Part shown: piece after piece, positions 1 through 64,000 of the stretch
Numbering within the stretch: the first letter of the stretch is position 1
Layout of the letters: each line of letters starts with the position of its first letter
NCBI RefSeq assembly: GCF_003144115.1
Contig: NW_020311998.1
Coordinates: forward strand, 694,581 to 758,580
DNA length: 64,000 bases
DNA from: Tilletiopsis washingtonensis
Lineage: Eukaryota > Basidiomycota > Exobasidiomycetes > Entylomatales
Direction: 5' to 3'
Notes under the pieces: model-generated
Seen by the model: the letters and a program-made list of their open reading frames with translations, nothing else
Told to the model about the DNA's origin: nothing
Database searches by the model: none
Position numbers and translations under genes: made by a program

Positions 1-47
1 CCCCCGGGGCCCTCTCGCAATTGGCGGGCGCTCATTTGCATGCGATC

Positions 48-1317
48 TTACTGCGGCAGCTTGAGCTGTAGCTGCTGCAGCAGTCCCCGCAGCAACCGAA
101 TGGTGGAATCGAGGCCCAAGAGCACGCCTTCGTCGGCGCCCTGGCCCTTCGCCACAAACGTGACGTGGGCAAAGTCGATGAGACGCACGTCGAAAACTGG
201 CTGGATCTGCGACGAGTCCGAGGCCGAGTCCTCCTCCTCCTCTTTCTCTTTCTCCTCCTCGGCGGAGGCGTCGACGCGAGTGCCTCGCTGCTCCTCCGGC
301 CTCGCCTCGTCCTCGGCGCTGCTATTTGGCTTCTTGACGCAAAGTGCCTCCCACTTGTCCTCCTTTTGCGCGCGCGCGACGTTCTGCACGAGTCGCTGTG
401 CCTCGCCTTCATACACGATCAACACACTGCCGCCTCGCATGCGCCACTCTACCGCCGCCACTGCGGCGCGCAGCTGCGTCAGCCGCGGAAGGAGGCCGTG
501 CTGCAGTAGCAGGGCCATCGTGGCGCGCGGCAGCGACGAGGTGCGAGTGCGAGTTGGCGACTGCTCCTCCTCGGAGGAGGAGGAGGAGGAGGAGGAGGAG
601 AAGAGGATGGAATCGATGGCAGCGGCGTCCGAGGCAAGAGAGGAGCCGAAGAAATGCCGCATGCCGAGAGGCAGATCGTCGGAGGAGATGGCCTTGCCAA
701 AGGCCTTTGGCATGGCAATGTATTCCTCCTGCTCGCCCGCCGCGCCAGCTTCGCGCGTGCTGCTCGTCGACGTCGACGTCGAAGAGTCGCTCGTCGAATG
801 CGAGGAGGATGATGCATTATCGAAGATCTGTTACGCTTGCCCTATCAGCCCTCAGTCATCTCTCTCTCTCAGGAGAGCAAGGAACACAGAGAGAGAGGCA
901 GCCACTCACTCGCCAGCCAGTCAAGCGCAGGCCATCACTGCCACTCGTGCTCTCTCTGCTCTGCTTCTGCATTCTCTCTCGCTTCTCCTCGCTCGCGCCC
1001 TCGTCCCACAGCTGCGTGCCCAGCTTGACATCGAGCACATTGGCCCGTTTGAACGGCAGTGTCAAGTTCTCCAGCACCAATCCCCGCTCCTCTTGCTTCT
1101 CGGGATGCGGCACGGGCAGCGGCAGGCTGCCGTGGTGCAGCGGCAGGAAGGGGAGGAGAGTGGATGGTAGACGAGAGAGAGAGGCGTAGAAGGCCACCTC
1201 GGCATTCTTGCTGGGCTTGAAAATGAGCCCGGACGCGAGCTGCTGCACGCCGTCGTGCCCGGCCACTTGGGCGGCGAGAGGCGAGAGATGGCCGAGCGAG
1301 GACGCAGAGGTGGCCAT
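48..1317 (-). CDS. ARG82: Inositol polyphosphate multikinase (IPK family)
   Basis: Two exons, complement(48..827, 910..1317), 395 aa. The predicted enzyme phosphorylates inositol phosphates (IP3 to IP5) using ATP, mainly in the nucleus. Visible IPK-family hallmarks are the PxxxDxKxG-type motif NVLDVKLGT (about residues 91-100), a TSGS-LRLTGWR segment before the intron, the motif MPKAFGKAI after it, and IDFAH (about 353-357) followed by a Gly/Leu-rich end, GVLLGLDST. The 82-nt intron has a GTGAGT donor and joins in phase 0 to give TGWR-IFDN, as expected for the family. The chosen ATG (1317) opens directly onto the conserved Pro-Leu-Ala-Gln-Val-Ala-Gly-His start; an upstream in-frame codon at 1350 would add 11 residues. 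Oddity: poly-Ser/Glu insertions, encoded by GGA/CTC repeats, sit between the two conserved blocks. IPMK fits better than IP6 kinase because of the short length. Confidence 0.85.
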
Positions 1318-1710
1318 GGTGGGATGTGCGTGTGAGGCGTAGGGGAGCAAGAGTGCGTGAGCAAGGAGGTGAGAGCTGCACCAGTCAAGGCAACGCCGTC
1401 GCTGGCTGGAGGAGAGGCAGGTGGAGCGTGGCTTGTGGGGAATGGTGGTGGAGGAGCAACGCGAACGTGCACGGGGCGCGCGGCGGCGGGCGCGCTTTTG
1501 CCCGTCTGCTCCGGCAGCGGCGCCCCTCCGGCCCGCGCCGGCGCCGGCTCGGGCGGCTGAACGGCAAGAGAAGCGGCGTCGAGGTCACGCTTCCTTGGCT
1601 TCCACGCGCGGCGCACGTCCTTTCGCCTTCTCTCCTCATCCCCAACCTTCACACACACACCCCTCTGCGCGCACATCGGCGCTCTCACCCTTCTTTGCCC
1701 TCTGGCTGTG
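1318..1710. promoter_or_regulatory. Divergent intergenic region ARG82/PEX6
   Basis: About 390 bp between two divergently oriented start codons, so it must hold both promoters. I see no clear TATA box. A CA-rich tract (ACACACACACC, around 1650) lies shortly before the PEX6 start. Open frames here on both strands look like by-products of high GC. Confidence 0.4.
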
Positions 1711-4700
1711 ATGAGCATCGACGGCGCAGCGCGGCCCGCACAGCCCAGCAGCGCGCGCCGCTGCGTGCGCGTCCGCCCGCTGCGCCGCGCGCTCCAGCAG
1801 CAGCAAGAGGCCTACGCTTCCCCCGCCCTCTTCGCCGAGCTCTGCGCGCCGAGCTCGAGCTTCAGCCGTGCGCCGCACGCCTCGAGCAACGGCGCCGCCA
1901 ATGGCGCGCAGCAAGAGTCGCGGCGCGCGGCAGAGGCAGAGGCAGAGGCAGAGGCAAGGAGCGTCGCCGTGGCCCTCTCGCTGCCCCGCTCCCGGCGTGC
2001 GCCCCTCGTCGTGCTGCTGCGTGAGCTGCCGGCGCCGCAGCAGCAAGAGCTAGAGGCGTGCAGCTCGGACGAGGAGGAGGAGGACTCGTCTGGCGAGCAA
2101 GAACACGTGAGTTGTGTTCGCCCCCCCCCCCCCTCTTTCGTGCCCTGGCTGCCCCTTGCTCATGCTTGCGTGTGGCTGTGTTAAGCACCTCTACCTCGCC
2201 TCCTCTCTTCTGCGCCTCCACTTCGGGCGTACTCGCTGCATTTCGCACCTCGAACTGCGGCGGCACGAGGCGCTGCTCCTCTCGCGCGTCGTGCTGCGCG
2301 CCCTCGACGCGCGCGCCTTTGCGTACGCCAGCGCGCACGCGGCGGCGCTGGGCGCGGCACTGCATGCTCGCCTGCTGCGGCAGGGCGAGGTGCTGCGAGT
2401 GCGAGTGCGGCGCGACGACGACGGCGAAGGCGCGCACAAGTATGAGTACGAGACGCTGATGAGCGAGCCGGTACTGCAAGGCGTGGTGCAGGTTCGCCAA
2501 GAGGAGACGGACACGCAAGTCCTCGTCACGCTCGATGAAGAGGCGGCGGCGAAGCGGGAGCGGCTGGAAACACGTCATGTCGAGGAAGAGGAGAGAGAGG
2601 ACGCGGAGGAGCAGAAGGAGGAGCTGGAGCTGGATGAGGAATCAGAAGAGGAGCAGGAGGAGGAGGAGGAAGGAGACGTGACGATCGACGAGCGCTTTCT
2701 GGCGCATTCCGTTCTGGAGGACTTCGAGCTGCCTCCTCCCTCGTCTGGCGAAGGCCAAGTGCCGATGGACGAAAAGACTGATCAACTCGGCGCCGGTGCT
2801 GCTGCTTCCTCAAGCATCGCTTCCCGCTCCTTCCTCTGCGGCACACTGCTGCACATCTCTCGCACGCTCGAGCGCAGCGCCGTCTTGGCGTCCATCTCGG
2901 CCTGGCGCGAGCGACGACGCGGCGTCTACGACGAGCACTCGCCCGCCTCGTCGTCGTCGTCGTCGTCGGAGGAGGAAGACGTGGATGAAGATCTCTGTCT
3001 TCTTCTCGACGAGCGTGCCTTGGCTGCAGTGGGCGCATTCGAGGGCCAATGGGCCATGGCCGACCTCGTGGGCGTGCAGGGACAGACGCGCCTCGTGCGC
3101 CTCTTCACCGAGATCGACGCGCCTCCTCGCATGCAGGGCGCGCCCACGAGGAGAGCCACAGCTCAAGTGCCGCCGATGCTCTGGCAGAACCTGCACCTCG
3201 ACACCACATTCGATGCCACTTCTTCAAACGCCATGCTCTCGTTGCGTCCACTACGACGTTCTTCGCTCGCCTCCTCCTCCTCCTCCTCCTCAAAGACATC
3301 AGGAGCCACACCATCCTGTCCTCTGCCCCTGCCCTTCGCCGACGCATTGACGATTGCGCGCGTTGCCTCTCCACGCGCCATCAACCGCGCCTACCAGCCG
3401 CTGTTCCTCGAGGCGCTGCGCTGCCACTTTGAGGCGCGCAGACGAGTCGTCAAGCAGGGAGATGTGATTGCCGTGGCGATTGAAGAGGGACGCCTGAGAT
3501 GGACCAGGAAAGTGGACCAGGAGGAAGAGGAGAAGGAGGAGGAGGAAAAGGATGAGGAGAGACTCGTCGAATACGAGTGAGTGGCGCTGACAATCTTGCC
3601 GCATCCCCTCTCGGTCGTGTGCGCCTATCTGCTGACCCCCCCCCCCTCCTTTTTCCTATCACAGTCTGCCCTCCTCAAATTCCGCAGCTCTCGCAACCGG
3701 CATCGTCTACTTTCGCATTGTCGCTCTCACACCCGAGCTGTTCGAGCCCGCCGAAGCATTGCAAAGCACGTCGGCGCAGGCCGATGCCGCACTTTTGCTG
3801 CAAGAAGCCGCACGGCGAGGCGAGTTTGGCTGCGTCGTCGAGACGTCGCTGAGCAAGATGGTGCAAAGTGGAGTCGAACACTGCAAAGTGGCGGATGCGA
3901 TGCAGTGGTTGCAGATTGGTGAGTGTGTGGGGGGGGGGGGGGGGCACGAGGGCGCTGCGGCCAAAGGGAAATGAGGAGCTCGCTGATGCAATGTGTGTGT
4001 GTGTCTGTGCTCCATACAGCGCATGATCTTCCTCGGCGACCAAGCTCCTCCAGCAGCGTCCTCACAGCGCCGCGCAGCAACTACGCCGAGCTTCTCTCCC
4101 TGCTGCACGCCACTCTGCTGCCGCGCGCCGCACAGTACGACCTGCATCTCTCTCTCCTCCTCAAGGGCGCCCGGGGCAGTGGCAAGCGCACGATGGCGCA
4201 CTGGGTCGCCTCGGCGTGCGGCGTGCATGTGTTTGAGATCAGCTGCTTTGAGCTGCTTGGCGACAGCGACGCACGCACTGAAGGCGCCCTGCGAGCCAGA
4301 TTCGAACAGGCAGCAAGCTGTGGACCGGCCATTCTGCTGCTCCGACACGTCGAGGCGTTGGCGCGGAAGAGCCAGGCCATGGAGAGTGGCCAGGAACCGC
4401 CGCTGGTCGCGGCGCTCAAGGACTGCATTGCGCAGCTGCGCAAGGCGACCAAGGCGCAGAAGGGCGACAGAGCTGCGCCGCGCCCAGTGGCAGTCATCGC
4501 CACGACGAGCGAGGCGGAAAAGTGCCCCACTGGAGTGCTCGGGTGCTTCAAGCATGAGATTACGCTCGAGGTAAGCTCGCCCCATGCCCGACCTCTAGCA
4601 TGGGCCACTGCCCCCACCCGCTGACGACCCCTTTCTGCTCAGGCGCCCAACGAGGCAGAGCGACTTGAGATGCTGACGATTGCACTGCGAGGTGCACATC

Positions 4701-6542
4701 TCAGTCCAGATGTCAGCCTCAAGCATCTGGCCACGCAGACGGCCGCGCTTGTCGCGGCGGATCTCGTCGATCTCGTGACGCGCGCCAGGCTGGCCAGCGC
4801 AGAGAGATTGAGGGCGGCTCGGTGAGCTTTGCTCTCGACGATGGCGCAGAAGTGGGGCAGCCAACTGATTCGTACTTTGCGTCTTTGTGCAGTACCCTCT
4901 CGGGCGCTTCTCCAAGCGATGCAGATCTCCAAGCAGCAGGCCTGCCTCTCACCGGCTCCGACTTTGACGTGGCGCTGCAAAAGGCTCGCGCGAGCTACTC
5001 TGAGAGCATTGGCGCGCCAAAGATTCCCAACGTGACGTGGGACGACGTCGGCGGACTGGCGGCCGTCAAGGACGACATTCTCGATACGATTCAGCTGCCG
5101 CTTGAACACCCGGAGCTGTTCAGTGATGGCCTGAAGAAGCGCAGCGGTGAGTCTTGCGCAGCTGGCCACGAGAGGCCTGCGTGGAGTTGGGTCTGACGCG
5201 CGCGTGTGGCTCGCCAGGCATTCTGCTCTACGGCCCGCCCGGCACGGGCAAGACGCTCTTGGCCAAAGCAGTCGCCACGTCCTGTTCGCTCAACTTCTTC
5301 AGCGTCAAGGGTCCCGAGCTGCTCAACATGTACATTGGCGAGTCGGAGGCCAATGTGCGGCGCGTCTTTCAGCGTGCGCGCGACGCCAAGCCGTGCGTCA
5401 TCTTCTTCGACGAGCTCGACAGCGTGGCGCCCAAGCGCGGCAACCAGGGCGACTCGGGCGGCGTCATGGACCGCATCGTCAGCCAGCTCCTCGCGGAGCT
5501 CGACGGCATGGCGGGCAGCGCCGAGGGCAGCGATGTGTTTGTCATTGGCGCCACGAATCGCCCCGACTTGCTCGATCCCGCACTCCTCCGTCCTGGCCGG
5601 TGCGTTTCACCCCTTGCCCAAGCCCATCGTGCCGTGCCCTGCACATCCACTCACCTCCCGCGCCCCCCCCCCCCCTTCAGCTTCGATCGCATGCTCTACC
5701 TCTCCGTCGCCGAAACACATGCGGCGCAGCTCAACATCCTGCAGGCCCTGACGCGCAAGTTCAAGCTTGACGCCGACGTCGGTGACTTGCAAGTGATCGC
5801 CGAGCAGTGCCCCTTCAACCTCACGGGCGCAGACTTCTACGCCCTGGCCAGCGATGCCATGCTCAAGGCCATGACGCGCAAGGCGTCGCAAGTCGATCGC
5901 CGCATTGGTGCGTGGTTGCTCGAGCTCCCCTCTGCCCCCTTCGTGTAGCTCGCGGCTGACTCTCTGCTTACGCCTGGGGCGTCGACAGAGGAACTCAACG
6001 CGCGGCCGCCGCCATACGCCCATCCTCATCCCCTGACGCCGCAGTTCTACCTCGCCGAACTCGCCGCGCCCGCCGAGCTCGAGGTGCTCGTCTCGCGTGC
6101 CGACTTTGAGGGCGCACTGCAGGAGCTGGTGCCCAGCGTCAGCGAGCAGGAGATGGCGCACTACCGCGACGTGCAGGCAAAGTTCTCCAAGCCGCCCGCA
6201 GAGCGCGAGGAGCAGCAGGCGTCGGCGTCGAGCGAGGCGAGGCAGCGGCACGATGGCAAGGCGCCGAGCAAGGGAGAGGAGAGACAGAGGGCACAAGAGA
6301 TGCTCAGACAGCTGGGCTACGACATCACAAGTCACGCAGCGACGGCACCGCCCATCAGCAACGGCTCGAGCAACCCGCATGCCTCGCGCACCAACGGCAC
6401 TGGGCCTGCGGCCGCCGCTCCGGCACAGGACCCCACCGCGGCGCAGCCACACGGTTCCGCGGCAGAGAAGCAGCGAGCCTCGTCGCCTGCGCAGGAAGAC
6501 GCAAAGGGCAAAGGCAAAGGCAAGGCGCGTGCGTTGGACTGA
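1711..6542 (+). CDS. PEX6: Peroxin-6, type II AAA+ ATPase
   Basis: Nine exons: 1711-2106, 2186-3576, 3665-3918, 4020-4570, 4643-4821, 4893-5146, 5218-5599, 5681-5907, 5989-6542; about 1395 aa. With PEX1 it extracts the ubiquitinated receptor PEX5 from the peroxisome membrane. The D2 ATPase is canonical: Walker A GPPGTGKT near residue 1015, Walker [10 protein letters not shown] near 1070, SRH-type [19 protein letters not shown], then [10 protein letters not shown] and a Pex6-like tail ([17 protein letters not shown]). The D1 domain has GARGSGKR near residue 730, but its Walker B position reads [11 protein letters not shown] with no Asp-Glu, matching the known inactive D1 of Pex6. The start is the first ATG; the N-terminus (to about residue 650) is weakly conserved and carries acidic repeats, making the protein longer than the usual 1000-1200 aa. 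Every junction keeps frame. Introns 1, 2, 3 and 7 contain long C or G runs next to splice sites. Confidence 0.92.
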
Positions 6543-6756
6543 ACGCCTGGCGACCCTTCGCGCTGCTGTCTCGCTCTCTCTCCCTCTCTCTCAATCTGCA
6601 ATGCTCATGCCGCTGCATGTCTGCGCTCTGCGCTCTGAGCTCGCTCGTCGTGTGGAGAGGCACGGCAAGGCATCTATGATTGTAATCGTCGCTAGGCATC
6701 GCACCGGCCCTCCTCTCGGACTCCCCCTCTCTCCCTCCGCAGCTCCGTCCATGTAC

Positions 6757-7463
6757 CTAGAGCATGCCGTCCAGCACATCCTTGCCGCGTCTCTTGCTCG
6801 CCGGCGCCTGTTGCGGCGTGAACGCGTAGTCGGAGAGCAGATCGTCCAGCACGCCTCCCAGCGTGCCTTTCGAGGCGGGCGTGGCGGAGAGGGCCGCGGC
6901 GCGCGACGACGAGGAAGAAGAGGAGAGGCCGCCGAGAATGAGAGCGCGCAGCTCGGAGGGAGAGAGAGGAGCGCTGGACGAGGAGGAGGAGGAGGACTTT
7001 GAGGGAGACGCAGAGCCAGACTCAGTCGGCTTCTGAAGGAGAGGGAGAGAGAAAGAGGATCAGAGTCAGCTCCTGCCCCTTTTTCTTCCCCTCGCTCGCA
7101 GCTCGCGAACTTGCCGTGGAGGCAGGAGAACTCACCTTTGCTCCGCCGACGGGCGCACCACCGAGCGCCGCCACGCCTCCATGTGCCTCCTTGAACGTTC
7201 CCGTCGGACTCTTTGCCTTTCCCAGATGCGCCAAGACATCGCCCTTGGTCAGCATGCCCCTCACTCCCGTGCCCTTCACCTCTGAGCCCTTGACGCCCGA
7301 CTCGGCAAGCAGACGCGCCACGCTCGGGAAGATGCGTCTGTGGTTGTCCGAGGAAGGAGGCGACGTCGAGGAGGCCGAGGAAGGAGAGGCGACGGCAGAG
7401 CCAGAGGCATTGCCGGCCGATGCTTGGGCACGAGGCTTCTCCTGCGCCACAGGCGCCTCTGGC

Positions 7464-7513
<50 letters not shown>

Positions 7514-8345
7514 GCTGCTGCTGCTGCTCTCTTGCTTCGCCTCCTCCTTCTTGCTCTCCGTGGCCTCGCCACTGGGCACTTGGATGTTGCTGAGATCATC
7601 GCCCTCCTCGGCAAGCATGGCAATGACGTCGCCGACCTGGACATTCTTGGCGCCGGCCTCGACGACGACCTGGCCAAACACTCCGTCGTCGGGAGCCTCG
7701 ACGTCCATCGTGGCTTTGTCCGTCTCCTGCAAGCCACATGAAGAAGAGGAAGGCAAGGCGAGTCAGTCACTGTGGCAGGGACTGACACAGGTTGAGGCAG
7801 TTGGCAGCAAGGGAGCAGAGCTCTGCGACGCAGGCACTTGGACCAGCCGGAGGGCACGCCCACGCTTTCGATGCGTGAGGCACGGCAGGCACGAAGCAGC
7901 GCCGCACGTCGGCTGCAACACCAAGCGAGCACATGCAGCCGCAGAGGGGGGGGGGGGGGCAAGAGAGTCCGAGCTGCTGCGTGCCTCCTCTGCCCTACGT
8001 GCGAGTTGCCTGAGGAGCAGCGTGTGGCAGCGACGTGCGCGCCTTTCTGCAGTGCCTTTTCGGCATCGCAGCGCAGTTGTGCGCCATGCACGCTTGCCCC
8101 CCCCCTCCCCTATCTCCTGCAAAACTCACAATCTCCAGGATGACATCGCCGGCACTGAATGCATCGCCGGGCCCGAGTGCCCAGCGCGCAATGCCGCCCT
8201 CGGTCATGGTGGGACTCATGGCTGGCATGACGAGGGGCGTGATGCGTGCGCGCACGGCGCTCGTGCTCAGCGCACGCGCACGGGCGCACGCGGCGCTGCT
8301 GGCGGCGCGCGAGAGAGGGAGCAGCGAGGAGCGCAGGAGCGACAT
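6757..8345 (-). CDS. PDX1: Pyruvate dehydrogenase complex protein X (E3-binding protein)
   Basis: Three exons, complement(6757..7032, 7136..7726, 8130..8345), 360 aa. It tethers E3 (lipoamide dehydrogenase) to the E2 core of mitochondrial pyruvate dehydrogenase. The sequence shows a basic, Ser/Ala-rich presequence, then a lipoyl domain (VMPAMSPTMTEGGIARW, with the lipoyl-lysine segment ETDKATMDVEAP), a poly-Ser linker, a peripheral-subunit-binding domain (IFPSVARLLAESGVKGSEV, then GTGVRGMLTKGDVLAHL) and a short C-terminal tail. There is no E2 catalytic acetyltransferase domain (no HHxxxDG), which separates it from LAT1. The lipoyl Lys lies at the start of exon 2, joined in phase 0. Its 3' end faces PEX6 about 210 bp away. 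Confidence 0.88.
7464..7530. repeat. CTG/AGC trinucleotide microsatellite inside PDX1
   Basis: About 20 tandem CTG (plus strand) units with one CTACTG interruption near 7500. On the coding strand they read as a run of Ser in the linker between the lipoyl and E3-binding domains, so length changes should be tolerated. Confidence 0.9.
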
Positions 8346-8955
8346 GGCTGCCGAAAGTGCAAGATGGTGGTGGTGGTAGGGAAGGAGTGCAGCGCCAGGG
8401 CAGGGCAGGGCGATGAGCCTGATGAGTGGCCCAGGCACGGCGTGCGGCGGCCACCGGTCCGGCGCCGAACTTCTGTCTTGGGCGCTGCGCCTGCACCTCT
8501 GAAGCTGCGCCCGCGCCCCAACTTCGGCGCGTGGGAACCAGCGCGGCGCGGTGACCGAGCGCGCGGCTGCGCTCCCCCGTGAGGCTTCACGCTGCTTGCA
8601 CCGAGCATCAAGCATCGTGAGACAACCTTGCCACTGTTAACCCTCTCCGCTGGTGCAGCTTCATGCGGAGGGCGCCTCGCGCAACATCGCACAGCCAACA
8701 CGCGAGGTCAAGCGAGAGAGAGTGTGTGACTGCGCAAGGAGGGCGCGACTAGTAGAGGGGGACAGTGGGGATGCGCACGTCGTCTGCAGCGCGCGTGCAC
8801 AGACGTAAAGAGAGAAAGAGGCATGCACGGGGACAAGTGTGTGGACGGAGTGTGAGGGGCCGAGGCATGTCGCCGGAGAGCTCATAGCAAGCTCCGCATA
8901 GCCCCCCCTTCTCTTTGCAGCCCCCGCCACTCCCTTCCCCTTAGACCGCACACAC
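8346..8955. other. Intergenic, PDX1 promoter and SIP5-like 3' flank
   Basis: About 610 bp between two minus-strand genes. It should contain the PDX1 promoter. I see no RNA gene and no ORF with recognisable protein features. Confidence 0.4.
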
Positions 8956-11396
8956 TCAGCGCAACGGACTCTGTCCCGGCGCCGGCGATCCCGGCGGACT
9001 CGCAAGGCGTCGGAACGGGTTGTTCGGGTTCGTCCCCACGCGACTGGGCGAGGCGGGTGCGCTTTGCGGCGGCGCACTCGCCATGCCGCTCCTCGGCGTC
9101 TGCGTCGTCGGGAGAGGCGCCTGGTTGCGCGTCGTGCCATCGGCAAAGGCGGCACGAGTGGGCTGGCTAGGCACGGCGGAGCCGCCGAGCGCAATGGGCA
9201 CGCCCTCTACGAGCTCCGCCAGCTCGGCGAGCGTGGCGTCGGAGAGACCCAGTTGACGTGCATCGAGGGGCTGCGGCTGCGCCTGCGCAGGCTGCGGCTG
9301 CAGCTGCGCGGGCTCAGAAGGCGAGGCAGAGCTACTGCTTGCCACGTCCGCGCGCGCGGAAGAGGATGCAGTGAGATGGGAAGAAGACCGAGTGCTTGCT
9401 GGAGGCTGAGGCGTCGTCGGCGAGGCTGGCGTGCGCGAGGAGCGCTGCTGTGCTGGAGAACTTGGCACGGCCGCAGTCGCAGCGCTGTGGCTCGAGGGAG
9501 AAGCCGCCGCGGCAGATTGTGCAGAAGAGGAGGAGGAGGAGGAGGAGGAGGCGGCGGCGGCAGCAGCAGCGGCCTTGGATGCGGCAGCTTGACGACGTTG
9601 TTGCTCTTCGTGCTCTAGCAAGGAGAGGCGCATGGCTTCCATCATCATGATCTGCGCGTGCGAAGAAGGGCAGGATGAGTCTCGTTGCACGACACATGCG
9701 CTGCTTTGCCCATCGGTTCCATGCGTCGGGGAGAACCTCACTCACCTCCTCCATGTCCGGTCCATCGCCCAACAGTGCAGCCTGCAATCGCCTCCTTCTC
9801 GAGCTCGAGCTCGTTGCGCCCGCAGCCTCCTCTCTTCCCCACCGCTCTCCCTCGCGCAGGATAATGGCTCCGCCCGCTCCCTCGCCCTGTGGCAGATCCG
9901 CGCCGACGCGCGAAGAGCTGACGCCGATGGGAATCAGACGCTCGCCGACTTGACGCATGATGATGCGTCGGTTGGCGCGCCGGGCGAGCGTGGCGAGCGC
10001 CGAGGCGAGCTTCGCCTCCCAGTCTGGACGAATGTCGTCTTGCAGTGAGAGAGAGAGAGAAAGCGCGTCAATGAATGGGGGCAAGAGGCAAGGCAGCCGA
10101 TGGAACACTGTGCAAGCAAGAGCGAAGGCAGCGCAGCCTCGGTGGGACCTTGGCCATCAGGGGTGGCAGCACAGCGTTGCCAGTCTCTGCAGAGCGCTGC
10201 CGCCACGAGTACAGCACAAACAGCGTCCACAGGCAGCATGCGCTAATGAGCATCACACCTGCGTCGTGCTGCTGGCTCGCGGTCTGCCAACCGTGTGACC
10301 TGTGGAGGAGGCGCCCGTCTCCGCCAACGAGGCGAGCGCATCCGTCCAGAGAGTGACGCGACCTCATGCCCTTCTTCTGCTACCAGCCACCTCTCGATGA
10401 AGCCCCTTACGCTTCTCGCCTGCGAGACGAGACTACGAGGCACACAAAGACACTCACCGATCCAGACGACATCCTCCTCCGTCTTGCCCTCCTCCACCTC
10501 GACCTTTCTGCCCGCCGCTGCCTTTTCCGCAATGTCCTTTGCCTCTCTGGCGCTCGTCTCCTCCTCCTTGCCATGTCCCTGCGTGTAGCGCACGCCAAAT
10601 GGCGGCGTCATGCAGTACGGACACGCCGCCGGCTCCGAGGAGGGCGGGTTGGTGTGCGAGGGATCGAGGCGCTTGATCTGCACAAAACATTCGCTGCACA
10701 TGGGCTGAATGCAGCAGCGCGTGCGGTTGATGCGCGCCGGGTATGTCTGGGGGCAGTGGGCTTGCGTCAGCCTCGGCGGCGGGCCAGCGCATGCAAGGCG
10801 CAAGGATCTGGCTGCGTGCTGGCTTGCCCCGCGCGGCCGCCGAGACGGAAAAGGCGAGGGCCCAGCAGGAGCAAGCAAGGAGAAGAGGCCCGACGCACCA
10901 GAAAGCAAATGGGACATTCCTCGCTTCCCTCGGGCTCCTCGGTGCCCGGCAGCGGCTTGTAGAACGGCGCCAGGCGCTTCTTGAGGATCTGGGCGCGCAC
11001 GACGAGACGGTGATAGTCGTGCGGAGCTTCGGGGTAGACGCCTTGCGGCACCACGTGGCCCTCGATCGTCTCGGCGTCGGATGCGGACGGGGCAGGCAGA
11101 GTGGGCTGCGCGAGCGAAGGCGGCAGGTGGCCGAGGGCGAAGTCGGCCGCGGGCACGGTGGAGAGGGAAGGCGAGACTGGCCGAGCTGGCGACGAAGAAG
11201 AAGGGCCGGCGCTGGAGGCGCCATCCCGACTGCTGCCGCCGCCGCCGCCGCCGCCGAGGGAGAGATGCAGGTTGTGGAAGCCACTGCCGCCGCCGCTGCG
11301 CCGCTGCTCGCGCTGCTCGCGCTGCTCCGAGCCTTCGCCTCCGCCCGCGCCGAGGCCGGGCGGAGAGTCGAGGGGACGCGTGGAGGATTGACCCAT
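8956..11396 (-). CDS. SIP5: SIP5-like zinc-finger (RING-type) protein
   Basis: Four exons, complement(8956..9651, 9746..10038, 10458..10746, 10899..11396), 591 aa. It resembles fungal Sip5, a Snf1/Glc7-interacting protein implicated in glucose signalling in yeast. Conserved core: a [20 protein letters not shown] segment, then the metal-binding half [18 protein letters not shown] with [10 protein letters not shown], and the second half [13 protein letters not shown]. Next comes a helical block ([19 protein letters not shown]) and an [17 protein letters not shown] helix. The C-terminal third is Ala/Ser/Pro/Gln low complexity. The zinc-ligand region is split by an intron exactly after ICFL, and splicing restores it in phase 0. 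The start at 11396 (MGQSST) is the first ATG after a long GC-rich leader. MGxxS is a possible N-myristoylation signal, inferred only. Confidence 0.82.
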
Positions 11397-12494
11397 GCGC
11401 TGCTGCTGCTTGCGTGCGAGGTGCGTGCGAGGTGGCCGGCGGCGGCGGCGGAGGCGGCGGCGCTGAGGCTGCGCCTGGGACTGCGCACGAGCGTGCGGCC
11501 GGGAGAGGCGAGAGGAGTGCGACGAGGTGGAGGAGGGGGGGAGCGAGGTAGCAAGGAAGGAGGTGCGGAGTTGAGGGCGTGCAATCAAGAAGCAAGCGAG
11601 GCGCTCGCTGCGGTGTGCTGCTGCTGGTGCTGAGGATTCGACGATGCGCTCGCTGCACGCTGGCTGACTCGAGGACGAGGGGCTGTGGAGGGCAGCGAGG
11701 CGCCGCTGAGCCCTGCCGGCACGGCACGCGGCTCGATGCGGCGCGTGACTGACTGCGCGCGCCGGCTGCGAGATCTCGCGCATCGCTGCGCCGGCGCCCG
11801 CGGCGCGCGCGCGCGCGCGCGGCACGGTAGCCGTGTGCCGCCGGCAGCGCCTCAGCGGGCGCAGCGGTGGAGCGGGCGGCGCGGACAAGAGACGCAGCGA
11901 GCGCGGCGATCGTCGTCGCCCTTGCCTGCTGTGCTCGCCTGGCCGAACTCTTCGTTCTCGCGCGCTCAAGCGGCAGCAGCATAGTCGTGCTTGGTCTGCA
12001 GGGAGCCGCGACGCCAGGCGCAGGACAGGGCTGCTGACGATGGGAGGGCCGGGCGCGAGCAGCTGGCGCGCCACGACGGCCGCCAGACGCGCGCGCGAGG
12101 GCGTGCCATCTGCGGCATCGACTTGCCCCTCGGGCCACTTGCTCCTGCTTCGCAAGGCAGAGCAGCAAGCACGGCTCCTCTCTTCACATCCATCTGCGTC
12201 TCAGCGCATCTTGCGTCCACCTCGATGCTGTCTTGAGAGCCTCGCAAGCGTGCGCTCAGAGGCGCGCACAAGTGCGATGCGCGCCTCGCTCTCGGTGCGG
12301 CCTCGACGCGCACGTGACGCACGCCGCGCCGGCGCTGGCCGGACCATCGCTGGCAGCGGCGCGCGCGGCGCGGCGGCGGCGTGCGGCGCTCGAGCTTCGC
12401 GCGGCGTGGCGCCGCTGCCTGCTGGGCCTTGGCAGCGCGTGGCCAGCTTCTTCCCCTCATCCACCCCCCCCTTCCACCTCTTGCCTCTCCGATC
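11397..12494. promoter_or_regulatory. Divergent intergenic region SIP5/ATP14
   Basis: About 1.1 kb of very GC-rich sequence between divergent genes, including a (GC)n-like run near 11803-11820. ORFs in all frames are Arg/Ala/Ser-rich with no recognisable domain. It presumably carries both promoters. Confidence 0.4.
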
Positions 12495-13685
12495 ATGCTC
12501 GCTCTCGTCTCACGCTCGCTGCGTCTCGTGCGTGTTGCTTTTCCGCCTCCTTTCTTCGCTTGGCGCAGCGCCACGCCGTGTGGCTGCGCTGTCTCGGCGC
12601 CTGCGACTGACGCTCGGCCTTTTTGCATCCCCTGCTCACAGGCCGCCCCGGCTGCTGCGCCGGCGCGCGCTTTCTCTGCCGCTGCAGTGGCGCGCAAGGG
12701 TGCGTGCTTCGCTCTCTACCCTTGTTCTGTTCAAGTCCTGCTCTGTGCAGCGAGTGCCTGTCGCGGCGCGCGTAGAGCAAGGACCGGGCATCTGGAGTTG
12801 CAGCGCCCTTCTCCCTTGCTGACATCTGCCTCCTTGTCTCTTGCGAATAGACTTCGTCCAGGAGGCTTACCTGCGTGAGCTGAAGGCGTACAAGCCGGCG
12901 CCCAAGGTGAGTGCTGCAGCTGCTGTGCTGGGACATTGTGNNNNNNNNNNNNNNNGGGGGATGGGGAATGGAAGCACATGGCTGGGAGGGAGATGAGGGG
13001 GAAGCAGGAACGGGCGTGCGCAGCAAGGGACACAAAGAGCGCGTCCACAGCAGGAGAGCTGGCAGGACTCAAGGCTGCCGCAAACAAAGCGAACGGAGGG
13101 CAAAGGCGTGATGGGACACACTGAGGGGTGCGGGGCGCGTCGCACGTCGTTCTGCACAGAGGCAGGGGTCCATGATCGAACTTTTGCACGCCCGAAGCTG
13201 CTCGCCGGGGTATGGCAGGCCACGGGAGTGGGTAGAGGCATGCTGAGACTTTTTCGGGCGTAGCTGCGTTGCGTGCATGGACGTGACGGCGCCTCGAGAT
13301 GGCACATGTGAAGGCGAAGAGAGGCCATGTGGGTGCGAGACCTCATCGCGTAGCTCGCATCATCATCTCAAGCCCCTTCACATCTTGCCCTCCTGGCTCT
13401 TGTGCCACTTCCCTTCTAACACGCCTCACCCCCCTTCATCAGGCCGCCGACGCGCACGTCGGCCAAGTGCGCGACTTCAGCGCGCCCTCGGCGCCGCAGG
13501 CTCCCGCCGTGCCTTCCTCCTCCGACCTCTCCTCCGAGCTGGACGCGTACGCCAAGAGCGAGCCCGACACGGCCGAGAAGGCTGCGTCCAGCTCGAGCGC
13601 CGCTCCCGACGCCAGCAACCGCCAGACGGCCGAGCAGTTCCTCGAGGAGGCGGCTCGGGACGTCGAGAAGGAGGCGCACCACTAG
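12495..13685 (+). CDS. ATP14: Mitochondrial F1Fo-ATP synthase subunit h
   Basis: Four exons, 12495-12527, 12642-12699, 12851-12906, 13443-13685; 129 aa. Subunit h is a small peripheral-stalk component of the mitochondrial ATP synthase. The recognisable core is DFVQEAYLRELKAYKPAPK, close to the DxxQDLYLKELK signature of yeast Atp14, followed by an acidic, Ala/Ser-rich tail ending EEAARDVEKEAHH. The N-terminus (MLALVSRSLRL, then AAPAAAPARAFSAAAVARK) looks like a cleaved mitochondrial presequence with an ARAFS-type site. Junction phases are consistent (0, 1, 0). The first exon is only 33 nt and is the least certain part. Intron 3 is unusually long (536 nt) and contains an assembly gap. Confidence 0.8.
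12941..12955. other. Run of 15 N (assembly gap)
   Basis: Fifteen undetermined bases inside intron 3 of ATP14, followed by a G-run. They do not touch coding sequence. The true gap length is unknown. Confidence 0.99.
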
Positions 13686-15776
13686 GCGTCTTCTCTTTTC
13701 TCTCGCCCTCGGCGGGCTTCGTCTGAGATCGTACCGAATGGCTAGCTGAGGCCCCCTCGTACGAGTCGCACGCTCGGCGGTCTGATCTGCCATGGCCCGT
13801 CCTGGTCTCGCGCTGGGACAGGCACCCATTTGCTCCGCTCTGCGCGAAATCGAAACATTGAATCGCTCCTGCTTCTGCCTGGCGTCTGTCTGTTAAATCC
13901 TCCTCGGCTGCGAAGCGCCCAGCAGTCCTCGTTGGCCTTCTTTCGCGGCATGTGGTGCCTTCTCGGACACGCTCGCTTTCGACGAGGCCTCGCTATCGTC
14001 GAATGCGACCGAGGCCGCACTGCCTCGCTTGCATCGCGCACGCGTGAGCTGTGACGAGCGTGAGTGGGAGAAGGAGAGCCGACGAGCACCTCTCTTGACT
14101 CTCTCAAGGCTTGTGCAGATGAGTGCACGAGAGAGAGATCCTCAGCGACGGAAAGGAACGCGAGAGGCAGTCGTGCCCTGCATGTTGTGACGAGGGAACC
14201 GTGCGCTGGCATCTAAATGAAGCCGGTCTCATCTCCGCCCGGACCCGGGAGCGGCTTGGCCCGGAGAAGAGGTCAAAGGTCGACATGCTGCCGCCGATCC
14301 CGGCTCTCTCGTCTTCAGCTCTCAGCTCTCAGGGCCCTCAGCTCTCCGATTCTCAGCAGAGTCGAAATCTCGTCACGTTGCGTTCGAGCGCCGGCATCAG
14401 CCAGGATGCAACAGTTGCTGACGACGGCGTCAGCGCGGAATGTAAGGTGGCGCTTAAGGCCGGATGGCGCTCCCGAAGCGTGAGACAGCGCCTCTTCGTG
14501 CTTTAGCGCGAGCTCTCCGAGAGGTGGCGCTGCGGCTTCAACTGGAGCTGACGTCTTTCTGCTGCGTACGAGAGTGGACACGAGAGTCGAGCCCACACAT
14601 GGGCTTGTACGCGAGTCAAGAGCAGAGCGCACGCATGCGCTCGCGGATGAGGAGGCTTCTCGATGTCTGGCGGCTGTGCTGTCTCGTGCGCGCGAGCCGC
14701 TCGCGGATGAGCACGGCGGAGACTGGAGAGGAGGTGCCCCCACGCCTGCACCTCTGAGCTGCTGTGCGATGCCGCGGCTCTCGCCGCCATCGGCGCCGCG
14801 GGCCGCGGCAAAGGCACGCGAGAGGGGCGCAGCGGAAGTACCTCCGCTGCACGACTGCGCTCATCATGCTGCATCTGCACCTGCCGCGCTGAGAGTGAGC
14901 GGCTGGGCTGCGACGGCCCGGGATCGTCGTCCCGCACCCGCGGGCCGCGCGTGCGGGCGCGGCGGCTGGAGCCGACGTCAGATGCAGGCACGCCGCCAGC
15001 GAAGGCGGCGCTCAGCAGCGCGCTGCGCTGCACCCCGCCGCGCGTCACAAGGTGGAGCTCTCCTGCCTCTGCCGCAACTCCGCTCGACACCCTTTCACTC
15101 CAGACTCATCAAGCTCCTCCGCCGCTCGGCCCGAACACAGCAAGCGCACTCTGAGTGAGAGAGGCCCAGACCAGCATCTTGCCTTCCCTCCTACGCACCC
15201 TCCTCCAGCCTCGCCGTCGTTGCTCTCAGAGCTCTTCGGCTCGCGCCTCCGCCTTAACTCCTTGCCCCGGCCCGCTCCTGCGTGCCGCCGCTCCATTTCG
15301 CGCCTCGCTCTCGCCTCTTGCGTGCCTGGCTCGGCTCGGCTCCTCCGAGTAGCAGCCGCAGCAGCATCGCTGCGCCGCCGCCGCCGTCTCCTCTCCGCGC
15401 ATTCCCGCTTCGTCTGGTCCGGTGAGTGAGAGAGTTGTAAGCTGAAGTGGTGCTGCGATGCGGCATCGGCTGGAGTGCGCCTCGTGTCCTGCGTGGAAGC
15501 CGCTGGGCCGTCTGCCGCGGGCCCGAGATGCTGGCGAGCAGTGCGCACGCTGTGTTGCGGCCGCAGCATGCTCCACGCCTGCTCGCTCTCGATGCTCCGG
15601 CTCAGGCGGCCTGCTGCGCTCAGGCCATGCTTGGCTCGGCCGCCGGCGCAGCGATCATGGCCAGGCGAGGTCGTACATGACGGCGGTCGCAGTTGCTGGC
15701 CGCGGCTGCGCCTCTCACCTCCACTGCGCCCTCCCTCCCGGCGCTTCCCGTCGTGTTCCTTCCTCCTCGCCCGTCC
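13686..15776. other. Long intergenic region with a likely 5' leader intron
   Basis: About 2.1 kb without a supportable protein. The last 600 bp are CT-rich on the plus strand, like a promoter and leader for the next gene. A GTGAGT donor at 15422 pairs plausibly with a GCAG acceptor ending at 15692, giving a 271-nt leader intron just before the start at 15777. Short direct repeats (CGCTCGCGGATGAG) occur at about 14638 and 14698. Other ORFs here lack conserved features. Confidence 0.35.
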
Positions 15777-18700
15777 ATGCTGCTCGTCGCCGCGCACCCC
15801 GACCTCCCCATGCCTGCGCACGCCTCGGCCAGCGGCAGCTGTGCCTCTTCTGCTCGTGCTGCGCCGCCGCCGCCCGGCTCGCCGCGGCAGCAGCGGCAGA
15901 GTGCGAGCTGCTCTGGCGTGCCGGGACAGAAGCGACCGTCGATGCCGGGCGCCTTTGACTCGTCGCTCGAGGGACTGCTGGCAGAGACTGATGCTCGCGC
16001 TGCCTCGTCAGACCTCTCCCTCGACGCACCCTCCACGCCGCAGCTGCGCTCCCGACGTTGCTCTCGCGAGGACGATTCGCGCATCCTCCCGCCACTGCCG
16101 CCCAAGTCTCAGCTCCGTGCCTCTTCGCGTCGTCCCAGTACTTCTCAAGGACTCACCTCTCTCCCCCGCAAGGCGCACTTTGACGTTCCGCGACCACTCG
16201 GCACGCCCGAAGCACCACCTGCCTACTTTGACGACGCCGACGTGCTCTTCGCACAGCAAGCGTTCCGTCTCAACTGCGCCTACGCACACGTCTCGCCGCG
16301 CCCCCATCCGCCACAGCGTCCGGCTCGACAGCAGACTTCGCCGCCTCGCTCGCCTTCCAGCAGCAACGCGCCTCTCCCTACGCTTCACGAATCGCGCGCT
16401 GGCTCATCGACGGGCGCTTCTGTCTGGCGCACCAAGTCACTCGAACCTGGTCGCCGTGACACCAGTCCTTCGCCGCAGCGCCGCTCTCTGAACAACTCGC
16501 GCGAGTCGTCGTCGCCCTCGCGCGTCTCGTGGTCGCCAGTGCCTGCCACTCCGCCGCGGACTCGGGGAGCATCTCCTCCTTCACCAGCACCTTCTCGCTC
16601 TCCCTCACCAGCACGTCGCATGCTCTCTTCTCTCGGCTTCGGCCTCGGCGGAGGCGATCGACGTGAGGGCAGCTCCTCGTCCACCTCATCTTCACGCGAT
16701 CTGCCTTCGGGCTACAACGCACGGCCAGGCATGGAGGGCGGAGCTCAGGCACTGCGCAGCTCCAGCTCGCGCAGCTCCAACTCGGCGCACTCGGCCTTCG
16801 GCGCCCTCATGGCCGGCGAGCGCGAGAGCAGCATGGTCACGCCTCGTCCGCCGGACGCTAGCGCCACGCCTCGTCCTGGCGCCGCACAAGCCGCGGCAGC
16901 TGCAAATGAGGCAGCATCGCAAGACACGGCGCGCGACGGCAGCTGGGCCGCTTGGATCCGCCGTACGAACCGGGCAACCGCATCAGAGGCGTCTGGCATC
17001 GCCATTGATCCTCGTGGCCTCGCTGCGCTCTCAGATGAGACTGCGCCTCGAGAAGTCGAGCCTCAGTCGCCTGTAGGCTCGACTGCGACGCGCCAGAGTG
17101 TGGGAGATGTGAGCCTGGCCTCGGGCTATACGGCGGATAGCCTTGGCAGGAACAGCGTGGCGAGTGGCATGAGCGCCGCCGAGTTTGGCCTGCCTGTGGG
17201 AGGCACGACCGAGGAGCGCGAGGCGCGACGTGCAGAACGCAAGAGGCGCAAGCATGCGCCGCCCGAGATCCTCGTCATCGTGAGTTGGACGCGGGCTGCC
17301 TTTTGTCGGCAGATGCTGATCCGTTGTCCCTGCCAGGTCCGACCGCCGCCGAGCAAGCAGTCGAACCCGCTCAACTTGCAGATTCAGCTCGTGACGCCGT
17401 CGGCAGCCGGCGGCAGTGGAGCATCCCGCGTGTCGGGCGAGATGTCACGCGACGAGTCCGGCCTCAGCACGGCTGGCAGCACCTCTTCCGTCGGCTCGAG
17501 CGCAGCCGTAGGCGGCGGCGCCGTCACTCGCAGCGCCTCAATCATCTCTTCTCGCTCTCAGCGTTCCGAGGCCTCGTCCGGCGGAGTCTCTTCAGTCAGC
17601 GGTAGCAACGCTCGCCGCGTCACGCCACTCTACAACCTCTCCTTCCACACCATCTTGCCCACCGTCGTCACGGACGCGGGCACCGATCAGAAAGTGGCCA
17701 AGTTCTCGCGCAAGGGAGTGGAGATTGACGGCTTCGGCATTCTCGAGCCGCACGAACTGCGACGCGGTGTCAACGACGTCGCTTCTCTGGCCGGCGCCGT
17801 TCTGACGCCCAGCACTGGCGTGCCCTCTACGCGCGCCGCAGGTAGCGTCATTGGCAGCGACGTATCGCCGCCGCCGATCGGTGCCGGCTCCGACGTTGGC
17901 GTCGCTCCTTCGATCCCGAGCGGCGAGCCGCCGACTAGCTTCGAAGCCATGACGCCCGAGGCGCGCACCGACGGCGGACTGGGCGGCAAGCTGATGAGCA
18001 AGTTCAAGCGGCTCAGTCTTCAAGGCGGTCGTCCCCTCAGCGCCAGCGCGACACGCAGTTCCTTCGGCGCACACACAGGGCAAAGCTCGATGTCGGGCGC
18101 CTTCGGACGTCTGGGAGGCGCAGCTAGCAGCATCGTCAGCTCGCCGTCGCTCAAGCGCGCTTCGATGGACAGTGCCAGTCGTCCCTCGGCTGCAGAGTCG
18201 GTCACCAGCACCAACGCCGGCTCCGACGTGCCGCAACTCGTTCCCGGCGGCGGTCTGACGCCCGATGGCCTGCGTCACACGGAAGGCTACTTCTGGGTCA
18301 TCCGCAAGCTGACGCGTCGCAGCGATGGCGAGCCTCCTACCGATGCAGCGCTGGGCGCAGACGGACAGAACGCAGTGCTGGCCAACGTCTGGCGGCGCTT
18401 CAACGTGCTTAACCGCGCCGGCATCGCCAGTGTGCGTCACCCACCGCCGTCGGAGATCACGATCCGCTTCGAGTGGACGAAGGACAAGAGCGCCACTGCT
18501 GCCTCGAGCGCCGCAGCTCGCAGACGATCCAGCGCAGCGGCTCCGGGCTCGAGGCGCGCCAGCAAGGTCAGCGCTCATCCGGCGCGCGCCGCGACGGAGA
18601 GCACGGCGGGGCCCAACGGCGCCGCAGCCGCAGGACCTCGTGTCGTCACGGCCAGACGCGGCAGCTTCGACATGAACAGCGCCGTGGGCAGCGGCACGAG

Positions 18701-19238
18701 TCCGCGTATCGGCATTGCGCCCAACTTCGGCGAGCGCTTGGCAGCTGCTGCGGCAGGCAACGGCAACGGGAACACGCTCAAGCCGCCTGGCAGCAACGCC
18801 GGCTCTCGGCCGGGCTCGGTGCACGATCGCTCGCCGCGCCGCTCGGTCGACAGCAGCGCGCTGGACGATGCGGCCAGCTCCGTGGCTGATGACGATGTCG
18901 GCTCCGACGGCGAAGGCTCCGACCCTGAAGACTCCGAGACGCCCTGGACCTGCCACCTGGTGCTTGGGCCCGAGACACGCATCCCAATCGCCTCGCTCGC
19001 TCCGGCGCCTCATCACCCGAAGCTCGTCGGCCAGCTGGCGATTCCCTTCCCGCTGCCCGACCTCTCGGCCTCTGCGCTCGGCGCCGACGGCGCAGGCCTG
19101 ACGCGCGAGGAGCTCAAGGACATCGTCTGCGTCACTTGCTTCTTCCTCACGATTCGCGAGAGCTGGAATGGCCTCGGCCTCAAGCGCAGAAAGGGCGAGC
19201 CGGCGTGGAAGCTGGCTGCTGCTCAGCGCGGCCTCTGA
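15777..19238 (+). CDS. Conserved-looking Ser-rich protein of unknown function
   Basis: Two exons, 15777-17279 and 17337-19238, 1134 aa. The first half is Ser/Pro/Arg-rich and probably disordered. Islands that look structured and conserved are PPEILVIVRPPPSKQSNPL (across the intron), PLYNLSFHTILPTVVTDAG followed by KVAKFSRKGVEIDGFGIL, then GYFWVIRKLTRR with NVWRRFNVLNRAG, SEITIRFEW, and a C-terminal block (PWTCHLVLG, GQLAIPFPLPDLS, CVTCFFLTIRESWNGLGLK). I do not recognise the family with certainty and give no function. The 57-nt intron is a multiple of three and has no stop, so the frame also runs open through it; its removal restores the LVIVRPPP continuity. The start is the first ATG of the frame, preceded by a CT-rich leader with a likely intron. 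Confidence 0.7.
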   Translation: MLLVAAHPDLPMPAHASASGSCASSARAAPPPPGSPRQQRQSASCSGVPGQKRPSMPGAFDSSLEGLLAETDARAASSDLSLDAPSTPQLRSRRCSREDDSRILPPLPPKSQLRASSRRPSTSQGLTSLPRKAHFDVPRPLGTPEAPPAYFDDADVLFAQQAFRLNCAYAHVSPRPHPPQRPARQQTSPPRSPSSSNAPLPTLHESRAGSSTGASVWRTKSLEPGRRDTSPSPQRRSLNNSRESSSPSRVSWSPVPATPPRTRGASPPSPAPSRSPSPARRMLSSLGFGLGGGDRREGSSSSTSSSRDLPSGYNARPGMEGGAQALRSSSSRSSNSAHSAFGALMAGERESSMVTPRPPDASATPRPGAAQAAAAANEAASQDTARDGSWAAWIRRTNRATASEASGIAIDPRGLAALSDETAPREVEPQSPVGSTATRQSVGDVSLASGYTADSLGRNSVASGMSAAEFGLPVGGTTEEREARRAERKRRKHAPPEILVIVSWTRAAFCRQMLIRCPCQVRPPPSKQSNPLNLQIQLVTPSAAGGSGASRVSGEMSRDESGLSTAGSTSSVGSSAAVGGGAVTRSASIISSRSQRSEASSGGVSSVSGSNARRVTPLYNLSFHTILPTVVTDAGTDQKVAKFSRKGVEIDGFGILEPHELRRGVNDVASLAGAVLTPSTGVPSTRAAGSVIGSDVSPPPIGAGSDVGVAPSIPSGEPPTSFEAMTPEARTDGGLGGKLMSKFKRLSLQGGRPLSASATRSSFGAHTGQSSMSGAFGRLGGAASSIVSSPSLKRASMDSASRPSAAESVTSTNAGSDVPQLVPGGGLTPDGLRHTEGYFWVIRKLTRRSDGEPPTDAALGADGQNAVLANVWRRFNVLNRAGIASVRHPPPSEITIRFEWTKDKSATAASSAAARRRSSAAAPGSRRASKVSAHPARAATESTAGPNGAAAAGPRVVTARRGSFDMNSAVGSGTSPRIGIAPNFGERLAAAAAGNGNGNTLKPPGSNAGSRPGSVHDRSPRRSVDSSALDDAASSVADDDVGSDGEGSDPEDSETPWTCHLVLGPETRIPIASLAPAPHHPKLVGQLAIPFPLPDLSASALGADGAGLTREELKDIVCVTCFFLTIRESWNGLGLKRRKGEPAWKLAAAQRGL

Positions 19239-19682
19239 GCGCCTCTCTGCATCCCTCTGCCCTCCTCTCCCTTCCGCCTCTTCGTTCCCGCATCTTCCTC
19301 GCTCTCTTCTCCCTTCATTCGTGCGCCGCCCGCTGTACCTCTCTACGAAGGCGCGCGCCTGCTGCAGCAGCGCCTTGAGCTCCGTCACCTTGAGCGCAGA
19401 GAGTGTGGCCTCCATGATTGGACGAGGGGTGGGGGTGCAGGAGGGGTGCGCGTCAGCGTGGTGGTGGCAGCCAAGACGAAGCCTCTCGGCGCCTCGCCGC
19501 GCCGTCGCCGGGCCGCGCGCGCGCGCGCGTGCCGCACAATCAATTCCATTTCTGCCAGCAGCAGCAGCGACTCTCGCTACTGCGCACCACCACCCCGCTT
19601 TCCGCTCCACATCTTCCCGCGCCGGCTGCTGGCCGCCGTGCGGCCCCGCCCCATCTGCGCAATGCCGCTTTGCCTGACCATC

Positions 19683-19895
19683 AGTGTGCTCACGCGGTGC
19701 TTGCTCAACGGTGCTTGCTCGACGCTGGTGTCTCAGAAGAAGGAAGGGGGGGGGGTGAGATGGGGATGGTTGCCAAAGCGCTGTAAGTGCTTGCGCGGTG
19801 CTTGTCGCTGCGGGTGTCTCGGGAGGAAGAGGGAGAAGAGGATGGGGGCTGAAGCGCTCATGCGGTGCTCGTCTCGGGTGTCTCAGAAGGAGGGA
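19683..19895. repeat. Degenerate direct repeats at the 3' end of the XPG-RuvC gene
   Basis: Three diverged copies, at about 19683-19745, 19775-19830 and 19851-19895. They share a GCGGTGCTTG-like core followed by GGTGTCTC and a purine tail (AGAAGGAGG). Two copies are preceded by AAGCGCT. The third contains the stop codon and last codons of the minus-strand gene, so the repeat unit overlaps its 3' coding end. Read from the sequence by eye; unit length varies. Confidence 0.55.
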
Positions 19896-22800
19896 GATGC
19901 GGGTGCGTGCCGAACCGCAGCAGGTGCTCATACGCCTGGAGCATGATGAGCGCCGAACTGCAGTCCCCGTGAACCAAGGCATCGGGGAGCAAGCCACCGC
20001 CGGCGGCAACCTTGAGGCGGCCAATCTCCTTGCCCGCGCGCTGCGCGTGCTGCGCCATGGGGCGGAGGGCATGGCCGTGAGCATCGCGGCGGGCAGTGCT
20101 GGCAGTAGCCGGCAGGACCGAGTTGAGTTGGCTTGAGAGATACTCGTTGAACGAGCGTGCGTGCACGCCGGGGTTCCTTGCTGCACGCCGCAGAACCTCG
20201 ACGTATGCCTTTGACGTGCGAGCTGTGTTGTGGCGGCGCTTGCGCTGCCCTCCTTGTGCAGCTAGACCCGCCCCGATGATGAGCACGGTCTGCTCTGCGC
20301 GGCCGTGCAGCTGGAGCAGCGATGCTGCCGCTCTATCGACGGTGCGCCGCTGATCGAAGAACGTGTGCAGCCGGATCTCTGCTTCCTCCTCGCTCCGCAG
20401 GAGACGGGAGTGATGGCCTGGCGCCGCTTCGGCCTGCTGGAGACTAGCCAGGCGTGCGGTACCTCGGCGGGTAGCGCGGCGCAGAGTGCCTTGCTTGATG
20501 ACAAGGTTCTGTCGCAGCGTGTGCAACGAGCCGGATCCACCGGTGAGGAGCGGGTAGCGCGAGCTGCTGGCGTGTGGGTTGATGTCGACGCGCACCTCGG
20601 ATGTTGCGGCCACGGCATTCCAGATGCCAGGGTCAATGCCAACAAGCTGCACGTCGCTGTTGAGTGAAAGCTGGACGCTGCTCTCAGGCTGCACATTGCT
20701 GTTGCGGATGAGAGACGCATCGGCGGCACTTGCCCACGTGGCCTCGGGAATCTCGGGCAGGGCGGCGAAGGGTACGTAGACGCCAGCATCGGCCTTGCGA
20801 GGCAGCGCATGCCGCATGGACACATGGTGCAGACGCTCGAGAGAGGCTGCGCTGTGGATGTCGTTGACCTTTTGCCAGATGGCTGGTGCGTGCGTCTTGA
20901 GGTAGCCGGCCACAGACAAGGCTGCTGCGGGCGCTGAGCCAGGCGTCGGTGGTGCAGGCCGGCCAGCAAGCACGCCGAGCTTCGCAAAGGCAACATCAAC
21001 TCTGCCGGCGCCATCAAAGCGCACAGCCAGAGGAAGTCGCTGCGTGCGTCTTCTCCAGCAAGGCCCGAGGATCTTGTCCCACGGCTGCCCGCCCTGGGAG
21101 AGGGCCATGTAGCTTGAGAGCGCAGCAAACGCCTCGTGTGCAGACTCGCTGTCAAGCCAGGCCAAAGCTGAGCCAAAGACGCGCTTGGCGAGGTCAGCAG
21201 GGCCGTCTGACGACTCGAGATGCAGCTTGAGAGCAGCGGCCCTCTCTGCTGTGCGCAGCGCATTCCGCAGCAGAGCGTGATGTTCCGGCCCTGCCATTGC
21301 AGAATAATGCTTGACGAGCGGCACAAGCTTGTACGGCTTGGGCAGCAGCAAGTGCAGGCGCTCGTGCAGACCAAAGATGTCCTCGTCGGAGGCGCCAAGG
21401 CCAAAGAAGCTGGCAGGCGTGCGGCCGTTGTTGTCGGGCTCCAGCTGGCGCGAGAGTGCGCTCGCTGCAGCTGCAAATGCAGCAACTTCGGCCGTCAGCC
21501 CCGGAGAGAGCGCGTTGCCGCCGTTGCTGAGCATGCCGGTGAGGGCCTTGACGATGCTATCGGCACGCCGGACGTTGACATCCTTGAGGGCAAGGTCGAC
21601 GGTGCTGGCCTCGCTGCCGGCAGACTCTGCAGCCTCGCCGCCTTCGAGCGCGGCAAGGTGAGCTGCAATGGCACGCTCGGCAGCAGGATTGATGCCTCCA
21701 AAGGTGACAAGACGCGCGAGGAGTTGTTGCGAGCCTTGTGGAGCTTTACTCAGCTCTGCGTCCAGCAGCGGCATTGCTCGTGGAAGGCCAGCCGCTGCTG
21801 CCTGCCTGATGCGCAGCTGCGCCGTCGTCTTGAGCATGGCACGCCATCGTGACGTAATGTACTGCGTGAGACCGTCCTTTTCTTCCGCAAGCAGCATGGA
21901 GCGGGGAAAGCCCACGAGGCCGGCGAGGTGGGCGGCACCAAACATCTCTGCAGCGCTCTTGCGGCCACCACGCCGCGCCCGGGCTGCGACGGGCGGTTGA
22001 AGCGCTTCGAGGGCGTGCGCCACAGCAATGTCAAAGGTGCCGCCGTCTCTCTTGCTGTCTGGGCGCATGATCTCGAGGAGAGCACCGCGCGCGGCTGCAG
22101 TCTTCTGCAGTAGAGTGCAGGCCTCGATGGCGATGAACGACATGGTTGCACAGTGCAGCTGCGCAGATGCCTTGATGGCAGCGCCATGCGTCACAGCAAA
22201 ATCTCGATGAAGAAAGCCGTGCGGACTCGAGAGGCGTGCAGTCAGCGTTGAGAGCTGGAACTGCCGTGTCTCCGCTCTGATGGCTGTCTGCTGCTGCTGC
22301 CTGTCGCTTCTGGCCGACGTGCCGGACGTAGATGCCGAGAACCTCGAGCGCTTGCCCTTGTCGAGGCGCACCGTGTCGGCGGCAGCACGCTTGCGTGAGC
22401 TGCTTGTGTTGTCGGCGCGCGGCAGCGAGCTGCTGGCCTTGCTCTTAGCCTGCTTGGCCGCGCTGCCCTTGGCCTGCTTGCCTGTGCGGCCGCCCTGCGG
22501 CAGCGGGAAGACGGGCTTGGGCGCCTTGCCCATGCCCTGTCCTTGCTGCGGGCCCTCCTGCACCATTGGCAGCGCAGGCAGCAGGATCGGCTTGGAGAAG
22601 CGTGCGACGCTGTGCTGCCGGCTGCGCTCGAGGCTGGCAGTTGGGCGCAGGACGGTGATGCGCGCAAAGAAGAGCTCGGGCTGGAAAGCCGCCGTGTTGC
22701 CGACGGCAGCGCGCTTGCTGCTGATGGCGCTTGCTGCGCGTGATGCCATCTGCGCGCTGTGTGAGGCCCATGGTGCGTCAATGTTGACGCCGAGGTTGAC

Positions 22801-24195
22801 AGGCGCTGGCAGCAGGCGGCCCTCTGCCAGGCCCACCACCGGCGCCGCTGCATGGTTCTCCTCGGGCTGCACGCCATCAAGGCGCCACTGTGCGGCTGGG
22901 CCGAGATCGGCTGGTGCAGGCGTCGGACTCTTGTCGAGCACGTGGTCGAGGATGGCGCGGAAGCTGCCATGAAGGCCAGATGGTAGAGCACTGCTTGGTG
23001 CCGCTGCATCGGCGTCGGCATCGGCCAGCTGTGCCTCTGCTGCGTGCACGAGGCCCTCAGCACGGACTGCGCCGACGTTCTTCAGGCCACCCGCTGTGTC
23101 GTCTGTGCCCCAGCATCTGGCGCAACAGGTCAGCTTTTTGCGCTGCCAAAGGCAGAGGCCACCGACTCACAGCGACAGCACGACAAGGCCAGAGAACGAC
23201 ATGTTGCCGAGAGCTGCGCAGAGCTGTGTCTTGCGCACGACATCAAAGAGCGGTTCGGCTGCAGCGGCAGCCTCGGGTGCTTGGCTGCGACGCATGACGA
23301 TGTCGTTTGCCAGCGCCGGGTCGCCTAGCGCCAGATGATCGCTGTCGCCGGAGAGCACTGCCACCGTGACGTTGCTGTGGCGCCGCAGCAGCATGGCCAC
23401 CACTGACACACACGAGTCGGCTTCCATGGCGGCAGCGACAGCGAGCACACCTGAGCGAGCAGCAAGGGCAGTGCTCAGCTGCTCGCCCAGCTGCTCAAGA
23501 GTGGCGCCGCGCTGCTGCAGCACCTTGTTGGCGGCCGGGATGAGAGTAAGATCGCGCACGAGGAGAGGCGCGAGGACCGAGACGGCGAGCTTCTGGACGT
23601 GCTTGCGCAGGAAGAGGCGGCGCTGCTCTGTGGTGAGCCTGCGTTTTGTACCGCCGGCGTTGGCGTGTGCGTCACGCTCGGCAGCTGTCAGGCTGAGCCA
23701 GCGCTCCGGCAGCCAGCCGTCGGCTTCCGGCAGGCCCTCCCAGCGTGCAAGCTCCTGCAGCATTTCGGCTGCCGCAGGTTCGTGACGTCCAGCACGCTTT
23801 GCCTTTGCCGCTGGTCGCACGCCGTCAAAGACAAGAATGGCTTGGGGCGCACCGGCCGCGGGCTGCAGAGCAGCACCGGCTGCGGGCGGAGGAGCTGCAC
23901 CGGGCGCGGGCGGAGCGGCAGCACCGGGCTGCAGCAGTCCCGCAAGCTGCTGCTGGACCGCATGTTGCACGCCGGCTTGCCGTGCGAGCTCAACCAGCGG
24001 GACTCCCGCCGCTAGCTGCGCAGCGGTGCCCGCCCAGTCGCAACAGAGGACGTGCACGGCCCGGATGGTTGCCTGCACCATCACCATGCCCATGTCGACA
24101 ACCACCACGTCAATCGCCGGCGGCATCGGCACAGCACGCTCACCAGCACCAGGAAGAGACAGCGCCCATTTCCATGCACTGCTACCGAAGCCCAT
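19858..24195 (-). CDS. XPG/FEN1-like nuclease fused to a TnpB/Fanzor-like RuvC domain
   Basis: Two exons, complement(19858..23116, 23171..24195), 1427 aa. N-terminal XPG/FEN1 fold: MGFGSSAW start, VVVVDMG (D34), LVFDGVRPAAKAKR (D124), MEADSC (E258, D260), VLSGDSDHLALG (D284, D286). After a 54-nt intron comes CWGTDD (D347/D348), running into the helix-hairpin-helix-like LKNVGAVRAEGL. All acidic metal-ligand positions of the flap-nuclease family can be placed. A basic Ser/Lys linker and a long helical region follow. The C-terminal part has a RuvC-like triad in TnpB/Fanzor order: LVGIDPGIWNAVAA (D1170), TVLIIGAG, FNEYLSSQ (E1333), VHGDCSSALIMLQAY (D1393). The usual CxxC zinc ribbon between the last two is missing. 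The start is fixed by the FEN1-like MGxxG opening; the frame is open further upstream but repetitive. Function unknown: probably a transposon-derived or domesticated DNA-cleaving protein. The XPG call is firmer than the RuvC call. Confidence 0.68.
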
Positions 24196-24230
24196 GATGC
24201 CGCTGGCCAGCGGCGATGCTGCTTGGGACA

Positions 24231-24625
24231 GCCGATGTGCGCCGCTGTGGAGCTGCTTGGTGCAGTTGACGAGCGGCGCTGCTCGCCGATGTGCGGCGCT
24301 GCGGTACTGCTCGCCGATGTGCGGCGCCGATGTGCGGCGCTGCGGTGCGCTGCGGTACTGCGACAGCCGATGTGCGGCGCTGCGGTGCGCTGCGGTGCTG
24401 CTCGCCGATGTGCGGCGCTGCGGTGCGCTGCGGTACTGCGACAGCCGATGTGCGGCGCTGCGGTGCGCTGCGGTGCTGCTCGCCGATGTGCGGCGCTGCG
24501 GTGCGCTGCGGTACTGCGACAGCCGATGTGCGGCGCTGCGGTGCGCTGCGGTGCTGCTTGCCGATGTGCGGCGCTGCGGTGCGCTGCGGTACTGCTCGCC
24601 GATGTGCGGCGCCGATGTGCGGCGC
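24231..24625. repeat. Tandem repeat array with 78-bp higher-order period
   Basis: The 14-mer GCCGATGTGCGGCG occurs at 24285, 24313, 24326, 24366, 24404, 24444, 24482, 24522, 24560, 24598 and 24611, with a variant at 24231. In the centre the spacing alternates 40 and 38 bp, so the true unit is 78 bp (two related halves ending GTACTGCGACA or GTGCTGCTC). Each core is a small imperfect inverted repeat, GCCG-ATGTG-CGGC. The array begins 36 bp upstream of the start codon of the minus-strand fusion gene, so it lies in its leader or promoter. The period is a multiple of three and all frames stay open, which creates long spurious Cys/Arg-rich or His/Ser-rich ORFs. Confidence 0.9.
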
Positions 24626-25050
24626 CGTGGTGCGCTGGGGCACTGCTCGCCGCCGCTGCAGTGCAGGTTGAGCTGCAGCACTGTGCGGGCCAAGTCACGG
24701 CGCTGGTGCGGGCCTGTGCAGACGAGGCTGGAGCTGGGCAGCAGCGGCGATGCGATGCGCGGCACTGTACGGGCGGGCGGGCGGAGGATGACGCCGAGAG
24801 CACAGTGGCCGCGGAGGCGCAGAGGAGCGGTGGCTGTGACAGGCGCCCGGCGGCAGAATGGCTGCAGCGTGGTGCGGCGGCGAGCAGAGCAGAGGGCACG
24901 CAGGCACAGCGGCCAGGCAAAGGATGTGGTGTGCGTGAGCCAAGCAGGCAGAGCGCAGGAGCGTGCTGTTTGGGCGCAATCAGCCCTCAATTTGCTTGAT
25001 TGACGGCCGTACGAGGAAGTGCGAAGGCGCACACGCGCTGCGGGCGCGCT
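24626..25050. other. Intergenic, upstream of the fusion gene
   Basis: About 425 bp between the repeat array and the candidate spliced plus-strand gene. No convincing ORF, RNA gene or repeat was seen. It probably holds the promoter of the minus-strand gene. Confidence 0.35.
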
Positions 25051-25653
25051 GATGGCCGTGGGAGCAGCTGCTCGCCGCCCTGCCGTCGCAGCCTGCTGCG
25101 CACCGTATAAAGGCTGCGCCCCCGGCGCTGCTCCCTGCCTCCCGCCACCACCCTCTCCCGCTCCCCTGCGGCGCTCCGCCTCGGCTGTGTCGTGCGGGGT
25201 GAGCAGAGGCAACACAGCGCCCGCCCGAGCTGCGCTGAACTGACGCCTGCACCTCAGCCTCCTCGCTCCAGCGCCTGGAGGCCGTCGTCGCCGCCGTCGT
25301 CGCCGCCGTCGTCGTCGCTGCTCGGGTGGCGCCTGTTGTGAGCACGGCCGCGACTGCGCATGCGCTGCACTTGACTGACGCCTGCCCCCGGCCCCCTTCT
25401 CCTCTCTCCCGCGCCCAGCCGCTGGCACCTACGCTCTGTCCACTGCCACGCACCGCCCTGCCGCTGCCGTCGATCGCCCCTGGCCGTCGCGCCCCGCGGT
25501 GAGTGTGCGCCGCCGCTGCTCGCAACATACCCTAACCCTCCCTGCCTCAGCTCGCCGTCCGCGCACGTCGCACGCTGCTTCACTCCACCCCCAATCTCAC
25601 TTCACACGCTCCTTTGCCTCTGCCCCCCGCCACCACACACCACACACATGTAA
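25051..25653 (+). CDS. Hypothetical small spliced gene or non-coding transcript
   Basis: Three good intron signatures sit in a row: 25199-25257 (GTGAGC, CTGAAC/CTGAC branch, CTCAG), 25338-25418 (GTGAGC, TTGACTGAC, CCCAG) and 25499-25550 (GTGAGT, CCCTAACC, CTCAG). Joining exons 25051-25198, 25258-25337, 25419-25498 and 25551-25653 gives an open frame of 136 aa starting MAVGAAARR and ending HTTHM. It is Pro/Ala/Cys-rich with a Val/Ala run (VVAAVVAAVVVAARV). A TATAAAG at 25106 would initiate inside this frame, so the RNA could equally start there and be non-coding, since no ATG follows until the last exon. No homology recognised. The spliced structure is the better-supported part. Confidence 0.3.
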
Positions 25654-25697
25654 CAGCGCATTACAAGCGTTGTCAGCACATCCCCCCAGCGGGGATG
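25649..25697 (+). other. Cluster of small hairpins
   Basis: Within 49 bases are TGTAA-N7-TTACA (25649-25665), ACAA-GCG-TTGT (25663-25673, overlapping and so alternative) and a perfect 7-bp stem CATCCCC-CCAGC-GGGGATG (25679-25697). The stretch is less GC-rich than its surroundings. It lies at the 3' end of the candidate spliced transcript. Confidence 0.45.
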
Positions 25698-26505
25698 ATA
25701 ATGCGCACACCACCAACCTCATCCCTTCCCGTCCCGTGCCAGACCATGTCGCTTCAGTCCGGCGCGCTCAGCAGGACGCGGCGACAATGAGCAAGCCCCT
25801 TTCATCGAGCTTGCAGCACGGCGGGAGCGGATCACGCAGTCAGCCGGAAGAGCACTAGCGGATTGCGCGCGGAGGTGTGTGTGAGGACCGACGAGGCTGA
25901 GGACGAGGAGAGGGGGGTGGGGTTGGTGATGTCGAGCGAACGATGCGCCACTGACTGAGAAGACGCAATGCTTTGCGCTCCGGAGCCGGGAGAGGGGGAG
26001 TAAGAAATGAACGTGTGCTACGGCGATGCCGGGTGGGAAGGCGAGAGGAGGGGGACGGAGGAGCGGATCGAAAGAGAAGAGGGAAGCAAGAGAAGATGGA
26101 GCCGCTCTGCGACCGATTTGGTATGCCGGGAAACGTGGGACTGAGAATGCGGGGGGGGGGGGGGAGAGGTTGGCGAGTGGGAGAGGGCGGGCTGCGAATC
26201 GTGAGGGACTGGCGAGAGGCGCGTCTTGGGGCGCTCATTCCGCCTTCTCCTCTTCGACGGCGTGCTGCGCCAGAGGAGAGATCGACGTGCGTCGATGACT
26301 CGATCCGGCGAAGAGGCAGAGATGGGACGGAGCGTAGGAATAAGGCAAAGAGAAGAAGAACGCCAGCTCCCGCGCGATAGCTCCTTGCAGCCTCGTCTAG
26401 GCAGTTCTTGTGTGGCGATGGGTGTGTGTGCGCTCCTCGTCGATGAGCGCTTCCGGGGAGATGATGATGATGAGGTGCGAGGAGAGAGTGGGTACGTGGG
26501 CGCGA
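25698..26505. other. Intergenic, 3' flank of casein kinase gene
   Basis: About 800 bp. It includes a G-run near 26151-26163. ORFs on both strands are Arg/Ser/Pro or Glu-rich, without recognisable domains, and are treated as spurious. It probably includes the 3' UTR of the minus-strand kinase. Confidence 0.35.
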
Positions 26506-29119
26506 TCAGCCGCAGCGGCACGTCAAGAAGTTGACGAGCTTGGTGCCAAAGCTTTGGCGCTCAGCGGGGTGTGTGCCGCCAGCCGCTCCGTTCTCGTGCG
26601 CCAGGCCACGCGACTCGCGCTGCTGATTGCCCGCTCCGCTGATGCGCGTCTCGTTGCCTGCGCCCGCGCCGTTGTGCATGTGCATGTTGCTCTGCGTCGG
26701 CAGCGTGTTGTGGTGGCTGTCGCCTCGTGGCGTGTGCGCGCCGTTCGGTGAGTGCGTGCCATCTTGTCCCGGTGCGATGGCGGCGCCGTGAACTGCCACG
26801 TTGCTCGCAGCAGCCACGTTGCCGCCGTACCCGGAGCCAGCGCCGCCGCCGCTGGCGTAGTCGGCGTTTGCGCCGCCCTGACGCAGAGCTGCAGTGCGTC
26901 CGCCATCGGCAGCTTGCAGACCGGCAGGCACGCCAGACTTGCGGCCCTGCTTCGAGCCGCTGCGCTGCACGCCAGCGCCCGGCGCCGCAAGCGCCGCTCC
27001 CGAGGCGTCGCGTGCCGGCGCGGCGTGCGATGCCCGTGGGTCGCGGTAGCGCTCCCGCTCGTCCCGACGCTCGCGGCTCTGCAGCGAGAGAGATGCGGTC
27101 AGCCATGTGTCTGCGTTGCAGCCAGCGCTCTGACGGCCGTCGGTCTTCACCCGCACACACGCGCGCCTTCCCTCGCTTGCATGCCCTCGCCGCAGACTCA
27201 CCGTGCCGGCCTCCCATCCCTTGCCGCCATTCAGCATCATCCAGTCATACACGCCGTCGTCGACCTCGCCGTGCAGCGCCTTGCCGAGCAGCTCGCGCAG
27301 GAAGTCATAGTCGGGCGTCTCCTCAAAGCCGAGCTTGCGCACGTAGTTGAGGTAGATGCCAAACTCCTCTGCCGAGAGCATCGCGGCGACGTCAGCGGGC
27401 CGGCGAGCGCGAGGACGAGCACGCATCACGCACCAGGGAAGCCCTCGCACAGCTCCTTGATCGGCGTGCTCTGCTTCTTCTCGCCAATCTTCTCGTACTT
27501 CTGCTTGTTCGTGGCAGCCTTGAGGCCCTGCCACGGGAGGCCGCCGCGCAGGAAGTACATGAAGACGTGACCGAGAGCCTCGAGGTCGTCTCTGCGCGAT
27601 TGCTCTGTCCGCGTCGCAACGTCAAGATGTCAGTCTGAGCGCCACAACGTCTGACGACACACAACTCGACGCACCGCGGCCGAGATGCGTGTTGATGCTC
27701 ATGTAGCGCGCCGTGCCGCTGAGCGACTTGCGCTCGCGATAGGCAATGTGCTGCTTCGTCTTGGGGTCGCGGTACTGCTTGGCCATGCCAAAGTCGACGA
27801 CCCAGACCATGTTGGCCGTCTTTGTCATCGGCCGGCCGATGAGGAAGTTGTCGGGCTTGATGTCGCGGTAGATGAGGTTCTTCTCGTGGATCGCCTGCAC
27901 ACGCGTGATCTGCGAGGCGGCAAAGGGTCAGCACGGCGAACTGCGGCGAGCACGGAGCAGACGCACCATCTGCTTGGCCGTCATGACGACCGTCTTGATG
28001 CTGAACTTGCGCCCACACATGTCGAACAGGTCCTCCAGGCTGGGGCCGAGGAGGTCGATGACGAGAATGTTGTGCAGGCCCTCCTGGCCAAAGTAGTACA
28101 CCTGCGGCACACCCGCTGCACACCCACGCCGTCAGCGACGCACTCCAGCCCGCGCATAGAGCGAGAGCACTCACGGCTGCCGTTGAGGATCTTGTACGTG
28201 CGGTACTCATCGCGCAGCTGCGGCGCATCCGACTTGCGCGGCTCAAACTTGATGGCCACCGTCTGCGAGTTGAGCAGGTTCGTGCCTAGTGCGCCGAGGC
28301 AAGCGTGAGCAACCAAGCGATGAGAGCCCATGCGCCGTCGGCAGGTGATGCTCAGGTGCAGTAGCGCCAACCTCGACGAGGTGCGCCACTTCAATGCGTG
28401 CTGCGCCGTGAGCAGCGCATATCCACGTAGCGCAGCTGCACGCCCACCCCGTCCACGCCGCACCACGACCTGCCGCGCGCAATCTCCGACTCACCCTCAA
28501 AGATGACGCCAAATGAGCCCTCGCCCTGCGGCACGGAGGTGCAGTGTCAGTGAAAACGAAGCGTCGGCGGGAGGAGGTTCGCAGCAGGAGAAGGGGCAGC
28601 ACGAAGCAGCTGCTTTGCTGCGGAGAGGCACAGCATGCACAGGCGGGCAGCCGACTCGAACCTAGCCTCGAGCTCGCTCTGCGCCGAGAGCGAGTAGCAC
28701 ACGAGCTGCAGAGCCATGTGCGCAGCTCTGCTGTGCTCGGCAGCAAACAAGCAGGCGCCAGGCAAGCCTGCCTCGCCCAGGGGCCGCTCGGTCAGGATTT
28801 GACACGGCCCACAGGGCGTGGGCGTCCCGCCGCACAGGCTGGGGCGACCTTGAGTGAAGCTGCAGCGCCGGCTTGATGCAGCACTGCGCTGTCCAGCATC
28901 GCAAGAGCGCAGCGGTGCGCCAGCTGCCTTTCCGCCGATCGCTGGCATCGCAGCCGCAGCCCGCGAGCACGGCTAAGGCGCCAGCGCAGCAGAGGCTCTC
29001 CGATCGAGAGCAGCACACGGCGGACGCGGCCAACGCACAATCTTCTTGCCGACGCGGTAGTGCACGCCGACGACGTTTGAGCCGGAGCTGTGCGACGAGG
29101 TGCCGTGCGCCGCGGACAT
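26506..29119 (-). CDS. Casein kinase I, YCK-type
   Basis: Eight exons, complement(26506..27078, 27202..27368, 27434..27604, 27675..27909, 27967..28115, 28175..28285, 28495..28525, 29039..29119), 505 aa. Ser/Thr kinase of the CK1 family. Glycine loop [11 protein letters not shown], lysine in [26 protein letters not shown], catalytic loop [23 protein letters not shown], the CK1 signature [17 protein letters not shown] and [16 protein letters not shown]. The catalytic part is followed by an Ala/Gly/Asn-rich tail ending [11 protein letters not shown]. The Cys pair close to the C-terminus suggests lipid anchoring as in yeast Yck proteins (inference), which would place it at the plasma membrane. 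All seven junctions keep frame; exon 7 of transcription order is preceded by a short intron and exon 2 is only 31 nt. The start, MSAAHGTSS, is the first ATG before the conserved HYRVGKKI block. Confidence 0.93.
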
Positions 29120-30489
29120 GGCGGGCTAAGGAAGGGGGCGGAGAGGGCGAGGGAGGGCGGAGGGCGAGAGAGGCGGAGCTGGACTGGCAGCAGCACCGAG
29201 GCGCGTAGGCAGCAGATGGACGAGACGCAGCAGAGCGACGAGGAGACGGCGTAGAGGGGCGAGGTGCGAGCTGCGAGCTGCGGGCGAGGCGGGTGGGCGA
29301 GAGACAAGCTGCGCTGCTCTGCTGCTGCTGCTGCCGGCGTGGACGTGGGAGATGGGCGAGCAACGCCTCGCGTCTGCTGCGGCGGCTTCGGCTGCGCGGC
29401 TGTCAAGCGTGGCAGAGGTAGAGCAAGAGCGCGAAGGCGAGTGGAGCAGGGAGAGGAAGAGTCGAGAGAGAGGTTGGAAGGCGACGAGGCGGAGACGGGC
29501 GCGGGTGAGGCGTGAGGCGTGAGGCGTGTATGCTGCTCTGCTGCCGCCGCCGCGCTGCGCCTCTGAGCTGCTGCTGGCGCTGCGGGCGCTGCTGCTGCGC
29601 TGCTGGCCGGCCGCCCGCAGCGCCCGCCGTCGCCTTCGCCTCGGTGCTCGTTGGGCGCGCCGCCGCCTCCCTCAACGCGGTGCGGCTCCAGCGCTGGCGC
29701 AGCAGCAGCCGCGCCCGCCGAGCGAGATGCATCGTCGGGCAGCCGCGAGCAAGCCGCACATCCCGCCCGCGCCGCCATGCCGCCGGCGGCGTCTGGGCGC
29801 CTGCCGCGCTGACGGGCGCATGTGCTGCTCAGCCACAGCCAGCTTCTACACCGCCAGCTGGAAGGTCGTGTGCTCGGCGCTCGCAGCGGACATCCCCTGG
29901 TGCTGCTGCCCTATCTAGGAGCTCGTCCCCAGGGGAGAGACGCCGCCCGCCGTGCCCCTCTCGTACCGCTCACAGCGCGCAGACCCGCTGCCGTGCGTGA
30001 TGAGAGGGCACGCCGCAGCACCTCCTGTGCTCTCTCGCAGCTCCTCTCTCGTCCTTTCGAAGCGCAGCGCTTAGACCGGCGCTAGAAGCCCCCCTCTCAG
30101 CGCCGGAGGCCGACCCCGGCAGCGGCGCCGCCTCCTCGCTGCGAGCTGGGCCGCTGGCAGCTGCGCCAACACGGGCGAACACGTGCCGCGCGGCGTCTGT
30201 TGGTCTCGCGCGCAGGAGGCGAATACAGTTTGGCCAATACAGCGGCGCGGTCTGGGTCTTCATTTTGTGCATGACTGGGGCTTGTGCCGAGTGAAGCCCC
30301 CGATCGGCTTCTTGTATTCAGCCGGGCGCGAGATTGTAGTGCGCATCTCGCGCGGCGGCCCCTTGCTCCACTTGGCGCGCGCTTCGCTTTCTCGCGCCTC
30401 CATCCTCCGCCCTCGCGCTCCCCTCGCACGTCCTCACGGCAGCAGATACGCCACTGTCATCGCAGCAGGAGCTGGCGTGCTCGCCCACG
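29120..30489. promoter_or_regulatory. Divergent intergenic region CK1/MID1
   Basis: About 1.37 kb between divergent genes. The kinase side is pyrimidine-rich on the minus strand, like a long 5' leader. A CT-rich stretch with short repeats (GAGGCGTGAGGCGTG near 29507) is present. I see no supported gene or RNA. Confidence 0.4.
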
Positions 30490-32357
30490 ATGTTCGCGCG
30501 CGGTCGTCGGCGAATGCTTTCTCTCGCCTCTCTCCACGTCCTGCTGCTCGCCCTCTGCCGCGCGCAGATCACGACACAGCCTCGGCGCTACAATCTCTCT
30601 TCTCCCCTCTTCCTCTCACTCGCCAACACTGGCAATCTCTCTCTATCCCTCTGTTCCGGCCCGACTCCCCAGCGTCTCTCCGAAGTCGACCCGTCCGACT
30701 CTGCGCTTACACAAGCGAGGCAGCTGCTGCCAAGACTGGTGCTGGCGGATGATGAAGCTGGCGCGAGAGATGAGAGTGAACCGGGGAGGACGTGGATGAG
30801 TGGAGGCGCGGCGGTGGTGGAGGTACAGAATGAAGGCAGCTGGATTGCAGTCTACCCGCCGGAAGCGGGTCAGGGGACTTGGGAAGTGGAGGCGCAGATG
30901 GGTGCAGTGGGAGAAGGTGAGTTGCACTGGGAGCAATCGAGGCCCGCAGGCGGAGGAGAGGGGAACGACATGGAGAGTCCCTCGCAAGGACATCAGACGG
31001 GGACTGCGCACGGTTGCTCGCAGCGGAAGCAACGAAGCTCGGCTCCGGCGTTGCTTCACGCCAGCGAGGCAGCCTCGACTCACGCTTACTGCCCCTCCTA
31101 GCTGCGCCAACCTCCATCGCGCCTCAACCCGGCCTCTTCCTCTCCGACACCGACACAGCCGCCGCCTTGTTTCTCTCCACCAACTTCTCTTCGCTTCCCG
31201 CCGTGTCCAACTTGACCCTGCTGCCGAGCGACGGGCCCTTTGCCCTACCGGCCTACTTCAACTCCTCCTCGTGCTACCTCACCCGTCTCTCTTCGCTCTA
31301 CTCCGCGTCTTTGCCTGCCAACTCGCAGCTACGCATCAACGCGACCGAGACGAGACGAGGCAACACGGCCTGGCAGAACCAGCATGAGCAGACGCGTCGA
31401 CAGTGGCGCATCGACGGCCTTGCTGCCGCGAGCAACTACACGGCATGGCTCAGCACGGCAGACTCTGCGGATGCTGCGGCGCCAAAGGTGTTGTGGCCTG
31501 CGATCAAGCTGCGCACCAAGAGCGGTGAGTCGTTTCGAGGGCGCGTGATCCGTTGCAGGAGCTGATACCTGCCTGCAGACGCGACGTGCCGACTGGTCAG
31601 CGACGTGCCCTTCTGTCCCTCCGTGGGCTATGCCCTTCCCATCTCTCCCTCTCTCTCCACCTCGGACGCTCTCTCGCGTCTCGAGCCCATCATCAGCACC
31701 AACGCGGCCAACTTCAGCGCCACGCTCTCGACGTTCGCCTGCGGCGATCCGTACTTTGGGCCGTATTCGAGCATCCACACGTGTACCGACTGCGAAGAGG
31801 CCTATCGCGATTGGCTCTGCGCCGTCACAATGCCTCGATGTGTCGATGGGATTTCCATGAGCAACAGCTATGCAGTCGCACCCGAGCGCCTCGCGGAAAG
31901 CGGCACGCCGGTGGACGTCAACTCCGATCTACTGCCCTACGTCCGTACACGCAACGCCTCGACTTCCCGAGCTCCACAACTGGAGGCGGACAACTACAGC
32001 GAGATGCTGCCGTGCTTCTCGCTCTGCACGAGCGTGCTTCGTACATGTCCGGCGCCGGTAGTGCAGTGGGCGTGTCCGTCCTGGCGCGTCACTGCGCGTT
32101 CCGACTACGGCGCGTTTGCGGATGCGGGAGCGGACGGCTTCGGAGCGGGATTCAACGGAGGTGCGGGAGAGGACGGGCAGCGATGGGGAGGCACGCAGCG
32201 ATACATCGCTCAAGATGCGTTTGGCAACGCCTGGTGCAACGCGCTGGGCGTCGACTTTCGTCTTGCGGAGATTAACGCTGCGCCGTCGTCGTCGCCTAGG
32301 TCTGCGCGCTACCTCGGCGCGCTGGTCGCGCTGCTCGCGGCAAGATGCCTGCTGTAG
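30490..32357 (+). CDS. MID1: MID1, regulatory subunit of the Cch1 calcium channel
   Basis: Three exons, 30490-30916, 31102-31524, 31579-32357; 542 aa. Mid1 is an extracytoplasmic, glycosylated partner of the Cch1 calcium channel that mediates stress- and mating-induced calcium entry. Evidence: an N-terminal hydrophobic signal (LASLHVLLLALCRAQ), many N-x-S/T sites, and the Cys-rich C-terminal domain with DVPFCPSVGYALP, a CGDPYFGPYSSIHTCTDC motif, YRDWLCAVTMPRC, LPCFSLCTSVLRTCPAPV and GNAWCNALG. The extreme C-terminus (LGALVALLAARCLL) is hydrophobic and could be a GPI-type signal. Introns fall in phase 1 and each rejoined codon fits. The start at 30490 is the first ATG; an internal ATG at 30514 would shorten the basic n-region. 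It converges on INH1. Confidence 0.85.
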
Positions 32358-32907
32358 ATGCCCAGCTGTTCATATAGAAGCGCTTGGCGCTAGAGGGGTA
32401 TGGGAATGTCATCGTCACCGTCACTCGTCCCTCTCCCTCTGTCTGTCGTGAAGATGCCGTCGGTGAAGCCGGCGGCATCCGCGAGGAGGCACAGTGGCGA
32501 GGCGGCAAAGCCGATGACATCCGTGCAGCGCAGAGCCGGCGCCCGCTCGGAAAGCGCAGATGCAGCTCAAGCACTCCGTCGGCGTCGCACAGAGCGAACA
32601 CCAGAGGGCCAGAGAGGGAGGAACGCGAGACGCAGCTGGCAGCGAGGGCCAGCACGCGACCACTGTCGCTGCCCAGCAAAGGACAGCCTCACCCTCCGTC
32701 TGTTCCAGCGGCTACCCCTCGCTCGTGCGTCGCGTCCTCGCAGCAGGGGAGACTTGGCTTCATGTTTCATTGCATCGCAGCGTGACGTTCACAGAGTGTC
32801 CACCACGCCTTCAAGAGTCAGTCTCACGCAGGGCTCGACGAGGTGCGTCACTGCACGCGCTGGTCTGCCCACTTGCGTCAAGTGCACTCGTAAACCGCGA
32901 TGATGCT
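32358..32907. other. Convergent intergenic region MID1/INH1
   Basis: About 550 bp, presumably the 3' UTRs of both genes. ORFs here are Arg/Ser-rich with no domain. Nothing else recognised. Confidence 0.35.
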
Positions 32908-33854
32908 TTACTTCTGTGGCCGGCAGCGTCAGCGATCGGACGGGGGAGAAGAGGAGGACGAGACGCACCTTGTGCTTGGCGAGCTCCTCCTCGAGCTTCT
33001 TGTTCTTCTCCTCGACTGCAGGTAGAAAGCACGGGCGTCAGCACACCCCTCAAGATCTGTGCAAACGAGTGCCGAACACGGCTGGAGCTCAGCGCGCATG
33101 CCTCAACCCCGTGCATGCTTATCCGCGACGAACACGGAAGCACAGCTGAAGCATCGAGTCGATGCCCAGCCGTTCTTCCGTGTTCGTCACGGTCAAGCCT
33201 GCACAGGACTGCTGTCGCGCCCACGACGGCACGCTTCGTGGTCCAGACCTCAGCACGTCACGGACATCCTGTCAGCGCTTGTACGCAAGAAGGAAGCTGT
33301 ACCGCAAACTCGATGGCTGGCTACCAGGCAGCGAGCTCGCGGTGCACCTTCCTTCGCGCCTACAAGCGCTGACAGGATGGCAGTGGCAGGCATGCGCAGC
33401 GAGAATGACTGCAAGGGTCTCGAGTCCGTCGAAGTGGCATCGCAGGCGCACGTGCGGCTGCCGCCTTGCTGGAGCTGCCTTCAGAGTCTTCGCCACGCGG
33501 ACACCGGCCGGCGTGCACGCATACACGAGCATCTCCGCTGCGGCGACCACATGCCTCTCTCTCCTCCAGTTGCAGCACTCGGCGCGCATACACTCACGGG
33601 CCTTAAGCTTGGCCTGCTCCTGCTGGCGGATGTAGCTGAGGCGAAGGTGCTCCTGTCAGCCGCAGCGAGTGAAGTTCGCATTTGGGCGCCACTCACTTGG
33701 CCTCCTCGGCGCCCTCGCGCTTCTGGAAGGCATCGCCCTGGCCGCCCTTGGGCATGGCCTCGCTGAACTCGCTGCCCTTGGCCGGGCCGGACATGGCGCG
33801 TGCGGACGTCGAGAGCTGGCGCGAGGCACGGACGATGGGCAGACGGAAGGCCAT
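32908..33854 (-). CDS. INH1: Mitochondrial ATPase inhibitor (IF1)
   Basis: Four exons, complement(32908..32913, 32969..33015, 33598..33635, 33697..33854), 82 aa. IF1 blocks F1-ATPase hydrolysis when the membrane potential falls. The mature part carries the family core: GDAFQKREGAEEANYIRQQE, then QAKLKA, and a C-terminal coiled coil LEEKNKKLEEELAKHKK. A presequence (MAFRLPIVRASRQLSTSARA) precedes it. The second acceptor was chosen at CCTCAG-CTACATC because only this one gives NYIRQQE in frame; an upstream ACAG would shift it. The last exon encodes only Lys plus the stop (6 nt). The 582-nt second intron (33016-33597) is ten times the usual size here and contains two long palindromes. Confidence 0.85.
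33127..33188. repeat. Near-perfect 62-bp palindrome in INH1 intron 2
   Basis: Arms of about 30 bp begin GACGAACACGGAAG and end with its complement, CTTCCGTGTTCGTC. The centre is GCATCGA-G-TCGATGC. Only a few mismatches separate the arms. It could form a long hairpin in single-stranded DNA or pre-mRNA. It may be a foldback-type MITE remnant or a hairpin RNA precursor; the sequence alone does not decide. Confidence 0.8.
33266..33378. repeat. 113-bp imperfect palindrome in INH1 intron 2
   Basis: Both arms start ATCCTGTCAGCGCTTGTA (right arm read on the minus strand). They continue with GAAGGAAG, ACCGC and CTCG matches out to the centre near 33322, about 56 bp per arm with roughly ten mismatches. 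It lies 78 bp from the 62-bp palindrome, in the same intron. No flanking target duplication is obvious. Confidence 0.75.
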
Positions 33855-35887
<2,033 letters not shown>

Positions 35888-37055
35888 ATGCGGCGCGATG
35901 TGCAAGCGTGCGCATGCAATGCCTGTGGGACGGCATGCGCAGCGGGGCCTGCTTCGGGCAGCAGGAGAACGAGCGCAGGCGGAGGGGCGAGCGAGCGGTA
36001 TATCCTGATGGCGGGAGGGAAGAGAGTGGAAGAGGCGAGGGGATGCGATCCTCTCCGACGTAGTGCGCAGTATGATGTTTCTTCTCTCTCTCAGACGTGG
36101 ACCTACGCGACTTCGCAACGATATCATTGGTCGGCTTGGAGCTGAGGGGCGCACGGCACGCGTGAAGACCGAGTCGGTCGATCCGGCAATAGAGGGCGGA
36201 GACGTCGGCGTCACCTGGCGACCGAGCGAGCGAGAATGCACCATCTCGCGAGAGGGCAACAGGCGTCAAGAAGCTGCAGGCTACCTCCTCTGCGCGTGAT
36301 ACGTTCCAGCGGGTCAAGAAGCGCGCCGAGGCGGCGCCGTCCACGTCGTCCTTCTCGTCCGCTCGCTTCTCTCGTCTGCAAGTTTTCGGCGTGGCGCATG
36401 GGCGCCTACAGCCCTCAAGAGGGCGAAGGTGGCAGAGCTTGGCACCAAGCAGCGTCGCTCCCGAGCTGGTCTCCCTTTCCGGTAGCAAGGTCTCCAGCTC
36501 TACTCAGACGTCGGCTCCAGTCTCTTCTGCGCCGTCTCTCGCTTCTTTGTGGCGCTCCTCACCCGGTCTCGCTCTCAAACTCGCGCTTCGTGTCCGCCTG
36601 CTGCGCTCGCGGGCTCGTCTCGTCCCCCGATTGCGATCGCAGCCCATTCAGCCCCTCCCATCTTCCCTCGCCACCCTCCATTTCCCCATCCCCGCTCCTT
36701 CCCCTCACCTTGCTGCTCTGGCTCTCCAAGTCTTCCCACTCGCACACCTCCTCTGCTCTCTCTCCTCGCGCCTCGCGCTTCGCCATTGTCGCCCGCTGCC
36801 TCATCCTTCCTCCTCTCCTCTCGCTCGTTCCTCGAATGCTGCGCTCGTAACGATGACATGACTCTCTCTTGGTGATCGGCTGCTCACGCAGGGCGGCCGC
36901 CGTCGGGAAGTGCAGCAAGGCGAGGCAGGTCAACGGAGGTCACGGCAGTTTAGTGTCATTAGCGCGTCAGTGATCGTGCGTTGGAGATAACGATACAGAA
37001 CGAAGCGGAGGATCTGAGGTGACGCGAACGGCAGCAGCATGGCACGTGGGATCGA
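35888..37055. other. Convergent intergenic region after CDC42
   Basis: About 1.17 kb between two convergent genes. A frame open on the plus strand from about 36194 to 36861 lacks any ATG start, and the minus-strand frames show no domain. I see no gene here. The CT-rich block at 36500-36840 is unexplained. Confidence 0.35.
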
Positions 37056-38400
37056 TCAAGCATGCCCTTGCCCAGCAGCATGCGCCTTGAGTCGAGCAAA
37101 GTGCTCCTTCTCCCGACGCAAGCCTCGCCGGAGCGAGAGATACGAAGCGAGGGCAATGAGGGCCGACCAGAGCAGGGCAATGCCCACCGAGACGCCGTAT
37201 GAGATGTCCCGATTCGAGCTCGACGCAATGAGGATGCCGATCCAGAGCTGCGAGACGAGAGAGGCGTCAGCGTGCAGGCGCTGAGCTGCTCAGTATGTGT
37301 GCACGCACGGGGAAGAGCAAGCCCCAGGCAGTGAAGATGGCCGTCTGTTCCGTGCAGAGTCGTCGAAACGGTTGGCTTGCTTCATAGCGCCGCGCAATGG
37401 CTTGACGAAACGGCAGGCCGCCGCCGCCATCGACAGCCGTGACGTCCTCGACGATGAGATAGACTGCAGGCCTGAATGCCTCGCCGGGCTGCAAGCTCGA
37501 GAGGAGAGGCCACCTCGGCGCCGGCACGTGAAAGTAGGTTAGGACGATGGTGACGAAGAAGAGCCCGCCGATGGTGGCGAAGATGATGGGCAGAGAGAGG
37601 ATCCTGACAGACTCGTCAGCATGGCCTGCAAGCTCGCCTGGCGCGCTGGAGCAGCGACTCACATGAGATTGTAGTCTCCTTGCTCTCCATTGATCGACGA
37701 CGCGACGGTCAGCAGCACCACGCCCTCAAGGATGCCGAAGAGCAGCAGCCACTGAAACGTGTCGAAGTGTGCAAAGACGGCCCAGACGTGTTGATACCAG
37801 CGCTTGTGAGCGCAGGTCAGAGGCCGCGCCGAGCGCTCGTAGTTGCGCCGACAGAGGACGTAGATGCGATGGGGAAAGGAGAGCAGTTCCGTCAGCTGCA
37901 AGGCGACATTGTCAGCTCTGCGAACACATGAGCGAGCGCGCGTGCCGGGCACGCACGCCAATGCAGAGTGTGATCCACGTGTACGTCTGCGCTGGCGTGT
38001 CGTCGGAGAGATGAGTGGAGACGTAGTACGCTAGCGTAGGAGGGATCGAGTTGACGAGTGCGATGATGGCGAGATGCTTTGCGAGCGAAGGCATGCGACG
38101 CCGGAACTCGTAGTTGAGCACGGGGGGAGAGTAGAGATCTAGCGGCTCGTCGGTCGCAGACGCAGAAGGGTCGAGGGCTGAAGATGCACTTGGCTGGGAC
38201 GGAGCTGCGGCGCCAGCTGCACTGCTTTCGGCAGAGGCAGCGCTGTCTGAGCGGAGCATGCCGTCGCCTTCGAGATGAGTCTGCGCCTGTGCATCGCTGA
38301 CGGAGCTGCCGGCGCTCCTCAGGCCCGCGAGGTGTTGCGCATGCGAGGCGTCGGCTGAGGACTCGCGCCGCAGCAGGGCGCGACTCGAGGAGGACGCCAT
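37056..38400 (-). CDS. Multi-pass membrane protein of unknown function
   Basis: Four exons, complement(37056..37247, 37309..37603, 37663..37895, 37957..38400), 387 aa. The first 110 residues are Ser/Ala-rich and probably cytosolic. About six hydrophobic segments follow, for example LAIIALVNSIPPTLAYYV, FQWLLLFGILEGVVLLTVA, LPIIFATIGGLFFVTIVLTY and VGIALLWSALIALASYL. Two conserved-looking loops lie between them, LLSFPHRIYVLCRRNYERS and HKRWYQHVWAVFAHFDT. The tail is basic (LRRGLRREKEHFARLK). Phases 0, 2 and 0 all restore a continuous frame, which supports the model. No family recognised. Confidence 0.75.
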
Positions 38401-39662
38401 CAGAGCGTCGAGGCTGGCTGCCGCGCGAGCAGCGCAAGAGGTGCGCGGAGAGAAGGCGAAGCTCGCAGTGTTGTTGCAACGTCACGCGACGCCTCCAGCT
38501 CACGTCGAGGGCCAAGGCGAGGCACGCAGCTCGTCGACGTGCTGCACGCTCTCGCGACGGTGCGATGGTTGTGTGAGCGCTTGCGCGAGGCAGCCTCGCT
38601 GCTATTTGTGCGCTGCCCTTGCTGCTGCGGAGGATGTGGTGAAGAGAGCGGCCCGGCGCGCGACTCGCGGCTCACGCAGCCGAGACGCGCACGAACGGCA
38701 CGGCCCGCCGCGCGCCAGCACCCTGACGCCGCGTCGTGCGGCGCCCCAAAGCCCACACACCTCACGCAGCAGCAGCAGGCAAACGGCTGGTACGGTCCGG
38801 CCTGCACTCTTCAGGGCAACGGAGACGCATGCCGCACGCTTACGGCCGTCTCGGATCGTACCTGGAGAGGTGCGCCTCGGCGAGTCCGAGCCTGAGCGGA
38901 TGCTGGCCGGCGCGAAGGGCGGTGCTGCCCCTCAGTCTGGAGTGGGAGCAGCTCCGCCGGAGCAGCACCTGCCCGCGGCTTGTCTGAGGAGCACCGCGAG
39001 AGCGAGAGCATTCGGAAGCAGAGTCTCGATAGCATTGCGAGCATTAAGAAGCCCGTTGATGAAGCACGAGCATGTGAGAGAGAGAGAGAGAGCAGCGGCA
39101 CGTCGGCGAGCTCAAGGATGCAACGTTGCGCGCTCTCGCTGCGTCGGGCTCGTGGCTTCGGACATTTTGCAGCTGCGATGGCCTTCGCTCGGGAGCAAGA
39201 ATCCCGAGGCTGGGCTGTCGGACATGTCCCTTCCTTTCAGCGTGTCCTGCTGCTGCTGCGTCGTCCTCGCTCGCCCCTCGACCTCGCGCGCCCCTGGACG
39301 GCCAGCCCCACAGCGCCCCCTCGATGTACCGAGCGCGCCTCATCCCTCTCGGCGCCGGCGCGGCTGGTTATCGCCGGCGCCGAGACGCGTTGACAGGCGG
39401 CGTGCCGCATCGTGCAGCTGCAGGGTGCCAGATCGCGCCATGGCGCGCGCGCACGGGCGCTGCGCCGTGGTTTCAGCAGGGGCTGTGGCCCCGCACCGCG
39501 CAGCAGCAGCACAGGCGTCATCAAGGGGCGCGAGAGAGGGCACGCCGCTCCACGCCTCTCACCTCCATCTCCCGGCAGCGTCGCAGCACCTGCCTCTACA
39601 CTCTCACTCTCTCTCGTCTCGGCCCGCTGCTCGGCCGAGCCCACGTCGGCGCGTCTCACGCC
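38401..39662. promoter_or_regulatory. Divergent intergenic region
   Basis: About 1.26 kb between divergent genes. It contains a GAGAGAGAGAGAGAG run near 39076. Long ORFs here are low-complexity Arg/Ala and lack conserved motifs. It presumably holds both promoters. Confidence 0.35.
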
Positions 39663-42121
39663 ATGCCGTCGCTCTACGACCTCGACGAGTGGCTCGCGGC
39701 CACGCTGCCGCCTAATCTCGTGAGTGCCGCGGCGGCGCTTGGGGGGCACGCACGCACACGTCGTGGGCGAGAGCGCGAGAGAGCAGCGCTGCGCTGGCTC
39801 TGCCACGCCAGAGTCATTCCTTCGGCGCCGGCAGCGGAGCCGTGAGCGCATCTCCGGGCGCGCAGCCAGCTCGCACACGGCACAGCTCGTGCACTGTGCC
39901 CTACCGCGGCGAGGCGCGTGTATGCGCTTGATCTGCACACGACACTGACGCTGTCGCACCCATCTCAGCACGCGCTCCCCGGCAAGATCCACGACTCCAT
40001 CAGCGAGTACACGTCGCTCGTCTACCACTCCATCTCGCAGTTCGACCCGCCGAAGCTGCCTGACCTCGTGCACTCGCTGCCTGCCGCGTTGCAGCCGGCC
40101 CCGCCGCCGCCTCCGCCGCCGCCCAGCACGCTGCAGCGTCTCGGCGACATGGCGCAGCAGCACCGCAGCGCCATCTTGTGGGTCAGTGCAGCAGGTGCAG
40201 GCTCGGCCGTCGTGGCGACCTATGCGCTGCAGCGCCGCCAGGTTGTGCTGCGTGAGCCGGAGCTGCGAGGCGGACGGCGCGCAGAGGCAGTCGGTGAGTC
40301 TCGCTCGACGCTGTCTTGCCTCTCTCCCGTACACAAGCTCATTCCGTGCTAGTCATTCTTGGTGGCGACACGCCGCTCGGCGCCCAGCTTAGCGCCTCGC
40401 TCGCCGCCGCCGGCTTCATCGTGCTGGCCACTGTCGAGTCCGCGGTTGCACAGGCGACATTCTCTCGCCAGGTGCGCCCTTCATCGCAGGGCTACGTCAA
40501 GGCCGTCGTTCTCGACCCCTCGCACTCCGATCCGCAGGGCAGCATCCGCGCGCTCGTCTCTGCGCTGGCCAGCGCCACCGAGCTGCGCTGGCCGCTGACG
40601 AGCGCCGGCGATCCGTACGCCAAGACGGGCGAGCATGTGCGCCTCGCGGGCGTCATCAATGCGCTCAGCTGGGTGGGCGAGACGAACGCCGACGCCCTCT
40701 CCGAGTCCGCCAGTGCCCACCTGGAGCGCCATGTTGCTCTGCCGCTCGACGCGCTCACGGCACTGCTGCCCATGCTGCGCACGCCCGGCGATGCCCGTGC
40801 GGCCAGCCAGCCCGTGACGCTCATCTCACTGGTGGCGCCCGCCCCTGCGGCACCAGGACCAGCAGCTATGGTGCGCGCCGCCGTGCTCGAGGGCATGCGA
40901 GCGCTTGCCGGCGCCACTGCTTCGCGCAAGGGCGCGCGTCTGGCCCGCTTCGCGACGCTTCAGGTCGCGCCCGTGTCGTCAGAGCTGGTGTCGCAGCCTC
41001 GCACGCCGCAGCCTCGACGCACGACCATCAACGCGCGCGGCGAGCCGCTGCCGTCTCGGCACTCGAGCGCAGCGACGCCCTCTGCTGCCGACGACGAGGC
41101 TTCACGCCTGGCAGCCCACTGCTCACGTCTCATGCTCTCGCCGGCCTCTGCGCGCATCGCAGCATTCTCCGTGGTGCGCTCCTCGCGCGGTTTCATGCTG
41201 CACCGCGCTTTCTGGGAGCAGACGGTCCAGCTGCGCAGCATGTCGCTGCTCGACGTGCTGCGTCAGTCGCCCAGCTTCCTGCTGGGCACGTCTCGCTCCT
41301 TTGCTGCGCGCATCTATAGCTCGACGTATAGTCTCGGCGAGCGCATCGGTCTCCTCTCCTCTCGCCGCGTCGGCGGACCTGGTGCACCTGCTACGCGCAG
41401 ACCGGCCTTTGGACCGGGACCGGGCCCCGTCAGCAACTCGCACAGTCGTACATCGATCGGGCGCAACCTCGCGACGAATGCGAGCTCGAGCACCATGGCC
41501 ACCCGTCGTCCCTCCTCTTCCAGCGGCACGCGTCGTGCCGCGCGTCCGCGCTCGGCACACAGTGCCACGAGCAGCGGCGAGGAGCAAGACGCCTCGGGCT
41601 CCTCTGCCGGCGGTGCCGCTGGGCTGGAGAGCTCCGGCCTGCTGAGCTCCGTGCCTTCGAGCGCGTTCGGCGATGGCGATGCCTCGAGTCCGCCGCTGAG
41701 CTCGCGCGGCATGAGCAGTCCTCCGTGGGGCGCCACTGCGACGCCTCCAATGCGCGCCTCGGACGAGACAATCCACGCTTCGGACTACTCGTACGAGGAA
41801 GGCTCGACGCCCGGTGCTAGTCGCGTCGTCTCCGGCTCCGGACCAGGCGCAAGCTTCGGCTTCGATGCACAGTCCTCAGCGTCGTCTCCGTCGATGGAGC
41901 ACGTCGAAGGCACACGCTCCGAGCACAGCGCCGAGGGCCCATGGATGGGGCCGCCGTCGCGCGAGGCAGCTTCGCCGCGCGTCGCAGCCGTGCGTACGCC
42001 GGCCGCTGACGGCGGCGCTGCAAGAGGCTTCGACAGCCCGCTCGGACAGAGCTGGGTCAAGCTCGGCGAGAGCCAGAGCGGTGCTGCGCCGCAGTCGCCG
42101 TCGGCTTCGCGCGCCGAGTAG
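39663..42121 (+). CDS. DUF1776-like, SDR-related fungal protein
   Basis: Three exons, 39663-39719, 39969-40293, 40353-42121; 716 aa. Layout: a short N-terminal segment (MPSLYDLDEWLAATLPPNL), a helical stretch ISEYTSLVYHSISQFD, a poly-Pro run, one membrane span (ILWVSAAGAGSAVVATYAL), then a Rossmann-like domain opening VVILGGDTPLGAQLSASLAA and GFIVLATVES. It includes VKAVVLDPSHSD, AGVINALSWVGE, a Leu-rich segment with HVALPLDALTALLPML and VTLISLVAP. This order (membrane span, then SDR-like fold without a clear YxxxK) matches the fungal DUF1776 family as I know it. The last 270 residues are Ser/Ala/Gly-rich and probably disordered, which is longer than usual. Exact function unknown. Confidence 0.68.
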
Positions 42122-42587
42122 CTCGGTACATGCTACGTGCGCAGTGCCCGGCTATGCTGCATCGCATGAGCCTCGCTCATCCTATCCGTCCGACCCTCGT
42201 CTGCTTCAGGTCGTTCCGTCTCTCTCCGTCGTCTCCATGTGCTTCTTCCGCTGTAACCCGTCCGTGACCGTACATGCTGCCCTCCGTTCCGCGCCGCTCC
42301 TCGCTCCTCCATATCCTGTATTCCCATCGCCCACGCCCGTTTCAAGCTATCCCCGTTCACCGATGTGCAGACAAGGCACGGTGTGCAAAGACGCTCGCAT
42401 TGCTGGAGCTCACGGCGGGGGCAGGCGTGTGTGTGGAGTGAGAGATGCAGATACACGACGAGCAGACCTGGTGATGTGATGATATGAGGGAGCAGTCCGA
42501 TGCGAGTCAACAAAAAAAGAGGGAGCTGAGGCATAAGAATCCGCGCCTGGTCCGTCTGAGCGCGCGAGCACGGCAGGACCGAGGTAT
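42122..42587. other. Convergent intergenic region
   Basis: 466 bp holding the 3' ends of the DUF1776-like and aspartic protease genes. It includes an A-run (CAACAAAAAAAGAGG near 42508) on the plus strand. No gene seen. Confidence 0.35.
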
Positions 42588-44529
42588 CTAGAGGAGCACG
42601 GCGAGGGCGCCGAGGAAGAGAGACGAGGCAACGAGGCCCAGCGACGAGAGCGTGGCGCCTGCGGAGCGCGCACCGGCATTGCGGCCACTACCGCTGCCGC
42701 TGCTCGAGCTGCCGCTCTGCGAGGGCCCGGCCATGAGCGAGGCCGTCTGGGTGACGATCGTCGTGCCGGGCGTGGGTGCCGGCAGGCCCGAGCCGCCAAC
42801 GTTGCCCGAGGCCGTGTTGTCGGCGCTGTTGCTCGGCAGAATGGCCGGCGCCACCGAGGACGACGAGGCGCCCGACGACGCCGGCGCCGCCGTGGCGGTG
42901 GCCTGCCGGATGGCGCCCGTCGTCGTGGCCAGCGTCTGTGCCGTGTTGCCGCGCAGCGACGCGAAGCCGACGCGTGCCGGGTTCGAGTCGTAGATGCTAA
43001 AGACGTTCTTGAGGAACGCATCGCCGACGATCCAGTCGGGCGCGCCCTGGCCAATGTCGGTGCCGAAGAACGCGCCGAGACAGTAGTTGGTGTTGCCCTG
43101 GCGGCCGTAGAGGCCGTAGTTGAAGTCGGCCGAGTTGATGGACCAGGCCTTGCCCGAGAACGTCAGGCTCACCTGCACCGTGGTGCTGCAGGGGAAGGCG
43201 TAGTAGATGCTCGAGTCGTCGCCGCCCATGGGCGCCGTGACGGAGCCGGGAATCTGCTCGTAGATGGAGCGCACGACGCTCGGCGGGCCGGCCACGAGCG
43301 TGGTGCCCGTGTCGATGGCGGCGACGTTCTCGCTGGAGCTCAGCGACGTGGTGCGGCCATTGACGTTGAGCGAGTCCATGGGAATGGTCCAGTAGGCGCG
43401 CGACGTGAGCGACGTGTACGTGATGTCGCCCTCGTACTGGTTCGAGTCGAGCTCGCCGAGCGTGAAGACACCGCCGGGCTGCAGCTGGTCGGCCAGCGTC
43501 TGAGCATTGAGCACCGTGGGGTTCTGGTTGTTGCGCGCCAGCTGGAAGGTGAACAGCGGCTGCTGCAGCTGGTTGCTCTGTGCCAGCACCTGCCAGAAGG
43601 GCGTGGCGCCCGAGCTGGCCAGCTGCTGAAAGCCCATGCCCATCAGCGCCGACGCCGGCGCCCGCAGCGTGCCCTGTGCCAGCTCGTCGATGATGGCAAA
43701 CGTCTGGCTCTGCACCGTGTAGCCCGCCAGCGACACTGTGTCGGCGGCCAGCGTGCCGCGCACGGCGCCGATGCCGTACTGGATCTGGAAGGCCGTGCTG
43801 CTGCCGCGGTACGACGAGCTCGACGGCGGGTTGAAGAGGGCAGAGCCCGAGCACTGCGAGCTCGTGCACGACGTGTCGACGACCCAGAGGTCCGACGAGC
43901 CCGTGTCGAGGATGGTCACGAAGTTCTGTGCCGGCGTGCCGATCGAGATCTGCGCGTAGTACGAGCTGCGAGCGGATGCGTGAGCGGTTGTGTGTGACGC
44001 GCAACAGGTCGTGATCTACGCTCGTGCTCAACACCTAGGGCAAGTCCTCGCCGCAATTGTCGCACCGGCGTCACGGAACAACGTGCGACAGGTTTGGACA
44101 GACCGTGCATCGCACCGGCAGGCAACGCCGCGCATTCTCCCGCCGCAGTTCTCGCCGCGCCACTCACACGTCCGTGTCAAAGCTCGTCAGGCCGACGCTC
44201 TGGCGGCGCTGCCAGCGGCGCTGCTTCTCCTCGCGCGTAGCATTGCCCCACTTGGAGTGGATGAGCTCTGCCTGGCCGAGCGCAAAGCGGCGCGTGTCGT
44301 CCGGGTTGTTTAGGTCGCGGCGCGAGTGTGTGTACAGCGGCAGCTTGACGCTGCCGGCAGCATCGCGGCGGCCCACAGGGCCCGCCTGCGCGTGCGAGTG
44401 CAGCTTCTCCCACGACGCGAACTTGGACGGCGCAGAGAAGTCGAGCGGCGCATCGCCGGCGCTGGGCACGACGATGGCGGAGACGCCGCCAAGGCTGGCG
44501 GCCGCGGCGAGCAGCAGAGCGGCCTTCAT
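42588..44529 (-). CDS. Secreted pepsin-type aspartic protease, probably GPI-anchored
   Basis: Two exons, complement(42588..43965, 44168..44529), 579 aa. MEROPS A1-type fold. Signal peptide MKAALLLAAAASLGGVSA, a pro-region with Arg-rich stretches (QRRWQRRQSVG), then YYAQISIGTPAQNF and the first catalytic motif ILDTGSSDLWVVDTS. The second is AAIDTGTTLVAGP. The flap Tyr region (FQIQYGIGAVRG) and the C-terminal WIVGDAFLKNVFSIYD are present. After the fold come about 120 Ser/Ala/Thr/Gly-rich residues and a hydrophobic end (LGLVASSLFLGALAVLL), the pattern of GPI-anchored yapsin-like proteases. Splicing in phase 2 joins DTDV-SYYAQ. The intron is 202 nt, longer than most here. Confidence 0.9.
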
Positions 44530-46105
44530 GAAGGCGCTGCGAAGGAAGAGAAGGGTGCGGTTCAGAGAGTGTGAGGAGCCCTGGAGGTGGTCTTGAGGGA
44601 GAGCGCGGGCGGAGGTGGTGGCGAGAGACGGAGGAGGGCGTGGTGCGGTCGGGATGGCGAAGGAGCGGAAGGTTGAAGCGCCGTCGATCAGCAAGCAAGA
44701 GGCTGGGGCGGGTGGAGCAGCCGCAGCGCTGAGCAAAGCGGCACGCACGGCAGCAGCGCCGGCGGGCGCGGGGAACGCGCACCGATGACGGCAAGGCGCT
44801 GCAGCAGGGGCGCACGTTGCGCGTTCGCAGCGAGGCATCTCGGCAGCGCACGCGCCCGCATCGCAGAGCCAAGCCCTGCCGAGAGGCCGGCACCGCGGCA
44901 CGGCTTTGGCCCTCCTCCGTGCCGCCGCGGGTGCCCGATCAGCCTCAGCGATGCACTCGCCATTCGATTGGCAATCGTGCGTGCTCGTCGCACTTTGGGT
45001 GTGGTCGACGATGAAGGCATGCTCGCTCGCGCGCAACTCAAGCGGCCCGACCGCTGCCGTTGCGCGGCGCCGCGATCGCGCCTCGAGCTTCTGCAGGCTG
45101 CGCTGTTGCGGCAGCGTCCAGCATCCCTACGCGGCGGCTGCGGGGCCGGAGAGCGTGTGGCGGTGCTCTGCCAACCCGCCGCCGCCGGCCGCGGCACGCA
45201 GCACCGAGCATCCAAGCCACAGAGGCAGCACTCTCCCTCTCCTCGTCTGTTCCCGCGGCAGGATTGCCTGTCACACACTCATTGGCCGGATTGGCCGGGC
45301 CGGAACAGAGTGCTCAGGGCCCTCAGGGTGCGAATGGGGCCACTTTGCGCCGCGTCCGTCGCGTGACGCTCGCGGAACTGCCAGGGGCTTGGCTCTCAGG
45401 GCCTCTGCCGAACTCTCGCCACCCTCTCTGCGTCCGCGCAACCCCAACTGCGACTGCCGACAGGGAAGAGGCTCCAGCGCCATCTCAGCCGCTTCTCGCA
45501 AGGGTCTAGCCCCGCAATGAGACGGTGGGCCTTGGCGGGTTGCCTCGGCCCCCCTGCTGCGCGCAGGAAGTCTGCCAAGGCCTCCTAACGCCGCTGCGCC
45601 CGAGCACGCTGCCGAAGGCCACTCCTTGCGCAGGCGGACGAAGAGGGCCATGCAGCGCAGAGGCGCTGACTTCGCAGATCTGCCAGACAGCGCACACCTT
45701 GGATGAGCATCACGTGCGGCGAGGCGGCTAGACGACGATCTGGGCAGTCTCGCCCGTCGCTGGTGAGCCTCACGGTCGGACGAAGCAGAGGCAGGAGCAC
45801 TCGCACACGGCGACAAGCCAGGTCAATAAGGAGTTGCAGAGCACGAGAAGGAAGAGAGCGGACGACGTGAAAGGGATAGAGAGAGCATACAGAGGCGCAG
45901 CAGCAGCAGGTGGCCGGCGCGGTGAAAGAAGGAGCAAAGAGAGAGGCTGCAACTGGTATAGGGGCAAGTATGGAGAGAGGGAGAGGCGAGCAGTCACGAC
46001 TGCTCGCAGCAGCGCAGCGCACCGTGCAGCACGGACGCAGAGGGCGCCGCACGCTGCGGAGAGAAGATGTGCACGGTCGCAGCCGACCAACGGGCGACGG
46101 GCCGA
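44530..46105. other. Intergenic region, about 1.6 kb
   Basis: It lies between the start of the aspartic protease gene and the stop of the next minus-strand gene. ORFs on both strands are Arg/Ala/Ser/Pro-rich and show no domain. A short direct repeat (TTGGCCGGATTGGCCGG, near 45280) is present. Nothing else recognised. Confidence 0.35.
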
Positions 46106-47083
46106 TCAGACCAGGAAAGCACCGAGCACGACGGCGCCGAGACACATGGCCATGCCGGCCGACGTGCCCAGCCGTGCGGGAGCGGCGTCCGTGACGATCT
46201 AGAGAAGGGGTGGTGTAAGCGAGATGCTCACCGCTTGAATGCAGAGATGGAACCTCGACTCTAGCACGGCGTGGCGAGACGAACATTCCTCTCCGGGCAG
46301 GCGCAAGACAAGCCGTCGAACAAGGCATGCGCTGCTAGATGCAGCATGACGACGGCCTAACGGCATGCAAAGCTGCGCCGTGGAGATGCAGCTTGGAGCA
46401 GAGGTGACGTTGCACGTTCCGGCCGCGGCCACGCAGACCGAGACGACCACTGCATCGCCACTGCAAGCCGCCCAGCCGCTCGTGTCATCATCCAGCGAAC
46501 GTCTCGCTCTCCGTCTCGATGCGATAACGATGCGATAACCATCCGGCAGCACACCACCCGCCGCCATCCCGTTCCCGTCACGGGGCCCCGGTCTTGCAGA
46601 ACCGTCCACCTTCGTCCTCATCGCCACGTATGCTGCCGGGCTGCCGGGCCGCCGGGTCGTTCAGACTCACCTGCAGGCCCGACGGGTTCGGCGCAAGCGC
46701 AGCGCCCTGTGTTGTAGGCTGGCCCTTGGCGGCGAGGCTGCTGAGCAGGTTGCTGACGCCCGTGCCTGTGAGCGAGCTGACGGGCGCATTGTAGCTGAAC
46801 GTGTATGCGTCCGTGAGTGCGCTGGGGCCGACACTGCCGGCAACGACGGTGGGCGTGCGCGAGCCGGCCGACTCATACGTCGTCGTGGGCGTAAAGGTCT
46901 GCTCGGGCACGACGCGCGGCGTCGAGAAGGGCGTGCCGTTGAGCGGGTCGATCGACGACGTGGGCGTCACTTGTGCCTGTTGCGCGAGCGTCAGTCCGGC
47001 AAGGCGCGGGGGCGCGGTCTTCACTGCAAATGCACCGAGACGGCGGCGACGAGCGCCAGCACAAAGACCGAGCGAGCGAGCAT
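46106..47083 (-). CDS. Small secreted Ser/Thr-rich protein, GPI-type
   Basis: Proposed exons complement(46106..46198, 46671..46976, 47036..47083), 148 aa. It opens with a signal peptide (MLARSVFVLALVAAVSAQ). The middle is Ser/Thr/Pro-rich without cysteine (SSIDPLNGTPFSTPRVV, PTTTYESAGSRTPTVV, YTFSYNAPVSSLTGTG). The end is a hydrophobic tail (GMAMCLGAVVLGAFLV) typical of GPI attachment. Intron 1 has a weaker GTGCAT donor but a clear GGACTGACGC branch and CAACAG acceptor. The second intron as drawn is 472 nt; a further exon inside it cannot be excluded. No catalytic motif or family recognised; a cell-wall or effector-like protein is possible (inference). Confidence 0.55.
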
Positions 47084-48253
47084 GGCGTGTGCGGGAAACA
47101 GAGGCAAAAGGCGGAGCAGCGAAGAGGCAAGGGCGCGACGGCAGACGTGTGCGCGCGCGACGAGTGGCGAAGGCAGGCGCGAAGGAGTGTGGTGTGCGGC
47201 GCGGCGGGGAAGCGTGTGGATCGACGGCGAGCGAGCTGCGGCACAGAAGGCTTGCTGGAGAAGAGAGAGAGAGAGAGCGAGATGGAGGAGAGGATGAGGA
47301 GAGAAAGCGGAAGCGTCGCGGTGCCGCGTCAGGCGGCGGCAGCAGACGGCAGCAAGGCACGGCGGCGGGGCAGCAGAGCAGCGAGAGCGGAGACAGGCAC
47401 GCCGGCAGCATCCTGCAGCTCGGTCTCGCCCCCGCGACAGGCCGCTGAAATGCCGCATTACAACCCGCAGCGCGGCGGCAATACAAAGCGTCCTGTGGAG
47501 AGCTTACTTTTGTTGCCTGCATGGTGCCGATGCGGGGGAAGCGCGAGACGAGCGTGAGACGCACGCTGCAGCGGAGCGGGGGCGGAGAAGGAGCGTCGCA
47601 GCAGCACGGCAGCTCCTCTCCTCACCTCGCTCTCGGCACCGGCGCTGTCTCTGCCGCAGCGGAGCAGCCCGTCGGCGAAGCATCGCCCGAGGCAGGTGCA
47701 GCGCAGCGGAGGCAGGCACGGCCGCGTGACTCGCCGCCTGCCACGGTGCGGTGCCACCCCTCCGGGCCCAGCTGAGACGCAGGCTGCAGACGCTGCGCTA
47801 AAAGGGTGCGGAGTCGCAGCTCCAAGCGCTGCAGCGGCTCAGCAGCAAGGCGACGAGAGCGGAGCATGCGCGAGCCGGATCCGCGTCCAGCGAGCGAGCC
47901 GGCGGCGGCTCTCGCCGCTGCGGCGCCGGGTAGCGGTGCTGCCTTTGGAGCGGCGTGAGCCTGCCGTCTTCGAGGCAGCGACGAGAGGAGACAGGCTTCG
48001 GCAGGCTGTCGAGTGGGACACCTCCTCGCCGACAGACCTCCAAGGGCTCCGGAGCTTCTCAGGATCGGACCTGTGCAGTGGCAGCAGGGAATTTGGCCGC
48101 GACGGTACGCTTGGCCGCAAGCTCGACGCTCTCCAGCACCCATTGGTCGCCACAGCTGAGGGCATCTGGCTGATGGACAGCAGCGTGCTCGGACATGGAG
48201 CGCTTCGCAAGAACTTTCTATTGCACCGTCCATCCGTAGTCGCAGTACCAGAT
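47084..48253. promoter_or_regulatory. Intergenic region, about 1.2 kb
   Basis: Between two minus-strand genes. The part next to the small secreted protein gene is pyrimidine-rich on the minus strand, like a 5' leader. It should include that gene's promoter and the UVE1 3' UTR. No supported ORF. Confidence 0.35.
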
Positions 48254-50300
48254 CTACTCAGGCTCCTCAGCGAGCGCACCCGCCTCATCGAGGTCCTCGG
48301 CCGCCGTCGACGTGCGCGGGCGTCCGGCCTTGAGGTCAGCGCGGACAGCGTCTGCGCGCTTGCGCATGTCGAGCAGCACGTCTCTGCTGCTCAGCTCCGC
48401 CTGGCGCAAGCGAGCCAGGTCCTCCTCGTCCGGCGGGCCCGTGTACGGGCGTCCCGTGCGGGCAGCGACCTCCTTCGCCTTGGCGATGGTGCGAGCAATG
48501 AGCGAGCGCTCTTGCTCCTTGGCCGTCGGACCGGCCTTCTTGCGCGGCGACGTCGACGAGCCTCCGCTGCCGTCGAGCTTGGTGCGCCGGCCACTCGTGC
48601 GCGTCGTCGCGTCGTCGGCCTCGGGTCGCAACGAGGCGACGTCGGGTTCGAAGAGCTTGTAGATGCGGTACATATGCAGCACGCCCTGCTCCTTGTCTTT
48701 GCCTGCATCACAAGAAGCGTCAGCATCGCAGCAGAACGCTCGAAGTGAGGCCGCTCACACTCTAGCATCAAGTCGGCGTCGCTCGGCAGCTCGAGCGGCA
48801 GCTGTCCGCAGCGGTCCGAGTGTGCTCGCCTTGCGCGCAGAGTCATGGCACCGGCTCTTGGCTCCGAGAGATGGAACTTGGGGCGAATGCCGCGCTTGTG
48901 GAAGATGGCAAGAATGCGCGGCATGAGCTCCGTCGGCGTCAGGCTCGAAGGGCGCAGTGCGTCGTGGTGCCAGTCGAAGACGAGCGGGACGGAAAGCTTC
49001 TCGCAGAGCGGCAGCAGCTCCTCGGCCGAGTACGACAGCTCGTCGTTCTCCAGCACCAGACGGGCACGAGCTGACGCAGAGAGGCGCGTCGTGATGGTGT
49101 TCTCGATGCGCTCCAGCGTCGCTGCCTGGTCGCCATACGTGCCGCCGCCGTGTCTAAAAGGAATGGTCAGCACATGCACGATCTCGTCCCGGCATGCACA
49201 CTCACAGGATCATGATCGAGTCAGGGCCCATCTCCATCAGGTCGAGGGTCTTGCAGTGATGCTCAAACTCGCGCAAGCTAGCCTCCAGCACGGTGCTGCT
49301 CTTCGCGCCGAGCTGGCAGAACTGGCCCGGGTGCATCGTCAGGCGCACGCCCAGCCGCTTGGCCACATCGCCCGCGGCCTTGAGCTCGGCCTGCAGGAAG
49401 CTGATGTCCCAGCCGTACTGCAGGTGCGAGGCGAAGGGGAATATCTCCGACGACAGGCGCAGGAAGTGGATGTTGTTGGCTGCCGACCACTCGATCATGG
49501 GGATCTGCGGCGCGGTGTGAGCGGACGCCTTGACCACGCTCCCGCATTGCACGTACCAGATCAGCGACGTTCGCCCGTGCAAGGTCCCGCACATAGTCCA
49601 TGCCCTTCTCCTCGATCGTCTTTATCCGCACGTTGCGCGAGCAAAAGACCGGTGGCTTCTGGCCGCGCAGCACGGTGTTGAGGCACGCATAGCCCAGCCG
49701 TCCAGTGAAGGGGCCCCGTGGCTGCATGCCCTCCGTCTCGAAGCAGCGATGCTCGACTGGCGGCGGAATCCACGGCTCAACAGGCTCCTCTGGACTCTGC
49801 TCCTTCTTCGCCCGCGCCTTGCGAGCGCGCTTGGGCTTCGCTTCGCCATCCTCGAACGAGTCCTCGTCTGTCGGAGAGAGCTCCTTCTTGGCGCGCTTCT
49901 TGCGCGGTGCCGGCGCGGATGCCTCTTCGCCGTCTGCCACAACGGCAGCTGCCTTTCGCCCTCGCTTCCTCGGCGCAGTCTCGGCCGACACAGGTTCACG
50001 ATCGTCTTTCACTGCCGCTACAGCTGCAGGCTTGCGCCCGCGCCTCTTTGGTGCTGGCGCTGCATCGGCGCCCTGAGCAACAGCGCTGCTGCTGCCTTGT
50101 GCCGCATGGACTGACGCCGCAATGGCGTCCGAGGTGGCCTGCGCGACGGATTGGACGCTGTTGCTGCTGGTCGAAGCCGGCGCGATGCGCGTCGAGCTGC
50201 GGCGCGACACGGCGACAGGCATGGCGGCGAGGCGGGCGACGCGGGGCGAGCTGTGGACGAGAGTGAGGCGGGTGAGGCTGAGCGCCAGGCGGTGGGCCAT
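48254..50300 (-). CDS. UVE1: UV-damage endonuclease (UVDE/Uve1)
   Basis: Four exons, complement(48254..48702, 48759..49153, 49206..49504, 49557..50300), 628 aa. Uve1 nicks DNA 5' to UV photoproducts and starts an alternative excision repair pathway. The TIM-barrel domain is clear: GRLGYACLNTVLRG, SRNVRIKTIEEKG, MIEWSAANNIHFLRLSSEIF, VRLTMHPGQFCQLGA, ILHGGGTYGDQ, RLVLENDELSYSAEELLPLC, PLVFDWHHDALRP, PKFHLSEPR and DLMLECKDKEQGVLHMYRIY. The first 170 residues contain a mitochondrial-type leader (MAHRLALSLTRL) and Lys/Arg-rich nuclear-type blocks with repeated KRRGRKPA/KRGRKAA units. Dual nuclear and mitochondrial targeting is possible; an ATG at residue 27 could give a shorter form. All junctions restore conserved residues. 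Confidence 0.93.
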
Positions 50301-51215
50301 ATGGGTGTTGGTGTACGGAGCACAGCTGCGTCTCTGACCCGCGAGAAGAACACAACGGCGGCCAGGGTGCGCTTCGGCGGCTGCCAAAAGCGAAGAGGAG
50401 CGCTTGGTCAGGCGATGTGGAGGCGTGTCTCGCGCGCGCGCGTTGCGCTGGCAGCGGCCGCTGCGACGTCACCGCCGCTGCACCGCTGCGCTGACCTGCC
50501 TGCTGGCGACCTTTCCTGCCCTCGACGCTGCAGTCGAGTCCGCTCAAGCTCAAGGTGTTGGACGATCATTGCACGAAGCAGCAGCCAGAGGGACACGCGT
50601 CGGCCTGCGCTTCTCGGGCTCGTCTGGCCTGTAAGGGCTGGCCTGCCTGGCTGACTGAAGCAACGGCGTTGCGTCGCCGTAGGGCGGACAATGGCGCCTA
50701 GGCGATGCCACTGGGTAAAAATGGAGGGCTGAGCAGCTCGTGAGGCGCTTTGTCTTCCCAGCCGTCAGAGCGAAGGTTACGGTTGAGTCTGCGGCGAGCA
50801 GGGAAGCAGAGGTGTCGCTGAAGCATGGGCGAGGTCCTCCGTCCGGAGGCGCGTGAGAGCTCGACGACACCGCCCAGCTCGTCGCCCCCGAGGCCTCTTT
50901 TTCCGCTCGCCTTTCGGGACTATCAGAGAGCCCTATTGCTGCCAGATTTTGGCACCATCTGGCGACATGCTTCAGACGAGACAGCCAGAGGAGATGCTGC
51001 TCGCTGCCGGTGCGGCTGGGCGAGGCACGTGCCGCATGCGCGTCGCAGCGGGGCGCCGCTGTGTTGCCGGTGCGCCGTGCATGAGGCTTCGCGACCGGAG
51101 CGGGCGCCAGCGAGCCGGGCGGCGCGGGGTGCGCTGGCCTCACACCGGCACTCTTCCTCCCGCCCATCACCTCCTCCTCCCTCCTTCCTCTGGCCGCAGC
51201 AGCGTGTGCCGTGCC
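50301..51215. promoter_or_regulatory. Divergent intergenic region UVE1/ALG6
   Basis: About 915 bp between divergent starts. CT-rich leader sequence precedes the ALG6 start. The frame is open upstream of 51216 with further ATGs (for example 50967), so the 5' end of ALG6 is uncertain. Confidence 0.35.
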
Positions 51216-54200
51216 ATGTCGCGCAGCCGCCAGTTCCCCGACTCGGACGTGGGCGACCCCTTCCTCGCGCGCACCAACCCGCGGCCGCACTCGCCCACGC
51301 ACACGCGCCGCCAGCGCTCCCTCGGCTCGCCGGGCGAGGCCGCCGCCGGCCTGGGGCCGCACTCGGGCGACGCCGACGACGACCGCCTGGCGCCGCTCGT
51401 GGGCTCGCGCACGGCACGCCGCCGCCTCGACTCGCTCTCCTCCGTCGGCAGCTCGCTGGCGCCCGGCCAGCTGCCGGCCCTCGCCGCTACCGCCGGCGCA
51501 CGCCCGTCCTCACGGCGCCGCACGCGCGAGCGCGACGCCGAGCCCTCCTCCTCCGCCGCGCCCGGCGCCAGCTCCGCAGGGCTCGAGGGCTGGCTGCGCT
51601 CGCAGTCCATCGCCGTGCCGGCCGAGTACGTCGCCTCGGCAGCGCCAAACGGCCGCATCTCGCGCCGCGGGCCCGGCTCCGACGCCGGCTCAGACGTGCG
51701 CAGCGTCGGCGCCTGGTCTGCCGGGCCGCGCTCGGGCGCCGGCGGCAGCAGTGCGCGGCGCAGGAATGGCAGCGGCCGCACCGGTCTGCCGGAGTGGCCC
51801 GATGCGGAGGACATGCCGACGCTGAGCCATGGCGACGAGGAGCGGACGCCGCGGGTGGAGCGTCGCCAGAAGGGCGCCAGCGTCGGCGGCATCACACGCC
51901 GCGAGGGCCTGCCCAAGGCCAGCATGCTGACGCCCAGCACGAGCGCTGCGGGCTCCGCCTTCCAGCCCTCGCCCAGCCGCGGGCGAGAGGAGCTGACGCC
52001 GTCCAAGGCGCGCACGACGTTCGCGCCGCTGCCCGTGCTGCCAGGCATTTCAAGCCGCATGCTGCCCGGTGCAGCAGCCCTCGGCACTAGCTCGCAGCGG
52101 CGACGCGAGAGGACGGACTCGCCGCTACGCCGATGGGTCCGCTTTATGCTGCGCGAGGCCGACGGACAAGGCGACTGGGTCATGAGCGTCGTCATTGCAC
52201 TGGCGGCGGTCTGGGTGCGCGCCGCAGTGGGGCTTGGCGGCTGGAGTGGTGAGTCGCTCGCAGTCGTGCCGAGCCCTTCAGAGGCTCACTCATGCCGGGA
52301 AAGGACGCGGCAAGCCACCATTACACGGCGACCTTGAGGCACAGCGGCATTGGATGGAGCTTACGCTGCATCTGCCGCTGTCGCGCTGGTACGAGTACGA
52401 CCTGCTTTACTGGGGCCTCGACTACCCGCCGCTCACGGCATACGTGAGCTGGACATGTGGCGCTATGTGAGTCCTGTCCTTTGGCGGTCGCGCGCGACGA
52501 GGCCGACTGACGCGTCTGTGCGCTCCAGTGGCTCGCTCGTTCCCGGCCTCGCTCCCCATCTAGCTCTCGACTCTTCCCGCGGCAGCGAGGATCCGCTCTT
52601 GATTCTCTTCCTGCGCTCCAGCGTGCTGGCCCTCGACGTGCTGCTCTACATGCCGCCCGTCCTCTTCTTCCTCTCGCGTCGCCTGCACGGCCGCGGTCGG
52701 CGAACGCGCACCATCGCCATCCTCAGCGTGCTGCTGCAGCCCAGCCTCGTGCTCATCGACCACGGGCACTTCCAGTACAACAGCATCATGCTGGGTCTGT
52801 GCGCCGGCTGCTTCGCGCTGCTCTACAGCTCTCTGCCCAATGCAGATGCTGGCGTCGCATCGACTGGCCCTGCGGCGGCTGGCGCCCAGGGCGACAAGCG
52901 CAAGGAGCTCAAGACAGACCTCAGCCGGCAGGTCTCCTACCAGTACATTGCCGCTGCGGTGCTCTTCAGCCTGGCGCTCTGTTTCAAGCAGATGGCGCTG
53001 TACTTTGCGCCTGCCGTCTTTGCTGTCATGCTGGGACGCTGCTGGGGCCTGGCGGGCGTTGGCTTTGAGCGCGGGTGAGTGTACCAGCAGTATGCATATT
53101 GATGTGGGGCTGACGCCGCCTCTCAGCTTCATCTGCTTCGCCAGCATCGGCGCTGTGACGGCGCTGACGTTCCTCGTGATGTTTGCGCCGTGGCTGACGT
53201 CGCTGGCGTCGATCGGGCAAGTGATTCACCGCATCTTTCCGCTCGCGCGCGGCATCTTCGAGGACAAGGTGGCCAACCTCTGGTGCCTGCTCTCTGTGCT
53301 GCCTCTGCCTGCGCGCTACAAGCTCAAGAACGCAATGACTTCTGCAGCACTGGCACGCCTCAGTCTCGGCACCACACTCGCGACGATTCTGGCCCCGTGC
53401 GTGCACCTCTTTGCGGCAGCTGCGCAGACTGTGCAGATGGAGATGTTCCTCGACGAAGACAAGGTCAACGCCACGCCGAGCGCAGCGCAGGAGCGACTTG
53501 CGCGCCTCGCGCCGTCTGAAGGCTCAGTGCTGTCTGGCGGCGCGCGCAGCAATGCCGACCGCCGGCGACAGGCGCGGTCCTTCGCCGCCGCTTCCGAGAC
53601 GGGCGGCTCCGAGCTCGGATCGCTCTTCGCTGGCCGCAGTGCGCTCAACGGCGCAGCGCCAAGCGTCAGCGGCAGCATCATGGGCCTCTCTGCGCTGGGC
53701 TCCGAGGCCGAGCGGCCGCTCATCGCCAGCAAGACGCCCTCGCCGGCGGCACAGGTGCTGCCGTATGCGCTGCTGAGCGTGTCGCTCTCCTTCTTCCTCT
53801 TTGGCTTTCAGACGCATGAGAAGAGCGTGCTGCTGCCGCTGCTGCCCCTCACGCTGCTCCTGACGGTCAAGGGCGACGAGTGGGGCGGAGGCGCGGGCGC
53901 CACGGACTGGGAGTGGGCGGTGCTCGGCAACAATGTCGGCGTGTTCAGGTGAGGGCGTTGAGCGATGCGCAGGAGAGCAGCTGGCTGACGCACGATCTTT
54001 CAGCATGTGGCCGCTGCTTCAGAAGGACGGCCAGAGCCTGCAGTACCTCGTGCTGGTCCTCTTCTGGAACTGGGCCATTGGTTCGGCGCCCTTCTCGGCG
54101 CTCCGCTCGCACCGCCAGACGTTCATCGGCTGGGCATCTGCAGTGAGTGCCGCCGACGCAGTGCTGCGATCTTGCACTGACTCGCGCACAGGCCATCCAC

Positions 54201-54485
54201 GCCGGCATCCTCTTCCTGCACGCCCTGGAGATTCTCCTTCCGCTGCTGCTCCCCGGCCTGGAGCAGCGCGTGACCTCGCGATACCCCGACATCTACGCCG
54301 TGCTCAACGTGCTGCTCTCTGCGCCGGCCCTGGGCCTGCTGTGGGCGTGGGCCCTCAAGCGCCAGCTTGAAGTGGGCCTGGCCTGCGGCATCGAGCCGCT
54401 GGGCCTGCTGGGCGGCGCGCAGAAGAAGCAACGAAAGACGCCCGCTGCAGCGAAGCGCTCAGAGGCAGCCAAAGCCTCGCACTGA
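51216..54485 (+). CDS. ALG6: Dolichyl-P-Glc:Man9GlcNAc2-PP-dolichol alpha-1,3-glucosyltransferase
   Basis: Six exons, 51216-52248, 52304-52466, 52529-53074, 53127-53948, 54004-54142, 54192-54485; 998 aa. ALG6 adds the first glucose to the lipid-linked oligosaccharide in the ER lumen. Hallmarks: [104 protein letters not shown] and [15 protein letters not shown], with about ten membrane spans. Odd points: a 340-residue Ser/Arg-rich N-terminal extension before the first span, and a 100-residue Ser/Ala insertion before the HEKS motif; the family is normally about 500-600 aa. The first acceptor (GGGAAAG) lacks a pyrimidine tract but is the only one that keeps phase with an intron of normal length. 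Assignment to ALG6 rather than ALG8 rests on the RHWMELT and HEKSVL motifs. Confidence 0.9.
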
Positions 54486-54567
54486 TGCTCATCTCAATGC
54501 AAACACATCAGAGCATGCCATTTGCGTGAGAGCTGTCGATGCGTGACCCGTGTGTGAAGCCGGCACC

Positions 54568-55174
54568 CTACGAGCCGCGTGCCATGACCTGCACGCCCTC
54601 GGGCCAGTTAAGCGCCTTGCGCACGAAGCCGGGCGCACGGCTCTCGAAGAGCACGGCGTTGGCGCCGGGGGCGTACGCATCGGGGTCCTCGAGCGCCGCA
54701 ACCTTGAGGTAGCCGATGGCGCCCTCGCCCTGCTTCTCCGGAATCTGACGAGGCAGGCGCACGTCAGCAGGCGCATCGCACATGCGCAGGCCGCACCCGA
54801 CGCACCGAGAAGAGCGCCGAGCCGCACGTGCCACAGAAGTGGCGCACGATGGTGTTGCCGCTGTCCGTGTCGCTGTCGTTGTAGCTGCTCATCTCGGCAA
54901 TCGAGCCCTTGCTGAACTTGACGTCGTCGAGCGTGACGACGGCGTTGAAAGAGCCGATGGAGCCGCCGCTGCGCGTGCAGCTCTGAGCATGAAGTCAGCG
55001 GCAGGTCAGAAGCATGGATACGCAGCGTAAACTCGCCTTGCAATGGCAGACGGCGACCATCTGGGGCTATGGACGTGGCAAGTCGGGTGAGCCAAGTGCG
55101 GGCCAGCGCTGTGGAGGAGCACGCACCTTGGGCGCCTCGAACTGGAACTTGGAGCAGTTGCAACGGGCAGACAT
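54568..55174 (-). CDS. GFA/CENP-V-type zinc protein
   Basis: Three exons, complement(54568..54744, 54806..54982, 55127..55174), 133 aa. Mss4-like fold of the glutathione-dependent formaldehyde-activating (GFA) family, about the normal length. Zinc ligands visible: CNC near the N-terminus (MSARCNCSKFQFEAPK), then CTRSGGS, and HFCGTCGSALFS. All introns are phase 0. Most fungal members have no proven substrate; I claim only the fold. Its 3' end faces ALG6 82 bp away, so the UTRs probably overlap, and its start diverges from tubulin cofactor D. Confidence 0.82.
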
Positions 55175-55690
55175 GGTGGACGATGAGTGTGCGAGGGTTG
55201 GGTCTAGTGTGGTGGTGAGAGGGGAGCGAGGTGGAGGGTGCTGCAGCCCCGCTTCCTTCGGCGTCTGCCTTGTGGGCTTGTGGCACACGACAGCACGAGC
55301 CGGGTCGCTGCGTTAGCGGGAGAGCGGGCAAACCGCCTCCACACGCTGCGTGCATGGACCGGCTGAGCGTCAGCCGCCGCCAGCCGTGCCAGCCGGCTCC
55401 CATGCCCTGCCCAGCCCGGCTGCCGCTGTCGCCGCCGGTGACACTTGTCCAGGACCCCTGACATGCCGCAATGCGAGCTTCAGAGGGCGAACTGTGGGAC
55501 GGCGGGCTGAGAAGAAGAGGACTCGGTGCACGGGCCATGATCGGCGGCACCGCCCAGAGGAACAGGAGGCGCGCCGCGCCACGTGACGCGCTTTGAGGGG
55601 CCGCAGGAAGCGCTGCTCGAGGCATGGCCAGCTCGACATCTTGACACAGCTCTACAACATCAAGCTGACGCACTACGCTCATCGACAAAC

Positions 55691-58600
55691 ATGGCACAGG
55701 CCGAGGAGCACGAGGCTGGTGCCCTCGAGGACGTCGAGCTTGAGCAGCGCGACCTCGTGCGCTTCGAGCGTGCAGACGAGTTTCGCGAGCTGCTGGCGCT
55801 CTTCCTTGCGCAGCCGACGGAGCCGCGCCTGGCACAGCTGAGCGTCATGGTGAGCGGCGAGCAAGTCATTAGAGAGGCTGGGAAACGCTCATGCATGTGT
55901 CCGTCAGCTCGAAGAATACCAAGAGCAGCCGTACCTGCTTGACCCGTACCTCGATGCCATCGTCGCGCCCACCGTCTCGCGCCTGCAGCAGTCTGTGCGT
56001 GCGGCAGCCGGCCTGCCGGGCTCGTCCTCGAGCGCAGGCGTGAGCGAGAGCCTGCAGCGCATCGCTCGGCTGCTGTACGTCTTCACCAAGGTCCGCGGCT
56101 ACAAGACGATTAGTGAGCTTGCCCGTCCTCTCCGCCGCAGTCTGTCCCGCTGACTTCGCGTGCCAGTCCACTTCTTCCCGCACTCGGTGGAAGATCTGCA
56201 CCCAGCGCTGCTTGCACTCGATAGCACTGCCGGTGATTCGACAGCCACCGACGCTTTGACGGTCTCCTCGACCTGGGAGCTGCGCTACGTTCTGCTCCTC
56301 TGGCTGTCGCTCGTGTGCATGATCCCGTTCGACCTGAGCAAGTTCGACCGCCAGGAGATGCCCGTTGCCGACCAAATCGAGGCTGTCGGCAGGCGTTTCC
56401 TGGGCGCGTCGGGAAAGGAGCGGGATGCGGCGGCAGTCATGCTCGGCAAGCTCTTCCAGAGGTGAGGCCCTGTCGACTAGCAGCGGCGACTCAGCGCTGA
56501 GACCTTTGCCTGCAGACGCGACGCTGTGCAGCAGCGCCTCGAGCGCTTCCTTCAGTGGACGCACGAGCAGCTCATGCCACCGGCGCAGCCCTCGATCTTC
56601 CTCACCACCGGCGTGTTCCAGGCGCTGTGCGAGATCGTCAAGGTCTCTGATGCGGTGGCCATTGCGCCGCATCTGCCCGCCATCAACGCCATTCTGGACA
56701 TCTACAGTCCGCCGCTCGGCGCTGATGAGGCTACGCTAGACGCGGATGCCACGCGGGCAGCCGTGCTAAAGAACAGTCTTGTGTCGAAGTACCGCACCAA
56801 GCTCACGGGCCGCCTCGGCCTGAAGATGCTGCGGCCGCGCAAACGGACTCGCTTCGTTCGCGGTGAGTCAGAACGCATCAACTTGGCACTCGCACGCTCT
56901 GACTGGTTACATAGCCAAGGTGCTCGGCGATCCCATGCGTCATGCTGCCACTGGCGCCTCGCATGCAAGCGGCGAAGGCGGCGAAGATGAGGACGATGAG
57001 GAGGACGTGCCGGAGGAGGTCGATGGCGTGATCGCCCGTCTGATGATGTCGCTGCAAGACAAGGTGAGAAGCACCGCCGTCTAGTGTCGAAGAGAGATCT
57101 GAACCTTGCACCGCAGGACACCGTTGTGCGCTACTCTGCGGCCAAAGCTCTGTCCCGCCTCTGCGAGCGTCTGCCTGGATCTTTCATCGACCAGGTGGCT
57201 GATGCCATTGCGTCGCTGTTCGCCATCAACGTGGCAGACATCATGGGTGACCGGAGCGACCTCAGCTCGGTCAGCGAGCACACGTGGCAAGGCGCGTGTC
57301 TTGCGCTTGCAGAGCTCGGCCGGCGCGGTCTGCTCAAGGGCGAGGAGTTGGGCGAGAAGCTCGAGTGGGTGCAGAAGGTGAGCCATGATCTGTGATGCTT
57401 TAAGTTCACACTGACATCCGATACGACCAGGCTCTTCTCTTCGACATACGTCGAGGCGCACACTCGGTCGGTGCTGGCGTGCGGGACGCTGCCTGCTATG
57501 TGCTCTGGGCCCTCGCGCGAGCGCATGACGCAGACGCCATGAGGCCGCATGCTCTCGCCTTGGCTCAGCGACTCGTCAATGTGTCCTGCCTCGACCGAGA
57601 CGTCTCCATTCGACGCGCTGCGAGTGCCGCATACCAGGAGTGCGCTGGCCGCCTCGTGAGTGCCAGCCTCACCATCACTCAAAACCGCTTGCTCACCCTG
57701 GCTCGCCCAGAACCTCTTTCCGCACGGCATCGATGTCATTCGCAAGACTGATTTCTTCGCAGTCAGCATGCGCCGCTCCTCGTTCCTTGAGTGCGCGCCG
57801 CAGGTTGCCGTGTGAGTCTCTCAGGGCCTGCCGGTGGCCTGCGTGCCTCATACTCCTCTCGACAGGCATGCGGAGTATCGCCAGAGCCTGCTCGACCACC
57901 TGCTCAGCGTCACTGCCACGCACTGGGACTCTGCTATGCAAGAGCTTGGCGCTAGGACGGTTGCGAGCATCGCCGCTCTGCAGTTCGAAGAGCTCGCGCC
58001 GCAGATTGCCAAAGTCATGGTGCGGCGCTGTCTGCTGGCTAGCCCGGCGCATCCGAAGCTGACACTCGACGGCAGTCGGAGAAGTGCAAAGCTCGCGACA
58101 CGCCGACTCTGCATGGCGCGCTGCTTGTCCTGGAGGAGCTTGCTCGCCTCTGTGCGCGTACTGAGGGTCAGACAGCGAAGAGGGTTCAGCTAAAGGTCCG
58201 TCTTGCCGCAGAACCCTCGCATGTCGGCTTGCTGAACGAGCGCCCTGCAGATCTTCTCTGCGCTAGACCGCGTCCCTCGCAGCACCTTGCGCATGATGGG
58301 CGGCGCGATGGTGCTTCGTGCGGCCTGTGGCGTCATCGAAGCCAGCGCGAGCTCGGAAGCGCTCTCCTCGAGCGGCGAGCCGGCTTGGGAGGCGATCGTG
58401 CAGGCGGCCATGAGCCGCTCCGAAGAGAACGTGCAAGTCGCGGCAGCCAAGGCGCTGCGCGGGGTCAGTGGACTACAAGACTGCACTGCACGCATCGAAA
58501 GATGAGTGAACAGAATGCAGGCCTCGCCTCTTTGCTTGCTGATCCCGCACTCGCGAGCACTGTCATCTCCAAGTGGCGGTCTCTGCTCCCAGCCGAGCAG

Positions 58601-60241
58601 CAGAGCCATGCTCGCGCGCTCGGCTTCTACCAGTACCTGCGGTGCGAGGGCGCCTTCGAGCCAGCGCAGCGCTTCCTGTTGGGCCTTGTTACCGAAAAGG
58701 CGCCGAGCTACTCGCAGAACATCGAGACGCGCCGCAACGCCTACGAGGCGATCGTTGCGGCGTGCAACACGCTCGGCAGCCGGATAGCCCAAGGTGAGCG
58801 CTTGCGGCTCTTGTGCAGCTCCAAGTCAGCCCTGACGCGCCGCAGTCCTGAGCCCAGCTCTTGCGAAGGATATCCTGCGAGCGCTCCTTGCGGGTCTGGA
58901 AGACTACACGACCGACCAGCGAGGCGACGTCGGCTCATGGGTCCGGCTGGCGTGCGTGGCAGGCCTCCGTCAGCTGCTCGAGCTGTACCGCGCGCATACG
59001 TCTCTCTTCGTGCCGCTGGCGGACTGCCTCACCGAGGACGACTACCACGCGGCGCTCGCGGGCTTGATGAAGCAGATGGTGGAGCGCATCGACAGTGTGC
59101 GCAGCGAGGCTGGCGAGCAGCTGCTTGCTGTTTGCCGTGCTCCGCCTCAAGAGAGCTTCTACGCGCCAGTGGGAGTCGGACTGCTCGAGACGCTATTTCC
59201 ACGGTGAGCATCGAAAGCCACGTCGCACCTTGCTGTCGGCTGACTCCGAGACAGGGGCGAGGTGGCAAACTTCAAGCAACCCGACTGGCTCTTCCCTCGT
59301 GCAATGCGACTGCTCGCACTGCCGCCCTATCGCGCACAGCTGCTGCGAGGCATCGTCACAAGCCTCGGCACAAAGACGGAGATGGCCGTGCGTACCGACT
59401 CGCTAATCGCCTGCCTCTGCAGCTGACGACGCACCCCTTTCAGCAAAGCGCGGTCGCCACGAGCCTGTGCGACTACGTGCTGGCCTCGCCCGACATCTCA
59501 GCGGAAGTCGCGACCTTCCCGGCCTATGGAGCGCTGCAGATCATCGACGACCTGCGCGAGCTGGCGATGCGCAACTACTCGGCCAACCGCATCTATGTGC
59601 CAGCCATCCAGACGCTCACGGCGCTCCTGGAGGTAAACGTGGCAGATGAGAAGCTGGAGGATGACGAGGCGGCCACCGTGCTGTGAGCCACGACTGCCGC
59701 TTCGGTCGCATGCCGCTGCTGACAGCTTCCCTCCAGGCTACGGCGCATTCTCTCCATGGCCACGAAGAACCTCGACAAGTTCAAGAGCCCGATGCGCGTC
59801 AACGCGTGCATGCAGCTGTGCGTCCCTGACGACCGCCGCCTCTCGCTTGCCGCCGCTGACGACCCGCATGGCAGCACGGTGAACATGCTGCGCGTGTCGC
59901 CTCTGCGCAGCGAAGCGCTGGCGCACTGCTCCGCCTTTCTCTCGCACAGCTTCCCGACGGTGCGTCCGAGGTGCCTTGCCAAGCCTCACACAGCCCACTC
60001 ACAAGGCCCCTCCAGCTGCGCGGAGCCACGAGCGAGCTGCTCTATACGACCTTGCAGGACGTCGTGGAGATGCCTGAAGAGGCCGAGGAGCTGCTCCTCA
60101 CGACTGCCTGGTGAGCAGCCCAACGCATACCGCTCGCAACCCCGCGCTGACGCCCTGTGCAGGTCCAGCAACCAGGCCGACTGCTTCCGGCCCGAGGCGC
60201 GACGCTTCGTCGAGCTTGTACAGGCAGCCGAAGACGCATAG
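55691..60241 (+). CDS. TBCD: Tubulin-folding cofactor D
   Basis: Eighteen exons: 55691-55849, 55908-56112, 56167-56461, 56516-56862, 56915-57063, 57117-57377, 57431-57655, 57711-57811, 57866-58019, 58076-58195, 58251-58463, 58514-58793, 58846-59203, 59255-59387, 59444-59682, 59737-59959, 60016-60110, 60163-60241; 1211 aa, matching the family length (about 1,200). Cofactor D (Cin1/Alp1) binds beta-tubulin and assembles the heterodimer with cofactors C and E. Seen: YQEQPYLLDPYLDAIVAP, KVRGYKTIIHFFPHSVEDL, STWELRYVLLLWLSLVCMIP, VRYSAAKALSRLCERLP, RDAACYVLWALAR, NLFPHGIDVIRKTDFFAVS, EYRQSLLDHLL and YTTDQRGDVGSWVR. The body is HEAT/ARM-like helices. An acidic loop (EDEDDEEDVPEE) interrupts one repeat. 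Boundaries of exons 9-12 and the acceptor of exon 15 (59423 is an in-frame alternative) are less certain. Confidence 0.9.
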
Positions 60242-60280
60242 ATACCCACTAATAGAGCAGTGCAATTGCCAGCATGCCTT

Positions 60281-61805
60281 CTAGTCGCCCAGGCGATGTC
60301 CCGTGCCCGAGAAGACGCCTCCGCCTGTCGAGTTCGCGCCTGGCGGCTTCCTCTCCTCCTCCTCTTGCGCCGGCTGCGGCGCCTTTCTCCGCTCCTCGGC
60401 CACGCTGCCGCCGCTGCCCGAGGCGCTCTCGTTGGCGTCGGGCGCGCGCGCCATCGTCGCAAAGCTGCTGCTGCCGCCGGCGCCCGCACGCCGAGCCGTC
60501 GTGCTGGTGCTCGAGCTCTCGCGCAGTGCACTCGTGCTGCTCTCGCGGCCGCCGAGATCGCTGCGTCCTGCGCGCGCCTCGCGTGCCCGTGCGGCATCGC
60601 TGGCGGCCGCCTGGCTGGCTGCTCGCGCTGCTCCGGCATTACGTCCGGCAATGCTGTTCTCGCGCTGCGCACGCAGCCGAGCCTCGGCAGCCCGCAGCAT
60701 CGCCTCGCGATCTGGCCCAGACGAGCTCGGTCCGCTCGTGCCGGTCGATGCGGTCGCTCCACCACGTCGGAACATACCGAAGAGGCCGCCTCCGCTGCTG
60801 CCCGACCCGCCTGAGCCCAGCGCCTGGCCGCCCGTCGCCGGCGCAGCTGCTGCACCGCCGTCGCCAAAGGCGCGCCCACGCGGCGCAAAGGCAATGCCGC
60901 CGTAGCCGGTGCGGCGCACTGCGCCGTGCTCCTCCGTCGCCGGCGGCGGCGCGGTGGGGTCGCGGCTGTCGGGCAAGAGGCGCTTGAGGAAGGCAGGCGT
61001 GGCGGGCAGGTAGCGTGGCCCGCGCCCGCCGTTGCTCGCCGGCATGATGTCGTGCAGTAGGAAGTAGGCGTGTGCGCCGACGAGGCCCGTGGCGCCGAGG
61101 ATCAGCGCGTCAGGCCCGCCCTGCAGCAAGTCGAGCGCCAGCATGGCGTACGGCAGGAACTTTGCCGGGATGGTGACGAAGCCGAAGAGCGACGTGCTGC
61201 CGTGCGGGTTTGCGCGTGCCCAGAGGTACTGTGCGGGCACGCATCAGCGCCATAGGTCAGCAAGAGATGAGACGCGACTCACAGTGAGGGCGTGATTGAG
61301 CGGCGAGTGGAGCACGCTGCTGCGCAGCGGATAGTTGGCCGCCTGGCAAGTGGCGTGAGCAGGCAGCAGCGCAGCGGTGAGGCGCGGCACGCACCAGGAT
61401 GACGGCGCCCATGATGACGAGGCTCCACGCCATGTCGGCGGTGCGGCGGTGGAAGTAGTTGAGCTCTAGCTCCTGCGCATGGCGGCTGTGGGGGAGAGCG
61501 TCAGCGCGGCCCGCCGCACCTGTCGCTCGGGCCGACGCACAAGAGGAAGAAGAGGTCGAAGATGAAGGAGAGGCCCGGCGGCCCGAAGAAGAAGGCGGTG
61601 ATGGGGCGCCAGAGGTGCCAGCGCTGCACGACGGCGGGCCACCAGAGCAGCCAGACGTAGGGGCTGACGAGCTTGAGCATCGTCGGCAGCGACACGAGAC
61701 ACGTGGCGCCCACGAGGCTGCGCGTCACGGGCGGGATCTTGTTGCTGTGTGAAGTGTGAGTGCGCATGTGGGATGTGCAGCACGGCAGACGCACATCTCG
61801 TCCAT
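60281..61805 (-). CDS. Derlin, long-tailed (Dfm1-like) ERAD protein
   Basis: Five exons, complement(60281..61228, 61283..61342, 61395..61485, 61541..61744, 61795..61805), 437 aa. Rhomboid-like ER membrane pseudoprotease in ER-associated degradation. Seen: MDEINKIPPVTRSLVGATCL, WRPITAFFFGPPGLSFIFDL, FRHAQELELNYFHRRTADM, HSPLNHALTYLWARANP, FGFVTIPAKFLPYAMLALDL and HAYFLLHDIMP. The last 220 residues are a Ser/Ala/Arg/Gly-rich cytosolic tail ending VFSGTGHRLGD, a good match to the SHP box (FxGxGxxL) that recruits Cdc48/p97. The first coding exon is only 11 nt (MDE plus two bases). Its 3' end is 39 bp from that of tubulin cofactor D. A tail with a terminal SHP box argues for a Dfm1/Derlin-1-like role. 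Confidence 0.88.
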
Positions 61806-63169
61806 CGTCGGCGGCAGGAGAGGGTGATGAAGGTGGGTTGGGAAGAACGCGGGGCGGGCGTGACGCGCGGCGGTGTGGCGCGCGCACGGATGCGGCTGCA
61901 GCCCCTCCACGTCGGCCGCGCAGCCAAGGCACCAGCTCGCTTCTAGAACTCGCGCCGACGCTCGAGCTGATCCCGCCTCACCTGCCCGCCTTCCACCCTC
62001 TTGACATCGAGGAGCTCATGCGAGAGCGCTCAGACCATCAGCTACTGCTCATCACGTGCGCTGTGGAGGTGCAAGGCGGCGCTCGCAGCGGTCGTCTGGC
62101 TCGGCATGCAACGGCCGAGCAGGCCGAGCCGCCGTGCCGCCACGAAGCTCATCAGACCTCTGAGCCTCGCTCAGCTCTCGCTCGAGCAGCAGCCGGAGCA
62201 GAGATGCTCTTATGTTGGCGCGGCCTGCTGCCGCAGCACGAGACAATCGACATCGCCCGACCGACGCGTTCGCAGCGCTAGCCGGCGCAGGGGCGCAGCA
62301 GCATGCAAGCAAGGCAGGCACGCCAGATGCAGCCGCAGACGCAAACAAGCATCACCTGTCGCTTTAAGCACTCCAGCCTACAACATCTGCTTGCAGCATG
62401 CTGCTTCTCACCCGAAGTCGCTGATGTGACGCTGCTAGAGCGGCGCGTGACGATAGTCGGTTCGCGTCGTGTTGCCTTTGCCCCCTGACGCTCCCGCGCC
62501 GCATTCGCGCGTGCCTCATCAAGCACGCGCGTTCCACGCTAGCGAAAGCATGTCGGATGCGTCCCGCGGAAGCAAAGCGTCTGTCAGGGACGCAGCCTGC
62601 CGCTCGTCAGCCGCTCAGATGCTCCAGCGGTGCGTCGATGCATGTCGCTCTCGAGCATCTTGCGCTCCCCGAGCCGAGCTAGGCGCGCCATCGAGTAGCG
62701 CACGCCTCGCGATGCGCCGGCGTTGAGAGCTTGTTTGCTCCGCGTGATGATCTGCAACGCAGCATGATCGGCCGCCGACTGCGCCTTGCCTCGCACCGCC
62801 CTCTTCGAACGCTCTGGCGAGGCGTCGAGGAGCAACACCGGCCGTCATCTGCCCAATGAGGCAAGGGAAAGACGCCTCTCAGAAGCGGTACAGATGGGGG
62901 GACCTGGACGGCACGGCTCCTCGAGAGCATCCTGCAGCGACTTTGCTCACCCACGTATCGATGACCCATGCGCGCCGCTAGCATGGCGCACACAAGCGGC
63001 GCTGCTCAGAGCATCGAGGCAGTACCAGAAGTCACCACGGCGCCCTCATAAGAACCTCGCCCATGGCGGCCGCGTCGCCGGAGCGCCCACCTCACCCTCG
63101 ATTCTCCTCCCCCGCCCTCCGCCCTCCTCTCTCCTTCTGATCCTCTGTTCCCTCCAGCCTGCCCGCACC
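61806..63169. promoter_or_regulatory. Divergent intergenic region derlin/cutinase
   Basis: About 1.36 kb between divergent starts. A CT-rich leader (CCTCCCTCTCTCCTTCTG-like) directly precedes the cutinase start. No other gene or RNA recognised. Confidence 0.35.
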
Positions 63170-64000
63170 ATGCCTTCCCTCCGCAGCATCGTGCTTCTCC
63201 TCGGCGCCGCACTCGTGGCGCCAGCCGTCTCGGCGGCGTCGGTGCGGCGCTCGCTCGAGCGCCGCTGGACGCCCACGGGCAGCTCAGACAACACAAACGT
63301 GTGCACGCCGCTCGAGCTCATCTGGTTCCGCTCGGGCGACCAGCCGCAGGACGCACTCGGCTTCATCGGCGAGCCGCTCTTCCAGCAGCTGCAGGCCCGC
63401 GTGCCTGAGATCAGCGCTTACAACGTCGTCTTCAACTCGTACGTCTACGAGGAGCTCGTGTCGCCGCTCGCCGCCGGCCAGGACGCGACGAACTGGATCA
63501 ACAAGCGGGTGAGTTGACTGGAGCTGATGCAGCCGGTGCGACTTCCCCTCTGCCGCTGCTCACCCTTCTCCTCCACAGGCGGCCCAGTGCCCGGAGCAGC
63601 GCTACATCGCCGCCGGCTACTCCAAGGGCACGCTCGGCGTGCACCAGCTCTACCCGCACGCCGAACACCGGCCGCGCGTCGTCGGCAGCCTCGTGGTGGG
63701 CGACTACATGTACTCGCGGCAGTACTGGCTGCCGCTCGTCTTCAACAGCTCGTGGCCGAGCAACGAGCCGCAGCACACCGTCAAGAGTCTCTGCAACGAG
63801 AACGACCTTGTGTGCTGGCCCGGCGGCAACAGTGCGTGACCCGAGATGTGCTACCTTGGGAGACTACTTGCTGACTCGCTGCCTGCTCTGCAGACCAGGA
63901 GGTGGGCTGCACCGCGCACGACACCCACTGCCACTCGCTGATGCTCTGCCTCTACAGATCCACTTTGCGCCGCACTACGTCGGCCAGATCCCCGCCGCCG
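63170..64000 (+). CDS. Cutinase-family secreted esterase (3' end beyond the window)
   Basis: Exons 63170-63508, 63579-63831, 63894-63901 (8 nt) and 63958 onward; cut by the window end. Secreted serine esterase of the cutinase/acetylxylan-esterase fold. Signal peptide LRSIVLLLGAALVAPAVSA, then an Arg-rich pro-region, VCTPLELIWFRSG (mature start with Cys), DATNWINKRAAQCPEQRY, the nucleophile elbow AAGYSKGT, LCNENDLVCWPGG with the catalytic Asp, and HFAPHYVG with the expected His. The elbow is GYSKG instead of the usual GYSQG. The 8-nt exon (Asn-Gln-Glu) was inferred because GTGGGC...TACAG immediately after it is a good intron and its removal brings IHFAPHY into frame. Possible role in breaking down cutin or other plant polyester; not proven. 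Confidence 0.85.

Follow-up and report, generated by a model that had tools for sequence, protein, structure and literature searches.

A dispersed gene family of Tilletiopsis washingtonensis that appears to join an XPG/FEN1-like nuclease domain to a Fanzor-like RuvC domain

Does the basidiomycete Tilletiopsis washingtonensis possess single genes that encode two unrelated metal-dependent nucleases, and if so, what might such proteins do? This question is raised by a gene within a 64,000-nucleotide stretch of contig NW_020311998.1 (hereafter referred to as the window), which an initial annotation, made from the letters of the DNA, had described as one gene fusing an XPG/FEN1-type N-terminal domain to a TnpB/Fanzor-type RuvC domain.

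Structure of the window gene and its two nuclease halves

Splicing at 23170-23117 (GTGAGT..CAG) yields a protein of 1427 amino acids without an internal stop codon (Table 1), in which every acidic residue named in the initial annotation occupies the position given for it. Nine other GT-AG pairs among those listed also keep the frame open; the pair at 23170-23117 is the one with the consensus donor. Within exon 2, a single stop-free frame covers the last part of the XPG domain (GTDDTAGGLKNVGA) as well as the RuvC portion, and the fusion is therefore independent of the splice.

Table 1. Features of the window gene, numbered by position in the window
Feature	Position	Strand	Basis
Whole gene, 1427 aa; stop codon 19858-19860	19858..24195	-	Open spliced frame; architecture common to four full-length paralogs
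Exon 1	23171..24195	-	Predicted splice model
Predicted intron, 54 bp, GTGAGT..CAG, in-frame TGA inside	23117..23170	-	FEN1 and paralog alignments span the join
Exon 2	19858..23116	-	Predicted splice model
XPG/FEN1-EXO1-like domain, about residues 1-375; D34, D124, E258, D260, D284, D286, D348 and GxxNVG helix-hairpin-helix-like stretch	23017..24195	-	FEN1/fen_arch matches, hhalign, acids aligned
Basic low-complexity linker, about residues 540-600; possible nuclear signal	22342..22524	-	By eye; paralogs have similar basic stretches
Middle region, about residues 601-1040; putative place of Fanzor REC/WED regions, from position only	21022..22341	-	Between linker and RuvC in the alignment
RuvC/Fanzor-like domain, about residues 1160-1427; without zinc-finger cysteines	19861..20664	-	Motif test, hhalign, alignment
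D1170 of DPG motif, RuvC-I	20632..20634	-	Sequence and family alignment
E1333 in NEYLSS, RuvC-II, Fanzor-type alternative position	20143..20145	-	Sequence, motif test, alignment
D1393 in HGDCSSALIM, RuvC-III; GD versus RD in other copies	19963..19965	-	Alignment only

The resemblance of the XPG half to FEN1 is weak but consistent, and it continues across the splice. All five PDB matches of the N-terminal half at E ≤ 10 were FEN1 (best E = 0.034), and in a further PDB search for the XPG part all four matches were EXO1. The NCBIfam model fen_arch matched the N-terminal half with E = 0.0011 (18.2 bits; curated cut-off 351.95) and the Pfam model XPG_I matched exon 1 alone with E = 0.15 (12.9 bits; curated cut-off 24.9), so that the window gene reaches neither cut-off, nor does its paralog C25 reach that of XPG_I_2 (20.1 bits; curated cut-off 24.2). 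The seven metal-binding acids of the XPG/FEN1 family occur in order in the window gene and in each of its four full-length paralogs (5/5). Although the divergence of this half is large, its best matches point to the XPG/FEN1 nuclease family, in keeping with the domain assignment of the initial annotation.

The C-terminal half of the window gene, searched alone, gave a chance-level match to DUF5543 in Pfam (E = 0.08), no match in NCBIfam and two weak matches in the PDB, both to unrelated proteins; an ordinary hmmsearch with the RuvC region gave no significant score. AlphaFold single-sequence models had pLDDT values of 36.0 (residues 1000-1427) and 39.9 (P0002, a metagenome copy), too low for a usable fold. 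When residues 1129-1427 were aligned by hhalign to a profile of the five other copies found in the genome, the comparison gave P = 4.1e-5 (probability 70%, 33 columns), with P = 0.57 for a control ORF; a second hhalign comparison of the window gene with the family, with its own control, gave P = 8.2e-6. In a three-motif test the window gene scored 60.2, against a maximum of 56.6 among 4000 shuffles. Since the best third block in this test was other than the D1393 motif, D1393 is backed by the alignment only.

The DPG motif of Fanzor proteins is present at RuvC-I in the window gene (D1170) and in all five other copies, as is the alternative glutamate, which in Fanzor proteins sits directly ahead of the zinc finger and is followed by [TS][TS] (E1333 in NEYLSS; DE[YF][LM]TS in the other copies). 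The window gene has no C4 zinc finger, with one cysteine past residue 1100 and none at the finger itself, and carries GD instead of the RD motif at RuvC-III. Its three RuvC acids align with those of the family, and all ten catalytic acids of the two sites are kept.

Paralogs in the same genome

The same genome contains four more full-length genes, of 1352-1438 amino acids, in which an XPG domain precedes a RuvC domain, together with one 5'-truncated copy and decayed relics of the family, one of them a window-type relic at another locus. The loci are dispersed in the genome, and within the family it is the window gene that diverges most (20-24% identity, longest branch). Because four further full-length genes share its architecture, the XPG-RuvC fusion seems to represent a genuine gene family that has not been described before. 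The base pattern of all five full-length genes is that of coding DNA; in C15, the XPG domain and at least the start of the middle region share a single open frame, and the RuvC halves of C25 and C5 differ with a dN of 0.29 and a dS of 0.76.

Each of the five other copies matches the Pfam model Cas12f1-like_TNB (PF07282; best 1.5e-6) and the NCBIfam model guided_TnpB (best 2e-4), and each carries a Fanzor-type C4 zinc finger (CxxxC allowed, with a widened loop) and the RD motif at RuvC-III. XPG_I_2 matches all four full-length paralogs, and fen_arch three of them as well as the window gene; most of these family-model matches score below the curated cut-offs. In PDB searches, the Fanzor structure 8gkh was the sole match with A2 (E = 0.027) and the first of four matches with A6 (E = 0.11). 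The models recognise only the catalytic core and the zinc-ribbon region of the family, and the middle third is without a match. The ten catalytic acids are aligned in every copy that possesses the region. It is these paralogs that bridge the C-terminal half to Fanzor and TnpB and thereby suggest the kinship of the window gene with Fanzor; through their PF07282 and guided_TnpB matches and the aligned acids, the TnpB/Fanzor-type RuvC domain and its order of residues were borne out.

Profile searches with the four paralogs gave a mixed result. With filters on, hmmsearch found nothing in the window gene. With filters off, a decoy ORF outscored the full-length protein (E = 1.8) in full score, and at least two of 2000 shuffles did better than the RuvC piece by full score and at least four by best-domain score. 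Searched among 2000 shuffles and 198 ORFs of the window, itself included, the XPG piece ranked first (E = 4.4e-4). Eight PDB entries matched a four-paralog XPG profile that excluded the window gene (E ≤ 10): the top five were viral fusion glycoproteins, which we took as chance matches, and the other three were EXO1.

Collectively, these data establish the fusion, its catalytic residues and its presence in several copies. As the initial annotation had it, this is a single gene with both domains and the proposed order of residues, on which the exon 2 frame and the four full-length paralogs agree; the dispersed family and the loss of the zinc finger and RD motif from the window copy had been missed. 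That earlier inference drew on a single, divergent copy, whereas the argument now rests on four full-length paralogs.

Flanking DNA and relatives elsewhere

The initial annotation had also considered an element able to cut its own ends and process them. Copies of the family are dispersed, truncated or decayed, but terminal inverted repeats, sought in as much as 1500 bases of DNA flanking the five full-length genes, did not exceed background (scores of 12-15, against 11-16 for mismatched flanks), and a Pfam scan of ten window ORFs found no transposase. An Rfam scan of the window gave no match. A 27-bp motif lies directly 3' of two of the genes, C25 and C5, with a third copy on C11; the genome holds three occurrences at up to three mismatches and none of a reversed control. 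Two of the three sequences fold better than their shuffles (z of -3.2, -3.2 and +0.4). We regard this conserved 3' segment as a candidate for a guide RNA, and as a lead only. We also asked whether a minisatellite upstream of the window gene might be a guide array, and rejected this: the 22-bp core occurred in two of 40 loci, both of them the window locus itself, and tandem-repeat scans found no such array at four paralog loci.

In protein searches, with 8000 candidates scored in each, the sole relatives were two almost identical copies from metagenomes, P0001 and P0002; one near-identical metagenome protein shows one difference from the window protein in 1063 positions. The C-terminal piece found no relative among its 8000 scored candidates. 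In viral and genome contig collections, 59-266 pattern matches per scan contained no relative by tblastn, and one degenerate pattern scan of contigs gave 0 matches. The initial annotation knew of no described XPG-RuvC fusion; likewise, our literature search, made mainly in openly accessible papers, found no report of an XPG-RuvC or Fanzor-XPG protein or of a Fanzor from Basidiomycota, and for Fanzor with FEN1, or a TnpB-flap endonuclease fusion, it yielded a single genome-editing review.

Interpretation and comparison with known nucleases

On balance, we consider it somewhat more probable than not that the window gene belongs, as a divergent copy, to a dispersed family whose proteins combine an XPG/FEN1-EXO1-type 5' nuclease, a basic linker and a Fanzor1-like RNA-guided RuvC nuclease, so that a break would be made and its ends then processed. 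RNA guidance, break processing and mobility of the family are features that we infer. In the canonical paralogs, the Fanzor half would bind an RNA produced from the 3' end of the gene that encodes it, or from close by; thus loaded, it would locate matching DNA, where the RuvC D-E-D site would make a double-strand break. The XPG half might then trim the displaced strand or resect the 5' end, and this processing could steer the break into homologous copying, by which the gene would be kept or spread. The window copy is without the zinc finger and the RD arginine, and its guiding or cutting has therefore probably changed; we read it as a derived copy, perhaps adopted (domesticated) by its host.

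That the individual scores are weak, that long open frames arise easily in this GC-rich genome and that many overlapping ones occur could suggest a chance resemblance, or two separate genes taken as one. We consider this highly improbable: the paralogs already contradict it, with XPG before RuvC in all five full-length loci, a coding base pattern in all five genes and the continuous frame of C15 from XPG into the middle region, and exon 2 alone holds parts of both domains. The C-terminal half might instead be an RNase H-fold nuclease that has Fanzor motifs, is not RNA-guided and acts like a resolvase with the XPG half on branched DNA. Such a protein would agree with models that see only the catalytic core and zinc-ribbon region and leave the middle third unmatched; however, five copies carry the Fanzor fingerprint (DPG, alternative glutamate, C4 finger and RD), in a relaxed form, and the top PDB match, although weak, is a Fanzor (A2, A6). 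We therefore judge an unguided enzyme of this kind unlikely.

A further possibility, which we take seriously without thinking it probable, is that the window copy has been domesticated and now acts without a guide: the RuvC half would have decayed until it serves only for binding or as a structural module, which would leave the XPG half as the working nuclease, for example in DNA repair. The absence of RD and of the whole set of four zinc-finger cysteines, the longest branch (20-24% identity), the retention of an open frame and of the XPG acids, the decay of the window-type relic elsewhere and the near-identity of the metagenome protein (one difference in 1063) are all consistent with such a role; yet its three RuvC acids still align with those of the family, and a structural module would need none of them.

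Should a Fanzor-like guided nuclease with its own end processing be the correct reading, the fusion of a presumed guide-directed cutter to a nuclease that processes breaks suggests that its task extends to dealing with the break once it has been made, a role that the two sites of the fusion make directly testable. We tentatively envisage a eukaryotic RNA-guided nuclease with its own 5'-end-processing nuclease as a self-contained "cut and resect" homing module, which would break a guide-matched site and ready the ends for copying of the element, with at least one copy adopted by the host; this extension may well not hold. If one enzyme both cuts and resects, it could also be of use in promoting homologous recombination, and the divergent window copy offers a natural case in which the zinc finger is lost and the catalytic acids are retained.

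RNA guidance of Fanzor proteins was demonstrated only recently, in 2023 (PMC10432273). With Fanzor1 and Fanzor2 proteins, such as SpuFz1 of Spizellomyces punctatus (PDB 8gkh), the five other copies have in common DPG, the alternative glutamate, the C4 zinc finger, RD and PF07282. In the window gene, the D-E-D spacing (163 and 60) is close to that of SpuFz1, whose catalytic residues are D383, E541 and D606 according to PMC11423790, whereas the D-E spacing in the other copies is 206-221. Unlike Fanzor proteins, the family has an additional N-terminal XPG domain of about 400 residues, no terminal inverted repeats were found at its five full-length genes, and the window gene has neither zinc finger nor RD. 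TnpB proteins (IS200/IS605, IS607) belong to the same RuvC/TNB superfamily, and guided_TnpB matches all five other copies; typical TnpB proteins have D-hydrophobic-G and the canonical glutamate position, as described in PMC10711439, whereas the family has DPG, the alternative glutamate position, introns and the XPG domain. With the FEN1/EXO1/XPG 5' nucleases, to which it is matched through fen_arch, XPG_I_2 and PDB entries of FEN1 and EXO1, the family shares seven acids in order and the helix-hairpin-helix-like stretch; in contrast to them, it is very divergent, falls below curated cut-offs where these are given, and is fused to a Fanzor-like body.

Gene model and XPG half

The gene joining an XPG/FEN1-like domain to a TnpB/Fanzor-like RuvC domain is listed in the table together with its predicted intron and its relatives in the same genome. 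Nine other GT-AG pairs, among those printed, also keep the frame open, and the pair shown was preferred for its consensus donor. Alignments of the window protein to FEN1 structures and to its paralogs pass across the splice join, which is therefore supported by homology. Moreover, in exon 2 alone a single open frame covers both the terminal portion of the XPG domain and the RuvC region, so that the fusion does not depend on the intron. All residues cited in the initial annotation, among them the RuvC acids D1170, E1333 and D1393, were recovered at their positions in the spliced protein.

Scores for the N-terminal half are weak, and its identity is consistent throughout. Exon 1 alone weakly matched the Pfam models 5_3_exonuc_N (E=0.056) and XPG_I (E=0.15), spliced residues 1-411 matched NCBIfam fen_arch (E=0.0011), and FEN1 accounted for all five PDB matches at E<=10 (best 0.034). 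The XPG halves of the four full-length paralogs matched XPG_I_2 (4/4, best 4.9e-4), fen_arch (3/4, best 0.001) and XPG_I (2/4), and the seven XPG acids are aligned in all five full-length copies. Against the PDB, a five-gene XPG profile retrieved only EXO1 at E<=1 (four sequences, E 0.26-0.29); with the window gene left out, there were eight matches at E<=10, of which the top five were viral glycoproteins, and EXO1 appeared at E of about 1.5. Because of these weak ranks, the probable XPG identity is argued from motif order and consistency rather than from strong scores.

The neighbourhood of the window gene looks ordinary: three of ten window ORFs scanned had Pfam matches at E<=0.001 (PEX6, aspartyl protease and UvdE), the UV-endonuclease UvdE match belonging to ORF 49281-50468 (E=5.2e-6). 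Immediately upstream of the start codon lies a GC-rich minisatellite (24279-24612; 38/78-bp units), whose 22-bp core is absent from all other loci fetched.

A family in the same genome

The genome is probably fungal, judging by its size of 18.7 Mb, its introns and the genes it contains. A search of it with PF07282, the TnpB/Fanzor zinc-ribbon model, found a locus on contig C19 (E=1.8e-5) and a weak match on contig C15 (E=0.037), and both loci encode the XPG and RuvC pairing. Own-genome searches that took the C15, C25 and C1:252 kb proteins in spliced form as queries, combined with gene models, assembled the family; the domain pair, first proposed for the window gene, recurs in four further full-length genes. 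Their models depend on predicted splice sites, with some alternative acceptors possible.

Members and relics of the family
Feature	Location	Strand	Description
Window gene	19858..24195	minus	full-length; 1427 aa after splicing, no internal stops
Intron of window gene	23170-23117	minus	predicted; GTGAGT..CAG, 54 bp, consensus donor
C15 gene	C15		full-length, 1385 aa
C19 gene	C19		full-length, 1352 aa
C25 gene	C25		full-length, 1438 aa
C1 gene	C1:252 kb		full-length, 1360 aa
C5 copy	C5:535.5 kb		5'-truncated, begins within RuvC half
Relic	C5:855.9 kb		window-type, 44% identity, internal stop
Relic	C5:860 kb		C25-type
Relic	C6:726 kb		C1:252-type

Additional short matches lie at C8:79, C6:869, C15:119 and C11:712 kb. 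The other four full-length genes share 31-42% identity among themselves, and C25 and the C5 copy share 66%; across 341 RuvC codons of this last pair, dN is 0.29 and dS 0.76, which indicates purifying selection. All five full-length genes have a common codon-position GC pattern, the second position being lowest. The only relatives found outside this genome, in protein and contig collections with few fungi, were two near-identical metagenome proteins, one with a single difference from the window gene over 1063 residues, the other with 6 differences from C25 over the 608 residues compared; both are too close to be informative on selection.

In C15, C19, C25 and C5 the conserved G[DN]W motif that precedes RuvC-II is immediately followed by a predicted intron; the window gene and the C1:252 kb copy have none at this place. 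By eye, the C5:535.5 kb copy adjoins an apparent aspartyl protease gene. In the stretch C5:846500-861000 the G+C content is mostly 0.51-0.58, lower than the per-kb range of 0.62-0.78 in the window; two decayed pieces of family genes, each from a different subfamily, lie within it. The C6 (722000-731500) and C5 relic regions share 262 bp at 96% identity, perhaps another repeat.

Kinship of the window gene with its paralogs

The window gene is only 20-24% identical to the other copies. Plain hmmsearch with the paralog profile succeeded weakly for its XPG part (E=4.4e-4) and gave nothing significant for its RuvC part. In profile comparisons, the XPG part matched the paralog profile with P=8.2e-6 (probability 84%, 117 columns) and the RuvC part with P=4.1e-5 (probability 70%, 33 columns, which lie away from the catalytic motifs); an unrelated window ORF served as control (P=0.46 and 0.57, respectively). 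In a test with three motif blocks the window gene scored 60.2; 4000 shuffles averaged 34.4 and peaked at 56.6, and none of the 64 window ORFs with a length of 250 aa or more exceeded 35.6. The DPG and NEYLSS blocks drive this score, and the third block that scored best lies elsewhere than the D1393 motif. The D-E-D order claimed for the RuvC half agrees with the alignment, in which the three acids are aligned in all six copies.

Searched alone, the C-terminal half of the window gene yielded nothing meaningful in Pfam (DUF5543, E=0.08), no NCBIfam match and two weak, unrelated PDB matches.

Proposed working and relation to Fanzors

FEN1/EXO1 enzymes take off 5' flaps or resect 5' ends. In the simplest, sequential working, the Fanzor-like half would make a guided break, and 5' processing would follow, favouring homologous copying. 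By eye, a basic linker joins the two halves, which would fit nuclear work. A conserved segment containing a 27-bp motif follows closely on the 3' ends of the C25 and C5 genes (C25:210405, C5:536738). The motif recurs once at C11:167862, directly after an unrelated open frame, and no protein of the family turned up next to this copy; here it is part of a ~99-bp segment in which C5 and C11 share 87% identity. The segment, which folds better than shuffles in two of three sequences, could be the element's 3' end or part of a guide RNA; none comparable was seen at the window gene.

Fanzors are described as using a single RuvC site to cut DNA that matches their guide (PMC10432273, PMC11423790), and the word XPG is absent from the main texts of both papers. 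Literature searches found no XPG-Fanzor fusion, in line with the initial remark that no such fusion was known to have been described.

All five other copies matched PF07282 (best 1.5e-6); a longer C15 piece exceeds the curated cut-off (27.8 vs 26.3 bits), and C19 (25.5 bits) and C25 (26.1 bits) fall slightly under it. NCBIfam guided_TnpB likewise matched all five (best 2e-4), C25 scoring 19.6 against a cut-off of 100. A two-paralog RuvC profile retrieved from the PDB, as its sole sequence at E<=10, the Spizellomyces punctatus Fanzor 8gkh (E=0.027); with a five-copy profile, 8gkh ranked first of four (E=0.11), the remaining three being unrelated.

The published Fanzor fingerprint (PMC10711439) consists of DPG and a glutamate six residues before a zinc finger. 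The window gene keeps DPG and the glutamate; motif alignment with the other copies shows that the zinc-finger cysteines are absent and that RD, the RuvC-III motif, is replaced by GD. Since these two defining features are lacking, we would not class it as a canonical Fanzor. The five other copies carry the fingerprint once the D-E spacing (206-221 in these copies) and the finger loop are widened and CxxxC is allowed, and they likewise match the motif of Bao and Jurka (PMC3627910), written as a regular expression with loosened cysteine spacing. The family is best placed, provisionally, as a variant of Fanzor-like nucleases.
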